A stretch of 64,000 nucleotides of DNA from Egibacter rhizosphaerae (GTDB lineage Bacteria; Actinomycetota; Nitriliruptoria; Euzebyales; Egibacteraceae): positions 434,001 to 498,000 of the forward strand of contig NZ_CP036402.1 in the NCBI RefSeq assembly GCF_004322855.1. The letters are read 5' to 3'. Position numbers and translations under genes: made by a program. Shown piece by piece: positions 1 to 64,000 of the stretch. The notes beneath the pieces were generated by a model. That model searched no databases and was not told where the DNA came from. It worked only from the letters and a program-made list of their open reading frames with translations. How positions within the stretch are numbered: the first letter of the stretch is position 1; every line of letters begins with the position of its first letter.

Positions 1-842
1 GACGGCATGTCGTAGGTGACCCAGCCGGCGAAGATGCGGTCGGTGTGCTCGATCGCCCCGATCGCGGGCGTGCGGTCCTCGGCGAACAGCTCCATGAGGT
101 GGCTGCGCCACTCGTCGGGTGAGATCGCCGCGAGCTCGCCGGGTGCAGGCTCGACCGCGCGCGGGGGGTTGGCGAACCACCAGATCGTCCCGTCCGGTGC
201 CTTGACGTGGCCGAAGAAGCAGCGCTTACCGAAGACGAGGTGGGTCACGCCCGGCTCCGTGTCGAGGTCGAGCCCGCGGGCGTACCCCCCGGTGTTGAGG
301 AATCCGACGTAGCTCGCCTCGGGGGCGGACGCGTCGATGGCCCGCCGGGTGGCGGACCCGATCCCGTCAGCGCCGACCAGCAGGTCCGCCTCGGCGGTGC
401 TCCCATCGGCGAACACCGCCCGCACCCCCTCGGAGGTCGCACGGGCGTCGACCAGCCGTTGGCCGTGCTCGATGCGGATGCCGCGCTGCTCGCCCTGCTC
501 ACGCAGCGCGGCGCACAAGTCGGGGCGGGCGATCGTGATCGCGCGCGTCCCGTCCGGCAGCGTCCCGCCGTTCGGGAAATCGGCCAGCACCCGGCCGTTG
601 CCGTTGGCGATCACCATCCGTGGCGTGGCGAACCCCCGGTCGAGCACCGGCGCGTCCATGTCGACCGCGCGGAGCGCGTCGATGCCGTTGAGCCCGAGAC
701 CGAGGAACGCGCCCACGTCCTCGGCACTGTCGGCGTACGCCTCGTACACCACCGCCTCGATGCCGGCTCGGCGCAGCGCCTCGGCTGCGACGGGTCCGGC
801 GACCCCTCCCCCGATCACCAGCGCGGTGCGGTCCTGTCCCAT
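1..842 (-). CDS. FAD-dependent monooxygenase (C-terminus beyond window)
   Basis: This is a flavoprotein of the PHBH/UbiH-like monooxygenase class, which uses FAD and NAD(P)H to hydroxylate or oxidise small, often aromatic, substrates. The N-terminus shows the dinucleotide-binding glycine motif (VIGGGVAGP, residues about 9-17), and the second FAD motif appears as LLVGADGIGSATRR near residue 165. About 280 residues are present and the gene runs off the left edge, so the substrate side is incomplete. The ATG is preceded by AGGGAGG at good spacing. A 16-bp palindrome lies just upstream. The substrate cannot be inferred. Confidence 0.85.
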   Translation of the reverse strand, partial: MGQDRTALVIGGGVAGPVAAEALRRAGIEAVVYEAYADSAEDVGAFLGLGLNGIDALRAVDMDAPVLDRGFATPRMVIANGNGRVLADFPNGGTLPDGTRAITIARPDLCAALREQGEQRGIRIEHGQRLVDARATSEGVRAVFADGSTAEADLLVGADGIGSATRRAIDASAPEASYVGFLNTGGYARGLDLDTEPGVTHLVFGKRCFFGHVKAPDGTIWWFANPPRAVEPAPGELAAISPDEWRSHLMELFAEDRTPAIGAIEHTDRIFAGWVTYDMP

Positions 843-859
843 GTCGCCCTCCCTTGCGT

Positions 860-875
860 TCGGTGTCGACACCGA
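860..875. promoter_or_regulatory. 16-bp palindrome upstream of the monooxygenase
   Basis: A perfect inverted repeat, TCGGTGTC/GACACCGA, sits 18 bp upstream of the monooxygenase ATG, where a repressor would cover the promoter. The regulator is not identifiable; no TetR or MarR gene is immediately adjacent. Confidence 0.4.
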
Positions 876-998
876 TAGTCCGCAAGAAGTCGGGCGCCGT
901 CGTCCGCCGAGCGTCGCGATCCGGCTCCGTCAATGGGCGTACCGCCGCGTCGAGGAGGTGCCGCTGGCGGGGTACGCGACCACGCAGCCGGCGTCCCG

Positions 999-1059
999 CC
1001 GGCTCGACCCCCACCCGGCTCGACCCCACCCGGCTCGACCCCACCCGGCTCGACCCCAC
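999..1059. repeat. Tandem repeat, 15-bp unit, four copies
   Basis: Four head-to-tail copies of CCGGCTCGACCCCAC, the first with one extra C, followed by a partial fifth copy. They end about 10 bp past the stop codon of the response regulator. The array is non-coding and could vary in copy number by slippage. It is not a CRISPR: there are no spacers. Confidence 0.85.
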
Positions 1060-1068
1060 CCGGGGGAG

Positions 1069-1746
1069 CTAGCCTCGCCCGACCAGGCCGGTCTCGAAGG
1101 CGATCACGACGAGCTGTGCACGGTCACGGGCATCGAGCTTGCTCATGGCTCGACTGACGTGCGTCTTCGCCGTGGCCGGACTCATGAACAGTCGCTGGCC
1201 GACCTCGTCGTTGGTCAACCCTTCCGCGACCAGAGCGAGCACGTCGCGCTCCCGCGCGGTGAGCCGGTCGAGCCGCTCGGGCTCGGTGGGGCGCTGGTCA
1301 GCGGCGCGAGCGAACTGCGCGATCACCCGTCGGGTCACGCTCGGCGACAACAGCGCCTGCCCCGACCTGACCACGTGAACGGCCTGGCGCAGCTCCGCGG
1401 GGTCGGTCTCCTTGAGCAAGAAGCCGCTCGCCCCGGCGCGCAACGCGTCGAACACGTAGTCGTCCACCTCGAACGTGGTCAGCACCACGACCTTGCTCGC
1501 CTCGGTGCGCGGGTCCGCGAGGATGCGACGCGTGGCCTCGAGCCCGTCCATGAGCGGCATGCGCACGTCCATCAGCACGACGTCGGGCATCAGCCGTCGC
1601 GCCAGGTCGACGGCCTCCTGCCCATCGCCGGCCTCCCCGACCACCTCGATGCCCTCGTCGCGTTCGAGGATCAGCCGAAACCCGGCGCGCACGAGCGTCT
1701 GGTCATCGGCCAGCAGGACCCGCACCGGTTCGCTCGAGGCGGTCAC
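1069..1746 (-). CDS. NarL/LuxR-family response regulator
   Basis: This is the DNA-binding output partner of the adjacent histidine kinase. An N-terminal receiver domain carries the acidic pair (LLADDQ) and the phospho-acceptor aspartate in VVLMDVRMP. A C-terminal LuxR-type helix-turn-helix begins at LTARERDVLALVAEG. A longer reading frame is open upstream, but the GTG at 1746 overlaps the kinase TGA (GTGA) and places the receiver domain at the N-terminus, giving 225 aa. The overlap indicates translational coupling. Target genes are unknown. Confidence 0.9.
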   Translation of the reverse strand: MTASSEPVRVLLADDQTLVRAGFRLILERDEGIEVVGEAGDGQEAVDLARRLMPDVVLMDVRMPLMDGLEATRRILADPRTEASKVVVLTTFEVDDYVFDALRAGASGFLLKETDPAELRQAVHVVRSGQALLSPSVTRRVIAQFARAADQRPTEPERLDRLTARERDVLALVAEGLTNDEVGQRLFMSPATAKTHVSRAMSKLDARDRAQLVVIAFETGLVGRG

Positions 1747-2945
1747 CGCGTCAGCTCCCCGACCGGCAGGTCCGCCCCGACGCGAAACCCTCCCTGGGCC
1801 CGCGGACCCGCGCGCAACCAGCCACCGACCGCCTCTGCGCGTTCGCGCATTCCCTGCAACCCGAAGCCCGGCTGGCTGACCGCGGCAGTGCCGCACCCGT
1901 CATCGTCGATCGTCACCACGAGGGTGTCGCCCTCACGCGCAACGACGACAGTCGCGGTGGCCGCACCGGCATGGCGCACCACGTTGGTCAGCGCCTCCTG
2001 GACCAGTCGGTAAGCGGTCAGCTCCGCGGCGGCCGGCAACGGCCGCTCACCCGCCTCGACGTGCAGCGCGACGGTCAGGCCCGCATGCTCCACCGACTCG
2101 ATCAGCGGCGGCAGATCCACGAGTCCAGGGGTGGGAGCGAGCCCGGAGCGTTGGTCGCCGTCGCGCAGGACGCTGACGGTCGCCCGCAGCTCCGACATCG
2201 CTTGGCGGGTGCTGCCCCGAATCGTCGCCACGGCGGTGCGGGCAGCCTCCGGCCGTTCGTCGAGGCTGTCCGCCGCCGCGCCGGCCTGCACCGTCACGGT
2301 GCTGAGGGTGTGCGCCATCACGTCGTGGAGCTCACGAGCGATGCGGAGACGCTCGTCGAGCACACGCCGCTGCGCGTCCCGCTCGCGCTCCTCCTCCGCG
2401 TGACGAAGCCGCGCCGCGGCCTCCCCCCGCAGTGCACGGCGGCTGGACACCGCATCACCGAGCAACGCGACGAGCACGAACAACGCCGAGTTCAACGCGA
2501 TCGTCACGAGCGGGTCGCCCTCGACCAGCGCCCGGTACACCGAGCCAACCCCCGCGAACAGCCCGACCGCCGACCACGTCCAAGCTTGTCGCCCCGCCGC
2601 TGCCGCCGCGTAGATCGCGGCCATCAGAACCACCGTCGGCGGGCCACCGGGGTAGCCCAACGCGAACGACATCAGGGCCACCACAGCGACCGCGGCGAGA
2701 ACCGCCACGGGCTGGCGGCGCCGCAGGAGCAGCAACGCAGACCCCCCAGCCAGAAGCCCATAGGCGCCGACGTCGACCGCCCGGACCGCAGGCTCGTCGG
2801 ACAACGCCAGCGAAGCGAAGGCGACCGCGCACACCCCCGTCGCGAACCCGACATCGGGCACCCACGACCTCGCCCGACCGCCCGCGCGGCGATATCGCCG
2901 GTACCGGCCCACCACGCCGCGCACCCCGTCACGGACAGACGCCAT
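1743..2945 (-). CDS. Sensor histidine kinase, NarL-partner class
   Basis: This 400-aa membrane kinase senses an unknown signal and phosphorylates the downstream regulator. Hydrophobic segments fill roughly residues 30-165. They are followed by a HisKA_3 dimerisation/phospho-acceptor helix with the histidine in ARELHDVMAH, and a C-terminal HATPase domain (VQEALTNVVRHAG; DDDGCG; GFGLQGMRER). The ATG at 2945 was chosen because the reading frame further upstream has no kinase-like sequence. It forms an operon with the response regulator through a 4-nt overlap. Confidence 0.88.
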   Translation of the reverse strand: MASVRDGVRGVVGRYRRYRRAGGRARSWVPDVGFATGVCAVAFASLALSDEPAVRAVDVGAYGLLAGGSALLLLRRRQPVAVLAAVAVVALMSFALGYPGGPPTVVLMAAIYAAAAAGRQAWTWSAVGLFAGVGSVYRALVEGDPLVTIALNSALFVLVALLGDAVSSRRALRGEAAARLRHAEEERERDAQRRVLDERLRIARELHDVMAHTLSTVTVQAGAAADSLDERPEAARTAVATIRGSTRQAMSELRATVSVLRDGDQRSGLAPTPGLVDLPPLIESVEHAGLTVALHVEAGERPLPAAAELTAYRLVQEALTNVVRHAGAATATVVVAREGDTLVVTIDDDGCGTAAVSQPGFGLQGMRERAEAVGGWLRAGPRAQGGFRVGADLPVGELTR

Positions 2946-3287
2946 GGGCCCGGTTCCTCCTCCTCCGACGCCGCTGATGGTACGCAGCATTCCGCCCCGC
3001 CCGCGTCGGCCGTCCAGCGTGACCGCGGTACGCGCCTCGTCGCAGACCACCGGCACGCGACTACCCCAGAGGGCGTAGACCCGCTCGTGCCCAACCTTGC
3101 GATGGCCCCTCGCCAGAGGGGCGGACACCCCCGAGAGCCGCCGCCAACCCCGCCGCCGTCGACCACGACGAGGCCTCTCCCGCCGGCCGCGAGAAGGCGG
3201 TTGGAGCGTCGACGGCCCGACAGTGGGTACATGGCCGGCGCATCGCAGGACCGACCGACACCAACCCGAGCGATTGTGAGGTAGGCC
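2946..3287. other. Divergent intergenic region
   Basis: 342 bp between the kinase start (minus) and the SDR start (plus). It presumably holds both promoters. Several frames are open because of the GC content, but none has a plausible start signal or recognisable protein. I see no clear palindrome or RNA structure. Confidence 0.5.
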
Positions 3288-4088
3288 ATGACCACCCCCA
3301 CCCACACCACCGAGCGTGTCGCGTGCATCACCGGGGCCGCGTCCGGCATCGGCGCGAGCATCGCCCGCCGACTCGCCGAAGACGGCCTGCACGTCGCTCT
3401 CAATGACCTCCCCGACCAACGTGAGGCGCTCGACGACCTCGCCGCCGAGGTCCAGTCACGCGGGGTCCGGGCCACCGTGGTGCCCGGCGATATCTCCGAG
3501 GCCGGCGGTCCCGACGACGTGGTCGCGCGGCTCGTCAGCGAGCTCGGTCAGCTCGACGTGATGGTCTCCAACGCCGGGATCGCCGAGGTGAAGCCACTGC
3601 TCGAGGTGTCCGCCGAGGACTGGGACCGCATGCTCGGCATCAACCTGCGCGGCATGTTCCTCACCTACACCGCCGCCGCGCGCCAGATGATCGAGCAGGG
3701 CCGCGGCGGCAAGATCATCGGAGCCGCATCGCTCGTCGCGCACCGGCCGTTCCCCATGCTCGGGCACTACGTCGCCTCCAAGTACGGCGTTCGCGGCCTG
3801 ACCCAGAACGCCGCCGCGGAATGGGCCAAGCACGGCATCACCGTCAACGCCTACTGCCCCGGCATCGTCGACACGCCCATGTGGGACCTCATCGACGAAC
3901 GCCTCGCCGAGGAGGAGGGCCTCGAGCCGGGTGAGGCGAAGCAGAAGTACACCGAGCAGATGATCTCCCTCGGACGCATGCAGCGCCCCGAGGACGTCGT
4001 CGGCTTCGTCTCCTACCTCGCCTCGCCCGACAGCGACTACATGACCGGCCAGTCGGTCATCGTCGACGGGGGCATCCACTTCGTGTGA
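3288..4088 (+). CDS. Short-chain dehydrogenase/reductase
   Basis: This is a classical NAD(P)-dependent SDR of 266 aa with a Rossmann fold. It shows the cofactor motif TGAASGIG near residue 15, the NAG motif (VSNAGIAE) and the catalytic YxxxK (YVASKYG), with a typical C-terminal MTGQSVIVDGG. The overall pattern is close to acetoin/diacetyl or 2,3-butanediol reductases, but many SDRs look alike, so the substrate is only a suggestion. It stands alone downstream of the divergent promoter region. A GAGG motif lies upstream of the ATG. Confidence 0.9.
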   Translation: MTTPTHTTERVACITGAASGIGASIARRLAEDGLHVALNDLPDQREALDDLAAEVQSRGVRATVVPGDISEAGGPDDVVARLVSELGQLDVMVSNAGIAEVKPLLEVSAEDWDRMLGINLRGMFLTYTAAARQMIEQGRGGKIIGAASLVAHRPFPMLGHYVASKYGVRGLTQNAAAEWAKHGITVNAYCPGIVDTPMWDLIDERLAEEEGLEPGEAKQKYTEQMISLGRMQRPEDVVGFVSYLASPDSDYMTGQSVIVDGGIHFV

Positions 4089-4572
4089 TCCCCGCCCGTC
4101 GGGCCCTCTTCGGGGTGCCCAGGCCGCGCCGGACGGTCGCGGCGCCACCGCTCAGTCGTCGAGCACGCTCGTGGCCTCTCCACTCGCTCTCGGGTACGCG
4201 CTTTGGAGTTTCGCCCAACTGGCCGCCGGGACGGGCGAAATTCGCTTCACGTTCGGCGTCTTGACAGCCTTCGGACTTCGCGGACTGTGGTTCCTCGGCC
4301 GTCAGTGGGCGAGCACGGAACCAAAGCAAACATTCGACTCCACAGGCTCGCGCTCGGTAGAGCGGTACGATTCCTGATCTTCCCGAGCACCTGTTAGTGC
4401 AGGTACCGACGCGCCGACTGTGGGCGATCCAGAGTACCGGCGCCTTCGGCGCAGGGCTGAGCGGTGGGTGCACGTTCCTGTCGGTCGGGAAGATGCCGAG
4501 AAGCGCGTGAGCACCAACGACGGTCAGCACAACCCCTGCGACGGCCGTGAGGATCTTGAGCGTTGCCGACAT
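4057..4572 (-). CDS. Hypothetical small protein with N-terminal membrane helix
   Basis: The start is supported by a strong AGGAGG seven bases before the ATG. The first 30 residues form a clear membrane or signal helix (ILTAVAGVVLTVVGAHALLG). The remaining part, to 171 aa, has no recognisable domain, runs through a stretch of lower GC than its neighbours (about 4190-4420), and overlaps the 3' end of the SDR gene by 32 bp on the opposite strand. The N-terminus looks real; the long tail may reflect a frameshift or decay. Confidence 0.4.
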   Translation of the reverse strand: MSATLKILTAVAGVVLTVVGAHALLGIFPTDRNVHPPLSPAPKAPVLWIAHSRRVGTCTNRCSGRSGIVPLYRARACGVECLLWFRARPLTAEEPQSAKSEGCQDAEREANFARPGGQLGETPKRVPESEWRGHERARRLSGGAATVRRGLGTPKRARRAGITRSGCPRRR

Positions 4573-4666
4573 GGGAACCTCCTGCTCGGCGGGATGGGAG
4601 CTCGGTAAGGGGCGAGGGCGGGCTGCGCGAGCCGACCGGCTGCTGGATGTCGCAGGCGACGATCGA

Positions 4667-5257
4667 CTAGGGGGCGCGCCCGGACGCGACGACCGTGTGT
4701 CGGACCGTGGCGTCCACGACCTCGAGCGCGTCGGCGACGGTGGCCAGGCTGGTGCCGGTCAGCAACCCGAGGCACACCCCGTCCACCACCGCGAGGACCG
4801 TGGCGAGGTGCCGCTGCCGGGGCGCGTCCCGCAGCACACCCTCCTCGGCCAGGGTTTCCAACCAGGCGTCGATCCGCTCGGCGGCGCGCGCGCTCATCGC
4901 CGCCAACGGTGCGGGGTCGGCCTCGCCCTTGCGGACGGCGTGGTGCAGCGCCAGCCACCGGTCCAGATCGTGGATGCGCTCGTCGCTCTGCGGGAGGAAC
5001 TGAGCGAGACACTCGGTCAGCCGCGCCGCCGGATCGAGTCCGGCATCGGCGATGCGCAGGTCATCGAGTTGCTCGTCCATCAACGCCGCCGCCACGGCGT
5101 CGTGCAGTTCCCGCTGGGTCGGGAAGTAGTGGCGCAGCGTCGAGGCCCCGATGCCCGCCTCCGCTGCCACCGAGCGGACGCTGATCGCTGCGAGCCCTCC
5201 CCGCATCGCGATCTCGCGGGCGGCACGCAGGATCTCGGCCCGTCGCTCGGTACTCAT
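4667..5257 (-). CDS. TetR-family transcriptional regulator
   Basis: This 196-aa repressor-type protein has a typical TetR N-terminal HTH (AEILRAAREIAMRGG ... IGASTLRHYFPTQREL) and a variable ligand-binding C-terminus. A GAAGGA ribosome site precedes the ATG. It is divergent from a small multidrug-export-like membrane gene, and the shared intergenic region holds the palindrome at 5301-5321. It therefore probably represses itself and the exporter until a ligand binds. The ligand is unknown. Confidence 0.88.
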   Translation of the reverse strand: MSTERRAEILRAAREIAMRGGLAAISVRSVAAEAGIGASTLRHYFPTQRELHDAVAAALMDEQLDDLRIADAGLDPAARLTECLAQFLPQSDERIHDLDRWLALHHAVRKGEADPAPLAAMSARAAERIDAWLETLAEEGVLRDAPRQRHLATVLAVVDGVCLGLLTGTSLATVADALEVVDATVRHTVVASGRAP

Positions 5258-5300
5258 CGCCGTCCTTCGCCGACGGTCAACTCCCGACCGTTGCCGACCA

Positions 5301-5321
5301 TGCTAGCACAGCGTGCTAGCA
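5301..5321. promoter_or_regulatory. Palindromic operator between tetR and exporter
   Basis: TGCTAGCAC-AGC-GTGCTAGCA is a perfect 21-bp inverted repeat midway between the two divergent genes. A possible -10 (TACTAT, 5327-5332) for the exporter follows at once, so a bound TetR protein would block it. Confidence 0.65.
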
Positions 5322-5377
5322 CAGTGTACTATCCGGACTGCGCTGTCCCGATCCCCGCCCGATCCCCGGAGGTTCCC

Positions 5378-5854
5378 GTGGTGGAGCAACTGCAGTCGTT
5401 CACGGAGTCCCTGCCTGAGCTGCTGGCCTGGTTCGGCGTGCTGGTCGCCGGGGCGGTGCCCTTCGTCGAGTCCTACTTCGGCTCGGTCATCGGCGTGGTC
5501 GCGGGCGTCCATCCCGCTGCCGCGATCCCCGTGGCCATCCTCGGCAACGCCGTGACCATGCTGGTGCTGGTCATGGGAGCCGGAGCGGCGCGCGGGCGCC
5601 TCGCTTCGGACGAGCCTACCGAGCCCTCGTCGCGACGACGCAAGCTCCGGCGCATGTTCGACCGCTTCGGCGTACCCGGGGTGAGCCTGCTCGGACAGTC
5701 CGTGCTCCCCAGTCAGATCACCGCGGCGGCGATGGTCTCCTTCGGCGCGAGCCGGTCGGCGGTGATCGGCTGGCAGCTGGTGTCGATCACCCTCTGGGGC
5801 GTCGCGTTCGGACTCCTAGCGGTCACCGGCATGACCGTGGCGGACCTGGGCTAG
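5378..5854 (+). CDS. Small multidrug-export-like membrane protein
   Basis: This 158-aa multi-pass membrane protein resembles the COG2426 'small multi-drug export protein' family: a first helix with GAVPFVESYFGSVIGVVAG, a second with an AILGNAV motif, a basic loop, then GVPGVSLLGQSVLPSQ and a last helix. Transport substrate is not established for the family. GGAGG lies five bases before the GTG at 5378; the next codon is also GTG and could be used. Regulation by the divergent TetR gene is likely from the shared palindrome. Confidence 0.75.
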   Translation: MVEQLQSFTESLPELLAWFGVLVAGAVPFVESYFGSVIGVVAGVHPAAAIPVAILGNAVTMLVLVMGAGAARGRLASDEPTEPSSRRRKLRRMFDRFGVPGVSLLGQSVLPSQITAAAMVSFGASRSAVIGWQLVSITLWGVAFGLLAVTGMTVADLG

Positions 5855-5956
5855 ATCGCGCCGGAATCCGGATGGCGCCGGAATCTCGGGCATGTGCCCG
5901 AGGTGGCGGGGTGCCTGAGACGCGCATCGTGTTCCTCAACCGACCAGGAGCACGCC

Positions 5957-6157
5957 ATGCACTTCATCCAGGACGAGTTGGTCAAGGTCGTCGCCGAGGA
6001 GCGGCAACAGGGCCTGCGCGCCGCCGCCGCGCGCCGCCGCGCGGCACCTGTCAGCCGGCCGGCGCCGCGCGTGGCCCTGGCCCGCGCGATGGCGCTCGGC
6101 GCGGCCTTCGCCACGGTCATCCTCGTCGTCCTCGTGACTGTGCCCGCGGCCCAGTGA
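5957..6157 (+). CDS. Small single-pass membrane protein
   Basis: This is a 66-aa protein with a basic, arginine/alanine-rich N-terminal half and one C-terminal membrane helix (ATVILVVLVTVPAAQ). AGGAGC precedes the ATG at good spacing. I recognise no family. It lies between the exporter and the large LAL regulator without overlap. Confidence 0.55.
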   Translation: MHFIQDELVKVVAEERQQGLRAAAARRRAAPVSRPAPRVALARAMALGAAFATVILVVLVTVPAAQ

Positions 6158-6221
6158 CGCGACGCGCCCAGCCCCGCGATTGACCCGCGACCGGGGGCGC
6201 TGTGTCCCGACCGCTGCTGCC

Positions 6222-6227
6222 TATGAT
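6222..6227 (+). promoter_or_regulatory. -10 element of a probable leaderless transcript
   Basis: TATGAT lies exactly six bases before the ATG at 6234, and no Shine-Dalgarno sequence is present. Transcription would begin at or next to the A of the start codon, as in many actinobacterial leaderless genes. Confidence 0.55.
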
Positions 6228-6233
6228 AGAGCG

Positions 6234-9215
6234 ATGCTCGCCTCTAGACCCGGTCGGCTGCCGACGATGGTGGGTCGCGGCGGGCTCCTTGACGAGCTCC
6301 GTCGAAGCCTCGACGCGGTCCACTGTGAGACCGGGCCCGTCGTAGCGCTGGTCACCGGCGAGGCGGGTATCGGCAAGACGCGGCTGCTGCGCGAGCTCGC
6401 GGGAGAGCTGCCCGCCGACGTGCCGGCGTTGGTCGGCCAGGCGCGCGAGGGCGACACCGACCGTGCGTTCGGCCTGGTCCGCGACCTCGCCGAGGACCAC
6501 GCCGCCCTCCTCGAGCCGGTCCCCGAACCGCTGGAGCGCTGGCGGCACCCGATCGGGCACCTGCTCGACCCGCTCGTCCGCCTCGCCGACCACCCCGACG
6601 ACGGCCACACCCACAGTCAGGAGGAGCTGGCCCGCGCCGGCGTCGCGCTGGTCTGTCACCTCACCGGCTCGCGGCCCGCGGTCGTCGTCCTCGAGGATCT
6701 GCACTGGGCCGACTCGGCGAGCCTTGAAGTGCTGACGCGCCTCGCCCGCAGCCGCGAGCCGCTCCTCGTCGTCGCCACGTTCCGTCCCGAGGACTTCGAG
6801 CGCCGCCACGCGCTCGCGCGCGCCCTGCCAGAGCTCGAACGCCAGAGCACCGTCCGCCACATCCCCGTCGAGCCGCTCATCGCCGCGGAGTTGCACGAGT
6901 TCCTCGAGCACGCCTACCGCCGCCCCGTCGACGCCGGGGTCGTCGAGCGTCTGCGCCGCCGGACCCGCGGCAATCCGTTCTTCGTCGAGGAGCTCCTCGA
7001 CGCCGGGGCCGGCGGCGCCCACGCCCGTGCCGGGGCACGCCTGGCCGACCCCGAAGCGCTCGCGACCGCCGAGTTGCCGTGGAGCACCAGCGAGGCCGCG
7101 CTGCGCCGCCTCGACGGCATTGACGCGGCCGCGTGGCGGCTGCTCGAAGCCGCCGCGGTCCTCGCCGGTCGCGTCGATCTGGCCACCATCGCCGCCGCGC
7201 TGGACACCGACGAGGCGGCACTCGCCCAATCTGCTGCCGGACTCGTTCGCGCCGGCGTCCTCGAGGAAGCCGCCGACGCTCGGCTGGGGTTCCGCCACGC
7301 GCTCGTCGCCGATGCCGTCGCCGGCCAGGTGCTGCACACGGTGCGCCGCTCGTTGCACGCCCGGGCGCACGACGCGCTGCGCGAGCGCGGTGACGTCGCC
7401 CACGCCACGTTGGCGCACCATGCCGCGGGCGCCGAGCGGACCGATGAGGCCGCCGCGCACGCGCACGAAGCGGCTCGCGGCGCGTTGCACGCCGGAGCGC
7501 CCCGCGAAGCGCTCGCCGCGGCCGAGCTCGCGCTCGCCTCGCGCCGCGACACCGAACTCTCCGAGCTCGCCGCGCGCGCCGCCGCGCAGATCGGCGACTT
7601 CGCGCTCGCCGCCGCCCACGCCGAGCAGTGGGCCGCCCAAGCCGACGAGACCGGCGACCTCGAGGCCGCGACGCTCGCGCGGTGCCACCTCGCCTGGTTC
7701 CGCTGGTGGGACGACGACACCTCGACGGCGTTGGCAGTGCTCGGCGACGCGGTCGCCACCGCCGAGACACTGCCGGACTCGCCGGCGAAAGCGCACGCGT
7801 TCGCGACCCGGGCGCGGTTCGAGCAGACCCGCCGGCATCCAGCCGCCGCGGTCGAGACCGGCGACCGAGCCGCGACGATCGCCGAACGGATCGGCGACCG
7901 ACGCACCCTCGCGAAGGCGTGGCTGCACAAGGCCGGCGGGTTGCTCGACTCGCCGGAGCACCAGACCGAACATGATCTCGCCCACGCCGCCGATCTGCTC
8001 AACCGCGCCCGCGACGAGAGCGAACGCCACGGCGACGTGGACACGCTCGCCGGCTCGCTGCACAACCGGCTCGTCCCCGAGCAGCCCGACGACGTCAGCA
8101 CCGAACGCTCCGCCGAGATCCTCGCCGACGCCCGCGATGTCGCTGACCGCTACGGCCTCGAGCGCCTCGACCACAAACTCGACCTCCTCGCCACCTACCT
8201 CGCGGTCGCCGCCGGCGACCTCGGTGCCGCCGAGACCGCGCTCGTCGCCGCACGACGCGTCCCGCTCGCACCCCACGAAGCGTCGTGGCGGGCCTCGCTC
8301 GACGCTTACCTCGCCGCCGAGCAAAGCGACCTCGACCGAGCAGCACGCGCGCACGCCGAGCAACTCGATCTCGGCGGCGGACCGCTACCGGCCGAGAGCG
8401 AGGTCGACGCCGGGTTCGTTCTCGCCACGCTCGGCACCCTCCGCGGTGATGCCGACGCGGGTGAGCAAGGCCTGCGCCGGGTCGGCGAGCACGTCGACGA
8501 CGTCTGCCCCTGCGTCGCCTCGATGTGGTGGGACACTGCCCTTGCCGCGGTCGACGCCGGCGTGGACCCCGGCCTGGTCGACTCGCTGGTCGAGCGTGAG
8601 GCGCCGCCGGTGCTGCCGCGCCACGCCGGGCTCGTCGCGCACGCCCGAGGCGCTGTGCACGCCGCATGGGGGCGGAGGCCCGAGAGCGTCACCGCACTGC
8701 GCACCGCGGTCGCCGCCGAGCGGCGTGGACGACGAGCGACGCTCCTCGCCGACGCGCACCACCGTCTCAGCGAGCAACTCGTCCGCGGGGGTGAGATCGC
8801 GGGGGAGTCGAGCAGCGAGCGTCTCGAAGAAGCCCGCGAACACGCCGCCGCCGCGGTGAGGTGGCTGGAACACTGGCCCGGGGCCCGCCGGGACCGCTGT
8901 GAGGCCGGGCGGCAGCGACTCCACGTCGCAGGCCGAGGCGGAGGGCGCAGTGGGCGCGGCGACGGCGGCGGTTCACGCGGCGACGGTGGGCGCGGACGGC
9001 ACGCGGCGCTGACCCCGCGGGAACTCGAGGTCGTCGACCTCGTCGCCCGTGGCTACACGAACTCCGGCATCGCCGACCGCCTCTTCATCACCCGCAAGAC
9101 CGCCTCCACCCACGTCTCGAACCTGCTCACCAAGACCGGGCTGTCGGGCCGAACCCAACTCGGCGTCTGGGCAGTGCGCGAAGGGATCGCCGAGAGCAGC
9201 GGCGAGACCGAATAG
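6234..9215 (+). CDS. LAL-type LuxR regulator with AAA/STAND ATPase domain
   Basis: This 993-aa transcription activator is of the MalT/LAL type. The N-terminal P-loop ATPase has Walker A (GEAGIGKTRL, near residue 43) and Walker B (VVVLEDLHWAD). A long helical, TPR-like middle follows. The last 65 residues form a LuxR HTH (LTPRELEVVDLVARGYTNS ... TASTHVSNLL). Such proteins bind ATP and an inducer, oligomerise and activate nearby promoters. A glycine/arginine-rich linker (about residues 905-925) precedes the HTH. The start at 6234 fits the -10 six bases upstream. The target genes are not evident. Confidence 0.9.
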   Translation: MLASRPGRLPTMVGRGGLLDELRRSLDAVHCETGPVVALVTGEAGIGKTRLLRELAGELPADVPALVGQAREGDTDRAFGLVRDLAEDHAALLEPVPEPLERWRHPIGHLLDPLVRLADHPDDGHTHSQEELARAGVALVCHLTGSRPAVVVLEDLHWADSASLEVLTRLARSREPLLVVATFRPEDFERRHALARALPELERQSTVRHIPVEPLIAAELHEFLEHAYRRPVDAGVVERLRRRTRGNPFFVEELLDAGAGGAHARAGARLADPEALATAELPWSTSEAALRRLDGIDAAAWRLLEAAAVLAGRVDLATIAAALDTDEAALAQSAAGLVRAGVLEEAADARLGFRHALVADAVAGQVLHTVRRSLHARAHDALRERGDVAHATLAHHAAGAERTDEAAAHAHEAARGALHAGAPREALAAAELALASRRDTELSELAARAAAQIGDFALAAAHAEQWAAQADETGDLEAATLARCHLAWFRWWDDDTSTALAVLGDAVATAETLPDSPAKAHAFATRARFEQTRRHPAAAVETGDRAATIAERIGDRRTLAKAWLHKAGGLLDSPEHQTEHDLAHAADLLNRARDESERHGDVDTLAGSLHNRLVPEQPDDVSTERSAEILADARDVADRYGLERLDHKLDLLATYLAVAAGDLGAAETALVAARRVPLAPHEASWRASLDAYLAAEQSDLDRAARAHAEQLDLGGGPLPAESEVDAGFVLATLGTLRGDADAGEQGLRRVGEHVDDVCPCVASMWWDTALAAVDAGVDPGLVDSLVEREAPPVLPRHAGLVAHARGAVHAAWGRRPESVTALRTAVAAERRGRRATLLADAHHRLSEQLVRGGEIAGESSSERLEEAREHAAAAVRWLEHWPGARRDRCEAGRQRLHVAGRGGGRSGRGDGGGSRGDGGRGRHAALTPRELEVVDLVARGYTNSGIADRLFITRKTASTHVSNLLTKTGLSGRTQLGVWAVREGIAESSGETE

Positions 9216-9287
9216 CAACGCCCTGTTCGCTCCGTCGAGCTCGCCAGCTAGCCGGAGGCTGCTGGAACGACATGACAGGCGACGGCG

Positions 9288-9313
9288 GTCCTGTGAGCGG
9301 TGCTCAGCAGGAC
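9288..9313. terminator. Hairpin between convergent genes
   Basis: GTCCTGTGAG pairs with CTCA-G-CAGGAC around a five-base loop (one bulged G). It lies between the LAL regulator stop (9215) and the converging membrane-protein stop (9321), where it may act on both strands. There is no U tract, as is common in actinobacteria. Confidence 0.45.
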
Positions 9314-9320
9314 GCTCCCG

Positions 9321-9791
9321 TCACGTGAGGCCTGCGATGAGGCTCGTGGCGATCCCGGTCGCCAGGACCGCACCCACGACCCAGCCGATGTAGCGCGCGG
9401 CCATGCCGGTGCTGCGCAGCAGGCTGCCCACGAGGCCGAGGGTGCCGGCGATCGCGAGCACGTTCATCGCGAAGGTCGGCACGAAGATCTCGATGATCGA
9501 GACGGCGGCCAGGTCGGGGACGACCTGCGCGGCGAAGGCGACGTTGGAGGCCAGCCACAGCGCGGCGAGGATCCCTACCGTCACGGCCCCGGTGCGCGGC
9601 GCGCGCAGGCTGAGGAGGCCGGCGGCGGCGAACAGCGCCGTGGCGACGGCCAGGGGCGGGATGAGTTGGCCGCGCACGAGCAGCATGATGCCGGTGAAGA
9701 CCAGCACTTGACCGAGCGCGACCGCCCGTTGCAGGGTCACCCACCCCTGGGCCAGGGGTCGTGGCGTCCCTGTGGCGGCGTTCGTTGGCAT
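9321..9791 (-). CDS. Hypothetical multi-pass membrane protein
   Basis: This 156-aa integral membrane protein has about four to five hydrophobic helices (ALGQVLVFTGIMLLV; LAVATALFAAAGLLSL; AVTVGILAALWLASNVAF; MNVLAIAGTLGLVGSLL; GWVVGAVLATGIATSL). GAGGAGGAG stands directly upstream of the ATG at 9791, which supports this start over the longer frame. It is divergent from the 1129-aa ATPase gene and shares its promoter region. I do not recognise a named family. Confidence 0.7.
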   Translation of the reverse strand: MPTNAATGTPRPLAQGWVTLQRAVALGQVLVFTGIMLLVRGQLIPPLAVATALFAAAGLLSLRAPRTGAVTVGILAALWLASNVAFAAQVVPDLAAVSIIEIFVPTFAMNVLAIAGTLGLVGSLLRSTGMAARYIGWVVGAVLATGIATSLIAGLT

Positions 9792-9907
9792 GGTCTCCTC
9801 CTCGCAGCGACGCGACGGCATGGGCTGCTCACGGCGGGGATGCGTTCATCTGGCCTGCACGCTCGTTCGCCGCTCGCTGGGGCGGCCTGTGAGAGACTGC
9901 ACAGTTC

Positions 9908-12900
9908 ATGGCCTCCACCAGCGATCCGGGTCGGGAGCGCCGGGCGGTGTTCGTCGGGCGCGAGCCTGAGCAGGCCGAGCTCCTCGCTGCCGTCGAGGGC
10001 CCGCCGGCGCAGCGTCCGGAGCTGTTCTTGGTCACCGGGGCGCCGGGGATCGGCAAGACGGCCCTGGCCGATCAGGTCGCCGTCCACGCGGGGGAACGAG
10101 GGTTGCGGGTGCTGCGTGCGCGCTGTTGGGAGGACAGCAGCTCGCCCCCCTATTGGCCGTGGACCCAGCTCTTGCGCAACCTCGCTGTCACCGACGAGCC
10201 GAACGGGCTGCCGGCGCCGACGGTCCGGGGCGCGTCGCTGCTCGCCCGCATCCTGCCCGAGCTCGCCGACGAGCGGCCCGACCCTGCCGACGCGCCATCT
10301 GTCGCGGACACGGGCAGTGACCGCTTCCGACTCTTCGATGAGATCGCTGCGCTGCTTGCCGCTGCGGCGGCGGAGCAGCCGCTGCTACTGCTCATCGACG
10401 ACCTGCACGCTGCGGACGAGGCGTCGCTGCACCTTCTGCGGTTCCTCGTCCGCGAGGACCGCGTCGGCGGTGTCGTCATCGTGGCGAGCGCCCGGGAGAT
10501 CCAAGGGGGCCCGGAGGCGACCGGGATGCTCGGTGAGCTCGTCCGCGAGGGCCAGGTCGTGCCGCTGGCGGGGCTGGGACTGTCGGAGGTCGCCCGCCTG
10601 GTCGAGCAGCAGACGGGCATCACCCCGGCGGAGGGCAAGGTCGCGGCCATCTTCGAGGTGACCGAGGGCAATCCGCTGTTCGTTCGGGAGGTCACGCGGC
10701 TGCTGGCCGCCACGGAGCCGCTGCACGTGCCCGGTCGCGTCACTCCGCCTGTGCCGGATTCGGTACGGGCGGTCATCCGGCGCCGCCTCTCCCCCCTGTC
10801 GGCCGATGCGATCCGGGCGCTCTCCGCGGCGGCGGTCGTTGGCCGCGACTTCGACCTCGCCCTGGCCGGACCGGCGACGGGGTTGCCGCACGACCACGTC
10901 GTCGCCGCACTGTCTCACAGCGCGAGGCTCGGCATCATCACGGTCGACGAGGCCGCCGGCCGCTACCGCTTCACCCATCCGCTCTTCCGCGAGGTCATCT
11001 ACGAGGACCTGCCGCTCGGCGCCCACGCCGAGCTGCACCTCGCCGTCGGCGAGGCGCTCGAGGGACGCGGTCTCGACGCCGACGTCGAGGCGCTCGCGCA
11101 CCACTTCGCACACGCGGCCGCGACCGGGGCCGCCGCGAAGGCGTTGCGCTACTCGTGGCGTGCCGGCGACGCGGCCATGGCCTCGCTGGCGTACGAAGAC
11201 GCCGCACGGCAGTACGGCCGCGCTCTCGAGGCCGCGACGCTCGCCGATGCGGGCGAGGACGAGCACTGCACGTTGCTGCTGCGGCTCGGTCACGCGCGGG
11301 CCTGCGCCGGGGACTATCCCGCGGCCAAGGAGACGTTCCGCCGTGCGGCCGAGTGTGCTCGTCGTCTCGGCACTGCCTGGCAGCTGGCCGAGGCGGCGTT
11401 GGGGTTCGGTGAGCCGCAGGTCCAGTCGGGCGTCAGCGATCGGGAGCTGCGTGCGCTGTTGGAGGAGGCACTCGCGGGGGTGGAGGCGGGGGCGCTGCGC
11501 GCTCGTCTGCTGGCCAGGCTGTCCCTCGAGCTCACCTTCGCCTCGGAGGCGGCGGCGCAGGGCCAACTCAGCCGAGAGGCGGTCGATCTGGCCCGCGAGG
11601 CGGGTGACGCCGCCGCACTCGGCGCGGCACTGCGCGCCCGCTGGATGGCCGTGTGGGGGCCCGACGGTCTCCAGGAGCGGCTGAGCCTCTCGCACGAGAT
11701 GCGCGAGCTCGCCGTTTCGACCGGTGACACGGCGCTCGAGCTCGTCGCGCTCGCCCGGCGGATCACCTGCTGGGTGGAGGCCGGCGACGTGCGCGCTGCC
11801 GAGGACGATCTCGCCGCGCACGCCCGCCTCGCCGACGAGGCCCGCATGCCCTACCACCGGTGGACCGCCGCCAGCCTCGAGGCGATGCGGGCGCTGTTGA
11901 CCGGCCGGCTGGAGGCCGCCGAGGAGCGGGCAGCCCGCGCTCTCGACCTCGGAGCGGGCCGCCCCGACGCGGCGCATGCGCACGGCAACCAGCTCACGGT
12001 CATCCGGTGGGAGCAGGGCCGCCTGGGCGAGCTGCACGCCACTTGGCGGCGGCTCGTCGAGCAGTTCCCGCGTCTCGGGTGGGCGCGCGGCTGGCTCGCG
12101 CTCGCCGAGGTCGAGCGCGGCCATGGCGCCGAAGCACGCCAGCAGCTACACCGGCTCAGCGAGGACCTGCCTGAACAACCGCGGGACGGGCTGTGGCTGC
12201 CCACCGCCGCGGTGGCCGCGCTCGCCGCCCACGAGCTCGACGACCGGCACGCCGCCGCCCGCCTGTCTCCCCTCCTCGACGCCTACACCGACCGGGTCGT
12301 GGCGGTGGGGATGCCCCACCCGGTCGTGTGCCTGGGGTCGGTGTGGCTGTTCCGCGCCCTGCTCGCGGCGGTGCTCGCCGACGCCGACACCGACGCGCTC
12401 TTCTCCCGCGCGGCCACCGCCAACGCCCAGCTCGAGGCCCGGACCTGGCAGGCGCGCACCGCCTGCGCACACGCCCAGGTCCTCCTCGCCCGCGGTGACG
12501 AACGGGAACGAGTCCAAGAACGCCTGCGGGAAGCGAGGGACCTCGCGGGCGCCGCCGGGCTCCCGGCCGTCCTCGCACGCCTCGCGGCCCTCGAGGCGGA
12601 CAGCGCACGGTCCGACGACGCACCTGAGATCCCCGGCACCGCGGACGTTGCCCCGGTAGAGGCCGCAGCCGATCGCGTGGACGCGCCAGCCGCGCCGGCC
12701 GAGCAGTTCCGTCGCGAGGGCGACTACTGGACCATCGCCTTCGACGGCATGCTCGTCCGACTGCGAGACACCAAGGGGCTCGGCTACCTCGCCCGCCTCC
12801 TCGCCAACCCGGGAAGGGAGTTGCACGCGATCGATCTCGAGCGGACCGAGGCTCCGCCGGACGCCCGGCGCTCCGCGCCGAGCGCGGATGACGACCTCAC

Positions 12901-13297
12901 CGCGCGCCGCGACCTCGGCGACGCGGGCGCGCTGCTCGACGAGCAGGCCAAGGCTGCCTACCGAGCCCGGCTCGCAGAGCTCGAGGCCGACCTCGAGGAG
13001 GCCGAGCGGCACCACGATCCCGAGCGGGCGAGCCGGGCCCGAGAGGAGTTCGACTTCCTCACCAGCGAGCTCACCCGGGCCGTCGGCCTCGGGGGCCGAG
13101 ACCGCCACGCCGCTTCGCACACCGAGCGCGCCCGACTCAACGTCACCCGGGCGATCCGCGCAGCGATGGCCAAGATCGCCGACACGCACCCGACCCTCGG
13201 CGAGCACCTCCGGGCGACCGTGCGCACCGGCACCTATTGCTCCTACACCCCCGACCCGCGCGCCCCGATCCGATGGAACCACCCCGCTGAGACGTAG
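9908..13297 (+). CDS. Large AAA/STAND ATPase signalling protein
   Basis: This 1129-aa protein has an N-terminal P-loop ATPase (Walker A GAPGIGKTAL near residue 48; Walker B LLLIDDLHAAD), then a long alpha-helical TPR-like region to about residue 930. Its C-terminal domain contains YWTIAFDGMLVRLRDTKGLGYLARLL, which is broken here only for length: key residues YW, RLRDTKGL and YLARLL near 938-965. That C-terminal module recurs in actinobacterial ATPase regulators and guanylate-cyclase-linked proteins. No LuxR or SARP DNA-binding domain is present, so it may signal through protein contacts. Role and ligand are unknown. Confidence 0.82.
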   Translation: MASTSDPGRERRAVFVGREPEQAELLAAVEGPPAQRPELFLVTGAPGIGKTALADQVAVHAGERGLRVLRARCWEDSSSPPYWPWTQLLRNLAVTDEPNGLPAPTVRGASLLARILPELADERPDPADAPSVADTGSDRFRLFDEIAALLAAAAAEQPLLLLIDDLHAADEASLHLLRFLVREDRVGGVVIVASAREIQGGPEATGMLGELVREGQVVPLAGLGLSEVARLVEQQTGITPAEGKVAAIFEVTEGNPLFVREVTRLLAATEPLHVPGRVTPPVPDSVRAVIRRRLSPLSADAIRALSAAAVVGRDFDLALAGPATGLPHDHVVAALSHSARLGIITVDEAAGRYRFTHPLFREVIYEDLPLGAHAELHLAVGEALEGRGLDADVEALAHHFAHAAATGAAAKALRYSWRAGDAAMASLAYEDAARQYGRALEAATLADAGEDEHCTLLLRLGHARACAGDYPAAKETFRRAAECARRLGTAWQLAEAALGFGEPQVQSGVSDRELRALLEEALAGVEAGALRARLLARLSLELTFASEAAAQGQLSREAVDLAREAGDAAALGAALRARWMAVWGPDGLQERLSLSHEMRELAVSTGDTALELVALARRITCWVEAGDVRAAEDDLAAHARLADEARMPYHRWTAASLEAMRALLTGRLEAAEERAARALDLGAGRPDAAHAHGNQLTVIRWEQGRLGELHATWRRLVEQFPRLGWARGWLALAEVERGHGAEARQQLHRLSEDLPEQPRDGLWLPTAAVAALAAHELDDRHAAARLSPLLDAYTDRVVAVGMPHPVVCLGSVWLFRALLAAVLADADTDALFSRAATANAQLEARTWQARTACAHAQVLLARGDERERVQERLREARDLAGAAGLPAVLARLAALEADSARSDDAPEIPGTADVAPVEAAADRVDAPAAPAEQFRREGDYWTIAFDGMLVRLRDTKGLGYLARLLANPGRELHAIDLERTEAPPDARRSAPSADDDLTARRDLGDAGALLDEQAKAAYRARLAELEADLEEAERHHDPERASRAREEFDFLTSELTRAVGLGGRDRHAASHTERARLNVTRAIRAAMAKIADTHPTLGEHLRATVRTGTYCSYTPDPRAPIRWNHPAET

Positions 13298-13440
13298 CCG
13301 TCGGGACCGTTCACCAGGAGTCCTCTGCGGGCGAACAACCGTGCACCTGCGATGAACGCCACCCCTCGGACGGCACCCACCGCGCCGGACGGAGGCACGC
13401 ATGGCCCCTGGACGCAGATCCTTGACGAGGGCGGGACGTC

Positions 13441-13617
13441 ATGCCCGCTAGGCGGATGGTGGTCGTGCGGCTCACGCTCGACGACCGCAGCCACTGCCGC
13501 GGGACAGCGATGGCCGACTCCGGGCAGGAAGCCCCCTTCGACGGCTGGCTGGAGCTTCTCGGCGCGGTCGCCCACCTCATCGACGACCCCGGGCTGGATC
13601 CCTTCGACCAGCCATAG
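13441..13617 (+). CDS. Small conserved-looking hypothetical protein
   Basis: This is a 58-aa frame from ATG 13441, with possible internal starts at 13456 and 13510. It encodes a short acidic protein whose middle (PFDGWLELLGAVAHLID) resembles the small proteins often found beside actinobacterial ATPase regulators. It lies between the 1129-aa ATPase and the next membrane gene and ends 14 bp before that gene. No function can be assigned. Confidence 0.5.
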   Translation: MPARRMVVVRLTLDDRSHCRGTAMADSGQEAPFDGWLELLGAVAHLIDDPGLDPFDQP

Positions 13618-13631
13618 GGGAAGGAGACCCC

Positions 13632-14183
13632 ATGCTTCGTACCGTGCTCGTGCTCCTCCACGCCGGCGCCGGCGTCGGCGGCCTCATCGTGGGCCTGCGT
13701 GTGCTGTCTCCGCGCAGCGTGACCGCCGAGCGTCGGCAGTGGCTGCGTCGGCTCTACGCCGCGCTCGTCGCGGTGCTGCTCGTCGCCATGGTCGCCCTCG
13801 TCGCGCTCGACTGGCCGCACCTCGCCGCCGGCGCCCGCGTCGCTTTCGCCGGACTCTGCGGCCTCGGGGCCGTGATCGCCTACCGCCTCGTCCGCGGTCA
13901 CCGGGAGGCACGCCTCCAGCGCCACGGCTGGCAGGCGCGCTATCTCGACCACCTCTACTTCACCTACATCTCGCTCTGGATCGGGTTCCTCATCGTCCCG
14001 GCGCTGGCCCTGCCGGTCCCCCAAGTGGCCGTGCCCGCGACCGTCCTCGCCACGCTCGGGATCGGCCACGCGCTGCTCGCCCGCTACAAGCCACACGTGC
14101 TGCCGCACACCCAGGCGCCGCCGGACCCGCCCGGCTCGCCGGACGGCAGCCTCCGGTCCGCACCCTCCGAAGGCGGGAGGTGA
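13632..14183 (+). CDS. Hypothetical four-helix membrane protein
   Basis: This 183-aa protein has four hydrophobic segments: residues about 2-25, 45-60, 72-88 and 112-150. A His/Arg-rich loop and a proline-rich soluble tail follow. AAGGAG precedes the ATG. It may be co-transcribed with the 58-aa gene just upstream. The pattern of helices with conserved histidines is like small cytochrome b561-type or DUF membrane proteins, but I do not recognise a family. Confidence 0.65.
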   Translation: MLRTVLVLLHAGAGVGGLIVGLRVLSPRSVTAERRQWLRRLYAALVAVLLVAMVALVALDWPHLAAGARVAFAGLCGLGAVIAYRLVRGHREARLQRHGWQARYLDHLYFTYISLWIGFLIVPALALPVPQVAVPATVLATLGIGHALLARYKPHVLPHTQAPPDPPGSPDGSLRSAPSEGGR

Positions 14184-14336
14184 GCACTGCCCTGCGCGCC
14201 TGCCCCACGTCTTCGTCAGCTTCTGGCACGAGGCCCAACGGCACGGACGCACACGTGCACGAAGCACCACAATCGACCACTCTGCGTACAGGCTGCCATC
14301 GTCGTCGCGGGCCACCACGCCCCGCGCTCGGCCCGC

Positions 14337-15125
14337 TCAGCCCACCGGGACGAAGCGCCGGCCCGTGCCGGTGACCACGCGTCCGAACGCCAACTCGGGG
14401 AAGTGCGAGCCGGTCATCGCGTGCTCGCTGCCCTCGATCTCTTGCAGCAGCGCCTCACGGGTCCGGGCCGCCACCTCGGGAGCGACGTCGGACAGCGCGT
14501 GGAAGTCGCCTTCTTCGATCTGCAGCGGTGACTCGACCGCGTCGCCGAGGATGTAGGCGCGGTCGTCGCCGGAGGCGACCATGAAACCGTAGTGGCCCGG
14601 CGTGTGTCCGGGGGTGTGGCGAGCGGTCAGGCCGGGTGCGACCGTCTCGAGGTCCCCATCGAACGGGTCGAGGCGGTCCTCTGCCTGCAGCGGTTGCATG
14701 ATCTGCCGGACGTGGTCGTGGGAGTACGCACCGCTGGCGAAGTGCTCCCAGTCCGCCTGACCGTACCGCACGACCGCGTTGGGAAAGAACGGTGCACCGT
14801 CGGCCACCAGCCACCCGATGTGGTCCAGGTGCAGATGCGTGCAGGCCACCACGTCGATCTCGGCGGGGGACACGCCTGCCGCGCGCAGCGCCTGCGGCAG
14901 GTAGCCGCAGTCCACCGCTTCCTCCTGCACGTGTCCGAAACCCGCATCGATCAGCACCGTCCGTCCACCGGTGCGGATCAGGAAGCAGCCGACCGGAATG
15001 TGCACCCGACCGTCGTCGGCGAGCAGCTGCGGGTGGGCGGCGAAGTCCAGGCCGACGAAGAAGGCCTGCTCCATCCCCACCATCCCGTCGCTGACGGGAA
15101 GGATGTCGATGTCACCAATGCGCAC
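14337..15125 (-). CDS. MBL-fold metallo-hydrolase
   Basis: This 262-aa metallo-beta-lactamase-fold enzyme has the zinc-binding signature THLHLDHIGW (HxHxDH), further ligands at TPGHTPGHYGF and ILGDAVES, and GSHFPELAFG near the end. Relatives include lactonases and other hydrolases of small esters; quorum-quenching lactonase activity is possible but not shown. It lies 9 bp downstream of an alpha/beta hydrolase on the same strand, so the two are probably one operon. Confidence 0.9.
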   Translation of the reverse strand: MRIGDIDILPVSDGMVGMEQAFFVGLDFAAHPQLLADDGRVHIPVGCFLIRTGGRTVLIDAGFGHVQEEAVDCGYLPQALRAAGVSPAEIDVVACTHLHLDHIGWLVADGAPFFPNAVVRYGQADWEHFASGAYSHDHVRQIMQPLQAEDRLDPFDGDLETVAPGLTARHTPGHTPGHYGFMVASGDDRAYILGDAVESPLQIEEGDFHALSDVAPEVAARTREALLQEIEGSEHAMTGSHFPELAFGRVVTGTGRRFVPVG

Positions 15126-15134
15126 GACGGCAAT

Positions 15135-15998
15135 CTAACCCACCAAGCGACGAGACGACTCTCCGGTATCACGCTCCCCGCTCGTCACGAGGAAGCGGCG
15201 GAGCTCCGCGGCCACCGGCTCGGGTGCGGCGACCGGGCCCAGGTGACCGGCACCGGCGATCGTGCGGACCTCGCAACCAGGCACGTGCTCAGCCACGTGC
15301 TGGTTCATGCGCGGGAACCACGACAAGGCCGGGCGGTCACCCTGCAGGACCAGGACCGGCGCGGTGATGGTGGCCAGCGCCGCCGGGTCGGTGGCACTCG
15401 GCGCCGTGGGGTCGACGTTCTGCAGCACCCGCAGGTCGGCGAGCTGGTTCGGTGCGGTGACCTCGTGGAGGCCATCGGCGACCAGGGCGGCCAACTCGTC
15501 GTCGTTGCCGACGAGGGCCAGGAACTGGCGTGCCGCCTCAGCGGGCCGGTCCCGGTCCACCCCCTCGGCCATGCGGGTGAGGGTGGCGCCCATCTCGGCG
15601 AAGGTGTCCTCGTCGATCGTCTCGAAGACCGCCGGCTCGTAGGCGGTCACCGCGGTTACCGCGTCGCTCTGCTCGGCCACGCCCAGCGCCGTCAGCCCTC
15701 CGCCGGACCAGCCGAACAGCGGCACCGGCTGGCCGATACTGTCGATGAAGGCCATCACGTCCGCCTGCTGCCACTGCAGCGAGTACTGGTGGGCGTGGGC
15801 GCTCAGGCCCTTGCCCCGGGTGCTGGGCAGGAAGCAGGTGAACCGGTCGGTGAGGTGGGGCAGCATCCCCTCCCAGGCGGTCTCGCCGCAGAAGACCCCG
15901 CCGTGCAGGAGCACCAACGGCTGACCCCGCCCGACGACGCGGCCGGCGATCTCGGTGCCGTCGTCGGAGGTGATGCGGTGAATGCGCTCACTGTCCAT
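15135..15998 (-). CDS. Alpha/beta hydrolase
   Basis: This 287-aa hydrolase has the oxyanion-region motif LLHGGVFCG, the nucleophile elbow GWSGGG near residue 97, a probable acid residue in VLVLQGDRPAL, and the catalytic histidine in IAGAGHLGPVAAP. It forms an operon with the MBL-fold hydrolase. The substrate is unknown. A broken relative of the same subfamily lies at 49573-49868, next to IS3 debris. Confidence 0.88.
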   Translation of the reverse strand: MDSERIHRITSDDGTEIAGRVVGRGQPLVLLHGGVFCGETAWEGMLPHLTDRFTCFLPSTRGKGLSAHAHQYSLQWQQADVMAFIDSIGQPVPLFGWSGGGLTALGVAEQSDAVTAVTAYEPAVFETIDEDTFAEMGATLTRMAEGVDRDRPAEAARQFLALVGNDDELAALVADGLHEVTAPNQLADLRVLQNVDPTAPSATDPAALATITAPVLVLQGDRPALSWFPRMNQHVAEHVPGCEVRTIAGAGHLGPVAAPEPVAAELRRFLVTSGERDTGESSRRLVG

Positions 15999-16060
15999 GG
16001 GTGGACCTCCTTGTGCTCACTTGTCGTGCATGCCGATGCAGGCCGACGAGCTGTGTCGAC

Positions 16061-16840
16061 TCAGAACAGCACGCGGGTGGCCAGCAGGCCTTCGCCCGAC
16101 GCGCGTCCGGACAGGACCCGGCAGAACTCGACCGGGTCGAACGCCAGCTCCGGTCCCCCCTCGCCGTGGCGGAACACCCCGCCCGCCGGACCGTGCAGGG
16201 TGAGATGGAAGGACTGAGCGTGCCGTTCGGCCCACTCGGCCACGACGTCCTCGACCACGCGGCGTTCGGTCGACGAGTCGAGGTCGACGGACCGCCCGGT
16301 GGCGCGCGCGATGTCGACGCGGTGCAGCCACACGTCGCGGGTGTAGATCACGTCCATCAGGTGGCCCAGCGACACCGTGGCCGGCATTCCCGCAGCGTTC
16401 GATCCGCCAGGGTCGAGGGGCAGCTCGATGCGGCGCAGCACGCGCGGCAGCCGCATCCGTCCCCGCACGGCGGCGGGAGCCAGGCGGCGGAGCTCCGCGA
16501 TGCGCTCGTCCGGTGTGAGGTGGGCGTGGTCGCGGACCTGCAGCTCGTTGGCCGCATCGAGGCGGTTGCTGTCGAACGCCTCGGCGTGGCGTCTGGCCCA
16601 TCGCTGCTGCCGCAACGTCTCGCGCACGGACGCGCCCGCCTTCGCCGCGCCGATGAGGTGGCCCACCATGGCCGCCACGTCCCAGCCCGGACATTCGGTC
16701 GGCGCGCGCCACTCCTCGGGCTCGAGCTGCTCGAGCGCCTCGAGCAGCCGCTCGTAGGCACCCAGTGCGACCTCCCGGGCATCGGTGTCGCGCGAGATCC
16801 CCGGGATCTCCTGCGCCCAACGAGTCATGTCCACGCTCAT
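16061..16840 (-). CDS. Maleylpyruvate isomerase family mycothiol-dependent enzyme
   Basis: This 259-aa protein has the N-terminal metal-binding DinB-like fold of the mycothiol-dependent maleylpyruvate isomerase family: ECPGWDVAAMVGHLIG near residue 50 and a second histidine in SLGHLMDVIYTRDVWLHR. It probably uses mycothiol and a divalent metal in detoxification or isomerisation. GGGGAGGGG stands before the ATG, which overlaps the stop of the upstream TetR gene (ATGA), so the regulator and enzyme are translationally coupled. Confidence 0.85.
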   Translation of the reverse strand: MSVDMTRWAQEIPGISRDTDAREVALGAYERLLEALEQLEPEEWRAPTECPGWDVAAMVGHLIGAAKAGASVRETLRQQRWARRHAEAFDSNRLDAANELQVRDHAHLTPDERIAELRRLAPAAVRGRMRLPRVLRRIELPLDPGGSNAAGMPATVSLGHLMDVIYTRDVWLHRVDIARATGRSVDLDSSTERRVVEDVVAEWAERHAQSFHLTLHGPAGGVFRHGEGGPELAFDPVEFCRVLSGRASGEGLLATRVLF

Positions 16841-17439
16841 GGCTGTCCCCTCCCCTTGTGCACGTGCGCGAGATACATCTCGGCGGCCTCGCGGCTCAGC
16901 CGGCGCCAGCGATCCCCGCCGGGGTCGTTGGCCAACTGCTGGGACGCCAGCCCGGAGAGCAGCGCGGTCAACAGATCGAAGTGCCGCAGTTCTTCGATGC
17001 CCAACCGCGCGAAGTCCTCGACCGAACGTTCGTATGTGGTCACCGACACCGCGTAGGCCTCTGCCGACGGCTGCCACCCGGGCACCGCTGGGGTGAACAT
17101 CAGCTGGAACCGCGCCAACGACTCGCCGCAGAAGTCCACGAACGCCTCGATGTTGCGCTCGAGCGTGCCGACTGGATCGTCCGGGTCGAGCTCGAGGCCG
17201 GCCTTCATGGCGTCGAGTTCGCGGTAGCCCTGCGCGAACATCGCGTCGTAGATCGCCGCCTTGCTCTCGAAGTAGGTGTACAGCGACGGCGCCCGCATCC
17301 CCACCTCTGTCGCCAGCTCCCGCAACGACAAGGCCGCGATCCCGTCGCGCTCCGCAAGCCGCCAGGCCGCCTCCAAGATCTCTGCCCGCGTCTGCTGACG
17401 ACGGCGTTCTCGCACGGGCACGGGGGCAGACGCCGACAC
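16837..17439 (-). CDS. TetR-family transcriptional regulator
   Basis: This 200-aa TetR regulator has its HTH at residues about 10-60 (AEILEAAWRLAERDG ... MRAPSLYTYFESKAAIY) and a C-terminal TetR_C-like domain. GTG at 17439 was chosen: GGAG lies about nine bases upstream and the palindrome at 17469-17481 then falls in the promoter. The upstream-open frame would put the operator inside the gene. It is the first gene of a two-gene operon with the maleylpyruvate isomerase-like enzyme. Confidence 0.82.
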   Translation of the reverse strand: MSASAPVPVRERRRQQTRAEILEAAWRLAERDGIAALSLRELATEVGMRAPSLYTYFESKAAIYDAMFAQGYRELDAMKAGLELDPDDPVGTLERNIEAFVDFCGESLARFQLMFTPAVPGWQPSAEAYAVSVTTYERSVEDFARLGIEELRHFDLLTALLSGLASQQLANDPGGDRWRRLSREAAEMYLAHVHKGRGQP

Positions 17440-17468
17440 CGGGCGACTCCGATCAGTGGACGATGTTT

Positions 17469-17481
17469 CTAACACTGTTAG
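17469..17481. promoter_or_regulatory. Probable TetR operator
   Basis: CTAACA-C-TGTTAG is an inverted repeat 30 bp upstream of the TetR start. It stands out as AT-rich in a GC-rich surrounding, consistent with autoregulation of the TetR-isomerase operon. Confidence 0.5.
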
Positions 17482-17603
17482 CCTGACGGCTCGTGGCACC
17501 TCTGTCAAGACCCACACAGGAACGTCGAGGAGCTCACCGTCGACGATCGGACGCCCGACTCGACGTTCTGGAAGAGTCAGCCCCGAAGGGGGCACTCGGG
17601 AGA

Positions 17604-17786
17604 TCAGCTGCTGCGGTCGCGGAGGCGTTCCACGTCAGCGCTGTCGACCAGCAAGCGACCGGTCGCCCGCTCGGGCACAGCGGGAAGCGTCCCTTCATAG
17701 ACGAGCCGAAGGACTTCATCGACCGACGTGCCCAGGCGCCGGGCCGCCTGTCCCAGGGTCAAGGTCGCTTCCTGGACTACGTCCAT
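17604..17786 (-). CDS. Excisionase-like small HTH protein
   Basis: This 60-aa protein has an excisionase/MerR-like helix-turn-helix: LTLGQAARRLGTSVDEVLRL followed by YEGTLPAVPERATGR. The ATG at 17786 is preferred over the longer frame because it begins just before the HTH. It lies 10 bp downstream of another small gene on the same strand, suggesting a two-gene unit. It might be an antitoxin or a local regulator; neither is proven. Confidence 0.65.
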   Translation of the reverse strand: MDVVQEATLTLGQAARRLGTSVDEVLRLVYEGTLPAVPERATGRLLVDSADVERLRDRSS

Positions 17787-17796
17787 GACCACCAGC

Positions 17797-18009
17797 CTAC
17801 TCACCGTCGAGTTCGTCGAGGAAGGGCCAGATCCGCCGCAGGAGGACTCGCAGGGCGGTCTCAACCTGCCGACGAGCCGCGCCGCCTTGATCGACCTCCG
17901 GGAATCGGTCGAACACGTCCAGTGCCGCCTCCAAGGCTGCGTGCTGGAGCCGGTACTCCTCCCGGGGAAGGACGATCGACTCGGGGAGCTCGTGCATCGG
18001 CTCAGACAT
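17797..18009 (-). CDS. Hypothetical small acidic protein
   Basis: This is a 70-aa helical protein, with a possible longer form from 18027, of mixed charge and ending FLDELDGE. No family is recognised. It is immediately upstream of the excisionase-like gene, 10 bp apart, and could be the partner in a small two-gene module. GAGG lies very close to the ATG. Confidence 0.45.
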   Translation of the reverse strand: MSEPMHELPESIVLPREEYRLQHAALEAALDVFDRFPEVDQGGAARRQVETALRVLLRRIWPFLDELDGE

Positions 18010-18085
18010 GCCTCGCACGGTAATCATGCCGGTGTCTTCGAAGACGGGGAGATCCACAGGCCCCACCTCACCTCCTGGTCGCGGC

Positions 18086-18152
18086 AACCGCCGAGCTCAC
18101 GGGCCTGACCATCCTCCAGGATCCGGCAGAACTCGATGGGATCGGACGCCAG
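18086..18152 (-). pseudogene. Relic of a maleylpyruvate isomerase-like gene
   Basis: A 20-odd codon stretch reads LASDPIEFCRILEDG, closely matching the C-terminal segment of the isomerase at 16061-16840 (LAFDPVEFCRVLSG). The DNA also matches for about 30 bases (18123-18153 against 16118-16149). It starts right after the ImmA stop codon and no other part of the gene remains. Confidence 0.5.
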
Positions 18153-18803
18153 CTACAACGTCTGCCCCTCCAGTGCGCTGGCGACGACCGCTCGGGTGAA
18201 GCGCCTGCTCATGCGGACCGGCTGGGTCCGATAGTAGTCGCCCCCTGCGGTGTAAGGCCGCTCCGCGGCCCGCTCCAGCTCCTCGCGGTACGACGCTCGG
18301 AAGCGCTCCCATGCCACGAGCCGCGCGTCATAGAGGCTGTGCAACACCACGAGCCTGCTGACCTTGTAGCGGCGAGCCAGCCGGCCGGCCTCCTCGACGA
18401 GATCGCGGTCCGGGTCGTGGTGCTGCCGCAGGTCGGCCTCGGGGACGAGCAGTTCCGCCGCAACGGCGTTGCACCACGGTTCCAGGTCATGCTCCGCGTG
18501 CACGTCCATCCGTGGGCTGTCGAGGGCGGACTGCCCGAGCCAGACGTGGCCGAGCTCGTGCGCCAAGGTGAAGATCTGCGCGGCCTTGGTGTCGGCGCCG
18601 TTGACGAACACCACCGGCGCGTAATCGTCGATGATCGTGAAGCCACGGAACTCACCTGGGTCGAGCCGGCGATGCGAGTTGCTGCCCACGATCCCGCTGA
18701 CCATGACGAGGATCCCGGCAGCCTCGATCGCTGCGACGAGGCCGCTGCGCGCCTCCTCCCACGTCGAGAACGCCGTCCGCTGCTCGAGGGTGAAGGCCAA
18801 GAC
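18153..18803 (-). pseudogene. ImmA/IrrE-type metalloprotease half of a TAG-split gene
   Basis: This is the C-terminal half of an XRE-ImmA/IrrE protein. It carries the zinc-protease signature HELGH (in FTLAHELGHVWLG), the family hallmarks VSGIVGSNSHR and DPGEFRGF, and the second metal-ligand region CNAVAAELLVP. It is in the same frame as the HTH half upstream and separated only by a TAG codon (18806-18804). A TTG at 18800 could restart translation but has no convincing ribosome site. ImmA-type proteases cleave repressors in mobile elements and stress responses. Confidence 0.75.
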
Positions 18804-19220
18804 CTACCGCATCTGCTCAGCCACCACCCGCGGCGAGTCCTCGGTACTCGCCACGCCTGGCCACGGCACCGGGGGTTCGCCCATCGAGCGCGCGAAGCCG
18901 CGGTACCACGCCTGACGTTGCTCGACCAGCGCGATCGTGTCGAGGAGATCCGCGCTGGGCTGCTCGATCGCCTCGTCTTCCAGCGTCCGGAAGTCCGCGA
19001 GCGGCACCTCCTCGTCGGGTGGTTCAGCCAGCAGCAGGTACCCCACGGGCGTTCGCGTCGCCCGCGCGAACTCGGTGAGCTGGGTCAAGGTGGGCCGCCG
19101 CTCACCTCGCGTCCACTCCGAGAGCTTCGGGTGACGTCGTTCGAGCTCCGCGGGATCCCGACGAGACCGCTCGATGGCCCACTCGAGCACGCGGGGGGCG
19201 ACATCGACGCGTACCGTCAC
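18804..19220 (-). CDS. XRE-type HTH half of a TAG-split XRE-ImmA gene
   Basis: This 138-aa N-terminal half starts at GTG 19220, with AGGGG seven bases upstream (a TTG at 19241 is the other option). It has a degenerate XRE HTH (KLSEWTRGERRPTLTQLTEFARATRTPVGYL) and the conserved linker PLADFRTLEDEAI and DTIALVEQRQAWYR. Normally this continues straight into the protease domain. Here an amber codon stops it after ...EQMR. Full length without the stop would be 355 aa, the normal size for the family. Confidence 0.75.
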   Translation of the reverse strand: MTVRVDVAPRVLEWAIERSRRDPAELERRHPKLSEWTRGERRPTLTQLTEFARATRTPVGYLLLAEPPDEEVPLADFRTLEDEAIEQPSADLLDTIALVEQRQAWYRGFARSMGEPPVPWPGVASTEDSPRVVAEQMR

Positions 19221-19494
19221 CTCGTCACCCCTCTCCGACAAGCACGCACTACGCCAGCATCACCGCTGCGTTCCGGGCACGGGGGACCGCGTCGTGCGAC
19301 TGCTCACCCCAGAAGCCCAGAGGCCACGAGCGCTCCTGACCACCGCATCCGTGGGGGCCATGCTACGGGCCACGTGCGTCGGAGCCGGCGCCCGGTGCAC
19401 ATGTCCCGTCCAGCCCACGGACGCGCATCACGAGGAAGCGGTTCGCGGATGTCATGTCACGATGCCGGCACCGGCTCGAGGTCGCGGTCTCCGC

Positions 19495-19500
19495 GATAAT
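19495..19500 (+). promoter_or_regulatory. -10 element of a probable leaderless transcript
   Basis: GATAAT ends six bases before the ATG at 19507, with no Shine-Dalgarno sequence in between. The spacing is identical to that at 6222, 23304 and 50718. Confidence 0.5.
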
Positions 19501-19506
19501 GCCGCC

Positions 19507-20946
19507 ATGGGAGAACCCACGGCCAGCGGTCCCACCGCACGAACCCAGCCACCGCACGGGCGGAGCGGCCCGACAACGACCTACGTGCTGCGCGCGGAAC
19601 TCGACGGCGCCGCGCCGGCGGTGTGGCGGCAGTTGGCGGTGTCACCGGGGCTGCACCTCGACGAGCTGCACGTCGTACTCCAGGCCGCGTTCGGGTGGGA
19701 CGACTACCACCTGCACCGGTTCTCGAGCGACCCCGACGACCCGTGGGGGCAGCCGGCGTACCTGTGCCCGTTCGAGATTGCCGAGGGCGACACGGGTGTG
19801 CCCGCCGAACTCGTGCGCGCCGGCGAGGTCCTCACCGATGCGGGCGAGCGGCTTCGTTACATCTACGACTACGGCGACGACTGGCGGGTCACGCTCACCC
19901 TCGAGGCGATCGAGACCCACGAGGAGAGCGCACCACCGGCAGCGTGCCGCGACGGGCACGGCGCCGAGCCGCCGGAGGACTGCGGCGGCGTGCCCGCCTA
20001 CGAGGTCATCGTCGGCGCGCAGGACCCCTCGCACCCCGACCACGCCGAGCTGCTCGCCGAGTTCCGCCGCTGGTTCAGCGCCGAGGACGACCCCGCGCGC
20101 ATCCGGCTGACACCTTTCGACGCCGACACCGTCAACGCCCGCCTCGCCGACCTCGATCTGGGCTCGCCGCCGCGGCCGCGCGAGGTGCCCGTCGCGGTCG
20201 CCGACCTGCTCGCCGGCGTCGGCGGCCACCCGGTCCGGCGCCGACTGCTGCGCTTGCTGGCTGAGGCCGCGATCGACGCGCCGGTCACCATCAACCCCGA
20301 CGCAGCGGCCGACATGATGCGGCCCTACCAGTGGCTGCTCGAGCGCGTCGGCGAGGACGGCATCAAGCTCACCAAGGCCGGCTACCTCCCGCCCGCCCAC
20401 GTCGAGGCCGCCATGCACGACCTCGACCTGTGGGAGGAGTGGATCGGCGCCGGCAACCGCGAGGACCTCACCATCCCCGTGCTCGACCTGCGCGAATCGG
20501 CCCAGCAGCTCGGTCTGTTGCGCAAGTACCGCGGGCGGCTGCTGCGGACCAAGCGCGGTGGCGCCGCCGCATCGGACTCCGTCGCCCTCTACCAGCTGCT
20601 CGCCGAGCGCATGCCGCCCGCACGGCGCGGGACCGCCGAGCACCGCGCGGGCACCGTGCTCCTGCTTGCCCTCGCCGCCGGCGTCGACGACACCGACGAC
20701 GCCGACGCGCTGGTCACCGAGGCGCTGATCGCCGAGGGTTGGCGCCACACCGACGGCACACCGCTCGACATGTGGACGATCCGCGCCGTGCAGCGCCCCA
20801 CCATGGGGGTGCTCCAACGCATCGGCGCCCTCGAACGCGACCGCGCCTCCCCCGGTGACCTCACCCCCACCAGCCGCGCGCGACCGTTCGCCCACGCCAC
20901 GCTCGCGACGACGCCGCATAGCACCGACACCGGGGAGACCTCGTGA
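19507..20946 (+). CDS. Plasmid pRiA4b ORF-3-like protein
   Basis: This 479-aa protein has an N-terminal pRiA4b ORF-3-like domain (TYVLRAELDGAAPAVWR, AFGWDDYHLHRF, YIYDYGDDWRVTLTLE, PPEDCGGVPAYE), the fold also seen in an IS1096 accessory protein. A helical C-terminal region of about 230 residues follows (ITINPDAAADMM-like segment, then many charged helices). The biochemical function of the family is not known. The stop overlaps the start of the SWIM gene (GTGA), so the two are co-translated. It has a probable leaderless start. Confidence 0.82.
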   Translation: MGEPTASGPTARTQPPHGRSGPTTTYVLRAELDGAAPAVWRQLAVSPGLHLDELHVVLQAAFGWDDYHLHRFSSDPDDPWGQPAYLCPFEIAEGDTGVPAELVRAGEVLTDAGERLRYIYDYGDDWRVTLTLEAIETHEESAPPAACRDGHGAEPPEDCGGVPAYEVIVGAQDPSHPDHAELLAEFRRWFSAEDDPARIRLTPFDADTVNARLADLDLGSPPRPREVPVAVADLLAGVGGHPVRRRLLRLLAEAAIDAPVTINPDAAADMMRPYQWLLERVGEDGIKLTKAGYLPPAHVEAAMHDLDLWEEWIGAGNREDLTIPVLDLRESAQQLGLLRKYRGRLLRTKRGGAAASDSVALYQLLAERMPPARRGTAEHRAGTVLLLALAAGVDDTDDADALVTEALIAEGWRHTDGTPLDMWTIRAVQRPTMGVLQRIGALERDRASPGDLTPTSRARPFAHATLATTPHSTDTGETS

Positions 20947-22712
20947 GCGCCCGCGCATGGCTGTCCGAGGTCGTGCTCGAGGTCGAGGCCGGCCCCGAGG
21001 TGTTCGCCCGGGGCGAGGACTACGCCGAGCGCGGACTCGTCGAACTCGCCACCGTCGATGACGAGCGCATCCACGCGACGGTGCACGGCACCGAGCCCTA
21101 CCAGGTCGAGCTGACGCGCGCGGGCGCTGAGGTCCCCTGGTCGTGCACGTGTCCGTACGCCTCCGACGGCGACGTGTGCAAGCACGAGGTCGCCGCCGGG
21201 TTGGCCGCAATCGGGCAGGCCGCTTCGCCACGGGGCTCGGCGCGCGAGGCAGCCACCGAGGCTGCCCTTGAGGAGGACGCCCTGCGCGCCTGGCTCGCGA
21301 CGCGAGCCCACGACGAGGTCGTCGCGCTCCTACTCGACGCTGCCCGCGACCATCCGGAGGTGCACCGCCGGCTCGCGGTGCGCGTCGCCGCCGACCGAGG
21401 AGGGCCGGTCGATCTCGCTCCGTTCGAGGCCGCGCTCGCCGAGGCGTTCGACCCTGGCGGCTTCGTGCATTGGCGGGACATGTACGAGTGGACCGCCGAC
21501 GCGCACGCGGCGATCGACAGCATCGCCGAGCTGGCGGACGCGGGGTTCGCCGACGCGGTCGTCGACCTCGCCGAGCGCGGACTGGCCGAGGTGGAGCGAG
21601 CGATCGGCCGCGTCGACGACTCCGGCGGCCAGCTGGACGACCTCGCCGAGCGCCTCGTGGACCTGCACCAGGCGGCGCTGCGCGATGCCTCGGTCGACCG
21701 TGTCGCCGTCGCCGAGCGCCTCCTCGCGCTGGCGCTGTCCAGCGAGCTCGAGACGCTCGCCGACCGTCTCGGCGAGTACCGCGACGCCCTCGGCGCCCAC
21801 GGCTGGGACGGGCTCTGCGCGCGCATCCGCGCGGCATGGGACGCCCTGCCCGCCTACGGGTCCGGCGACGACGACCGCGACCGATACGGGCGCCGGCTGC
21901 GCCTCGAGCAGCTGATGGAGCAGCTCGCCGGCGACGACCTCGACGCCCTGCTGGAGATCCGCGGCAAGACGCTCGCGCGACCCTTCGACTGGGTCCGCAT
22001 CATGGCGACGTGCGCCGAGGCCGGCCGTGACGACCTCGCCGTCGATTGGGGCGAGCGCGCCCTCGCCGCCTTCGGCCCGGAGGCCGACACGCGTCTGACC
22101 GATGCGCTCGCGGAGGCCTATCAGCGGCTCGGGCGGCTCGACGCCGCGCTCGAGCTCGAGCGCGCCCAGTTCGCGGGGCGCCCGAGCGCGACCCGCTACC
22201 AGCGGCTGCGCGCGGTCGCCGAGCCGCTCGGGCGCTGGGAGGCCGAGCGCGAGGAGGCCTACCGCATCGCCCACGAGCTGGCCACCCAGGCGCACGAGGA
22301 CCGCAGCCAACGTCCCCCGAGCCCGCTGCGGGGGCGTACGGGTTGGGCCGACGCGCCGGGCTCCCTGCTCGTCGAGCTGCACCTCGCCGACGGCGACGTC
22401 GAAGCCGCTTGGACCACCGCGCGCGAGCACGGGGCCACCGACGCGCAGTGGCGACGCCTGGCTGACCTCCGCGCCGCGCACGCCCCCGACGACGCGATCG
22501 ACGTCTACGCCCGCGAGCTGGAGGCCGCCCTTCGCCCTGCTGACCAGCGCGCCTACACCCACGTCGCCGAGCTGCTCGGCGCCCTCGCGCCGCTGCACCA
22601 GCGGGCGGGTCGGGCCGACGAGTTCGCTGCCCTCGTCACGCGGATCCGCGAGGAGTACAAGCGCCGCCCCAACCTCATCAAGACCCTCGACCGTGCCGGG
22701 CTCACCGCCTGA
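20943..22712 (+). CDS. SWIM zinc-finger protein
   Basis: This 589-aa protein has an N-terminal SWIM zinc finger (CTCPYASDGDVCKH; CxCx8CxH) near residues 60-75, a motif for binding DNA or protein. A long, regular helical repeat region fills the rest, rich in Ala, Glu, Leu and Arg. The GTG start overlaps the preceding TGA. Pairing with a pRiA4b ORF-3-like gene and lying between an XRE-ImmA gene and a Doc toxin suggests an accessory role, but no activity can be assigned. Confidence 0.82.
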   Translation: MSARAWLSEVVLEVEAGPEVFARGEDYAERGLVELATVDDERIHATVHGTEPYQVELTRAGAEVPWSCTCPYASDGDVCKHEVAAGLAAIGQAASPRGSAREAATEAALEEDALRAWLATRAHDEVVALLLDAARDHPEVHRRLAVRVAADRGGPVDLAPFEAALAEAFDPGGFVHWRDMYEWTADAHAAIDSIAELADAGFADAVVDLAERGLAEVERAIGRVDDSGGQLDDLAERLVDLHQAALRDASVDRVAVAERLLALALSSELETLADRLGEYRDALGAHGWDGLCARIRAAWDALPAYGSGDDDRDRYGRRLRLEQLMEQLAGDDLDALLEIRGKTLARPFDWVRIMATCAEAGRDDLAVDWGERALAAFGPEADTRLTDALAEAYQRLGRLDAALELERAQFAGRPSATRYQRLRAVAEPLGRWEAEREEAYRIAHELATQAHEDRSQRPPSPLRGRTGWADAPGSLLVELHLADGDVEAAWTTAREHGATDAQWRRLADLRAAHAPDDAIDVYARELEAALRPADQRAYTHVAELLGALAPLHQRAGRADEFAALVTRIREEYKRRPNLIKTLDRAGLTA

Positions 22713-22719
22713 GATCGGC

Positions 22720-23097
22720 CTACGCCCTTGGTTCGCAACGGGCCGCGAGGCGCTCGGCGATGGTGCGCACGTCATCCAGCTCACCTGCGGCGACGGCGAT
22801 GACGAGGTCGTACGCCTCGTCGTTGGTGAAGGTGAGCCGGACGCCGTTCATGCCGTACAAGGCGATGACGCTCGCGAGGCCTAGCCGCTTGTTGCCGTCA
22901 ACGAGCGCATGGTTGCGCACCGAGGAGTGCAACAGCGCTGCCGCCTTCTCGTGCAGGGTGGGATAGGCGTCTTCGCCGAAGGCGCTGGCCCTGGGACGGG
23001 CCACGGCAGCGTCAAGCAAGCCAGCATCCCGTACCTCCACCTCGGGCAGAACTCGCTGCGCGATGTGGAGGAGGTCGTCGACGTCGAGGAGGATCAA
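22720..23097 (-). CDS. doc: Type II toxin, Doc/Fic family
   Basis: This 125-aa Doc-type toxin has the Fic-core motif HALVDGNKRLG, whose usual form is HxFx(D/N)GNKR; here the third position is Leu rather than Phe. Doc kinases/AMPylators inactivate EF-Tu or related targets until neutralised by an antitoxin. Its start overlaps the stop of the antitoxin gene (ATGA, 23094-23097). The 3' end converges on the SWIM gene with a 7-bp gap. Confidence 0.85.
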   Translation of the reverse strand: MILLDVDDLLHIAQRVLPEVEVRDAGLLDAAVARPRASAFGEDAYPTLHEKAAALLHSSVRNHALVDGNKRLGLASVIALYGMNGVRLTFTNDEAYDLVIAVAAGELDDVRTIAERLAARCEPRA

Positions 23098-23297
23098 CGT
23101 CCGAGACGCTCGAGCGCCTCCGCGTAGCGGGGCAGTTGCTCGTCGAGCACCTCGTCCAGCAATTCGCGCCTGCTCGTCCGTTCGATGTACTCACGCAGCG
23201 CCTGGCGCGCTACCTCCTGCATCGAACGGCCCTCCCGCGCCGCGCGGCGCCGGAGCGCTTCGGCCTCCTGCTCGTCGAGCCGCAAGGTCATCGGCAT
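23094..23297 (-). CDS. Ribbon-helix-helix antitoxin for Doc
   Basis: This 67-aa protein has an RHH N-terminus (MTLRLDEQEAEALRRRA, GRSMQEVARQALREYIER) and an acidic C-terminal tail that would wrap the toxin. It is the first gene of the pair and probably represses the operon through the palindrome at 23305-23324. The Phd family usually partners Doc; an RHH antitoxin with Doc is a known alternative arrangement. The start is probably leaderless. Confidence 0.82.
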   Translation of the reverse strand: MPMTLRLDEQEAEALRRRAAREGRSMQEVARQALREYIERTSRRELLDEVLDEQLPRYAEALERLGR

Positions 23298-23303
23298 GCA
23301 ACA

Positions 23304-23324
23304 ATGGTATCACTACTGATACCA
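23304..23324 (-). promoter_or_regulatory. Operator and -10 element of the antitoxin-Doc operon
   Basis: A perfect inverted repeat, TGGTATCA-CTAC-TGATACCA (23305-23324), overlaps a -10-like TACCAT on the minus strand (23309-23304). That -10 lies six bases before the antitoxin ATG. A bound RHH dimer pair would block the promoter directly. Confidence 0.65.
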
Positions 23325-23441
23325 GAGGGTCGCGCTCCCGCCGCCGCGAGTTGGCGTATGACTCCGCTGTCAGCTACTCCGCGGCCCTGGGCGGATCGGA
23401 CTGCTGTGAGTGAGAGCTGCATGGCCGCGTCTCCGACCGGC

Positions 23442-24452
23442 TCAGTCGAGGGAGAGGTCGCGCAGCCGAGCCCGGGATCGAAGTGGGAGTCGCTCGATCC
23501 CGGACGTGAGCAGGCGCAGTTCCCGCTCTATGGTCGGCCGCCAGTTAGCGACCCCGCAACTCGCCCGAGCGAAGGACACGATGGCAGCGGCGCTGAGGTC
23601 ACTGTGGAGCTCGTCGAGGTCGGCTCGCGGTACGCCGAGCTCCCGCAGACGGGACAGGTAGGCGGCCAGAGCCGGACTGGCGGCGGCCGGTTCGGCGACA
23701 TCGAGCAGCACCTCGACCAGATCGAGGGCGGCCGGGCCGCGGCTGGCGCGCGCCCAGTCGAGCAGGATCGGCTCGTTTGTGGAGCGGTCGAACACGACGT
23801 TGTCGAGATGGACGTCGTCGTGGAGCAACGTGGGCGCCGAATTGGTCAGCTGCTCGGCAGCGGCCGGGTAGGTGTGCTCGAGCTTGTCGAGCATCCCGTG
23901 GGTGGGGGGCGCGAGGTCCGAACCGAACCGGTCCAGGAACACGCTACGACGTCGACGGAGCCAGCCGCGGTCGAGGCCGAGCCAAGGTGTCGGGGGCAAC
24001 CAGTCGGCGGCTGCGACGAGCCGGGATAAGCGCCACCAGCGGGCATGCAGATCGGCGAGCAACCGTGCCACGCGGGCGGCGGGCTCGGGTGAGAGCTGCT
24101 GGAGGCCGTCCCCCTGGTCGACGTCGACGAGGTCCTCCAGCACCAGAACGGCACGTGCCTTGCCCTGGTCGACGGCCCCCGCCAGACAGGCAGGATGGCG
24201 CGGCCCGAGCCGGCCGAGCCGGTGCAGCACGTGGAGTTCGCGGCCACTCGCGGCCCCGTCCAGGTCCCACAGCTTGACCACGACCGACGCCGGCTCGGCG
24301 TCGCCACCAAGGTGGACGCGGAGCAGCTCGCTGGCCAGCCCGAAGCCCTTGCCGATAGGCTCGGCACGACCGTCATCGTGCTGCGCATCGGACAGTCCGA
24401 GGCTCCGACGCGCCCAGGCCGCGTCGACCTCGGCGGCGGTCGATGGGACCAT
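23442..24452 (-). CDS. Aminoglycoside phosphotransferase-family kinase
   Basis: This 336-aa protein-kinase-like phosphotransferase has the Brenner motif LLHDDVHLDNVVFD with the catalytic Asp and the Mg-binding Asn, followed by ILLDWARASRG (the DxD-like metal site). The nucleotide-binding N-lobe is less clear (PIGKGFGLASELLRV; ASVVVKLWD with the Lys). The family phosphorylates antibiotics, choline-like alcohols or sugars; the substrate here is unknown. The ATG at 24452 starts close to the N-lobe, so the longer upstream frame was rejected. Confidence 0.78.
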   Translation of the reverse strand: MVPSTAAEVDAAWARRSLGLSDAQHDDGRAEPIGKGFGLASELLRVHLGGDAEPASVVVKLWDLDGAASGRELHVLHRLGRLGPRHPACLAGAVDQGKARAVLVLEDLVDVDQGDGLQQLSPEPAARVARLLADLHARWWRLSRLVAAADWLPPTPWLGLDRGWLRRRRSVFLDRFGSDLAPPTHGMLDKLEHTYPAAAEQLTNSAPTLLHDDVHLDNVVFDRSTNEPILLDWARASRGPAALDLVEVLLDVAEPAAASPALAAYLSRLRELGVPRADLDELHSDLSAAAIVSFARASCGVANWRPTIERELRLLTSGIERLPLRSRARLRDLSLD

Positions 24453-24545
24453 CAACGGTGGAGCCCTTCTCGCGATGTGGAGCAACGCTACTCGTTCGCG
24501 CGTCGTCGGGCTGGCCTGGCAACTCGCCAGGGATGGGAGCGTGCC

Positions 24546-24914
24546 ATGGGGTTGCCCGGCGAGGAGCCGTCGGCCGCTCGAGGGCTGTGGCGCCACCTCG
24601 CGGACTCGCCGCAGGCCCTGAAACCCGCGACCGGACAGTGGTCCGCGAGGCGGGCGGGAGACGGGCAGCTGGTGGGGGCCGCGGGCCACGTCGACTGGCC
24701 CGCCGACATCGCCCACGTCGGGATCATCGTGGCTCCCACCTTCCGGGGACGTGGACACGCCGGCCCGCTGGCCGCCGCAGCAACCCGGCGCGCGATCGCG
24801 GCTGGCCGATGCCCGCAATGGCGCAGCGCCACGGCGAACGAGGCCTCACTCGCCACGGCCGCACGCGTTGGCTACCAGGTCTTCGGCCGCCAGCTCAGCT
24901 TCCGGCTCGCGTGA
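24546..24914 (+). pseudogene. Truncated GNAT acetyltransferase
   Basis: About 120 residues match only the C-terminal half of a GNAT enzyme: strand IAHVGIIVAPTFRGRGHAG with the acetyl-CoA pyrophosphate loop, then SATANEASLATAARVGYQVF. The N-terminal acceptor half, usually 100 or more residues, is missing, and the upstream DNA is occupied by the divergent phosphotransferase start. It is therefore more likely a remnant than a working enzyme, although a short active protein is not excluded. Confidence 0.5.
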
Positions 24915-25119
24915 GGCCACCGGGCGCCTCGACGGTCAGGGCTGGCCAGTACCGGTGGCGACGTGCCCGGGCGGACCGACGACGGAGTAGCGCGCGCACA
25001 CGAAGGCCTTGTTCTGCCCGAGCTCAGCAGCGCGGCGGTGACGTGGCGCGAGGGCGAGACCCGACCCCCTGCCCCGGCGAGCACCGCGTTCGGTAGATCG
25101 CCAGGGCTTCGCCGTGCTG

Positions 25120-25146
25120 TGTCACAGGAGCGGCGCCTGCGTCGTC
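25120..25146 (+). promoter_or_regulatory. Probable ECF41 sigma-factor promoter
   Basis: TGTCACA at 25120-25126 and CGTC at 25143-25146, separated by 16 bp, match the promoter motif known for ECF41 sigma factors. It lies about 40 bp upstream of the CMD-membrane gene start, which begins the operon ending with the ECF41 gene itself. This implies autoregulation. Confidence 0.7.
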
Positions 25147-25183
25147 GAGATGGGTAAAGGTCGCTTTCGACGGGAGGTGTGTG

Positions 25184-26239
25184 ATGCGGTGGGTGCGCGC
25201 AGGGTTGGCCGTGCTTGCGGTGGGCCAGCTGGTGCCGGGGATGTGGGCGCTGGCGGCGCCGCGGCACTTCTACGAGTCGTTTCCTGGGGTCGGGTCGGCG
25301 TGGGTGGCCGCCGACGGGCCGTTCAACCATCATCTCGTGGTCGACGCCGGGGCGGGGTTCGCCGCGACCGGCCTCGTCCTCGCCGTGGCCGTGTGGGTCG
25401 CGTCGCGGGCTGTGCGGGCGGTCGCCCTGGCCGGTTATCTCGTGCACGCGGTGCCGCACCTGGCCTATCACGTCGCGCATCCGCCGTTGCCGCTGGGCCC
25501 GGTCGAGCAGGCGCTGACGTGGCTACCGTTGGCCGGCGGAGTCGGACTCGCGGTAGTCCTGCTCCTCGTCATGGCGGTACGTAGCCCCCCCGCGCGCGCT
25601 TCTGCCCGCCCGGACTCCCGTCCCGGCGCCGGCCCAGTGCCTGCGCCGTCGAGGTCGGGTTTCTCGGGCGGTCGGATCTCCGGGATCGGAGGATCGCCCC
25701 GCAACCCGCTGCTGCGGCTGGGCTTCATCGCGGCCCGCCGGCGGCTCGGGGCGATCCCCGAGGCCTGGCGGGTCACCGCCCGGGTGCCCAGGGTCGCGTT
25801 GGCGCGGATGGCCGGCGACGCGGCGCATCAGCGGACCCGGCTCGCCCCGGCCAGCGTGGGCGCGGTCGCGCAGCTGCACGCCGCGACGCTGGTCGAGTGC
25901 GCGTTCTGCGTCGACATCGGCACTGCGGCCGCCGTCGACGCTGGGGTCACCCGCGAGCAGATCCGCGACCTGCCCCGCTGGCGTGACAGCGACCGGTACG
26001 ACGACGACCAACGGCTCGCGCTGTCCCTGGCCGACGCGATGACGGCCACCCCTGCAGAGGTGCCCGGCGACCTCGTTGACGCGCTCGTCACCCGCTTCGG
26101 CGCCGACGCGACCGTCGAGCTCGCCACCGCGGTGGGCCACGAGAACGCCCGCGCCCGGACCAACCGGGCGCTCGGTGTGCCCCCGCAAGGGTTCGCCGCC
26201 GCAGCCTCCTGCCCACTGCCCGAGCGGAGCCCGACATGA
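25184..26239 (+). CDS. Membrane protein fused to carboxymuconolactone decarboxylase (AhpD-like) domain
   Basis: This 351-aa fusion has, at residues 1-135, four hydrophobic helices (AGLAVLAVGQLVPGMWAL; GFAATGLVLAVAVWV; VALAGYLVHAVPHLAYHV; GVGLAVVLLLVMAV). A flexible Pro/Arg/Gly linker (135-170) leads to an AhpD/CMD domain with the redox pair CAFC (Cys239, Cys242) in TLVECAFCVDIGTAA. CMD-like proteins are the standard partners of ECF41 sigma factors; the membrane fusion is less usual and could make it a membrane-bound redox sensor. GGGAGG precedes ATG 25184. Its stop overlaps the sigma gene (ATGA). Confidence 0.85.
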   Translation: MRWVRAGLAVLAVGQLVPGMWALAAPRHFYESFPGVGSAWVAADGPFNHHLVVDAGAGFAATGLVLAVAVWVASRAVRAVALAGYLVHAVPHLAYHVAHPPLPLGPVEQALTWLPLAGGVGLAVVLLLVMAVRSPPARASARPDSRPGAGPVPAPSRSGFSGGRISGIGGSPRNPLLRLGFIAARRRLGAIPEAWRVTARVPRVALARMAGDAAHQRTRLAPASVGAVAQLHAATLVECAFCVDIGTAAAVDAGVTREQIRDLPRWRDSDRYDDDQRLALSLADAMTATPAEVPGDLVDALVTRFGADATVELATAVGHENARARTNRALGVPPQGFAAAASCPLPERSPT

Positions 26240-27087
26240 CGGGCGTGTTCGAGGCCGAGCGCGACCGGCTGTTCGCGATCGCCTACCGGATGCTCGGCAG
26301 CGTCGCCGACGCCGAGGACGTCCTCCAGGACGTCTGGCTCGCCTGGCAGCCCGTCGACCACCCAGAGGTGGCACGACCGGCCGCCTACCTCGCCCGGATG
26401 ACCACCAACCGCTGCCTCGACACGCTGCGCGCCGCCCGCCGCCACCGCGAGGCCTACGTCGGCCCGTGGCTGCCCGAACCGCTGCTGGCCACCGGCGACG
26501 CCGACGACGACGATGCCGAGCTCGCCGACTCGGTGCGCATCGCCTTCCTCGTCGCCCTCGAGTCCCTCTCCCCCGCCGAGCGCGCCGCGCTGGTGCTCCG
26601 CGACGCGTTCGGCTACCCCTACGACGAGCTCGCCGGCATCCTCGACCGCAGCGAGACTGCCTGCCGCCAGGTCGTGGCCCGCGCTCGACGCCACGTCCAA
26701 GCCCGCCGACCCCGCCAATCGGCCAACCCCGCCCACGCCGACGAGGTCGCTGCCCGGTTCCTCGCGGCCGCCCGCCACGGCGACCTCGACGGCCTCCTCG
26801 CCGTCCTGCACCCCGACGCCGAGCTCGTCAGCGACGGCGGCGGCAAGGCCAGCGCGGCCCGCCGCACCGTCACCGGCGCCGACCCCGTCGCCCGGTTCGT
26901 CGCCGGCATCGCCGCACGTCAACCCGACGCCGAGTACCGGCCCGTCCTCGTCAACGCCGCGCCCGGCGCGATCATGACCACCGCCGAGGGCCCCACGGTG
27001 ATCAGCATCGACATCGACGGCGAGCGGGTCACCCGCATCCACGTCATCCGAAACCCCGACAAGCTCACCCACGTACACCCTTCCTGA
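26236..27087 (+). CDS. ECF41-group RNA polymerase sigma factor with SnoaL-like extension
   Basis: This 283-aa sigma factor has sigma-2 (residues 1-70), sigma-4 (105-160) and a C-terminal SnoaL/NTF2-like domain. It carries all three ECF41 signatures: WLPEP (78-82) in the linker, DGGGK (200-204), and NPDK (273-276). In this group no classical anti-sigma factor is used; the C-terminal extension controls activity. It is translationally coupled to the CMD fusion and probably drives the promoter at 25120-25146. Its inducing signal is unknown. Confidence 0.93.
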   Translation: MTGVFEAERDRLFAIAYRMLGSVADAEDVLQDVWLAWQPVDHPEVARPAAYLARMTTNRCLDTLRAARRHREAYVGPWLPEPLLATGDADDDDAELADSVRIAFLVALESLSPAERAALVLRDAFGYPYDELAGILDRSETACRQVVARARRHVQARRPRQSANPAHADEVAARFLAAARHGDLDGLLAVLHPDAELVSDGGGKASAARRTVTGADPVARFVAGIAARQPDAEYRPVLVNAAPGAIMTTAEGPTVISIDIDGERVTRIHVIRNPDKLTHVHPS

Positions 27088-27590
27088 GCCCCCCGACGAC
27101 CTCACTCCGGCTCGGCTGACGGTTGGCGATCCCGTCGACCCTCGACGGCCCCACCGAGGGCACGCCCCCGCACGCGAGCAGCCTCGGCTCAACCGGAAGA
27201 GCCGACGTGCCCGAGGTGGATCGACCGTGCTGGAGCCTGCCATGCCCGACCACCCCCTCGGCGAAGCGCTGGCCGCCACGGTCGCGCTCGAGGCCGCCAC
27301 CGGCGCCGCCTGGCCCGCTGAAGACAGCGCCGCGCCTGCACCGGTGATCGGGCGACGGTTCGCGCGCGCCCACCGCCTTGCCCTGCAGTGCGCCAGTGAG
27401 CCGTTCGCGGATCGTCCGCTTGGCGGGGATCTTGCGGACCTTGACGAATCCGCCATAGCCGCCGAGTGCGCGACCGAGAATCCTGACCACCGGTGAACCC
27501 CTTCCCGGAAGGCGCCGCGTGGACCCTGCCCCGCACCGCCCACGAAGATCCTCGACAGACCTCTGGCCGGCCGGAATCCCTTGCGGGCCG
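27088..27590. other. Intergenic region without a supportable gene
   Basis: 503 bp between convergent genes. Open frames exist on both strands (for example minus 27065-27664), but none has a credible start, ribosome site or protein-like composition. It may hold decayed coding DNA; I see no clear structure. Confidence 0.4.
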
Positions 27591-27968
27591 TCACGCCGGA
27601 TCCGTCCGCGCGCTCCGGCCCCGGGCGCCGGCCAGCAACAGCGCCGGCAGCAGAAGCGCGACAACCGGCAGTACCAGCGCCCCCACGCTGAACCCTGTGA
27701 GCAGCGCGAAGCCGGCGGTGGTCGCCCATCCCATCCATGCAGCCAGCCACCTGCCCCGCACGATCCCCGTCATGAGCAGGGCCGCCGACGCGACGAACAC
27801 CAGCGCCTGTGGAGCGGGTCCCGACAACACGAAGGTCGGCTCGGCCGCAGACGCTTACGGAGCCGTCGCCGCGACCCGCCGTGCCGGTGCTCGCACCGCC
27901 GACATCAGCACGCCGTAGCTGGCGACCAGCCCACCGGCCGCCAGCGTCGCCCACCGCAGCCACCGCAC
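27591..27968 (-). pseudogene. Membrane protein gene with an in-frame TAA
   Basis: From GTG 27968 the frame begins with a membrane helix (RWATLAAGGLVASYGVLMSAV), meets TAA at 27857-27855, and then continues in the same frame with three further helices (ALVFVASAALLMTGIV; AAWMGWATTAGFALLTGFSV; ALVLPVVALLLPALLLAG). Without the stop it would encode a 125-aa four-helix protein. Two separate short proteins are possible, with a GTG at 27830 available for the second. It is downstream of the DUF6069-like gene on the same strand. Confidence 0.5.
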
Positions 27969-28042
27969 GCATCGTCCCTGCCTCTGGCGTCCCGGATCGT
28001 GCGGCCGTTGACCGAGCACCTCACCCGCCCTGCCGTGCGCAG

Positions 28043-28507
28043 TCACTCATGCACGGCCCGTTGCCTATGTACCACCGTGACCTTTGTTGCGGCTACCACA
28101 AAGGCGGCACCGGTCGTCACGTGCATCGTCGCCAGCAGCACGCCGGTCGCGGTGTCGTGGCCACCCGCCAGCGGACCGGCGGCCGATGCCACGGCGACCA
28201 CGCCCCCTACGGTCGCCAGCATGGTTACCCACCGGCGCGACCGCCGAGCAGCCAGCGCCAGCAGCGCCGCACCGGCGGCGAACGGGAGAAGGGTCGTCAG
28301 GAGCACCTTGACAACGCCCACCTCCAGGTCCGGCTCGCCGATGGCTGGGTCCACGACGAAGCTGGCGTCCGCTGCACCTCCGATCGCCCACAGCGACACG
28401 TTGACCACGATCGCCGCCGCAGCGCCGACGGTCGTAGCTCTGACGACCGCGGGGTTCCGGGGACCGCTACTCGTTGGTGATGAGGTGATCGTTGAAGCTG
28501 TCTCCAT
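28043..28507 (-). CDS. DUF6069-like membrane protein
   Basis: This 154-aa protein has a short Ser/Thr-rich N-terminus and four membrane helices (VGAAAAIVVNVSLWAIGG; VVKVLLTTLLPFAAGAALLALA; MLATVGGVVAVASAAGPLAGG; MHVTTGAAFVVAA). The arrangement and the GHDTATGVLLATMH motif fit the DUF6069 group of actinobacterial membrane proteins, whose function is unknown. GGAGGAG lies upstream of the ATG. The gene probably leads a short operon with the TAA-containing membrane gene downstream. Confidence 0.7.
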   Translation of the reverse strand: METASTITSSPTSSGPRNPAVVRATTVGAAAAIVVNVSLWAIGGAADASFVVDPAIGEPDLEVGVVKVLLTTLLPFAAGAALLALAARRSRRWVTMLATVGGVVAVASAAGPLAGGHDTATGVLLATMHVTTGAAFVVAATKVTVVHRQRAVHE

Positions 28508-28628
28508 GGTCTTCTCCTCCGGGAGAGGCCGGTGCGTGCGACCGAGCGCCGCAAGGTCTTGCGGTCCCCCTTCTCCCCATACGACGTCGCAGCCGGTCCG
28601 AATGTGACACCGCCCCGAGCAGCAGCGC

Positions 28629-29252
28629 TCATCCGACGAACGCGCCGACCAACAGGCCGATGATCTGCGGCGCGAATGCGGCGAGCAGCCCGCCGGCCAC
28701 CCCGAGGAAACTCGCGACAACGGCAAGGGTGCCCCCACCCCGCCGCCTCAAGTACGACCAGCTCGCCAAGAGGAACAGGATCCCACCGAGCGCGAACCAC
28801 GGTCCCCAGACGACCCCGTACCACCAGGCCTCGCCCTCGAGCGGATCGACGGTGACCAGAAAGCTGAGGTACTGGCCACCGTGCGCGGCGAGGAGCGCGC
28901 CCGCGCCGCAGGAGGGGAGCAACAGGAACGCCGGGGGCACCGCCTGGCCGCCGACCCCCGGGAGCACGCGTGGGAAGACAGCGCCCCAAGCACGCACGAG
29001 CGCGAGCCCGAGGACCGTGCCGACCGCGAGCATGACCGTTACCCACCACAGGGCTGCCAAGACCCCTGGATCGCGGGCAGCGGCGGCAGCCTGGAGCCCT
29101 TCCGAGATCGTCCCGAGGCCCACGGTTCCTCCGAGCGCCCAGTAGAGACTGCGAATCCCGAACGCGGCGGCCCAGAACGCCGCCGCATAGCCCGCCCAAC
29201 GGTCGATGGCCGGGAGGGCTCGGCGCTGCTGCTCGCGAAGGCCTCGACCCAT
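28629..29252 (-). CDS. DUF3995-like membrane protein
   Basis: This 207-aa protein starts with a basic segment (MGRGLREQQRR), then five membrane helices. The first contains WAGYAAAFWAAAFGIRSLYWALGG, cited here only by its key residues Trp, Tyr, Arg, Tyr-Trp-Ala-Leu-Gly-Gly, which recall DUF3995 proteins. AGGAAGGGG precedes the ATG at 29252. Role unknown. It is followed by about 120 bp before the DUF6069-like gene, so co-transcription is possible. Confidence 0.65.
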   Translation of the reverse strand: MGRGLREQQRRALPAIDRWAGYAAAFWAAAFGIRSLYWALGGTVGLGTISEGLQAAAAARDPGVLAALWWVTVMLAVGTVLGLALVRAWGAVFPRVLPGVGGQAVPPAFLLLPSCGAGALLAAHGGQYLSFLVTVDPLEGEAWWYGVVWGPWFALGGILFLLASWSYLRRRGGGTLAVVASFLGVAGGLLAAFAPQIIGLLVGAFVG

Positions 29253-29510
29253 CGGGTGCCCCTTCCTGCTACTCGCACCGAGCCCCGGGTCCCCGTCTGA
29301 TGAGGGAGACCTCGATGGCGGAGGCCGACTGCGGTCTAACATCCCTCGCCAGAGGCTGCGAGGTTGGACCGAACAGCCAGGCGGGCCCGAGAGCAGGTAA
29401 GGGTGCTCACCGTCAGTAGTGGATGCCGGGCCTTGCGACAGCACCCTCCCGAGCGGCGATGATAGCGGCTGACGTTGCGCGTTTGAACTCGTCCGCATCG
29501 TGGAGGTGCT

Positions 29511-30101
29511 ATGCCCAACCCGGATCCCAAGGCCGACTTGCACCGCTACCTCCAGGTGGCCCGTGACGCGCTGCTGTGGAAGCTCAACGGCGTATCGGAA
29601 TACGACGTTCGCCGCCCGCTAGTGCGAACAGGCACGAACCTACTTGGGCTCGTCAAGCACCTGGCAGGGGTCGAGGCGGGTTACTTCGGCGCGGTCTTCG
29701 ATCGCCCGTTCACAGAGTCGCTGCCCTGGATGGACGACGAGGAGCCGAACACGGACATGTGGGCGACGGTCGAGGAGTCCCGAGACGACATCGTCGCCCT
29801 CTATCGGCGGGTCTGGACCCACGCTGACGCCACCATCGACGCGGTCGATTTGAGCACGGTTGGGTTCGTTTCCTGGTGGCCGGAGGACCGGGCGCGAGCC
29901 ACGCTGCACACAATCCTCGTCCATGTGACCACCGAGAGCCACCGGCACGCCGGACACGCCGACATCGTTCGGGAACTGATCGACGGTGCCGTCGGGCACA
30001 GGCTGGGTGTCGACAATCTCCCAGACGTCGACCACGCGTGGTGGATGTCCCACCACGAGCGGCTGAAGCAGGTGGCACGGCAATTCGAAGGGCTCGGCTA
30101 A
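29511..30101 (+). CDS. DinB/DUF664-family protein
   Basis: This 196-aa four-helix-bundle protein of the DinB superfamily shows the metal-ligand histidine in LLGLVKHLAGVEAGYFG near residue 50 and a second cluster in ILVHVTTESHRHAGHADIVRE near residue 145. DUF664 members are thought to be thiol-dependent (mycothiol or bacillithiol) transferases. A canonical GGAGG stands before the ATG. It is monocistronic, divergent from the DUF3995-like gene. Confidence 0.85.
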   Translation: MPNPDPKADLHRYLQVARDALLWKLNGVSEYDVRRPLVRTGTNLLGLVKHLAGVEAGYFGAVFDRPFTESLPWMDDEEPNTDMWATVEESRDDIVALYRRVWTHADATIDAVDLSTVGFVSWWPEDRARATLHTILVHVTTESHRHAGHADIVRELIDGAVGHRLGVDNLPDVDHAWWMSHHERLKQVARQFEGLG

Positions 30102-30326
30102 CGACTGCGCGGTGCCGGGCACCACGTTGCCCCGTGACGTAGACGCGCCCGCGCGACAGCGCTCCAATATCCCCGAACTTCTCTGCTGGTGTCATGTACT
30201 CGAGCGTTTTGCGAGACGGGTATCCTGCGGTCGCTGCCCGCCCGCGCGACGCGTCATCGCTGCCTGCGCCACTGCCAGGGTGTAATGGGCACCGCTGCCG
30301 CGCGCTGCTTCAGACGAGTCGACGCA

Positions 30327-30542
30327 ATGAATGCGTCCAAGACCTTCCTGGCCCTGTTCATAGGCATGACCTTGACGGGAGCGGCGATCATCTTGTTGAT
30401 CCCTTCCCTGTTCGAGCCACACGAGCCGTATCTCGTGTGGGCGATAGGGATACTTGGCGGCCTCTTCGTCGTCCTCGCGGTAGGCGTGTTGTACTTGCGG
30501 CCCGCGAAGCCGCCTCCGCCCGAGCAGAACGCAGGCGAGTAG
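30327..30542 (+). CDS. Small two-helix membrane protein
   Basis: This is a 71-aa protein with two helices (FLALFIGMTLTGAAIILLI and YLVWAIGILGGLFVVLAVGVLYL) and a short Pro/Lys-rich cytoplasmic tail. The ribosome site is weak. No family recognised. The sequence is clearly protein-like and lower in GC than the flanks. Confidence 0.55.
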   Translation: MNASKTFLALFIGMTLTGAAIILLIPSLFEPHEPYLVWAIGILGGLFVVLAVGVLYLRPAKPPPPEQNAGE

Positions 30543-30707
30543 CAGCACCGAGGATGATGCGCCGGAAGCGGTTTACGTCGCCGCGTCCAGATGACCCGAT
30601 AGATCTGGCAAGCAAGCCCCGACCGAAGCAAGCGATCAGTCTCGGAGTGGCAGTTGGCGGGCACGAACGCCGCTGGGCCGCTGGAGGGTGCTCACCGATC
30701 CCGGCGG

Positions 30708-31310
30708 TTAGATCCATCCCTCTTCCCAGGCGCGATGGATGGCCGCGTGCCGGGTGGAGACTTGGAGCTTGGCCATCGCCGAGGACAGGTAGTTGCGCAC
30801 GGTGCCCGGCGCGAGGTGGACCGCCTCGGCGATGGCTTGGACCTCCTCGCCCGCGCGACCGGCGCGAAGGACGTCGAGCTCGCGCGCGGTCAGGGGGCAG
30901 GCGCTCTCGGTGAGCGCGGACGCGGCGATGTCGGGATCGACGTAGCGCTGGCCGTCGGCGACGCCGCGGAGGATCTCGGCGAGTCGCGTGGCGGGGGTGG
31001 TCTTCGGCACGAATCCGCTCACCCCGGCAGACAGCGCGCGGCGCAGCACGCCGGGCCGTGCGTGGCGGGTGACGAGCACGATGTGGGTGGACAGCTCGGC
31101 ACGGATCTCCTCTGCGGCACGCAAACCGTCGGCGGGAGGCATCTGGAGGTCGAGCACGGCGATGTCGGGTCGGTGCTCACGGGCGTGGATGACCGCATCG
31201 GTAGTGGTCGCCGCCTGGGCGACCACGGTCATGTCGTCCTCGAGGTCGAGGAGGGAGGCGAGAGCGCCGCGAACGAGGTCTTCGTCGTCGGCGAGCAGGA
31301 GCTTGATCAT
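30708..31310 (-). CDS. DesR-like LuxR-family response regulator
   Basis: This 200-aa regulator has a receiver domain with DDED acidic cluster and the phospho-acceptor in VLDLQMPPADG, and a LuxR HTH (LTARELDVLRAGRAGEE ... APGTVRNYLSSAMAKL). It is coupled to the kinase upstream by ATGA. In the DesK/DesR class such regulators commonly control the divergent ABC exporter; the palindromes at 32642-32666 are candidate sites. Confidence 0.9.
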   Translation of the reverse strand: MIKLLLADDEDLVRGALASLLDLEDDMTVVAQAATTTDAVIHAREHRPDIAVLDLQMPPADGLRAAEEIRAELSTHIVLVTRHARPGVLRRALSAGVSGFVPKTTPATRLAEILRGVADGQRYVDPDIAASALTESACPLTARELDVLRAGRAGEEVQAIAEAVHLAPGTVRNYLSSAMAKLQVSTRHAAIHRAWEEGWI

Positions 31311-32614
31311 GAGAGCTGCTCGTGTCCGACGGGGATCCAGGCGGTCAGGCCGAACCAGTCGTCGTCGTGCTCCCATTCGAGCGCACCCCCGGCCGCGCGC
31401 AGGCGCTCGGCGAGCGTGGCCAGACCCGTCCCGTCGGGGCTCGTGGCCTTGCCCGTGGCGTTCGCACCGTTGTTGCGCACGTCCAGGCGTGCGGTGGCGC
31501 CCTCGAGGGTCAGGGCGAGGCGGGCCTGGTCGGCGCGGCTGTGGCGCAGCACATTGGTGGTCGCTTCGCGCACGACGAGGCCGAGCAGGTGCCGGCCGGG
31601 GTCTTCGACCTCGTCGGCGGCGACCTGCGCGTCCCTGCTGAGACGGCCATCGATGCCTGCAGCGGCCAGCACGCGGGTGGCGTTGGTCAGTTCCGTACCG
31701 AGCGACGCCGTGCGGTAGCCCTGCACGATCCCGCGGGTGTCGGCCAGGGCTTGGCGAGCGAGGTCTTCGGCCTCCGCCATGTGCCCGGCAGCCGCGGCCG
31801 GGTCCGAGGCGGCCACCCGGCCGGCGAGCTCGCATTTGAGCGCGATGACTTGCAGATGGTGTCCCTGGATGTCGTGCAGGTCGGCGGCGAACCGTAGCCG
31901 CTCCTCCGCCACCGCCAGCGCGCCTTCTAGCTGTCTGGCCCTCTCGAGGCGCACGACGAGCTCCCAGTGGCGCAGCTCGGCCCTCGACGCCACCGCCACG
32001 CCGGCGACGAGCCCACCTTCGAGGACCAACCAGACCCACTCGAGGTTGCCGACGATCAGGAAGCGGGCCGCGGCCGCGACCACCGTGGCGACCAGCCCGC
32101 CCAGCAGCCCGGCGAGGACCCACCGTCGGCCAGCGACCGTCACGACGACCGCGATGTTGGCCACCGCAGGCACGGCGAACCACGACCCTTCCGGCTCGTC
32201 CGCCACGGCAGGCAACGGTGCAGCGTCAGCGACCTGCGCGAGCACCGCGTAGACCAGGCCCGCGACGACGGCAACGGCCACGAGCGGCGCGTCGCCCGCA
32301 TGCTCGTCCGGGCTCGCGGTCGCAGCCGCCGCAGCGATGCGCCGATCGATGAGACGGCCGGCGGCGAGCGACCCCGCGACGGCAGCCGCGACCGCGACAC
32401 CGAGGCCCACACCGAGCGGCCTGGTGGCCAGCGCTGCCGCGATCCCGATCATCCCGAGGGCGTAGACGATGCCGAGGCTCGACCAGCGGGTCTGCCGACG
32501 CATGCGGTCCAGGTCGGTACCAGTGTCGGCTGCCGGCCCCGCCATCGACGCCCGATCGCGGTGCGGTCCGCCGTCGGGAGCTGTCGTTTCGGGGCTCGGT
32601 TCCATGCGCTTCAT
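31307..32614 (-). CDS. DesK-like sensor histidine kinase
   Basis: This 435-aa membrane kinase has a soluble N-terminus of about 40 residues and five to six membrane helices up to about residue 200. A HisKA_3 domain follows with the phospho-histidine in ADLHDIQGHHL, then a HATPase (VVREATTNVLRHS, DVRNNGA, GTGLATLAERLRAAGG). The start is ATG 32614, with a second ATG at 32605 possible. It is divergent from an ABC exporter and likely senses membrane or drug stress and signals to the adjacent regulator. Confidence 0.88.
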   Translation of the reverse strand: MKRMEPSPETTAPDGGPHRDRASMAGPAADTGTDLDRMRRQTRWSSLGIVYALGMIGIAAALATRPLGVGLGVAVAAAVAGSLAAGRLIDRRIAAAAATASPDEHAGDAPLVAVAVVAGLVYAVLAQVADAAPLPAVADEPEGSWFAVPAVANIAVVVTVAGRRWVLAGLLGGLVATVVAAAARFLIVGNLEWVWLVLEGGLVAGVAVASRAELRHWELVVRLERARQLEGALAVAEERLRFAADLHDIQGHHLQVIALKCELAGRVAASDPAAAAGHMAEAEDLARQALADTRGIVQGYRTASLGTELTNATRVLAAAGIDGRLSRDAQVAADEVEDPGRHLLGLVVREATTNVLRHSRADQARLALTLEGATARLDVRNNGANATGKATSPDGTGLATLAERLRAAGGALEWEHDDDWFGLTAWIPVGHEQLS

Positions 32615-32641
32615 GATGCCCCAGCGCCAAGCGGTGCGCGG

Positions 32642-32666
32642 GTGACATCTGTCACGTATCGACGTG
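32642..32666. promoter_or_regulatory. Two adjacent palindromes between kinase and ABC exporter
   Basis: GTGACA-TC-TGTCAC (32642-32655) overlaps CACGT-ATCG-ACGTG (32653-32666). Both lie in the 120-bp divergent promoter region, so they are good candidates for binding of the DesR-like regulator. Confidence 0.5.
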
Positions 32667-32734
32667 AACAGCGCACACGAACCGGTGAGGTCCGGCACTA
32701 CCAACAGCCCGTCTCCGACGAGCACGGTGCCCCC

Positions 32735-33775
32735 ATGAACACGACCAGCACCGGTGACCGCCACACCCGGCAGGGTGCGAGCGGAGCCACGACCGCCCCA
32801 TCCGCTCCCCCGACCTCCCCAGGGGCCCGACCGACCGCCGACGACGTGGCCGTAACGGCGACGGGACTGCGCTGCGCCTACGGCGACTACGAGGCGGTGC
32901 GCGGCATCGACCTCACCGCCTACCGCGGCGAGCTGCTGGCCGTGTTGGGCACCAACGGTGCCGGCAAGACCACCACCCTGGAAGCGCTCGAGGGCCGCCG
33001 CGCACCCGACGGCGGCGGGGTCCGAGTGTTGGGCATGGACCCGCGCCGCCAGCGCCGCCGCCTGGCCGCCCGCATCGGGGTCGTGCTGCAGGAATCCGCG
33101 CTGCCCGACGAGCTCACCCCCGCAGAGTTCCTCGCCCTGTGGCACAAGATGACCGGCGCAGGGAAGCTGGCCCACCGCCCCGTCGACGAGCAGCTCGCCC
33201 GCGTCGACCTCATGCACCGCCGCGACGTGCGCATCGGCCGGCTCTCGGGCGGGGAACGCCGCCGGCTCGACCTTGCGACCGCCTTGTCGGCCGACCCCGA
33301 GCTCCTCTTCCTCGACGAACCGACCGCCGGCCTCGATCCCGAGTCCCGGGCCGGCACCTGGGAACTGCTCCGCGACCTGCTCCGAACCGGCACGACGGCT
33401 GTGTTGACCACCCACTACCTGGAGGAGGCCGAGGCGCTCGCCGACCGGTTGGCGATCCTGCACGACGGCCGCATCGCCGTCGCCGGAGCCCTCGACGAGG
33501 TGCTGGCCGCCCGCGACGCCCGCATCCGCTGCGACCTCGACCCTGGCGCTCCCTCGCTGCCCCAGCCCCTCACCGGCCATGCCACTGTCACCCCGCAGCG
33601 CGACGGGCACCACATCGAGATCCGCACCCGCGATCTGGCCGACGACCTGGCGACACTCCTGGGCTGGTCACAAACCCACGCGGTGGCGCTGCGACACCTG
33701 CACGCCTCCGAGCCGACGCTGGCCGAAGTCTTCCACGACGTCGCCGGCACCACCCGCGAGGAGGCCACGATATGA
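32735..33775 (+). CDS. ABC exporter ATP-binding protein
   Basis: This 346-aa nucleotide-binding subunit has a disordered Thr/Pro-rich N-terminus of about 45 residues, Walker A (GTNGAGKTTTLEAL), Q-loop (VVLQESALP), signature RLSGGERRRLD, Walker B (ELLFLDEPTAGLDP) and H-loop (TTHYLEEAE). A C-terminal extension matches drug/lipid exporter ATPases. Its stop overlaps the permease start (ATGA). The neighbouring DesKR-like pair suggests induction by membrane or antibiotic stress. Confidence 0.95.
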   Translation: MNTTSTGDRHTRQGASGATTAPSAPPTSPGARPTADDVAVTATGLRCAYGDYEAVRGIDLTAYRGELLAVLGTNGAGKTTTLEALEGRRAPDGGGVRVLGMDPRRQRRRLAARIGVVLQESALPDELTPAEFLALWHKMTGAGKLAHRPVDEQLARVDLMHRRDVRIGRLSGGERRRLDLATALSADPELLFLDEPTAGLDPESRAGTWELLRDLLRTGTTAVLTTHYLEEAEALADRLAILHDGRIAVAGALDEVLAARDARIRCDLDPGAPSLPQPLTGHATVTPQRDGHHIEIRTRDLADDLATLLGWSQTHAVALRHLHASEPTLAEVFHDVAGTTREEATI

Positions 33776-34524
33776 ACGTCATCGCCCTTGCCCGCGCCGA
33801 GCTGGTCATGCTCGCCCGCAACCGCGTCGCTGTCGTCACCGGCATCCTGGTCCCGGTAGCCGCCGGTGGGTACCTGATCACCAACCCCCCGCCCACCGAC
33901 GTCCCCAGCGGTGTCGTCGGCGGAATCACCTCCCTGATGCTGGTGCTCCTGGCCGGCATGACCCTCGCCTCCACCGCCACCACGACCCTCGTCGCCCGCC
34001 GCCAGCAACACTTGCTCGAGCGCTGGCAAATCGCCGGCACACGGGCAACCAGCGTGCTGGCCGGCACCCTTGCACCCGTGTGCCTGCTGGCCGCGAGCGG
34101 GGCCGCGATCCTGTTCGCCGCCACCGGCTACGCCTTCGACACCATCCCGGCCCGGCCGGAGCTGCTGGTCCTCGCCGTGGCGCTCTCGGTCTCGCTGGGC
34201 AGCGTGGTCGCGGTCGCGGCCGCCGCGTTCACCCGCAGCGTCGGAACCGCCGAGATCACGCTGCTGCCCGTGCTGGCCGCGCTGATCGGCGGCGGCATCT
34301 GGACCAGCCTCACCCCGCTGGCCGACATCAGCTGGCGAATGCGGGCCACCGGGGGCGGGGCGCTGACCGAGCTGGTCCGCCTGGGATGGGACGGTCCCGC
34401 CGACGCCGGTGGGTTCACCGCGGCGCTCTCCGCCTCGGCGCCGAGCCTGGCTGTGCTGGTCGGCCTGGTCGCCGTGTCGTTGGTGGTCGCGGTCCGCAAC
34501 TTCCGCTGGAACCCCCGTGCGTAA
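33772..34524 (+). CDS. ABC exporter permease
   Basis: This 250-aa ABC-2-type permease has six hydrophobic stretches (VAVVTGILVPVAAGGYLI; GGITSLMLVLLAGMTLAS; VLAGTLAPVCLLAASGAAIL; LLVLAVALSVSLGSVVAVAA; ITLLPVLAALIGGGIW; LAVLVGLVAVSLVVAV). It partners the ATPase gene upstream. The substrate is unknown. The next gene after it, a hydrolase, is only a fragment. Confidence 0.9.
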   Translation: MNVIALARAELVMLARNRVAVVTGILVPVAAGGYLITNPPPTDVPSGVVGGITSLMLVLLAGMTLASTATTTLVARRQQHLLERWQIAGTRATSVLAGTLAPVCLLAASGAAILFAATGYAFDTIPARPELLVLAVALSVSLGSVVAVAAAAFTRSVGTAEITLLPVLAALIGGGIWTSLTPLADISWRMRATGGGALTELVRLGWDGPADAGGFTAALSASAPSLAVLVGLVAVSLVVAVRNFRWNPRA

Positions 34525-34559
34525 CGCCGAGCCACACGAAGGAGACCGTATGCAGCGAC

Positions 34560-34985
34560 CCGGCCTTGGAGTGCCCCGAGCTGCCCGCGCTGGAGGCCCA
34601 GGACCCCGCCGCCGACATCGAGGGCGCACTCGGGGAGTGTCGTGACCGGCTGGCCGGCGATGGCGTCGATCTCGACGCGTTCCACCACCTGGCCAATGCT
34701 CGCGACGTCGACGTCGTCCGCCGGGCGCTGGGCTACGACCGGCTCAACCTGCAGGGTGGCTCGTATGGGACCCAGGTGGCGCTGCTGGCGGCGGAGCGGT
34801 CGCCGGAGACGATCCGGTCGGTGACGTTGAGCCCGCCGATCGATCCGAGGGAGAACTGGGTCGACGGGATCCCGGCCGGCTTTGCGCGGGCCCTCGACCG
34901 CGTCAGCGCCGTCTGCGCTGACGATCCGGCATGCCACAGCGCCGTGGGGGACTTCGACGCCGCCATCGCCGCACAACCCCGGTGA
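34560..34985 (+). pseudogene. Internal fragment of a TAP-like alpha/beta hydrolase
   Basis: The frame holds only the central part of a tripeptidyl-aminopeptidase/proline iminopeptidase-like hydrolase: PALECPELPAL, a helix ending RRALGYDRLNLQGGSYGTQVA (nucleophile elbow GGSYGT), and VCADDPACHSAV. Both the N-terminus (oxyanion region) and the C-terminus (acid and histidine) are missing. A good ribosome site and ATG exist at 34550 but in another frame, suggesting a deletion plus frameshift in what was a third gene of the ABC operon. Confidence 0.7.
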
Positions 34986-35139
34986 CACTCTCACGAGAGT
35001 TCGGTCGACATCTCCCGCCAGCGGCCTCCGTGCCGCGAGTCTGGCAGGGGATGCGCGGCCGCGGCGGTCCCGTTCCGTCCCTTCGCACCGGCGCGCCGTG
35101 GGCGCTATGAGAACCTCGGCACGACCGAAAGGAACTCAG

Positions 35140-36201
35140 ATGAACAGTGCCACCGCTCGTCGGCCACGATGGGGCCGAGCGACCCGCAACCTGCTGCGGT
35201 GGATCCGCAACGGCATGCTCGGCCTGCTCGGGCTCCTGTCCGCCGCCACGCTGGCCGGCCGGGTGCAGCAGGCCCGCCTGCAGCGGGCCCACCCCGCGCC
35301 CGGCGGCCTGGTCGACGTCGGCGGACACGAGCTGCACGTGCTGCAGGCCGGCGCCGGGGGCCCCACCGTCGTGTTCGAGAACGGCCAGGGCGGCATGGCG
35401 CTGGACTGGCACTACGTCCAGCCGGAGATCGCGGCGCAGTCGGCCACGCTGGCCTACGACCGGGCGGGCATGGGCTGGAGCGAGCCCGGACCGGGCCCCA
35501 GAGACCTCCCCGTCCTGGTCGACGAGCTGCGCGCCGTCCTGCACGAAGCCGGCGCCCCCACGCCCTACGTCCTGGTCGGGCACTCGCTCGGCGGGCCCAT
35601 CGTCCGTGCCTACGCCCACACCTACCCCGACGAGGTCGCCGGTCTCGTGCTGCTCGACGCCACTCACGAGGACCAGTTCGAGACCTTCCCGGCCGCGTTC
35701 ACCGCCAAGGCAGACGCCATGGCCGAGGCGATGCGACGGCAGCGGCGCGTCATCGCCGCCGTCAACGCCAGCGGCATCCCCGCGCTGTTCGCCTCGGCCT
35801 ACCCCGACCCCGTCGCGTCGAAGCTGCCCGCCGAGGTCGCCGACGCCCGGCGCGCCGTCAAGTTCATGGACGCCTCCACCGTCGTGAGCGCCGCCGACGA
35901 GATGATCGCGCTACGCGACAGCCTCGATCATCTCCGCCGCAGCCGGCAGTCCCTCGGCGACATTCCCGTGGTCGTGCTCCCCGCCGGCAAGGCCCTGGGC
36001 GCCGAGGCCGCCGTCCCCGAGGGTCTCGAGGGAGACGTCGAAGCGGCCCGCCAGACCATGCAAGAGGACCTCGCGACCGTCTCGACCAACGCACGCCGAG
36101 TCGTCGCCGACGGCAGCGGGCACTTCATCCACGTCGAACGACCAGACCTGGTGACCGACGCGGTCCGCCAGGTCCTGGAAGAGGCCGCCGCCGACGCATA
36201 G
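35140..36201 (+). CDS. Alpha/beta hydrolase with N-terminal membrane anchor
   Basis: This 353-aa hydrolase has a basic N-terminus and one membrane helix (GMLGLLGLLSAATLAG, about residues 22-40). The catalytic domain carries VVFENGQGGMALDW, AYDRAGMGWSEPG, the nucleophile elbow GHSLGGP and the late histidine in VADGSGHFIHVERPD. AAGGAA precedes the ATG. It is probably an esterase or haloperoxidase-like enzyme facing the membrane surface. Substrate unknown. Confidence 0.85.
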   Translation: MNSATARRPRWGRATRNLLRWIRNGMLGLLGLLSAATLAGRVQQARLQRAHPAPGGLVDVGGHELHVLQAGAGGPTVVFENGQGGMALDWHYVQPEIAAQSATLAYDRAGMGWSEPGPGPRDLPVLVDELRAVLHEAGAPTPYVLVGHSLGGPIVRAYAHTYPDEVAGLVLLDATHEDQFETFPAAFTAKADAMAEAMRRQRRVIAAVNASGIPALFASAYPDPVASKLPAEVADARRAVKFMDASTVVSAADEMIALRDSLDHLRRSRQSLGDIPVVVLPAGKALGAEAAVPEGLEGDVEAARQTMQEDLATVSTNARRVVADGSGHFIHVERPDLVTDAVRQVLEEAAADA

Positions 36202-36204
36202 CTG

Positions 36205-36888
36205 TTGCGCCGATACCGGCAGGGCTCACGACCTGAACCGGCTGTTCGAAGTCGGGCGGTGGCTCCGGACATCAACCGCAGCTACTGCTCGCGGACGGGA
36301 ACGGTCCGCTCCAGACGCGTTCGACGCCCGTCCACCCTGCTCAATCTGCTCGGCCTACTCGACACCCCGACAGCCGGACGGATGGCGCTCGCCGGTCAGG
36401 ACACCACCAGCCTCGACCGTCGGCTCCGCGCACGTCTGCGTGGCCAGTCAATCGGGTTCGTCTTCCTGTTCCACCACCTGCTGCCCGAGTTCAGTGTGGC
36501 GGAGAACCTCACCATGCCGCTGCGCATCACCGGCCGGCGGATCGGCGCACAGGACCGCGAGCGCGTGCGCGAGCTGCTCGAACTCCTCGGTCTGCCGCGG
36601 CTGGAGGACAAGAACGCCAACCAGCTCTCCGGCGGGCAGAAACAGCGGGTGGCCATCAGCCGAGCGCTCATGCACCGGCCACCGCTGATCCTCGCCGACG
36701 AACCGACCGGCAACCTCGACACCGCCAACACCGACACGGTCCACCAGCTGTTCCGCGACCTCAACGGTGAGCTGGGCACCGCCTTCCTCATCGTCACCCA
36801 CGACCGCGCGGTCGCGGAGATGACCGACCGCATCCTCGAGGTCCGCGACGGCGAGCTCGTCCAAGACGTCCGCAACAGCTACCGATGA
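36205..36888 (+). pseudogene. LolD/FtsE-like ABC ATPase lacking Walker A
   Basis: From about 36331 onward the frame matches lipoprotein-exporter-type ATPases: STLLNLLGLLD, the Q-loop region GFVFLFHHLLPEFSVAENL, signature QLSGGQKQRVAISRAL, Walker B LILADEPTGNLD and H-loop IVTHDRAVAE. The Walker A glycines and Lys that should precede STLL are replaced by RRVRRP. The first 40 residues have no similarity. The upstream part was probably lost, and no permease is nearby, so the gene is very likely non-functional. Confidence 0.65.
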
Positions 36889-36895
36889 GCGGCGA

Positions 36896-37306
36896 CTACC
36901 CCTCGGGCGGCAGCAAGACGGTCTCGAGGCCGGTGAGTCCGCTCGCCAGGGTTGCCTGACGCCGGTCGAGCGTGGCGAGGGGCAGCCCGTGGTCCCGGCA
37001 GGTCATGGCGATGAGGAGGTCGTGGACGTTGCCGCCGAGGTGCAGCGAACGGCCTGTCCGCAACACTTCGGCGTAGGCCGAGGCTGCTGTGGCTGCGACA
37101 CGCCCTTCTGAGTTCCAGGGGCCAAGGGTCTCCGCGACCGTGGCCGCGTCCAAGTTCCAAGGAGCACGACGCAGGGCCGCCCAGGTCTCGGCGACCACGA
37201 TCCCCGGCACCTGACTGCGAGCAGACTGGACCACATGGGGGCGGGCGACGGAGTGGAACTCGTGGTTGCGGACCAAGCCCGCGACCATGACCGAGGTGTC
37301 GATCAC
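36896..37306 (-). CDS. vapC: VapC-type PIN-domain toxin
   Basis: This 136-aa PIN-domain ribonuclease has its acidic residues in MIDTSVMV, VVAETWAALRR, GNVHDLLIAMTC and ATLDRR, the usual four-acid Mg site. VapC toxins cleave tRNA or rRNA. The GTG start overlaps the antitoxin stop (GTGA, 37303-37306), so expression is coupled. The 3' end nearly abuts the converging ABC-ATPase relic. Confidence 0.88.
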   Translation of the reverse strand: MIDTSVMVAGLVRNHEFHSVARPHVVQSARSQVPGIVVAETWAALRRAPWNLDAATVAETLGPWNSEGRVAATAASAYAEVLRTGRSLHLGGNVHDLLIAMTCRDHGLPLATLDRRQATLASGLTGLETVLLPPEG

Positions 37307-37557
37307 TCGCGATCTCGCTGGGCGTGGATGGCCTCGACCGTGGTGGCGTTGCTCACGGTTTCGAGTTCGTCGACCGTGACCAGCGGGAGTCCGCTCTCAT
37401 CCACGGTGACAGTGGCACGGCGGCGACGTTCCAGCAGGACGCCTTCGGGTGTGGAGACGAGCTCGAGGGCGCCGCCGTCGGATAGGCCGAGACGTTCACG
37501 TTCGGTCTGAGGGATAACGACGCGGCCTTGTGGATCCACCTTGACGGTGATGGACAT
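37303..37557 (-). CDS. vapB: VapB/AbrB-type antitoxin
   Basis: This 84-aa protein has an N-terminal SpoVT/AbrB swapped-hairpin domain (KVDPQGRVVIPQTERERLGL) and an acidic tail that should bind VapC. GGGAG lies just upstream; ATG at 37557 is chosen although an adjacent ATG at 37560 is possible. It probably represses its own operon through the repeats upstream. Confidence 0.85.
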   Translation of the reverse strand: MSITVKVDPQGRVVIPQTERERLGLSDGGALELVSTPEGVLLERRRRATVTVDESGLPLVTVDELETVSNATTVEAIHAQRDRE

Positions 37558-37574
37558 CATACTCCCAACGTGGA

Positions 37575-37590
37575 CACCATCGATATGGTG
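37575..37590. promoter_or_regulatory. Inverted repeat upstream of vapBC
   Basis: CACCAT-CGAT-ATGGTG begins 18 bp upstream of the antitoxin start and is followed by direct copies of ATGGTGCC (37585-37600). It is a likely AbrB-type operator. Confidence 0.5.
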
Positions 37591-37834
37591 CCATGGTGCC
37601 ATCTTGATGGCAGTGGCTCGCCCCCACGGTGGGGCTCGGTCCCTGTCTGGATCGACCCGGGATACGTTTTGAGCGACTGGTGCCACTGCCCAAGCCCCTC
37701 GTCGTCTGTCGCGCCCCGCCAGCCCGATCCGGCCGGCGAGGCCCCGTGTCGGCCGAGGTGGCTTTTGCGATTCGGTCAGGAACTGTCGGTGCGCGTGCCA
37801 TCGGGGACTCGGCATGCCGCGTCTGTGCTGCTGC

Positions 37835-38833
37835 TCAGCGATGGCCCGCAATAGTCGTTCCGTGGCCGGTGATGACGATCTTGCCGCGGGCGTGGCCGTC
37901 CTCGAGGTGCTGGAGCGCCCTCGGGGCTTCGCTGAGCGGGAACGTCCGGTCGATCAGCGGGGTGAGCTTGCCGGCCTCGATCAGTTGGGTGAGCGCAAGC
38001 AGGTCCTCGTGGTTCTCGCGGTTCATGAACGTGCCCAGTGTCTGGCGGACGAACGGTGACAGCAGCTGTGCTCGCAGTACGCGGTCCATACCGCCCAGCC
38101 AGCGGCCGCCGTCCTCGCCGCCGACGATGACGAGCCTGCCCGTGTCGGTCAGTGCCCGCCGCAGGCGTGACAGTGACGTGTTACCGCCGATGTCGAGGAT
38201 GACGTCGTACCGGTGGTTGCCGTCGGCGAAGTCCTCTCGCGTGTAGTCGCTGACGCAGTCGGCGCCGATGTCGGCGACCATCGCGGTCTTGGCTGTGCTG
38301 CACACGCCGGTGACGTGCGCACCGGAGGCCTTGGCGATCTGCACCGCGTAGGTGCCCACCCCGCCGGATGCGCCGACGATGAGTACGTGGTGACCGGGAC
38401 GGACCTTCCCGTGGTCGCGGACCGCCTGCAGGGCGGTCGAGCCGGAGATAGCGACCGCCCCGGCCTGTTCGAAGGTGAGGTTGGCGGGCACGGGCGCGAG
38501 CTTGTCCTCGGGCGCGCGGGCGTACTCGGCGTAGGCGCCCTTCCCGACGCCGAATACCTCGTCGCCGGCCCGGAACCGGGTCACGTCCGAGCCGACCGTC
38601 TCCACGACGCCGGCGAGGTCCATACCGGGAACCGGCGTCTTCGGTGCGCGTAGCCCGTAGCCGGCCAGACGTATCGGGTACGCCAGGCCGGTCATCAGGT
38701 GCCACACGCCTCGGTCGACGCCGGCCGCGTGCACGCGCACGAGGACCTCGTCGTCCGCGGCCCGGGGCCGAGCGATGTCACGCAGCTCGAGCACGTTCGC
38801 CGAGCCGTAGGTGTCCTGCACGATCGCCTTCAT
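37835..38833 (-). CDS. NAD(P)-dependent alcohol dehydrogenase, quinone-reductase type
   Basis: This 332-aa medium-chain dehydrogenase/reductase lacks the usual zinc cysteines and is closest to the quinone oxidoreductase branch. It has PGMDLAGVVETVG, GDEVFGVGKGAYAEYA and the NADPH-binding loop VGASGGVGTYAVQIAKASG. It is the last gene of a three-gene operon with two DUF4386-like membrane proteins, all linked by 4-nt overlaps. Substrate unknown. Confidence 0.88.
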   Translation of the reverse strand: MKAIVQDTYGSANVLELRDIARPRAADDEVLVRVHAAGVDRGVWHLMTGLAYPIRLAGYGLRAPKTPVPGMDLAGVVETVGSDVTRFRAGDEVFGVGKGAYAEYARAPEDKLAPVPANLTFEQAGAVAISGSTALQAVRDHGKVRPGHHVLIVGASGGVGTYAVQIAKASGAHVTGVCSTAKTAMVADIGADCVSDYTREDFADGNHRYDVILDIGGNTSLSRLRRALTDTGRLVIVGGEDGGRWLGGMDRVLRAQLLSPFVRQTLGTFMNRENHEDLLALTQLIEAGKLTPLIDRTFPLSEAPRALQHLEDGHARGKIVITGHGTTIAGHR

Positions 38834-39567
38834 GCGGTCCCCTTCCCGAGCCGCAGAGGCCGGCTGAAGCCGCTGACGATGAGCCAGATCGGCAGGATCA
38901 GCTCGAAGAGCCCACCGGGGGCGACCGCGAGCAGCCCGGCCCCCTGGGTGACATCGGCCAGGTCGAAGACGTGCAGGACGGTTCCCACCAGCAGCACCGG
39001 GTAGCCGGCTAGGCCGAGGACTGCCAACGGACGTGGGATCAGTCGAGATCGGTGCAGTGCGACGGCCAGGACCGTTCCCGCCACGCTGGTGAACAGGTAG
39101 ATCATGACGATTGCCACGTCGTACTGCGCCTGGAAGACCGCGCCGAGATGCTGGCCGGCGGCGGCGTCGACGGTGCCGTCGGCAAGCCCGCCACCGATCT
39201 GGGACACCAGCAAGGGGGTGGCCAGGTACAGCAGGATGGCGGCGAGCTCGGCGATCCGGAAGCCGACGTAGCCCAGGGCCAGGGGTTGGCTGTAGCGCTC
39301 GAGCAGCGGGTACAGCAGCAGGGCGATGCCGACGACGGCGAGCCCGTCGACGAAGGCCAGCAGCGCACCGGCGCTCAGCGCGGTGGCATGTGCAGGTGCG
39401 CTCGTCAGGAAGTCGGGCAGATCCAGCACGCCGGTGATGAGTTCGTCGGCGACCAGGAACGTGCCCGTGGCCGCCAGGAACAGCACACCTACCAGGACCG
39501 CGGTGCGCCTGGTCGAGCCGGGGGTCGGGGTGGTCTCATTGACGGTCGGAGTGGTCATGGTGGTCAT
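38830..39567 (-). CDS. DUF4386-like membrane protein
   Basis: This 245-aa protein has about six membrane helices and a Thr-rich N-terminus. Family features are VLVGVLFLAATGTFLVADEL, PLLERYSQPLALGYVGFRIAE and the C-terminal WLIVSGFSRP. DUF4386 proteins are integral membrane proteins of unknown function. The start overlaps the preceding gene's stop, and the dehydrogenase downstream overlaps in turn. Confidence 0.82.
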   Translation of the reverse strand: MTTMTTPTVNETTPTPGSTRRTAVLVGVLFLAATGTFLVADELITGVLDLPDFLTSAPAHATALSAGALLAFVDGLAVVGIALLLYPLLERYSQPLALGYVGFRIAELAAILLYLATPLLVSQIGGGLADGTVDAAAGQHLGAVFQAQYDVAIVMIYLFTSVAGTVLAVALHRSRLIPRPLAVLGLAGYPVLLVGTVLHVFDLADVTQGAGLLAVAPGGLFELILPIWLIVSGFSRPLRLGKGTA

Positions 39568-40361
39568 TGGTGGCCTCCCGTCGGGCAGTTGTCGCGGACC
39601 GGGTTCTCGTTCGAGGCGATCTGTCGGCTACGGACGACGAGCCAGACCGCCAGGAGCAGCTCACCGATCCACGTGTAGGTTCCGACCTCGGGTACGGACC
39701 CGCCGGAGAGCACGGTGGCGACGCTGTCGAAGACGTAGCCGACCCCGGCGACGGTGAGCAGGAGCCCCAGCAGCCGCGGCAGGAAGCCGGACCGGTAGAC
39801 CAGGTGGCCGACGATGAGCAGGTGCAGGCCGAACAGCACCATGCCGGCGTCCCAGACGGCGTCGAACGTGCCGATCCGCGACATGGCCAGGGCGTGGACC
39901 TGCTCGGTGCTGAAGGTTGGGAGAGGCCCCTGGCTGCCCAACAGGCGCAGCGCGGCGACGAGGTGGCCGACCGCAGCGAGGAAGACCGCGGAGTAAGCCA
40001 GCCGGAACCCTGCCGCGAGCGCCGACAGGTGTCGGCTCACCGGGCGGAACACCCGGTAGAGCGCGCCGGCGACGACGACGTCGAGTGCGATCACGCCGAA
40101 GACGCTGACGATGCCGGCGCGGAACAGCCCCTCGGACGCCAGGATGTCGATGGTGGTCTGTGTGGCATCGCCCGGTGTCACAAGCCCTTCCACGACGATG
40201 ATGAGGCCGAAGCCTGACAGCGCTGCCATCAGCAGCAGTCCGGCCCCGGCGGTGAGGCTGGCGCTGCGCATCGACCAGATTGCGCCGGTGGATGCCCCGT
40301 CGGGCGATAGTGCATCCTCAGTGAGGTGCGGCGCGGGTACTCGTACGGTTGCCTTCTTCAT
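39564..40361 (-). CDS. DUF4386-like membrane protein
   Basis: This 265-aa paralogue of the next gene has a similar helix order: AGAGLLLMAALSGFGLIIVVEG, VSVFGVIALDVVVAGALYRVF, AAGFRLAYSAVFLAAVGHLVAAL (given by parts of under 20 residues: AGFRLAYSAVFLAA), AGMVLFGLHLLIVGHLVYRS and WIGELLLAVWLVVRS. GGAGGTG precedes ATG 40361. It is first in the operon and divergent from a SARP regulator; the shared promoter region contains 22-bp-spaced direct repeats. Confidence 0.82.
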   Translation of the reverse strand: MKKATVRVPAPHLTEDALSPDGASTGAIWSMRSASLTAGAGLLLMAALSGFGLIIVVEGLVTPGDATQTTIDILASEGLFRAGIVSVFGVIALDVVVAGALYRVFRPVSRHLSALAAGFRLAYSAVFLAAVGHLVAALRLLGSQGPLPTFSTEQVHALAMSRIGTFDAVWDAGMVLFGLHLLIVGHLVYRSGFLPRLLGLLLTVAGVGYVFDSVATVLSGGSVPEVGTYTWIGELLLAVWLVVRSRQIASNENPVRDNCPTGGHQ

Positions 40362-40499
40362 GGTGCACCTCCACGGGTGTCGGGCTGCTCGCCAGACCGG
40401 CGGAGACGGCCGATGGGGTCCGCGAGCCATGAGCGGGTGGTCGTCGATGCGTGGCGGTCTGCCGCGCTGTCGATGGCCACGACCGGAAGGTGACACGTG

Positions 40500-40532
40500 C
40501 GAGTGGAGCCTCGGTGGGAGACGAGTGGAGCC
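40500..40532. promoter_or_regulatory. Direct repeats with 22-bp period (candidate SARP site)
   Basis: CGAGTGGAGCC occurs at 40500-40510 and again at 40522-40532, exactly 22 bp apart, i.e. two helical turns. AfsR/SARP regulators typically bind direct repeats with 11- or 22-bp period near the -35. The site lies between the SARP gene and the DUF4386-dehydrogenase operon. Confidence 0.5.
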
Positions 40533-40632
40533 GAGGTGGTGCGCCGATGGGTGCGACTCTGCGACGATGGTCGAACGATCGAGGTGTCGAACGGCAGCGG
40601 GCGACCTCGACGCTGTGGCAGGAGCATTCGCG

Positions 40633-43458
40633 GTGGTGCAGGTCGAGCTGCTCAGCGGGGTCCGGGCAACCACCGACATCGGCGAGCCGCTGGACGTCGG
40701 ACCAGCCAAGTGCCAGGCGGTGCTGGCGACGCTCGCGCTGTCGGTCGGCGACGCGGTACCGGTGCCCCGGCTGATCGACGTCGTATGGGGCCAGGACCCG
40801 CCCCGCACGGCGGACAAGACCCTGCAGGGCTATGCCGCCCGGCTGCGCAAGGCCCTGGGCACCGACGCGATCGTCCGCACCGGGGCGGCCTACCGCCTCG
40901 ACCTCGATCCCGGGGCGGTCGACGTGGCCCGCTTCCGGCACCACGTCGGTGCCGGCGAGGTCGATGCGGCGCTGGCGACATGGACCGGCATGCCACTGGC
41001 GGGCCTGGACGCCCCGAGGCTGCAGCCCGCCGTGGACGCGCTGGTCGAGCAGTGGCTGGGGGCCGTCGAGTACGACCTCGGCCGACGCGTGAGGGCCGAG
41101 CCGGCCAGGGCGATCGCCACGCTGACCGAGCTGACCGCCGACCACCCGTTCCGCGAGGAGCTGTGGGCCCTGCTGATGACGGCGCTGTACCGGGCGGGCC
41201 GGCAGGCGGACGCCCTGGCGGCGTTCCAACGTGCCCGCGAGCACCTCGTCGACGAGCTCGGGGTCGAACCGGGACCGCGGCTCCGCGAGGTCGAGGCACA
41301 GGTCCTCGACCACGACGCCGGGCTGCGAGGCGGCCAGCCACCGCCGGTGTCCCCGTCGCAACGGCGCGGGAACCTGCCCCACCGGCCGGGACGGTTGGTG
41401 GGCCGCGACGCCGAGTTGGACGCGATCGCCGACGCCCTGCAGGCGTCGCAGGTGCTGACACTGGTCGGGCCCGGCGGGATTGGTAAGACCGCGCTCGCGG
41501 CGGCGGCCGCACACCGGTCCGAGGCGAACGGCCGGCGGGTCTGGCTGGTCGAGCTGGCCGAGATTGCCAGCTCGGGGGAGGTGGCCCGTGCGGTGGCCGA
41601 GACGCTGGGCGTCACCGGAGGTGCGGGACGGACCCTGACCGAATCGGTCGTCGCGGCGCTGGGCGCGCACCACACGATGCTGGTGCTGGATAACTGCGAG
41701 CACGTGGTCGACGGTGCGGCCGCGCTGGCGCGTGCGATCGCCGAGGACGGTGCGGACACGCGGGTGCTGGCCACGTCCCGCGAGGGCCTTGCCATCGCCG
41801 GTGAGCAGCTGATCACGGTGGGCCCACTCGACCCCGCCGGGGCGGCGGTCGAGCTGTTCGCCGACCGAGCGCGGGCGGTCGGGGCGACGTTCGACCTCCA
41901 CGTCGCTCGCGCCGAAATCGAACAGGTCTGCCGACAACTCGACGGCCTGCCACTGGCGGTCGAGCTGGCGGCCGCGCTCTCGCGGACCCTGACCCCTGCC
42001 CAGCTGCGGTTCCGGCTCGACGACCACCTGCGCCTGCTGGGCAGCGGCCGGCCAGTAGCCGAGCGGCACCGGACGCTTCAGGCCACGGTGCAGTGGTCCT
42101 ACGACCTGCTGTCACCGGCGCAGCAGGTCACGTTCGATCGGCTGGCAGTGTTCGCCGGACCCTTCGACCTGGCCGCGGCCGAGGCGGTGGCCGCCCCGGA
42201 GCTGGACACCGTCGATGCTGACCGCCTCGTCAGCGACCTGGTGGAACGGTCGATGGTCACGGTCGAAGCGGGCCCCTTCGGCCGCAGGTTCCGGTTGCTG
42301 GAAACCCTTCGGCAGTTCGCATCCGAGCGGCTCGCCGCGCACGGCGCGGTGGACCAGGTCGCCGCACGGCACGCACGATGGTGTCGCGGGGAGGTCGTCC
42401 GCATCCAGCAGCTGCTCACCGGCCACGGCGAGGTCGAGGGCGTCGCCCAGCTGGCAGAGTTGTGGTCCAACCTACGAGCTGCCTTCGACTGGGCGTGCAC
42501 AACCGGTGACGTTCAGCTGGCCGACGCTCTGGTCCGCCCGGTCGCCCCGGAGGTGAACCTGCGCCGGCAGGCCGAGATCGGCGACTGGGCCGAGCGGATC
42601 CTCGACCTCACACCGCCAGACGACGAGGCCGCCGTCGTGTTCTGGTTGCTGTGGGCAGCCGACCGCCGCGCACAGGCCGACGACCACGAAGCCTACGAGC
42701 GGGTCGTGACCCGCCACGGGCACACCAACCACCCCGTGCTCCGGTTCACCCACACCTACATGTACGACGACAGCCCATACGGACACGAATCGTCTCTGGA
42801 GGCCGTCGCCTGGCTGCGCGCACACGGCGAGGACCACGCGGCCGACCTGGTGGAGATCGCCGGCGTCGGAGCCGGGCTGATGACACGGGGACGGTTCGCC
42901 GAGCTCGATGCGTTAGCTTCAGAGATGGCGGAGCGCTACCGGGCGCACGGCCCACCGACATTCCTGTACTTCGCGCTGGGCCTGCGCGGCTACGCGGCGC
43001 AGTTCGCGGGTCGCCACTCCGACGCCACCCGGATCTTCACCCAGTCGGCGCGCATCGACACCCCCTCCGGGACCTATCGGGTGAGCCAGCCGATGGAGGC
43101 GCGGGCGGTGTTCGACCAGGGGCACCGACCGCTGGCCGTGAGGATGCTGCGAGAACACGTCGAGGAGCTGCTCGACACCGACTACACCGACGTCACCCGG
43201 ATGGTCTCCGTCGAGTTCATCACCATGATGGTCGCGCTCGACCGCCGTGCCGAAGCAGCGCGCGTGCTGGCCTACCTCGACACCACGGGCGACTTCGGTG
43301 CGCTGGCCCGCGAGACCCTCATCGCCGACGCCGTCCGAACGATCGACGCCGACCCCGCCCTCGCCCCAGGCCAGGACCGCAACCTCGACGCCCACAACGC
43401 GCTGCTCGTCATGCGCGACACGCTCGACGAGCTGGCGCGGGACTCCCCGGTCGTCTGA
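40633..43458 (+). CDS. AfsR/SARP-family transcriptional regulator
   Basis: This 941-aa regulator has an N-terminal winged-helix DNA-binding domain (CQAVLATLALSVGDAVPV ... LIDVVWGQDPP ... LQGYAARLRKALG), a BTAD domain (residues about 95-240), an NB-ARC ATPase with Walker A GPGGIGKTAL and Walker B MLVLDNCEHVV, and a long TPR-like C-terminus. GTG 40633 is used, with AGGAG eight bases before. It probably activates the divergent DUF4386-dehydrogenase operon or the methyltransferase operon downstream. The inducer is unknown. Confidence 0.9.
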   Translation: MVQVELLSGVRATTDIGEPLDVGPAKCQAVLATLALSVGDAVPVPRLIDVVWGQDPPRTADKTLQGYAARLRKALGTDAIVRTGAAYRLDLDPGAVDVARFRHHVGAGEVDAALATWTGMPLAGLDAPRLQPAVDALVEQWLGAVEYDLGRRVRAEPARAIATLTELTADHPFREELWALLMTALYRAGRQADALAAFQRAREHLVDELGVEPGPRLREVEAQVLDHDAGLRGGQPPPVSPSQRRGNLPHRPGRLVGRDAELDAIADALQASQVLTLVGPGGIGKTALAAAAAHRSEANGRRVWLVELAEIASSGEVARAVAETLGVTGGAGRTLTESVVAALGAHHTMLVLDNCEHVVDGAAALARAIAEDGADTRVLATSREGLAIAGEQLITVGPLDPAGAAVELFADRARAVGATFDLHVARAEIEQVCRQLDGLPLAVELAAALSRTLTPAQLRFRLDDHLRLLGSGRPVAERHRTLQATVQWSYDLLSPAQQVTFDRLAVFAGPFDLAAAEAVAAPELDTVDADRLVSDLVERSMVTVEAGPFGRRFRLLETLRQFASERLAAHGAVDQVAARHARWCRGEVVRIQQLLTGHGEVEGVAQLAELWSNLRAAFDWACTTGDVQLADALVRPVAPEVNLRRQAEIGDWAERILDLTPPDDEAAVVFWLLWAADRRAQADDHEAYERVVTRHGHTNHPVLRFTHTYMYDDSPYGHESSLEAVAWLRAHGEDHAADLVEIAGVGAGLMTRGRFAELDALASEMAERYRAHGPPTFLYFALGLRGYAAQFAGRHSDATRIFTQSARIDTPSGTYRVSQPMEARAVFDQGHRPLAVRMLREHVEELLDTDYTDVTRMVSVEFITMMVALDRRAEAARVLAYLDTTGDFGALARETLIADAVRTIDADPALAPGQDRNLDAHNALLVMRDTLDELARDSPVV

Positions 43459-43630
43459 CGTCCCACCGCACCGTCGACAACCTGCTCGTCTGGGTTCGAC
43501 GCCCCAGCCGCCATGCCGCCCACCGGGCCTGTGAAGCAGGCTGGATCTGAACCGCGCGACATCACCCCGCGGCCGGGGAACCGCTGGTGCCGACACGATC
43601 GTGCCGTGCAGCGCGTCCCCGCCACCCCCC

Positions 43631-43954
43631 TTACGGCAACCGACGTGCGTGGTAGGCGTCGGTCCCGGAGGGGAAGGGACGTGAAGCCCGGCCGCCCTGG
43701 GGCGCACCGACCCGTGGCACCGCACGCGCACGCAGCAAACCGCCCCGAGAGGTCCGGTCGATCCGCGCTCGCCAGCGTCGCAAGCTCGCCGGCGCGAGCT
43801 CGGTAGCGAGCTCTGTGGCCAGCCAGGGCGACCCGTCGACCGACACCTCGACGCGGTGCAGACCGTGCGGTGGTGCCCAGGCGACGCCGGTCGCGACGGT
43901 GCCGTCACCCGTGGCTGCCGTCGACCCCACGTCCGCTGCCGCATCAACGGACAT
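43631..43954 (-). pseudogene. C-terminal remnant of a molybdopterin-dependent oxidoreductase
   Basis: The frame matches the immunoglobulin-like Mo-co dimerisation domain of sulfite oxidase-type proteins: VAWAPPHGLHRVEVSVDGSPW, cited as VAWAPPHGL and VEVSVDGSPW, and a tail RPFPSGTDAYHARRL. The catalytic molybdopterin domain, normally 200 or more residues upstream, is absent. It stands head-to-head with an McrC remnant, so a rearrangement probably removed both 5' parts. Confidence 0.6.
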
Positions 43955-44023
43955 TTGGATCTCCCCACGGGCGGACGTGAGATCTCCCCAGTGGCGGACG
44001 ACGCGACGGGGCGATTCGCGCAG

Positions 44024-44283
44024 CGCTCGACGCGAAGTACAAGTCGCTCGCCGGACTCACCGGCCCCAGCGGCGACATGTACCAGGCGCTGGCCTACTGC
44101 GTTGCACACGAGCTGCCCCGCTGCTGGCTCGTGTACGCTGCCGAGAACGAGACCTCTCGCGCATACACCCTGCGCCACCTCAACGCGACCATCCACGTCG
44201 CCGCGATCGATCTCACCGGCAACGTCGACGAACTCCACGAGGCGGTTCGTGGCCTCGCTGGTGAAGTAGTCCGCACCGCTTAA
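44024..44283 (+). pseudogene. mcrC: C-terminal remnant of McrC
   Basis: The frame reads LDAKYKSLAGLTGPSGDMYQ and then ALAYCVAHELPRCWLVYA, the C-terminal nuclease part of the McrC subunit of McrBC 5-methylcytosine-specific restriction; DAKYK is part of the PD-(D/E)xK motif. The N-terminal half and mcrB are missing. It is a relic of a type IV restriction system, next to the BREX locus. Confidence 0.65.
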
Positions 44284-44779
44284 CGCCTCTCCCCCGTCAT
44301 GCCCCCATTTTCGGACTCCGGGGCAACGGACACGGCACGAGAATCGTCGTGCCATGGAGCGTGATAGGGCCCTCCATCTCCCGCTCGCTTCTGCGAGCCC
44401 GCTGCCACCGCCGGCTTGCCCGCTTGTCGCCCCGCAGCCGCCACGGACATACGGGCGCGGCGACCTCTCAACGTGCGGAATCAGCCGCAGCACATTATCG
44501 ACGAAGCTATCGAGCTCGGATCAGAGGCGGCCTCCCGATGCGGACCTACGGCGGATGTCCCGATACGGTCCTGCGGCGGTTCTGCCGCTACGCGATATCG
44601 GCGGTAGGGCCACTACTCCGGTGGCATGCCCGTCCTTGCGAAGCTCTTGCACCGCTGTATGCAGCGGCAGCCGCCGGTGTTGGTGGGTGCCAGACGGTGA
44701 CAGTGGGATGCCACTGAGGTGACAGGGCGCCCTGCGACGGTCGTTCCCGTCGGATCGGCACAAGGGAAAGGGAACGGCT
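44284..44779. other. Non-coding stretch upstream of the methyltransferase operon
   Basis: 496 bp with only short, unconvincing frames. Its last part holds the repeats at 44696-44725, which look regulatory. The composition is uneven and slightly lower in GC, consistent with decayed DNA following the McrC remnant. Confidence 0.4.
44696..44725. promoter_or_regulatory. Direct repeats with 22-bp period plus inverted repeat
   Basis: GGTGACAG at 44696-44703 is repeated at 44718-44725, again 22 bp apart. An inverted repeat, CAGTGG-GATG-CCACTG (44701-44716), fills the gap. It lies 55-85 bp upstream of the methyltransferase ATG and is flanked at distance by two SARP regulators. Confidence 0.45.
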
Positions 44780-45847
44780 ATGTCCACCAACGGCTTCGAT
44801 GAAGATCGAGTTGCGCAGTTCATCGGTCAGGTGATCGGCGATCTGGGCGCAGGGGTGTCCGGCGCGTTGGCTCGCATCGGCCACCGGCTCGGCCTGTATC
44901 GGGCGATGGCCGGGGCCGGGCCGGTGACCCCCGCTGAGCTCGCCGAGCGCACCGGGACGGTCGAGCGCTACGTGCGAGAGTGGCTCGCGAACCAGGCCGC
45001 CGGCGGCTACGTCACCTACGACCCCGCCGCCGCTCGCTATGCGCTGCCGGCCGAGCACGCGTTGGTGCTGGCCGACGAGGACAGCCCGGCCTACATGGCC
45101 GGTGCGTTCGACACGATGGCGGCGACCTGGGCGGTCCACGGCCGGGTGGAGCGCGCCTTCCAGACCGGTGAGGGCGTGGGGTGGCACGAGCAGGACCCGC
45201 TGTTGTTCGCGGCGACCGAGTGCTTCTTCGCGCCCCAGTACCGCGCCAACCTCGTGCCGGTGTGGATCCCGGCTCTGGACGGGGTCGAGGCCAGGCTCGA
45301 GGCCGGGGCACGGGTGGCTGATGTGGGTTGCGGGCACGGGGTGACCACGATCCTGCTCGCGCAGGCCTACCCGAACGCGGAGCTCGTCGGGTTCGACTAC
45401 CACGAGGCGTCCGTCGAGGTCGCTCGCAAGCGCGCCGTCGAGGCCGGTGTCGGCGACCGAGTGGAGTTCAAGGTCGCCTCGGCGACCGACTTCCCGGGTG
45501 AGGGCTACGACCTTGTGTGCTTCTTCGACGCGCTTCACGACACGGGCGACCCCGTGGCGGCGGCCGCGCACACGCGGCAGGGGCTGGCCGGTGACGGGAC
45601 GGTGCTGCTCGTCGAGCCCTACGCCGCAGACCGCGTCGAGGACAACCTCAACCCGCTCGGCAGGGTCGGCTACGGCATGTCCACGTTGGTGTGCACGCCG
45701 GGCGCCCTGTCGCAGCCTGGCGGCATGGCACTCGGCGCCCAGGCGGGCGAGGCCGAAAGCCGCTGTGTGTTCGAGCAGGCGGGGTTTTCGCGGTTCCGCC
45801 GTGCTGCCGAGACGCCGGTGCATCTCGTGTTCGAGGCTCGGCCATGA
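44780..45847 (+). CDS. SAM-dependent methyltransferase
   Basis: This 355-aa class I methyltransferase has an N-terminal winged-helix dimerisation domain (AERTGTVERYVREWLANQAA; residues about 50-75), then the SAM-binding motif VADVGCGHGVTTILL near residue 180. Post-motifs are ELVGFDYHEASVEVAR and DLVCFFDALHD. The same architecture occurs in actinobacterial O-methyltransferase-like proteins of unknown substrate. AAGGGAACG precedes the ATG. Its stop overlaps the cupin start (ATGA). Confidence 0.88.
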   Translation: MSTNGFDEDRVAQFIGQVIGDLGAGVSGALARIGHRLGLYRAMAGAGPVTPAELAERTGTVERYVREWLANQAAGGYVTYDPAAARYALPAEHALVLADEDSPAYMAGAFDTMAATWAVHGRVERAFQTGEGVGWHEQDPLLFAATECFFAPQYRANLVPVWIPALDGVEARLEAGARVADVGCGHGVTTILLAQAYPNAELVGFDYHEASVEVARKRAVEAGVGDRVEFKVASATDFPGEGYDLVCFFDALHDTGDPVAAAAHTRQGLAGDGTVLLVEPYAADRVEDNLNPLGRVGYGMSTLVCTPGALSQPGGMALGAQAGEAESRCVFEQAGFSRFRRAAETPVHLVFEARP

Positions 45848-46293
45848 GCCCGCGCGCCGAGCTGGCCCACAAGGTCGACGCCGGGGGCGGCGAACGCCTG
45901 CGCTACGCCGGCATGACGTTCGTCATCCGGGCGTCGGCTGCGTCAACCGGTGGCGCGTTCTCGATCGTGGAGGAGATCGACGCGGTCGACGCGCCGCTGC
46001 ACATCCACGATCACCACGACGAGGCCTTCTACGTCCTCGAGAGCGAGCACGTGTTCACCGTCGGCGACCGGGAGATCGAGGCCGGACCCGGCGACCTCGT
46101 GTTCGGCCCCCGAGGGGTCCCCCACGCGCAGCGGCGCGTCGTTCCCCGCTCTGGCCGGGTGCTCTCCATGTTCTCCCCTGCCGGGTTCGAGGGGTTCTTT
46201 CGCGACCTCTGTCAAGCGGACCGGGACGGGCAGGTGGGCCCCGACGACCTCGTGCGGATCGCTGCCGCATACGGCGCACGGTGGATCGTCTGA
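45844..46293 (+). CDS. Cupin-domain protein
   Basis: This 149-aa single-cupin protein has metal-binding motif 1 (PLHIHDHHDEAFYVLES) and motif 2 (GPGDLVFGPRGVPHAQR) in typical order. It is co-translated with the methyltransferase and may act on, or bind, the same metabolite. It ends 23 bp before the converging SARP gene. Confidence 0.88.
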   Translation: MSPRAELAHKVDAGGGERLRYAGMTFVIRASAASTGGAFSIVEEIDAVDAPLHIHDHHDEAFYVLESEHVFTVGDREIEAGPGDLVFGPRGVPHAQRRVVPRSGRVLSMFSPAGFEGFFRDLCQADRDGQVGPDDLVRIAAAYGARWIV

Positions 46294-46316
46294 CTCAGGG
46301 GTCCTGGCCGGCGCCG

Positions 46317-49313
46317 TCAGCCCCCCAGCCGCTCGATGACGGCCAGCGCGTAGGCGACCGTCTCGTGGTCGTCCATGGCGTGACCGCGGGCGGCTGCGGT
46401 CGCGTGCCGCTGGGGTCCCAGCGACTCCCGCGCGGCCGCGTCGGCGGCCGCCATCCGCTCGGCATCTGCGCCGAAGGCCGACGCGCCGCTGCTGGCGCTG
46501 GCGATCGCGCCGTGGAGCACGGCGGCCGGCTCGTGGACACCCAAGCGGACGAGGAGCACGACGAGGTTGCGCAGCGTGGTCCACTGGTGCACCCAGTCTC
46601 CGGACCGGCGCCAGTGGGCGACGCTGTCGGCGAAGCTGGCCAGCGCGTGGGGAGCCTCGCCGCGCCTGGCGTGCAACGAGGCCAGGGACACCCGCGCGAC
46701 ACCCTCGACGAAGCAGTTGCCGACCGACCCGGCAACGTCGACCGCCTCGGCGAGCGCCGCTGCGGCCCGCTCGGGGTCGGCGTCGAGCCACAGCTCGCCC
46801 TCGAGCATGCGATACGAGGCGTGCATGGTCGGGCTGCCGGTGGCCTCGGCCACCGCCCAGCCGTGGGCGAACCGAGCCATCGCGTCGTCGGTCCGCCCGC
46901 CGTAGGCGGCTGCGAGCACGGCGTGGAGGTGCCCGATCGCCTCCTCGAATGGGCGGTCAAGCGCCTGCGCGGCGGTGACCACCTCCTGTGCGAGACGGTC
47001 GACGTCGTCGAGCAGCCCGCGGTAGAGCGTCATGTCGGCTTCGAGCTCGAGGACGCGCAACCGCGCGAGCTCAGCGGCGGTCGACGCCGCCAGCTGCGCC
47101 TCGTCGCGGTAGCCGCTGGCGCGGTCGAGCTCACCGCGGTGCACGCAGCCGGCTGCCGCCGCTGCCAGGGCAGGGGCATAGTCCGCACGGTCTGACGCCT
47201 CCGGCCGCGCGGCCGCCTCCTCGGCCCAGCGGAACACCTCGTCGCGCAACCGGAAGTAGGCGTAGTGGTGCAGCAGGGCCGGCAAACGCAGCGCCACGTC
47301 GACGTGTCCGGCGGTGAGCGCCCACCGGTGCGCTGCTCGCAGGTTGGCAAGCTCGGCGTCGCACAGCACCACCCACCTGGCTTCGTCGGATCCGACGACG
47401 CCGGCTGCAGCCTGCTCGGCCAGCCCCGAGCAGTAGGCGGCGTGCCGCTGCTTCCACGTTGCCAACGCTGCCTGCGCAACGAGCCGCGCCTCCGCGTAGG
47501 CGCGCAGCGTCTCCAACAGCCGGTAGCGCGCGCGTTCACGCCGGCGCTCGACCACCACGAGCGAGTGGTCCACGAGCTCGCCCAGCCGGGCCGCCACCTC
47601 GTCGACAGGGAGCACGTCATCGGCGCACACCTGCTCCGCGGCGTCCAAGGTGAACCCGCCCACGAACACCGCGAGCCGGTCGAACAGCCGCCGCGCCGCC
47701 TGCGACAGCAGCGCGTAGGACACGTCGACGACGGCTTGCAGGCTCCGATGGCGCGCATCGGCGGTCGGCGTGTCGCTGGCAAGCAGCTCGAAGCGACGAT
47801 CCAGGCGCGCCGTGATGTCCACCGGCGTCATGGAGCGTATGCGGGCCGCGGCCAGCTCGATCGCCAACGGCAACCCGTCCAGCCGGCGACAGATCTCGGC
47901 CACAACCTCTACGTCGTCGTCGAAGACCGCCCCTGGCTCGGCGGCTTCCGCCCGACGCAGAAACAGCTCGACCGCAGGCGCTTGTGACGGGTCGCCGGCT
48001 GCCGCCGTCTCGAGCGGCGCGACCGGCCACACCTGCTCGCCGACGACACCGAGCGGCTGCCGGCTCGTAGCCAGCACCCGGACATGCGGGCATGCCCGCA
48101 CGATGCGGTCGACCAGCCGGCTGGCGCCGTCGAGGACGTGCTCGCAGTTGTCGAGCAGCAACAGCAACTCCAGGCCGCGCAGGTGTGCGACTACCGCAGC
48201 ATCCAGGTCCTGCGAGCCGTGGGGTTGTATCCCGAGCGCCCCCGCGACCGCGGCAGGCACCGCACCGGCGTCCTCGACCGCCGCCAGGTCACACAGCCGC
48301 GCCGCGTCATCGAAGCGCATGGCGACCTCGTGCGCGGCCCGCAACGCCAGCCGCGTCTTGCCCACTCCCCCGGGCCCGATCAGGGTCACCAGCGGCGCCC
48401 TGCCCAGCGCAGCCCCAACCCGTTCCACGTCGCCTTCCCGGGCGACGAAGCTCGTGACCTCCACCGGCAACCGCGAAGCACCCCGGTCCGCGAGACCGGT
48501 GTGCGGCGACACCGCGGATGGTGCCGGGCCGGCGAGGGCGTCGTGCTGTTGCAGGATGTCCTGCTCCAAGCGTCGCAGCGCCGGCGAGGGCTCCACCCCC
48601 AGCTGCTCCACCAGCCGGTCGCGCAGCCGACGGTGGACCCCCAACGCCTCCGCCTGGCGGCCGCAGCGATACAACGCGAGCATGAGCCACGCGTGCAGCT
48701 GCTCCCGAACGGGATGCGCGTCGACCAGCGACTCCAGCTCGGCGACGACCTCCCCCGGCCTGCCCAGCGCCAGCAGCCCCTCGGCCCGCGCCTCGAGCAG
48801 ACCGAGCCGGCGCTCCTCCAGCCGTGCTGCCTCGACGCGCGCGAACTCCCGATCGAACTCCGCCAACGGCGAGCCCCGCCACAACCCCAGCGCCCGGTCC
48901 GCCAGCTCCACCACCTCCGCGGGGCTGTCGGCGGCACGGGCCTGGTCAGCCAGGCGCTCGAACCGACGGGCATCGACCTGGTCCACCGCCACCAGTAGCG
49001 CATACCCAGGCGGCCGGGTCACCAGCAGATCACGCGCGCCCTCACCGGCCGCTCGCTCGAGCACCCTGCGCAGACGAGACACGTGCGTCTGCAACGCCTG
49101 ATCGGGATCCTGCGGCGCCTGTCTGTCCCATACCGACTCCACGAGCCGGTCGGCCGAGACCACCGACTCGCCGGCCACCAGTAGCGCGGCCAGCAACGCC
49201 CGCTGACGCACCGACCCCACGGCCACCTCCGCGCCACCCACCCGCACACGCAACGGTCCCAGGAGCCCGAACTCGACCCCGTCCCCACTGCCCACAGCCG
49301 CGGAGCCATTCAC
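46317..49313 (-). CDS. AfsR/SARP-family transcriptional regulator
   Basis: This 998-aa protein has an OmpR-like winged helix (QRALLAALLVAGESVVSADR ... LQTHVSRLRRVLE), a BTAD domain, an NB-ARC-type ATPase (Walker A GPGGVGKTRLAL; Walker B LLLLLDNCEHVLDG) and a TPR-like C-terminus. GTG at 49313 has GGAG eight bases upstream; GTG at 49322 is an alternative. It converges on the methyltransferase-cupin operon, its most likely target. It belongs to the same class as the regulator at 40633 but is not a close copy. Confidence 0.9.
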   Translation of the reverse strand: MNGSAAVGSGDGVEFGLLGPLRVRVGGAEVAVGSVRQRALLAALLVAGESVVSADRLVESVWDRQAPQDPDQALQTHVSRLRRVLERAAGEGARDLLVTRPPGYALLVAVDQVDARRFERLADQARAADSPAEVVELADRALGLWRGSPLAEFDREFARVEAARLEERRLGLLEARAEGLLALGRPGEVVAELESLVDAHPVREQLHAWLMLALYRCGRQAEALGVHRRLRDRLVEQLGVEPSPALRRLEQDILQQHDALAGPAPSAVSPHTGLADRGASRLPVEVTSFVAREGDVERVGAALGRAPLVTLIGPGGVGKTRLALRAAHEVAMRFDDAARLCDLAAVEDAGAVPAAVAGALGIQPHGSQDLDAAVVAHLRGLELLLLLDNCEHVLDGASRLVDRIVRACPHVRVLATSRQPLGVVGEQVWPVAPLETAAAGDPSQAPAVELFLRRAEAAEPGAVFDDDVEVVAEICRRLDGLPLAIELAAARIRSMTPVDITARLDRRFELLASDTPTADARHRSLQAVVDVSYALLSQAARRLFDRLAVFVGGFTLDAAEQVCADDVLPVDEVAARLGELVDHSLVVVERRRERARYRLLETLRAYAEARLVAQAALATWKQRHAAYCSGLAEQAAAGVVGSDEARWVVLCDAELANLRAAHRWALTAGHVDVALRLPALLHHYAYFRLRDEVFRWAEEAAARPEASDRADYAPALAAAAAGCVHRGELDRASGYRDEAQLAASTAAELARLRVLELEADMTLYRGLLDDVDRLAQEVVTAAQALDRPFEEAIGHLHAVLAAAYGGRTDDAMARFAHGWAVAEATGSPTMHASYRMLEGELWLDADPERAAAALAEAVDVAGSVGNCFVEGVARVSLASLHARRGEAPHALASFADSVAHWRRSGDWVHQWTTLRNLVVLLVRLGVHEPAAVLHGAIASASSGASAFGADAERMAAADAAARESLGPQRHATAAARGHAMDDHETVAYALAVIERLGG

Positions 49314-49572
49314 CGCTGTCACTCCACACCAGCCCGTACGAAGGCCTTGCAGGCTAGCAACGCCTTCGGCCCCATCGGCGACGGCGCGGGCAGGGGACAG
49401 CACACCGCTCTCACGCGGGGCGGACCGCCGACGCCGCGACCGCGCTCACTGCGGCCCCGACTGCACCGTTGGCGACACGATGATCATGCAGCCCCCACCC
49501 GGCGAAGGAGAGGCCGACGCGCTGACCTCAGTCACCGACGTCGGTGACCCCCCGGCGGAGCTACGTGCCCGG

Positions 49573-49868
49573 TCAGGCCGATTGCCGGACCGATTCGAAG
49601 AAGGAGACCAGTTCCTTGGCGACGGGCCCGGGTGCGAGCACCGGGGCAGAGTGCCCAAGCCCCGGCAGCGGTTCGCGGACGTGCGGGTCGGCAACGTGCT
49701 GGGCGACGTGCTGCTCCGAGTCGGCGAAGAAGGTGCCGTGCAAGGTTTTCTGGCCCCGCAGGAGCAGGACCGGCGCGGTGACCTTTGCGAGCGCCGATGG
49801 GTCGGCCGGCTGGGGGCCCTCGTAGGCCATGAGCTCCTGCAAGTCCTGCAGGAGCACCGGGACGTATC
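49573..49868 (-). pseudogene. C-terminal fragment of an alpha/beta hydrolase
   Basis: The frame resembles the last 100 residues of the hydrolase at 15135-15998: ADPSALAKVTAPVLLLRG, SEQHVAQHVADPHVRE, PGLGHSAPVLAPGPVAKEL including the catalytic histidine. The N-terminal part with the nucleophile is missing. At its 5' end the sequence passes abruptly (about 49868) into an IS3 orfA fragment. Confidence 0.7.
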
Positions 49869-50111
49869 CTGCTCGAGCTGCTCGTTGCGCCGCTTCAGCT
49901 CGGCGTTCTCGGTCTGCAGCCGCTCGCGCTCGTCACTGGTGATCCCGTCGCGCTCGCCCGCATCGATCGCGGCCTGCTTGCGCCAGTCGCGGATCGCCTG
50001 CGCCGAACAACCCAAGTCCTGCGCCGCCTGCGCCGGGGTCATGCCCATCTCGGTGACCAGCCGCACCGCGCGCTGCTTGAACTCATCGCTGTACGGGGGT
50101 CGATAGCCCAT
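49866..50111 (-). mobile_element. IS3-family orfA fragment
   Basis: This is the N-terminal about 80 residues of an IS3/IS911 orfA: YSDEFKQRAVRLVTEMG, PAQAAQDLGCSAQAIRDWRK (HTH) and the start of a leucine-zipper helix ENAELKRRNEQLEQ. It has a strong AAGGAGG ribosome site and an ATG at 50111. It breaks off at the hydrolase fragment, so the C-terminus and the frameshift region to orfB are gone. Confidence 0.75.
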
Positions 50112-50155
50112 CGCGGAAACCTCCTTGCCCAGGATTCATCGTCCCAAGCGCCGGG

Positions 50156-50524
50156 GTGTCCACGAAATCGGGGGAGCATCAGTGGCTGTACCTCGCGGTG
50201 GTCATGGATGCCGCCAGCCGCGCCGTGGTCGGCTGGTCCATGGCAGATCACCTGCGCACCGAGCTCGCCCTCGATGCACTCGACATGACCCTGGCCCGCC
50301 GCGACCCCGCCCCCGGCGCGATCCACCACTCCGACCTCGGATCGCAATATCTCGCCGGTGCCTACCAGGCCCGCCTGCACGCCCACGGGCTGCGGCCCTC
50401 GGCCGGGCGTGCCGGACGCTGCTGGGACAACGCCGCCGTCGAAAGCTTCTTCGCCACCCGCGTCCCCTTGATGGTCGCTTGGCCATGGCAGACATTCGGG
50501 TCACGCACGATCAACGCGTCATGA
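50156..50524 (+). mobile_element. IS3-family orfB (DDE integrase) fragment
   Basis: The catalytic core part of an IS3 transposase spans about 50174-50460: WLYLAVVMDAASRAVVGW (first Asp), IHHSDLGSQY (second Asp) and CWDNAAVESFFA (Glu). The N-terminal HTH_21 part and the C-terminal end are missing. It points the opposite way from the orfA fragment 45 bp away, so the two are not one intact element. Confidence 0.75.
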
Positions 50525-50691
50525 TCGACCGGCATACCGCCCTCCCTCGACCGCGCCGCTGCTCCCTCCAGGCTACGTCAACCCCCAGAGGACGGACCCG
50601 ACCGTCCACAAGGCAAGCACCCATGCGCTCCTACATCCCAAAGCCGACCGCGCTAACACGGCCCAAGCCGGGTAGGGTCGAGCCACAGTGT

Positions 50692-50723
50692 GTGTAGACG
50701 GATCCGTCTACACGGGGTACGAT
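50692..50723 (+). promoter_or_regulatory. Palindromic operator and -10 of the mazEF-like pair
   Basis: A perfect 22-bp palindrome (half-site GTGTAGACGGA; 50692-50713) is followed by a -10-like TACGAT (50718-50723), six bases before the antitoxin ATG at 50730. The palindrome would cover the -35, and the transcript appears leaderless. Confidence 0.65.
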
Positions 50724-50729
50724 CCTCGT

Positions 50730-50927
50730 ATGAGCGACACCACGACCGTGCGGATCGATCGCGCGACCCATGAAGAAGTACGCCGTCTCGCCCAAGAACG
50801 CGGCATCACCGTTTCTGAGGCCGTCGCTCGGGGGGTGCGGCTGTTGCGGCAAGAGCGGATGGGTCAGCAACTCACCGAACCGTTAACCGACGTCGAGCGC
50901 GAGTGGCTGGATGCCGACCTCCGGTGA
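50730..50927 (+). CDS. Ribbon-helix-helix antitoxin (MazE-like role)
   Basis: This 65-aa protein has TTVRIDRATHEEVRRLAQE and ITVSEAVARGVRLLRQ, an RHH DNA-binding fold, and an acidic C-terminus (EWLDADLR). It overlaps the toxin gene by 17 bp. It probably neutralises MazF and represses the operon through the 22-bp palindrome. Confidence 0.82.
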   Translation: MSDTTTVRIDRATHEEVRRLAQERGITVSEAVARGVRLLRQERMGQQLTEPLTDVEREWLDADLR

Positions 50928-51249
50928 CGTCGTCGAGGTCGATCTCGGCGTTCCAGCGGGCGCCGAAGCCGGTCTCCGACGCCCTGCGGTGATCGTCACC
51001 GCTGATCGCGTCCTCCTGCACAGGCCCAGCGTCGTCCAGGTCGTCCCGGTGAGCAGCACCGTGCGCGGGTACGCGACGGAAGTCACCGTGCCAGCTGATC
51101 CCACCAACGGGCTGGATGTCGATTCGGCAGCCCAGTGCCAGCACCTGCGAGCTGTCGCTTCCCAGCGGATCGACCGCGCGCTCGGCAACGTCGGCCCGGT
51201 GACCCTCGCGCAGGTCCGCGACACGATCGCCACGTTGCTCGACCTGTAG
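50911..51249 (+). CDS. mazF: MazF/PemK-family toxin
   Basis: This 112-aa toxin has GDVVEVDLGVP near the N-terminus (usual GDxxxVDL/NP-type entry), RRPAVIVTADRVL, VVPVSSTVRG and HLRAVASQRIDRALG, the typical MazF order. MazF cleaves mRNA at short motifs. It converges with the BREX operon end at 51309, with 60 bp between. Confidence 0.88.
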   Translation: MPTSGDVVEVDLGVPAGAEAGLRRPAVIVTADRVLLHRPSVVQVVPVSSTVRGYATEVTVPADPTNGLDVDSAAQCQHLRAVASQRIDRALGNVGPVTLAQVRDTIATLLDL

Positions 51250-51308
51250 GAAGAGAATCCCCCTGCGCCCGGACCGCTGACCCCATCCTCGTCGCGGGCG
51301 GACCTGGC

Positions 51309-53423
51309 TCAACGAAGTTCGTGAATGACCTCTTCGGTCGCGCGGCGCGCCTTCGCGCGCGCGTCGAACCGGGCTTCGAGCACCTGCATGGCGAGATGGT
51401 CAGGGAGGCATTCGGCGAACTTGATCGTCTGCAGACCGGCACGGTTCAGCTGCTCACCGATCGAGATCTTGGAGAGGTCGACCTGGGCGAGCACGTTCCG
51501 GAGCTCGGCAGCTGAGACATCGCTGGCCAGGCGCAGGCGGAGGTTGTGGCGCGCGCCGGTTGACTCGCGTAGTCCGGCCAAGGCTTCAGCGAGCCAGAGG
51601 TTCGCGATCAGCCCCGCGAACGTCCACCAGCGCGTCACGCCGTCGTCGCCGGCCGCGAGCGCGGTCTCCCCGGGTCGCAGCCACGAGAACTCCTCCTTCG
51701 CCGCAGCCAATTGGGCCTGAGCCCGGTCGCTCAGATGGACGTGCTCCGGGGTGTCCCCGCAGAGCACTTCGCGGATGCTGCGGCAAAGCTCGGCATGCAG
51801 GGGCCGGGCGCCACCAAACCACCCCGCGATGCCTCGCTGCTCGCTCGGTTCGACGGTGACCGTGCGACGGTCCCAGTCGATGTGGCGCACGAACCATGAC
51901 TGCCCGGCGAGAAGAATGACGCGGCGTTGCTGTTCGGCCAGCAGCAGGGTGCTGTCGGGAACGGAGCCGAGCTCCTTCTGCCCCCACAACACCGCGAACT
52001 CGGGCGCGGAACTGAACACCGAGAGCAGCTCCAGGAAGTGGCGGCGCCCGAACGCGTCCTCGCCTGCAGGACCGATCCCCAGCAGTCCCCCGTCGTCGTG
52101 CAGCCACTCGTCGGCGATGAGGTGGTCGAGCACCTCGTCGGCATGGGCGCGCACCTCGTCGCCGAAGACGAACGGCGCGCCGAGCCGGACGAGGAGCGTG
52201 TGCCGACCGACCCCCTGCTCTTGCAGCACGATCGCGAGTGCCTGCTGCGCCACGAGGTGCAATGGCAGGGCAGGCGGCTCGAGGGGTTCGACGAAGCCAC
52301 GCTCAAACAGCCGCAGCAGGGCGACCGCCTGCAGCAGGGAGGCCTCGTCGGTGGCGAGGAACAGCATGTTGCGCTGGGCCCCGGTGCGGCGGCCGCTGCG
52401 ACCCAGGCGCTGCAGGAAGCCTGCCACCGTGGAGGGGGCGTCGATCTGGATCACCCGATCGAGGTCGCCGATGTCGATCCCGAGCTCCAGCGTGCTGGTC
52501 GCCACGATCACGCAGTCAGACTCCTCGGCGAACGCGGCCTCCGCGCGGCGGCGCTCATCCCGTCCCAGCGAGCCGTGCGACAGGAACGTCTGCACCCCGA
52601 GTCGTCGAAGTTCGTGGCCGAGCTGCTCCACGCGGGCGCGGCTGTCGGCGAACACCAACCGCTTCTCCCCGCGGTGCAGTCGCGAGATCACCAGCGCCGC
52701 GTTCTCGAGCGTGCCGACGTAGTCGACGACGAGTTCGGGCGTCACGGCTGGCCCGACCGGCTCCGGGTTGATGACCTGCCGAGGTGCCTCAGCGCCACCT
52801 CGGGTGAGCCAGCCCAGCAGCTCGTCGGGGTTGCCGACCGTCGCCGACAAGCCGATCCGCTGCACCGCATAGGGGGTCAGCCGCTCGATCCGGGTGAGCA
52901 CGGCGAGCAGGTGCCACCCCCGGTCGTCGCCCGCGAACGCGTGGACCTCATCGACAACGACCGCGCGGACGTGGCGGAACACGTCCTCCTCGTCGGTCTT
53001 GGTCGACACGAGCATCGCCTCGAGCGACTCCGGGGTGGTCAGCAGCACGTCGGGCGGATCGTCGCGGATCGCCCGCCGGGCCGACTGGCCGACATCGCCG
53101 TGCCACAACCCGACACGTCGACCGAGCAGTCCGGCGAACCGTTCGAGGCGCTGGTGCAGGTCGTTGAGCAACGCACGCAACGGACACACGTACAGGACCG
53201 ACAGACCGCGCCAGTCCTCATCGAGCATCTGGGACAGAAGCGGGAACACCGCCGCCTCGGTCTTGCCACCCGCGGTCGGGGCGAGCAGCAGCGCGTGCGA
53301 CCCGGTCCGCAGAGGCGCGATCGCCTCACGCTGCAGCGGCCGCAGCGACGGCCATCCCAGCGTGTTCGCGACATGGTGCGCGACGGCCGGCTCCAGGTTC
53401 CCACGGTCGAGTGAGTCGGTCAT
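51309..53423 (-). CDS. brxHI: BREX type 2 helicase BrxHI
   Basis: This 704-aa Lhr-like superfamily 2 helicase has Q-motif region LRPLQREAI, Walker A APTAGGKTEA, motif II VVVDEVHAFAGDD, motif III IGLSATVGNPDEL, motif IV-V TSTLELGIDIGDLD and motif VI QRLGRSGRRTG. A long C-terminal region follows. In BREX type 2 it is the brxHI gene. It is the last gene of the operon, 10 bp downstream of brxD. Identification rests on synteny plus helicase motifs. Confidence 0.88.
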   Translation of the reverse strand: MTDSLDRGNLEPAVAHHVANTLGWPSLRPLQREAIAPLRTGSHALLLAPTAGGKTEAAVFPLLSQMLDEDWRGLSVLYVCPLRALLNDLHQRLERFAGLLGRRVGLWHGDVGQSARRAIRDDPPDVLLTTPESLEAMLVSTKTDEEDVFRHVRAVVVDEVHAFAGDDRGWHLLAVLTRIERLTPYAVQRIGLSATVGNPDELLGWLTRGGAEAPRQVINPEPVGPAVTPELVVDYVGTLENAALVISRLHRGEKRLVFADSRARVEQLGHELRRLGVQTFLSHGSLGRDERRRAEAAFAEESDCVIVATSTLELGIDIGDLDRVIQIDAPSTVAGFLQRLGRSGRRTGAQRNMLFLATDEASLLQAVALLRLFERGFVEPLEPPALPLHLVAQQALAIVLQEQGVGRHTLLVRLGAPFVFGDEVRAHADEVLDHLIADEWLHDDGGLLGIGPAGEDAFGRRHFLELLSVFSSAPEFAVLWGQKELGSVPDSTLLLAEQQRRVILLAGQSWFVRHIDWDRRTVTVEPSEQRGIAGWFGGARPLHAELCRSIREVLCGDTPEHVHLSDRAQAQLAAAKEEFSWLRPGETALAAGDDGVTRWWTFAGLIANLWLAEALAGLRESTGARHNLRLRLASDVSAAELRNVLAQVDLSKISIGEQLNRAGLQTIKFAECLPDHLAMQVLEARFDARAKARRATEEVIHELR

Positions 53424-53433
53424 CGCGATGGAC

Positions 53434-54756
53434 TCATACGTCCAGATCGATCTCGTCGACCGAGTCGGCGCGGCGGGCGTTGCGCTCGACCTCGGTCAGT
53501 TCGGCGTCGGTGATCGTCAGGGGGTAGTCCCGGCGCGGGTGGAAGTCGTCGAACTGGTCGACGCGGTCGAGCACCGCCTCGACGAGCTTCTTCAAGTACA
53601 CCCGTGGCGCGATTCCGACCTGCTGGCCGAGCTCCCCGGTCACTTGCTCGGCCAGCAGCTTGACGTAGTCGTCGTCGACCCGTTCGTGGATCCGCGACGG
53701 CGCGTCGGCGCCTTGCGCGTAGAGGTCCCGAACGCGCTGGCCGATCTCTTGTAGCGACGCCACCGAGAAGCCCTGCAAGCGCAGCTGCGGCGCGCGGGGG
53801 TTGTCGAACCGCGCTTCGGCGGTGAAGTCGGTGTGCAGGCGCTGCGCGAGCGGCGCGAGGCGCTGCATCCCCTGCGGACCGTCGTAGAAGGCGGGGGTGC
53901 CGGTGATCACGAGGTACAGCCCTGGGAAGCGACCAGCGTCGATCTCGTCGATGAGCTGGCGCAGGGCGTTCAACGCGCGCTCGCGCACGTCGCTGCGGAC
54001 CCGCTGCAGCGTCTCGACCTCGTCGAGCACCAGCACGAGGCCGGGCTGGCCAGCGTCGCGCAACAACGTCAGCAAGCCGGCGAGGAACGCCAGCGCCCCA
54101 TCGTGGTCGAGGTCGCCCTTGATCCCGGCCTGGCGCTTGACCGAGGCAGCCACGTGCGGCTGCCCGCCGAGCCACGCAAGGAGCCCCTCGGCGGTCGCGG
54201 CGTCGTCGGCGGCCACCGCGCGCCGGTAGGCCCGCAGCACCGCGCCGAACGAGGGCGCCTGGCGCGTGACGGCCTCGAGGCGGCGTTCGGCGAGCGCGTC
54301 GGTGGCGGCGAGCAGCGCTTCCTCGTCGTCCTCGTCGACCGACTCGTCGGCGAGGACGTCTTCCTCGAGGGTGAAGAACCACCCGTCCACCACCGAGCGC
54401 AACGCGCCGCCGTGCACGTCGGGGGTGGCGAGGCGCTCGACGAGCCGCCGGTACACCGTCTGCAGGTGGTGCAGCGGCGTCTCGCCCTCGGAGACCTGCA
54501 CCTCGCTGGTGGCGAACCCGCGGCTGCGCGCCCGCTCCCCCAGCCAGCGCGCGAGGAACGTCTTGCCGGACCCGTACTCCCCGCGCACCGCCTTGAACCC
54601 GGCTTGGCCCTTCGCCACCTGGTCGAGTTCGGCGTCGAGGGCGGGCCCGAACCGGTCGAGGCCGACCGCCAGCACGTCGAGGCCGCGCTCAGGCACCGTG
54701 CCGCGGCGCAACGCATCGACGATCTCGAGGCGTCGTTGCGGGCTGACGCGGCTCAC
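53434..54756 (-). CDS. brxD: BREX type 2 ATP-binding protein BrxD
   Basis: This 440-aa AAA-like ATPase has Walker A VRGEYGSGKTFLARWL near residue 60, Walker B GLVLVLDEVETLQRV and sensor LYLVITGTPAFYDG. C-terminal LLAEQVTGELGQQVGIAPRV (20 residues) is typical of BrxD. The GTG start has AGGAGC seven bases before it and lies 10 bp after pglZ. Its role in the complex is not resolved in the family. Confidence 0.88.
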   Translation of the reverse strand: MSRVSPQRRLEIVDALRRGTVPERGLDVLAVGLDRFGPALDAELDQVAKGQAGFKAVRGEYGSGKTFLARWLGERARSRGFATSEVQVSEGETPLHHLQTVYRRLVERLATPDVHGGALRSVVDGWFFTLEEDVLADESVDEDDEEALLAATDALAERRLEAVTRQAPSFGAVLRAYRRAVAADDAATAEGLLAWLGGQPHVAASVKRQAGIKGDLDHDGALAFLAGLLTLLRDAGQPGLVLVLDEVETLQRVRSDVRERALNALRQLIDEIDAGRFPGLYLVITGTPAFYDGPQGMQRLAPLAQRLHTDFTAEARFDNPRAPQLRLQGFSVASLQEIGQRVRDLYAQGADAPSRIHERVDDDYVKLLAEQVTGELGQQVGIAPRVYLKKLVEAVLDRVDQFDDFHPRRDYPLTITDAELTEVERNARRADSVDEIDLDV

Positions 54757-54766
54757 CGGGTCGCTC

Positions 54767-57520
54767 CTATGCCTGCTCGAGCTGGAACTGCTCGGCCAGC
54801 AACTGGCGGTTCAGCCGCACCGTGCCGTCGGTGTCGACGCGGACGACGTCGTAGGCGTCGACGCTGAGGGTGCGGCGGAGCGCCTGGAGCTTGCTGCGCA
54901 GGCGCACGCCCTTCACGCCGGTCTCGCGTTGCAGCACACCGGCGGTGGCGACGTCGCCGTGACGCGCGAGCACGGCCAGGAAGGCGGCGAGATCGTCGTC
55001 GCTGAGCGCGGCGCGGCCGGCGCGGGCGCGTTGCTCGGCCAGCAGCGGGCTCGCGAGCAGTTCGGTCACCCAGGCGGGCTGCCCGGCTACCCCACCCCGC
55101 GCCGCCGCACCCGCCGCCTCGGCCTCACCCGAGGTCTCCTGTGGCTCCGCCGAGGCCGTCTCCTCGTCGTCGAACAGCCGCAACCCTCCGTCGGGGTCGG
55201 TCGACGGCGGTGCCGGCGCGGCGGGCGCTGGGGCGGCCGGTGCCGCGGCCTCAACGTCAGGCTCCGAACGGGCCGCCGCATCCGGTCGCACGTCCCACCA
55301 CCACGGCGGCTGGGTGACCGCGACGTGGGCGTAGCCGTCGAGCTCGGCGCTGGCTGGCGCGAACACCGCGAGGGGGCAGAGCACTTCCTGGGGCGTCGCG
55401 CCGCCGTGGTAGCCGAGCTTGTCGGCCGGCGTGTAGCGGATCGCGTCGGTGGCCGGCAGCACGACCTCGCCTTCGCCGCGCAGCACGCGTGGACCAGCGA
55501 CCGCCACCTCGTCGTCGTTCGGCTCGCTGGTGGCCGGCCGCCACCGTTCGCCGCCGCCGTCAGTGACCCGGGTCTTCGTCCGGCGCGCGCGGATGTGGCC
55601 GTGGTCGCTGGTCACCACGACCACGCGGCCGGCCTCGGCGGCGGCCTGCAGCAGCCAGGCCAACGGCCGTACCCCGTGCAGGCCTTCGACGAGTTGAAGC
55701 TGGCCGCCCTTGTCGAGGTGGTCGTCGACGCCGTTGACCACCACCCCGACGACGCGTCGGGAGACGTCGGTGATGGCGTCGCGGACCTCCTCGCCGAGGC
55801 GGCCCTCCTCGGGCTTGAGGTCGCGTTTGTGGAACAGGCGCGGTTCGCCGCCGGCCTTCCGCAACGCGGCGTGCGCGGCGAAGTTGTCGCGCTCGACGTT
55901 CTGCTCGCCGGCCACGAGCCGTCCCGACAGCAGGCTCGCCCGGCTGGCGTAGGTGATGCTCGGCAGGGCCGAGACGACCGCTGGCCACGGGGCGTCGGCG
56001 GGCTCCTGCGCGGCCCACCCTTCCCGTTCGATGTCGCCGAGCAGGCGGTGGGCGGTGGGATGGTCGAGCCCGTCGACGACGAGCACGAGCGTGGGCCGTT
56101 GTGCGGCCAGCGGGGCGACGACGTCGTCGAGGACCCGCTCGATCGGCAGCAGGCCTTGGGCGCCGAGTGGCTCGACCCGGCTCCAGTCGGCCAGCTGCGC
56201 GGCGAACGCTCGGTCCTCGGGCTCGCGCTCGGCGTCGATGCGCGCGAGCAGCGCCGACAGCGCACTCGCGAGCTCAGGCACCGTGGCGCCCTCGGCGATC
56301 GCAGCGCGGGCCTCGTCGACCCACGCGCCGTCGTCGATCCAGCGGCGGGCGGCGTCGGCGAGGTCCGCAGCCTCACTCGAGGTGGCCGGTCCCTGGGCGC
56401 GCGCGGCGAGGCGCACCGCGTGGGTCGCGCGCGCGGCCTGGGGGTCCTCGTCGGCGCGGACGTGCGCCTGGACGCGGCCCAGCGCCCTTAGCGCCGCCTC
56501 GACGGTGCCGTGCCCGTCGAGCGTCTCGGTGATCGCGGTGCCGACCGTTGCGAGCCGCGCCGCCAACGCGCCGGGCAGCAGGTCGGAGACGCCGACGAGC
56601 GCGCTCGCGCCGAGCTGGTCGAGCTGGTGCTCGACGTCGGCAAGCAGTGCGGGCACGTTGGGGTCCGCGTCGGCAAGCCGCTCGCGCGCAAGCGCCTCCG
56701 CCGCACGGGCCCAGCCGCGCGCCCTGCGCTCGGGGTCGGGTCCTTGGAGCACCTCTTGGCGCTCGGTGAACCGTCCGCGGGCAGTCGCCGCCGCCTCGCC
56801 CACGGCTTCCGGGGACCACAGCACGCCCGCCAGCAGCCCCAGGCCGACCGCGCGTGGTCCGCGGCCGTCGGCGGCCAGCCGCAGGATGGGCAGGGCGCCG
56901 GGGTCGGTCTCGCGCACGAGCCGGTCGATGACGCGCGCCCGGTCGTCGTCGCTCAGGCGGCCAAGGGTCTTGGTCCCCTCGCCGGCCTCGGCCCAGCGCA
57001 GCAGATCTAGCGTGCTGGGCCGGTCGACGCGCAGGCCGAGCCCGTGGCGGCAGAAGGCCCGCCACGCGGTGTCGGCGTCGAGGACGCCCTTGGCGACCGG
57101 CGGGTAGCCGCGCGGGGGCGCGTGGTCGACGAGCAGGTCGACGAGCCAGCGGTCGTCGGCGAGCTGCCCGTCGAGCATCTCCGCGCGGAACAGGCGCTTG
57201 CAGGCCTCCCAGCCGTAGGGGCGGACCACGCGGTGGTCCCACAGCTCGGCGACGACCTCCTCGCCGAGCTCGCGCTCGTCGCGGTCGGTGACCACGACGA
57301 GCAGCTCGTGGTCGCCCGCGGCGCGGTGCGCAACCAGTGCCGCGCGCACCGCGAGGGTCGACGGGGCGGCCAGCACCCGAACGGTGCCCGCGTCGGTCTC
57401 GAGCCGTTCGGGGCCCTCCCACGTCGGTGCGCCGGCGACCGCCACCATGCGCCGGTCGCGCTCGCCGATCTGCGCGGCGATCGCGCGGACCTGCGACTCG
57501 TCGACGGGGCGCTGGCTCAC
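54767..57520 (-). CDS. pglZ: BREX type 2 phosphatase-like protein PglZ
   Basis: This 917-aa protein has the alkaline-phosphatase-superfamily PglZ domain in its centre: LVLVVDGLDHPTAH with the metal Asp, SITYASRASLLSG (substrate loop), and VVVTSDHGHIRAR with the second metal cluster. An Ala/Pro/Glu-rich linker (about 775-835) separates it from a C-terminal winged-helix-like tail. GTG at 57520 overlaps the pglY TGA; a GTG at 57538 is possible. PglZ is needed for BREX defence. Confidence 0.92.
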   Translation of the reverse strand: MSQRPVDESQVRAIAAQIGERDRRMVAVAGAPTWEGPERLETDAGTVRVLAAPSTLAVRAALVAHRAAGDHELLVVVTDRDERELGEEVVAELWDHRVVRPYGWEACKRLFRAEMLDGQLADDRWLVDLLVDHAPPRGYPPVAKGVLDADTAWRAFCRHGLGLRVDRPSTLDLLRWAEAGEGTKTLGRLSDDDRARVIDRLVRETDPGALPILRLAADGRGPRAVGLGLLAGVLWSPEAVGEAAATARGRFTERQEVLQGPDPERRARGWARAAEALARERLADADPNVPALLADVEHQLDQLGASALVGVSDLLPGALAARLATVGTAITETLDGHGTVEAALRALGRVQAHVRADEDPQAARATHAVRLAARAQGPATSSEAADLADAARRWIDDGAWVDEARAAIAEGATVPELASALSALLARIDAEREPEDRAFAAQLADWSRVEPLGAQGLLPIERVLDDVVAPLAAQRPTLVLVVDGLDHPTAHRLLGDIEREGWAAQEPADAPWPAVVSALPSITYASRASLLSGRLVAGEQNVERDNFAAHAALRKAGGEPRLFHKRDLKPEEGRLGEEVRDAITDVSRRVVGVVVNGVDDHLDKGGQLQLVEGLHGVRPLAWLLQAAAEAGRVVVVTSDHGHIRARRTKTRVTDGGGERWRPATSEPNDDEVAVAGPRVLRGEGEVVLPATDAIRYTPADKLGYHGGATPQEVLCPLAVFAPASAELDGYAHVAVTQPPWWWDVRPDAAARSEPDVEAAAPAAPAPAAPAPPSTDPDGGLRLFDDEETASAEPQETSGEAEAAGAAARGGVAGQPAWVTELLASPLLAEQRARAGRAALSDDDLAAFLAVLARHGDVATAGVLQRETGVKGVRLRSKLQALRRTLSVDAYDVVRVDTDGTVRLNRQLLAEQFQLEQA

Positions 57521-60500
57521 CGCGACCGCTTCTCCCACTCGACGGTGAGCGACTCCAACTCGTCGGCGTGCTCGCGCAGCGCCTCGACGAGGCGCTGCAC
57601 CTCGGCGCGATGCACGCGGACCTGCCCGGAGGGCTCGACGAAGGCCCCCTCGATGCCGACCTCGGGGGCGGCGCCGCTCGTGGTCTGGGGCTCATCGGGC
57701 TCGGGCGGCGCGATCGTGTCTCCGGCCTGATAGGTGCCGGGTCCCTCCGAGCCCTGCTGGCGACCGGTTGACTCGGGCGGCGTATCCGTCCCCGGGATCG
57801 GCCCCTCGGGCCCACCGCCGGACTTGTCGTCCGGTTCACGGCGCTGCAAGGCACGGCTGAGCAGGTCGGTGGCTTCGTGCTCGGCGGTGCGCAACGTGTC
57901 GGTCAACGAGTCGGCGACCTCCTCGGCCGTAGCCGCGCGCTGCACACGCTCGATGATCCCGGCGGCGTGGCTAGCCCACTCGCCGTCGAGACGGCGGGTC
58001 TGCTCAAGCAGCGCCCAGTTGGTCTCCTGCAGCGCCCGTCGGACGTCGGCGGCGGTGCTCGTCGAACGCGCCATCGCCTCCAGCGAGGTTGGCACCTCGA
58101 CGGCCGCGATGGCCTCGACGACGTCGCGGTCATCGGCGGTGGCGACCGTGTCGAGCAGCGCGGCTGCCGCCTGCGCGGTGCGCAACCGATCCGCCTCGTC
58201 GCCCAGCGCGAGCCGGTCGCGGTGCGCCTCCAGGACCCGGACGAGCTCGCGCGCGGGCTCCCGGTCGCGCTTGGCGTGCTCACGCACCGGCCCGGCGAGT
58301 TCGGCGACCGAGGCGGCGCTGCGCACCGGGCTGGCGACGACGCCGAACAGCCCGCCGACCCGCCGGGCGGCCTCGGCGTAGACGTCCTCGTCGGGCAGCT
58401 CGACGTCGCGCAGCTCCACGCTGGGGTCGAGCCGCTCGACGATCGGTCCGACCGGCGCGCCGCGCAAGCTCATCGCCTTGTTCGCCATCAGCGCGTAGGC
58501 GCTGATCACGAGGTTGGTGACGCGCTCCTCGAGTCCCATCGGCTGGGGCTCGTCGATCCATTGGCGCAGCCGCTCGACGGTGACGGCCTCGCCGGGATGC
58601 TCGCGCTGCTTGGCGTAGAAGTGATCGCGCCAGTCGCGGCGCAGCATGAGGTGCGCCTCCCCGACGTCGGCGAGCTTCAGCGGCGCGAGCACCTTGTTGA
58701 CCGCCCGTCGGTCGCTTTTGGGCACGTCCACCCGCCCGTCCTCGTTCTGCACCGCGCGGGTGATGTGCTCCAGCGCGGTGCGCAGGTCGCCGATGCGCAC
58801 CTCCTCGCCGAAGTTGGGGTGGGCAGGGAACTGGGAGGCCAGCAGCTGGTCGAGCACCTCGGTGAACGCCGCCGAGAGCGTCGCTGCGGTCGGCGGGCGG
58901 ATCGCCAGCGACGGGTCGAGGCTGGGGAACTGCTCGTGGGGGCGCAGGTCGGTGCGCACCATCGATTCGTCGGGGGTGTCGATGCCGTAGGCCTGGCGCA
59001 GCACGTCGACGAGGCGTTGACGCAGCGTCCGCGCCTGGTTGTCGATGAGCTCGCGGGCCTGCACGCGGTCCTGGGGGGCGAGGTGGCGGGTGGCGCCCTC
59101 GAATCGGTCGCCGGTGAGCACGTGCTCCATCACCACGAGCCGGCCGAGCTGCTCCATCGCCTGCTCGGTGAGAAACAGCGGGATCCAGCACGCCGTCGGC
59201 GTCGGGTCGAGCTGCTCGCCGAGCTGTTGCAGCCGCGCGCGGTCGTCGGCGGGCCCGTGGCCCGGCTCGTCGAAGGGGTAGTCGATGACCATCCGCGGGC
59301 GGTCGTCGGCGACCAGCTCGCTGGTGGGGATGTCGGCGTGGTCGCGGATGTTGGCGAACCGCACGTCGATGGTGCGCTTCGACCCGCGCCACACCAGCGT
59401 CACCGTCGAGGCGGTGAGCCCGCCGCCTTCCTCGACCCCCAGCGACTCGCTGAGCAGCTCGCGCACCTTCGCGCGCCGCTGGCCGAGGTTGTCCACCTCG
59501 GCGACCTGGTCGAGGATCGCCTCGGTGTCCACGCCGGTCAGCCGCAGCCCCACGTGGGGGTCCTGCTCGTCGCCGTCGACACGCAGCTCGCCGATCTCGG
59601 CCGCCCACCCCTTCACCTTGTTGAGCACGGTCGCGCGCTCGGCGCCGGCGATCGGGGACTTGATCGTGCCGTGGTTGAGGTCAGCCAGGCGCCGCACGGT
59701 CAGCCCCCGCAGCGGCTCGACCTCGGGCACGAGCGCGGCGAGCAGCAGCGTCTTGGCCAGCCGGTCGTCGGTGCGGGCAGGGTGGTCGTCGGGCAGGCGC
59801 TCCAGCTGCTCCTCGTCGACGCCGTCGTGCTCGGCGGCGATCTTGGGCTTGAGCTTGTGGGCGTAGAGGTCGCGGGCGCGGTTGAAGTGGCGCTTGAGCT
59901 CGTCGCTGAACGGCTCCTCGGCGTCGGCGATCACGTCGTAGAGGTCGCCGAGCGGCACGAGGTCGCCGACGGTGAGATGGTCGCGCTTGTCGGCGAGCAG
60001 CTCGCCGATCAGCCGCAGCGCGGTCCGCTCGCGCTGCAGGTAGCCCGAGACCGCGACCAGGGTCTCCACCAGCGCAGGGTTGAACGGGTACAGCCGGCGG
60101 AACATCTCCTTGTCGCCGTCGCTGGTGAGCAGCGTGTCGAACGCGCGCCCGCTCGCGGCGGCGGTCGCTTCGAAGGCCTCGTCGAGCTGGCGGGCGGCCG
60201 CCTCGCTCTTGGGCCGCAGCAGCCGCTTCTCGATGATGGTGGCGAGGTTGCGGTCGGCCAGCTCGATGACGTCGAAGCGGCCCTCCCACCACTCGAGGAT
60301 CTGCCCGAAGTTGATGCGCTCGGCGCCGGGCACGCCCTGGCCGACGAAGTCGCGCAGGTCCCGCTGGCGGGCGATGAAGCTGACGATCGGCGCGGGCCGG
60401 TCGGCGCGCTGGGCCTCGACGAGCTTGGCGACCTTCGGGCCCTCGCTGTTGACGAAGCTCTCGTCGGCCATGCGGCTGGCGAACCAGAGGATCAGCTCGT

Positions 60501-61299
60501 CGAGGAACAGGATCAGCCCGTCGTAGCCGAGCCCGGCGGCGTGACGGCTGATCGCCGACAGGCCCTGCTCGAACGGCACGAACCCGCTCGCGGTGGCCTG
60601 ACGATTCTCGATGGTGCCGCTGAACAGCTGGTCGATGACGTCGCTGACCAGCGCTTGGCGCTGCTCGCTGTCGGGCGGCGCGGCCATCGCCGCGTCGAAC
60701 GAGGCAGGGTCCCAGCCTCCCGCGAGGTCGCCGAAGCCCTCGTCGCCCCCACCCTCGCCGAGCAGCCCAAAGAACGCGTCGTCGCCCATCTGCCCGCGCA
60801 GGCGCTTGGCGTCGGCGAGCAGCCCGTCTGAAACGTAGACCGCGGGCAGCTTCGCGCCGGGGTGGTGGGCGCGAACGTGGTCGACGTAGCCGCCGAGGAT
60901 CGCCTGCTCCATCGACTCGGCGCCGACCATGTGGTACGGCACGAGCATGAACCGGCGCCCGTCCAGCTTGGGCGCGTGGCGGGCGATCGGCTCAGCCAGC
61001 TCGGGCTTGCCGCGCGCGGCCGGCTCGCCTTGGAGGATGAGGTGCAGCACGGCCATGAAGTGGCTCTTGCCCGAGCCGAACGAGCCGTGCAGATACGCGC
61101 CCTTGGACGCGTGCCCCTCGACCGCGGAGGCGACGAGCCCGAGCGCGTCGTCGAAGCACTCGGCGAGCTGGTCGGTGACCACGTACTCGCGCAGCGTCCG
61201 CTCGGGATCGGCGACCCCGTCGGCGAGGCCGATCACGTAGTCGGACTTGCTGACCCGCTCGGGCAGGTCGATCAGTTCGCGCAGCAGCGGCTGACTCAT
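57517..61299 (-). CDS. pglY: BREX type 2 ATPase PglY
   Basis: This 1260-aa ATPase has Walker A LHGSFGSGKSHFMAV near residue 77 and a likely Walker B in GLILFLDELILWFASR near 235. A very long, mainly helical region and a low-complexity Gly/Pro/Glu C-terminus (about 1175-1220) follow. Its size and pairing with pglZ are typical of PglY. ATG 61299 overlaps the nucleotidyltransferase stop (ATGA), and its own stop overlaps pglZ. Confidence 0.92.
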   Translation of the reverse strand: MSQPLLRELIDLPERVSKSDYVIGLADGVADPERTLREYVVTDQLAECFDDALGLVASAVEGHASKGAYLHGSFGSGKSHFMAVLHLILQGEPAARGKPELAEPIARHAPKLDGRRFMLVPYHMVGAESMEQAILGGYVDHVRAHHPGAKLPAVYVSDGLLADAKRLRGQMGDDAFFGLLGEGGGDEGFGDLAGGWDPASFDAAMAAPPDSEQRQALVSDVIDQLFSGTIENRQATASGFVPFEQGLSAISRHAAGLGYDGLILFLDELILWFASRMADESFVNSEGPKVAKLVEAQRADRPAPIVSFIARQRDLRDFVGQGVPGAERINFGQILEWWEGRFDVIELADRNLATIIEKRLLRPKSEAAARQLDEAFEATAAASGRAFDTLLTSDGDKEMFRRLYPFNPALVETLVAVSGYLQRERTALRLIGELLADKRDHLTVGDLVPLGDLYDVIADAEEPFSDELKRHFNRARDLYAHKLKPKIAAEHDGVDEEQLERLPDDHPARTDDRLAKTLLLAALVPEVEPLRGLTVRRLADLNHGTIKSPIAGAERATVLNKVKGWAAEIGELRVDGDEQDPHVGLRLTGVDTEAILDQVAEVDNLGQRRAKVRELLSESLGVEEGGGLTASTVTLVWRGSKRTIDVRFANIRDHADIPTSELVADDRPRMVIDYPFDEPGHGPADDRARLQQLGEQLDPTPTACWIPLFLTEQAMEQLGRLVVMEHVLTGDRFEGATRHLAPQDRVQARELIDNQARTLRQRLVDVLRQAYGIDTPDESMVRTDLRPHEQFPSLDPSLAIRPPTAATLSAAFTEVLDQLLASQFPAHPNFGEEVRIGDLRTALEHITRAVQNEDGRVDVPKSDRRAVNKVLAPLKLADVGEAHLMLRRDWRDHFYAKQREHPGEAVTVERLRQWIDEPQPMGLEERVTNLVISAYALMANKAMSLRGAPVGPIVERLDPSVELRDVELPDEDVYAEAARRVGGLFGVVASPVRSAASVAELAGPVREHAKRDREPARELVRVLEAHRDRLALGDEADRLRTAQAAAALLDTVATADDRDVVEAIAAVEVPTSLEAMARSTSTAADVRRALQETNWALLEQTRRLDGEWASHAAGIIERVQRAATAEEVADSLTDTLRTAEHEATDLLSRALQRREPDDKSGGGPEGPIPGTDTPPESTGRQQGSEGPGTYQAGDTIAPPEPDEPQTTSGAAPEVGIEGAFVEPSGQVRVHRAEVQRLVEALREHADELESLTVEWEKRSR

Positions 61300-61703
61300 G
61301 AGAGGTCTCCCGCACCGTCTGGGTCGAGGGCCGTCGCGGGCCCCTGTGGCAGGCGCCCGTGGACGACCACGCCGTCGCGTGCGGCCTCGCGCGCCATCGG
61401 GTCGCCGCGGGCCAGGCGCTCGCCCCATTCCCCGGGGCTCCACCCCACCGGCTGCAGCCCGGGCGGCGCCCCCGCGTGCAGCAGCTCAAGCCGGCGCCGC
61501 CCGTCGGCGGGCAGGTCGTCGGCGACAACGAGCACGTCCACGTCGCTCCACTTGTTGAAGTCCCCACGCGCGTACGAGCCCACCACGACGACGGCGTGCA
61601 CCGACAGCCGGCTGGCCAGCGCGCTCGCCCACTGCTCGGCGCGCGCCAGCTGCGCGGACCGTTCCTCTCGTCGGCGACGAACCACGGGATGGGCCACGCT
61701 CAC
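61296..61703 (-). CDS. MNT-type nucleotidyltransferase inside the BREX operon
   Basis: This 135-aa minimal nucleotidyltransferase has the pol-beta signature GSYARGDFNKWSDVD, i.e. GSx10DxD (Gly42, Asp54, Asp56), in VVVVGSYARG. MntA-type proteins add AMP to a HEPN partner and silence it. GTG 61703 overlaps the HEPN stop (GTGA); GTG 61697, with AGGAGG seven bases upstream, is an alternative. Its stop overlaps pglY. It is therefore tightly coupled on both sides. Confidence 0.82.
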   Translation of the reverse strand: MSVAHPVVRRRREERSAQLARAEQWASALASRLSVHAVVVVGSYARGDFNKWSDVDVLVVADDLPADGRRRLELLHAGAPPGLQPVGWSPGEWGERLARGDPMAREAARDGVVVHGRLPQGPATALDPDGAGDLS

Positions 61704-62146
61704 ACCTCCTCTCCCCCGACGGTTCCCCCAAGCGCGGCCCAGGCTCGCGCGGCGTTGTCGATCAGCCGCTCGGCGTCGGCGATGGCCGCGTCGGCGTCGC
61801 TGCGACGGTAGTGCGCATCCACGTGAGCGCCGGGGTGGGCGTCGGGATAGCGGGTGGGGATGTAGTGGCGCGTCAGCCGAGCGGCGGCGTCGGCCGCGTC
61901 GGGGGCGTCGGGCCAATGCGGCGACAGCAAGCTCGCAGCGCGATGCTCCAGCACCGTCAGATCGTGGCCCCAAGCCTCCTCCCCGATGCCGTGCAGCAGG
62001 CCCTTGACCGATAGCTGCGCCGCCTGCTCGGCCAGGAAGCAGGCCCACTCGTAGCGCTCGCCGTTAGCAGCCAGCCGAGCGGTGTCGAGCGCCCGGTGGG
62101 CGTGGCGCTGCCACCGGTGGAACTCGGCGTCGTCGAGCTCGCTCAT
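61700..62146 (-). CDS. HEPN-domain protein inside the BREX operon
   Basis: This 148-aa helical HEPN protein has WQRHAHRALDTARLAANGE, YEWACFLAEQAAQLSVKGLL and a late segment RHYIPTRYPDAHPG. Arg99-x4-His104 in RYPDAH fits the R-x4-6-H form of HEPN ribonucleases. The family also includes non-catalytic members, so activity is uncertain. The ATG overlaps the pglX stop (ATGA) and its stop overlaps the nucleotidyltransferase start. It is the putative toxin or effector partner of that gene. Confidence 0.82.
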   Translation of the reverse strand: MSELDDAEFHRWQRHAHRALDTARLAANGERYEWACFLAEQAAQLSVKGLLHGIGEEAWGHDLTVLEHRAASLLSPHWPDAPDAADAAARLTRHYIPTRYPDAHPGAHVDAHYRRSDADAAIADAERLIDNAARAWAALGGTVGGEEV

Positions 62147-64000
62147 CGGCTCGTCTCGCGCTGGCCGGAGCCTCGGCGACGCCCGCGGGTGGACTGGGGC
62201 GGTCGCCAGGCGGCCAGCTCGTCGGTGGTGATCCCCAGGCCGCGCGCCTCGTCGTCGACGAAGCTCGCGAAGAAGTCGTCGAGACGCTGGCCGTAGGCGG
62301 GCACGTACTCGTTGTGCCACTGTCGCAGCCACGGCACGAGCTCGTGCAGGCCCGCCAGCAGCGGCACGAGCTGATCGTGCTCGGCGCCGCTGTCGCGCGC
62401 GGCGTTGTAGTGCTCAGCCAGCGCCTGCGCCTGCTGCAGGTGATCCCACCCCGCCCAACCGATCACCGGCGTAGTGTCCGCGCCGACCTGCGTACCCGGG
62501 TAAGCGATGAACCGCTCCTTGGGCACATCGAGCTTGCCCCGCAACGACCAGGACGTGGCCGAGCGGAAGTCGCCCTTGGCGTACTTCGGAGGCACCGGGA
62601 TCTCGAGCTTGGCCTTCTCCTTCTCCGCCTGCTCGCTGGAGAGGTGGTCGGGATCGTCCTCGGGCAGCCTCGCGCGCCGGTCGAGCTCGTCCTCCTCGCG
62701 CTGCAACGCCCACACGCGCTCCCACACCGCCCGCTTGCGCAGACCCGAGTCGGTGAACCGGTACGCGGCGAGGTAGGGCACCGCGTCGTCCTCCACGAGC
62801 CGGGTCACCAGCTTGGTGAGGTCGACGTCGCTGCGCCCCGCGTAGCGCTGCGCCACGACCGCGAAGTCCTCGTCGCCGCGCACCAGGTCAGCGAGCGCCG
62901 CGGTGGACCGCACGCTCGGCCACGCCCACAGGTGGCGGGCTTCGAGCCGGTCGAGCAGCCACTCGCGCAGCGCGTCCTGCTCGAGGTCGCCCCAGTCGTC
63001 CCAGTTCCACCGCCGCTTGTACTCGGGCCGCTCAAGCAGGTTGAGCTTGCGGTCGTCCTCGATCAGCTCGATGCGGCGCTCCACCAACAGGCGGTACGCC
63101 TCGGGCCAGTGCGCAGGCAGCTCGCTGATCGGCGTGGAGCCGTGCCGCTCGAACCACGACGTCGTCGCCTCGCCGCGCACCTGCCGGCGCGCGAGCACGA
63201 TCTCGAACGCGCGCTCCCCTCGGTTGAGCGCCGGCAGCTGCTCCTCGGGCAGCGTGAGGTCCTCTTCGAGCAGGCCATAGTGCTGATAGCACTCCCAATC
63301 GAGCTCCTCTTGGAGTGCCCCCATCCGCGCACGGAGCTCGTCGACCTGCTCTGCGGCGGCGTCGAGCCGCTCGGGACGGGGCGTCTCCTCCTCAGCGATC
63401 GCGTCCGGCAACGAGGCCGACAGCTCCGTCGCCAGCTCATCCAGCCGACGGGCTCGCGGCAGCGGCGTCTCGGCGGGGATCGGGAACGCTTTCAGCTTCG
63501 TACCATCGAACTCGTACCGCCCCTCCCAGGGCTCGTCCTGAATACCGCGCCCTAGCCCGCTACCCCCTTTGGGCTGGAAGACCTGCTTCATCCAGAAGCA
63601 CGCCGCCGAGCTGTTCAGCAGCCCCACCAGCTCCAGGTGCTCGTCCTCGGTCGCGTCCTCGGGCAGCTTGATCACCGGCGCCGACTGCTTGAACACCTTC
63701 CCACCCCGATCAAGCACGAAGTGGTTGTGCGTCGCCACAAACGCAAACGTGAACGACAGTCCTGCCAATAACCGGTCTGCCGAAGCGTAGGTGTACTCAG
63801 CCCAATGGAGTCCCCGGAGCTCCTTGGTCTTACCAAACATCAGACCGGCGCGGAGTGTAGTGCGCACAGGCCAAGCTAGGCGGAGATGCGCATCCGGCAC
63901 GTCGACATATAGCGACCCATCGTAGGGGAACAAGGCCACCATATCATCGCCGATGCTCCAATCGCGTACCACATCCCCGGTGACGAAGCCACGAATATGC
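62143..64000 (-). CDS. pglX: BREX type 2 methyltransferase PglX (N-terminus beyond window)
   Basis: About 618 C-terminal residues are present, and the gene enters from the right edge. The visible part is the long region after the N6-adenine methyltransferase core: FAFVATHNHFVLDRGGKVF, VGLLNSSAACFWMKQVF, TKLKAFPIPAE (target-recognition-like), then a large domain with KRRWNWDDWGDLEQDALRE and ending in a basic tail. The catalytic NPPY-type motif would lie outside. In BREX, PglX methylates host DNA and takes part in blocking phage. Confidence 0.88.
   Translation of the reverse strand, partial: HIRGFVTGDVVRDWSIGDDMVALFPYDGSLYVDVPDAHLRLAWPVRTTLRAGLMFGKTKELRGLHWAEYTYASADRLLAGLSFTFAFVATHNHFVLDRGGKVFKQSAPVIKLPEDATEDEHLELVGLLNSSAACFWMKQVFQPKGGSGLGRGIQDEPWEGRYEFDGTKLKAFPIPAETPLPRARRLDELATELSASLPDAIAEEETPRPERLDAAAEQVDELRARMGALQEELDWECYQHYGLLEEDLTLPEEQLPALNRGERAFEIVLARRQVRGEATTSWFERHGSTPISELPAHWPEAYRLLVERRIELIEDDRKLNLLERPEYKRRWNWDDWGDLEQDALREWLLDRLEARHLWAWPSVRSTAALADLVRGDEDFAVVAQRYAGRSDVDLTKLVTRLVEDDAVPYLAAYRFTDSGLRKRAVWERVWALQREEDELDRRARLPEDDPDHLSSEQAEKEKAKLEIPVPPKYAKGDFRSATSWSLRGKLDVPKERFIAYPGTQVGADTTPVIGWAGWDHLQQAQALAEHYNAARDSGAEHDQLVPLLAGLHELVPWLRQWHNEYVPAYGQRLDDFFASFVDDEARGLGITTDELAAWRPPQSTRGRRRGSGQRETSR

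What the first reader, a model, noticed from the sequence alone, without database searches (positions are those of the whole stretch)
25120..27087. ECF41 operon with its own promoter and a membrane-CMD fusion
The sigma factor has the ECF41 signatures WLPEP, DGGGK and NPDK. A TGTCACA-N16-CGTC motif lies upstream of the operon. Its partner is a four-helix membrane domain fused to an AhpD-like CAFC domain, which could tie membrane or redox state to the sigma factor.
Basis: partly seen in the sequence, partly recalled or inferred. Interest (0 to 1): 0.6.

Follow-up and report, generated by a model that had tools for sequence, protein, structure and literature searches.

The report
ECF41 sigma-factor operon with membrane-enzyme fusion
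A self-regulated stress-type sigma-factor operon whose enzyme partner is fused to a small membrane protein; the same promoter also sits in front of separate, conserved membrane-protein genes, so this sigma-factor family probably controls a scattered set of membrane proteins rather than only its neighbouring gene, as reported until now.

Summary
Window 25120-25146 is a perfect ECF41-type promoter (TGTCACA-N16-CGTC) 37 bp before a fusion gene (four transmembrane helices plus an AhpD/CMD domain with CAFC). The fusion gene overlaps a true ECF41 sigma gene (over the SigX4 and SigJ model cut-offs; WLPEP, DGGGK, NPDK present).

The window holds 2 copies where shuffles give 0.05. All five exact copies in the 4.6-Mb genome lie before ECF41 operons or small membrane-protein genes; one precedes a lone paralogue of the fusion's membrane domain, 36 kb from the nearest ECF41 gene. 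The motif persists in relatives while its flanks diverge (9-11 of 11 core bases against 30-51% of flanks).

The membrane domain neighbours ECF41 in several actinobacterial families, Thermomicrobiales and Bacteroidota. DUF6069 follows an 80%-identical ECF41 gene in a relative.

Best reading: fusion and DUF6069 are outputs of ECF41, not its sensor, probably membrane-placed redox or detoxification proteins induced when the SnoaL_2 domain is relieved. New variant of a known system; transcription and biochemistry are untested.

The parts
25120..25146 (+). ECF41-type promoter: -35 TGTCACA (25120-25126), 16-bp spacer, -10 CGTC (25143-25146)
   Evidence: Exact match; same core before the fusion orthologue in G046 with only 34% flank identity; consensus from PMC3426412
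25172..25177 (+). ribosome-binding site gggagg, 6 nt before ATG 25184
   Evidence: sequence; the gggaggtg...gtgatgcggtgg stretch is kept in G016
25184..26239 (+). membrane-CMD fusion gene (351 aa)
   Evidence: fusion orthologue in G046
25184..25579 (+). four-helix membrane domain (aa 1-132); remote DUF4345/DoxX-like; H50, D54, H92, H96 invariant in 42 homologues
25700..26203 (+). AhpD/CMD domain (about aa 173-340), PF02627
25898..25909 (+). CAFC, the CxxC of the CMD domain (aa 239-242); the AhpD His four residues after the second Cys is Gly here
26236..27087 (+). ECF41 sigma factor gene (283 aa), sigma2 + sigma4 + SnoaL_2
   Evidence: PDB 5xe7 SigJ, E 1.2e-52
26467..26481 (+). WLPEP linker signature
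26833..26847 (+). DGGGK signature in SnoaL_2
27052..27063 (+). NPDK signature
28583..28609 (-). second ECF41-type promoter: -35 TGTCACA (28603-28609), -10 CGTC (28583-28586)
   Evidence: exact match; core kept 9-11 of 11 before four DUF6069 homologues while flanks are 36-51% identical to the window's
28043..28507 (-). DUF6069 small four-helix membrane protein, predicted second target
   Evidence: PF19545 60.7 bits against cut-off 27.2; four-helix model; synteny with ECF41 in G016 and G035

Best explanation
This is an autoregulated ECF41 unit. The ECF41 protein is held inactive by its own SnoaL_2 domain (established for other ECF41s, inferred here). When that domain is relieved by an unknown small-molecule signal, the sigma factor drives TGTCACA-N16-CGTC promoters. 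In the window these are the fusion-ecf41 operon and the DUF6069 gene. Elsewhere in the genome they are the other ECF41 operons (CMD or epimerase plus sigma), a lone copy of the membrane domain, and a second DUF6069 gene. Which of the six ECF41 paralogues serves which promoter is unknown, but synteny in G016 and G035 points to the neighbouring ECF41 for DUF6069. The fusion is an output: a four-helix, DoxX/DUF4345-like anchor that holds a CxxC thiol enzyme at the cytoplasmic face of the membrane (topology inferred), to reduce or detoxify something dissolved in or next to the membrane. Shown by computation: promoter conservation, linkage, domain make-up. Inferred: transcription, signal, topology, chemistry.
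For: ECF41 identity. Promoters: 2 exact sites in the window against 0.05 expected; all 5 exact sites in the genome precede ECF41 operons or membrane-protein genes; counting sites with 1-2 mismatches, all six ECF41 loci, the lone TM gene and both DUF6069 genes carry the motif. Footprint: core 9-11 of 11 against flank identity 0.30-0.51. Linkage of the TM family to ECF41: 10 of 80 homologues in named genomes (5 Spirosoma, Hymenobacter, Thermomicrobiales, Rubrobacteraceae, Aeromicrobium, Agromyces) and 11 of the 30 best loci in a 396-genome phylum sample. DUF6069 linkage: G016 has motif-ECF41-motif-DUF6069, G035 has DUF6069 then CMD-ECF41, and an ECF41-like tail precedes the 873-kb copy. CMD fold and CxxC.
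Against: No transcript data. Many TM homologues (notably all the Nocardia ones seen, roughly half of the 80) have no ECF41 or motif nearby, so the membrane domain has uses outside ECF41 control. TM-CMD fusions in G303, G313 and a Solirubrobacterales genome lack an ECF41 in the DNA held. The two DUF6069 copies in this genome are paralogues, so not fully independent, and the subfamily was found in only four genomes. The AhpD proton-relay His is absent, so peroxidase chemistry is doubtful. The DoxX-like fold match (Z 11.1) stands little above unrelated four-helix proteins (9.7).
Confidence: 0.68

Rival explanations
1. The fusion is a regulator (sensor or co-anti-sigma) of ECF41: the membrane domain senses an envelope or redox signal and the CMD domain passes it to the SnoaL_2 domain.
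For: Operon with ATGA overlap; fusion and ECF41 kept together in G046; SnoaL_2 needs some input.
Against: Lone TM paralogue and Spirosoma TM genes carry their own motif; G016 keeps ECF41 and promoters with the fusion deleted; CMD partners in B. licheniformis, R. sphaeroides and S. meliloti are targets without signalling role (PMC3426412, PMC6180224); fusions occur without ECF41 in the held DNA.
Confidence: 0.15
2. A plain ECF41-CMD unit in the sense of the 2012 description, with a neutral membrane anchor; the DUF6069 and lone-TM promoters are chance or leftover sites and the sigma factor has one target.
For: Characterised ECF41s had a single target operon (PMC3426412, PMC6180224); the backwards control pattern gives 3 hits in this genome.
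Against: All five exact hits fall at promoter positions; core conservation against flank divergence for DUF6069 in four genomes and for the TM gene; adjacency of DUF6069 to ECF41 in G016 and G035.
Confidence: 0.15
3. The lone-TM and DUF6069 promoters belong to another ECF sigma factor with a similar -35/-10 preference, not to ECF41.
For: The genome has many other ECF factors (28 stretches match the ECF41 profile at E <= 0.001); CGTC -10 elements are common among ECF factors (PMC3426412).
Against: TGTCACA is reported as specific for ECF41 (PMC3426412); DUF6069 sits directly after an ECF41 in G016.
Confidence: 0.07

Closest known systems
ECF41 group (B. licheniformis Ecf41Bli-YdfG, R. sphaeroides RSP_0607-RSP_0606, S. 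meliloti RpoE9-SMb20029, M. tuberculosis SigJ)
   Same: SnoaL_2 extension, WLPEP/DGGGK/NPDK, COE gene upstream in an operon, TGTCACA-N16-CGTC promoter before the COE gene
   Different: The CMD is fused to a four-helix membrane domain; extra promoters lie before unlinked or separate membrane-protein genes, whereas the characterised cases have one target operon
AhpD/CMD family; nearest solved structures Atu0492 (2gmy), PA0269 (2o4d/2ijc/7xw1), debrominase Bmp8 (6ohi)
   Same: helical fold, CxxC pair
   Different: lacks the His four residues after the second Cys that 2gmy and PA0269 have (Gly here); membrane-fused
DoxX-like / DUF4345 membrane proteins; NACHO/TMEM35A (9h9e)
   Same: four transmembrane helices; 25 of 42 aligned members hit DUF4345, 4 hit DoxX_2
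   Different: The window protein itself has no Pfam hit there; it carries its own invariant set W21, W40, H50, D54, H92, H96
DUF6069 (PF19545)
   Same: over the family cut-off
   Different: this subfamily carries ECF41-type promoters; the distant members examined do not have the exact motif upstream

Membership tests
ECF41 sigma factors | sigma2 and sigma4 domains | tested here: met
   PF04542 53.9 bits, PF08281 47.3 bits, both over cut-off
ECF41 sigma factors | C-terminal SnoaL_2 domain | tested here: met
   PF12680 29.7 bits against 27; SigJ structure matched over residues 4-278
ECF41 sigma factors | YVGPWLPEP linker and DGGGK/NPDK motifs | tested here: met
   positions 74/78, 200, 273; motif role from PMC7730460 and PMC3426412
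ECF41 sigma factors | COE neighbour and TGTCACA-N16-CGTC promoter | tested here: met
   (sequence only; activity not tested)
ECF41 sigma factors | activity controlled by its own C-terminal domain, no anti-sigma factor | not testable with these tools
   needs reporter assays
ECF41 sigma factors | only one target operon (conclusion of PMC3426412) | tested here: inconclusive
   predicted extra targets; no expression data
AhpD/CMD | CMD domain with CxxC | tested here: met
   PF02627 32.4 bits against 23; CAFC 239-242
AhpD-type peroxidase | His of the proton relay after CxxC | tested here: not met
   Gly in the window; Leu or Ala in two other fusions; Gly in the ECF41-linked CMDs examined except the 1851-kb copy
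DoxX-like / DUF4345 | profile match of the membrane domain | tested here: inconclusive
   window protein has no hit; 25 of 42 aligned members hit DUF4345 (best E 6.9e-7), 4 hit DoxX_2
DoxX-like / DUF4345 | shared four-helix fold | tested here: inconclusive
   NACHO/TMEM35A Z 11.1, 117 residues, rmsd 3.2; unrelated tetraspanin 9.7
DUF6069 | PF19545 over cut-off | tested here: met
   60.7 bits against 27.2

The most novel reading that the evidence does not exclude
ECF41 factors control a conserved, dispersed membrane regulon (DoxX/DUF4345-like and DUF6069 proteins) in more than one phylum, and the fusion is a transmembrane redox device: an outer-face site built from invariant H50, D54, H92 and H96 coupled to a cytoplasmic CxxC domain.
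Probability: 0.2. Interest if true: 0.72.

Novelty: new variant of a known kind. Interest (0 to 1): 0.5.

Why it matters
ECF41 is among the most widespread sigma-factor groups with a built-in regulator, yet its signal and physiological role are unknown, and it was concluded to serve only a neighbouring enzyme gene. A recurrent membrane partner found with ECF41 in Actinobacteria, Thermomicrobiales and Bacteroidota, with its own ECF41-type promoters even when unlinked, narrows the guess to membrane-located redox or detoxification chemistry. It also supplies new reporter promoters for finding the signal.

Tried and rejected
Exact N17 variants of the motif (1891235, 2032628) were not pursued: one falls inside predicted ORFs, the other has no candidate gene within reach. 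Most other one-mismatch hits lie inside coding sequence or have no fitting gene. Class-wide exact hits: 18 of 55 inspected precede ECF41, epimerase, TM or DUF6069 genes; the rest look like background. Distant DUF6069 homologues (30-35% identity or weak profile hits) show no exact motif upstream, so the link is to one subfamily. CMD-only sequences misaligned with the fusion in A3 and were left out before folding. Foldseek on the DUF6069 model gave nothing meaningful. No paper in the library joins ECF41 with DoxX or mentions DUF6069. The 2021 ECF re-classification is not held, so its neighbourhood tables could not be checked: the TM-ECF41 link may be listed there.

Full report
Observation. The finding is real and correctly placed. 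TGTCACA-N16-CGTC lies at 25120-25146. The fusion gene starts at ATG 25184 behind gggagg and ends at 26239; the sigma gene starts at 26236 inside the fusion's last codons (ATGA), so translational coupling and one transcript are likely (sequence). The sigma factor is over the cut-offs of TIGR02957 (SigX4) and NF007214 (SigJ), has SnoaL_2, and matches the SigJ structure 5xe7 from end to end. WLPEP, DGGGK and NPDK are present.

A second site. The window holds a second exact motif at 28583-28609 on the minus strand, 75 bp before the start of a DUF6069 gene (28043-28507). Two exact sites occur in none of 100 shuffles (mean 0.05). In the whole 4.64-Mb genome the exact N16 motif occurs five times: before this operon, before DUF6069, before a lone homologue of the fusion's membrane domain (1814738-1815175, 58-62% identical, about 36 kb from the nearest ECF41 gene), before an ECF41-CMD pair (1852 kb) and before an epimerase-ECF41 pair (2187 kb). 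With one or two mismatches, the remaining ECF41 loci (380, 897 and 1491 kb) and a second DUF6069 gene (873 kb) also have it. The control pattern (the motif read backwards) gives 3 exact hits in this genome, so presence alone is weak evidence; position and conservation carry the argument.

Conservation. G046, another family of the same class, has the full unit: exact motif, fusion (54% identical overall), ECF41 (58%). In G027, G028 and G029 the order is exact motif, NAD-epimerase, separate membrane gene, ECF41; G059 has the same order with a one-mismatch motif. DUF6069 homologues in G016, G035, G053 and the 873-kb copy all have TGTCAC(A/G)-N16-(C/T)GTC upstream; core identity is 9-11 of 11 while the flanks are 33-51% identical. 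The same holds for the fusion and lone-TM promoters (11 of 11 against 30-35%). G016 carries motif-ECF41 (80% identical)-motif-DUF6069 (75-78%) in a row, and its fusion gene is cut down to its first three codons joined to the last ones (one metagenome contig, so misassembly is possible). G035 has DUF6069 then CMD-ECF41. The 873-kb DUF6069 is preceded by what reads as an ECF41 C-terminal remnant (...VRHPDKLVHVV*).

Wider survey. A scan of 84,980 named genomes gave 116 relatives of the membrane domain, 80 kept; 10 have an ECF41 within the held 4 kb, including five Spirosoma and one Hymenobacter (Bacteroidota), a Thermomicrobiales genome, Rubrobacteraceae, Aeromicrobium and Agromyces. In all five Spirosoma loci TGTCACA-N16-TGTC lies between the ECF41 gene and the membrane gene. 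In 396 genomes of the phylum, 59 have the domain; of the 30 best loci, 11 have ECF41 adjacent, some as ECF41-...-TM-CMD with separate TM and CMD genes. TM-CMD fusions without ECF41 in the held DNA occur in G303, G313 and a Solirubrobacterales genome. Roughly half of the 80 named-genome loci are Nocardia and none of these has ECF41 or the motif. The association is therefore frequent but not obligatory.

The fusion protein. AlphaFold2 (42 sequences, mean pLDDT 82) gives four confident helices, a disordered linker at 133-172 and an AhpD-type domain. The second half matches AhpD-like structures (Z up to 15.8) and the debrominase Bmp8. CAFC is kept, but the His four residues after the second Cys, seen in 2gmy and PA0269, is Gly here and Leu or Ala in two other fusions, so classical AhpD peroxidase chemistry is not assured. 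The membrane half has no Pfam hit itself; 25 of 42 aligned members hit DUF4345 and four hit DoxX_2, and NACHO/TMEM35A is the best fold match, only modestly above unrelated four-helix proteins. Invariant H50, D54, H92 and H96 fall at the ends of helices 2 and 3 that would face outward if the N-terminus is inside; loop charges fit that topology (inference).

Mechanism. Established elsewhere: the SnoaL_2 domain restrains ECF41 through the WLPEP/NPDKL contact, and CMD partners are targets (PMC3426412, PMC7730460, PMC6180224). Inferred here: the fusion and DUF6069 are outputs, part of a small membrane-directed regulon.

Novelty. The ECF41 unit and its promoter are known. New relative to the papers available here are the membrane-CMD fusion as partner, the recurrent TM-ECF41 pairing across phyla, and conserved extra promoters before unlinked membrane genes; PMC3426412 concluded that ECF41s generally control a single gene or operon. 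The 2021 re-classification could not be read, so part of this may already be tabulated. Class: new variant of a known kind.

Noticed in passing
G000:C1:896503-897323 (L199:2013-2827): An ECF41 paralogue is split by a frame change exactly between sigma4 and the SnoaL_2 domain (one TGA); its CMD-ECF41 promoter is intact. Sequencing error, decay or a separated sigma core cannot be told apart.
   Followed up: partly
window 27490-27990 (-): Between the ECF41 and DUF6069 stops the minus strand reads as a small membrane protein with an in-frame stop, probably a decayed gene; DUF6069 is inverted relative to the order in G016.
   Followed up: partly
window 28632-29261 (-) and 29511-30101 (+): A DUF3995 membrane protein and a mycothiol-S-transferase (PF04978, 152 bits) lie next to DUF6069; a thiol-detoxification neighbourhood would fit the proposed role.
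   Followed up: no
L076 and other Nocardia loci (L069-L109): Many Nocardia encode the membrane domain 1.3-3.3 kb upstream of a CMD gene with CxxC and no His, on the same strand, without ECF41 or the motif; their regulator is unknown.
   Followed up: partly
L189:3880-4020 (G016): The fusion gene is reduced to ATGCGGTGG joined to the CMD tail, with promoter and ECF41 intact: a natural deletion or a misassembly.
   Followed up: partly
L235 (G303), L249 (G313), L131 (Solirubrobacterales): Membrane-CMD fusions with no ECF41 in the held DNA, so the fusion is not tied to ECF41.
   Followed up: partly
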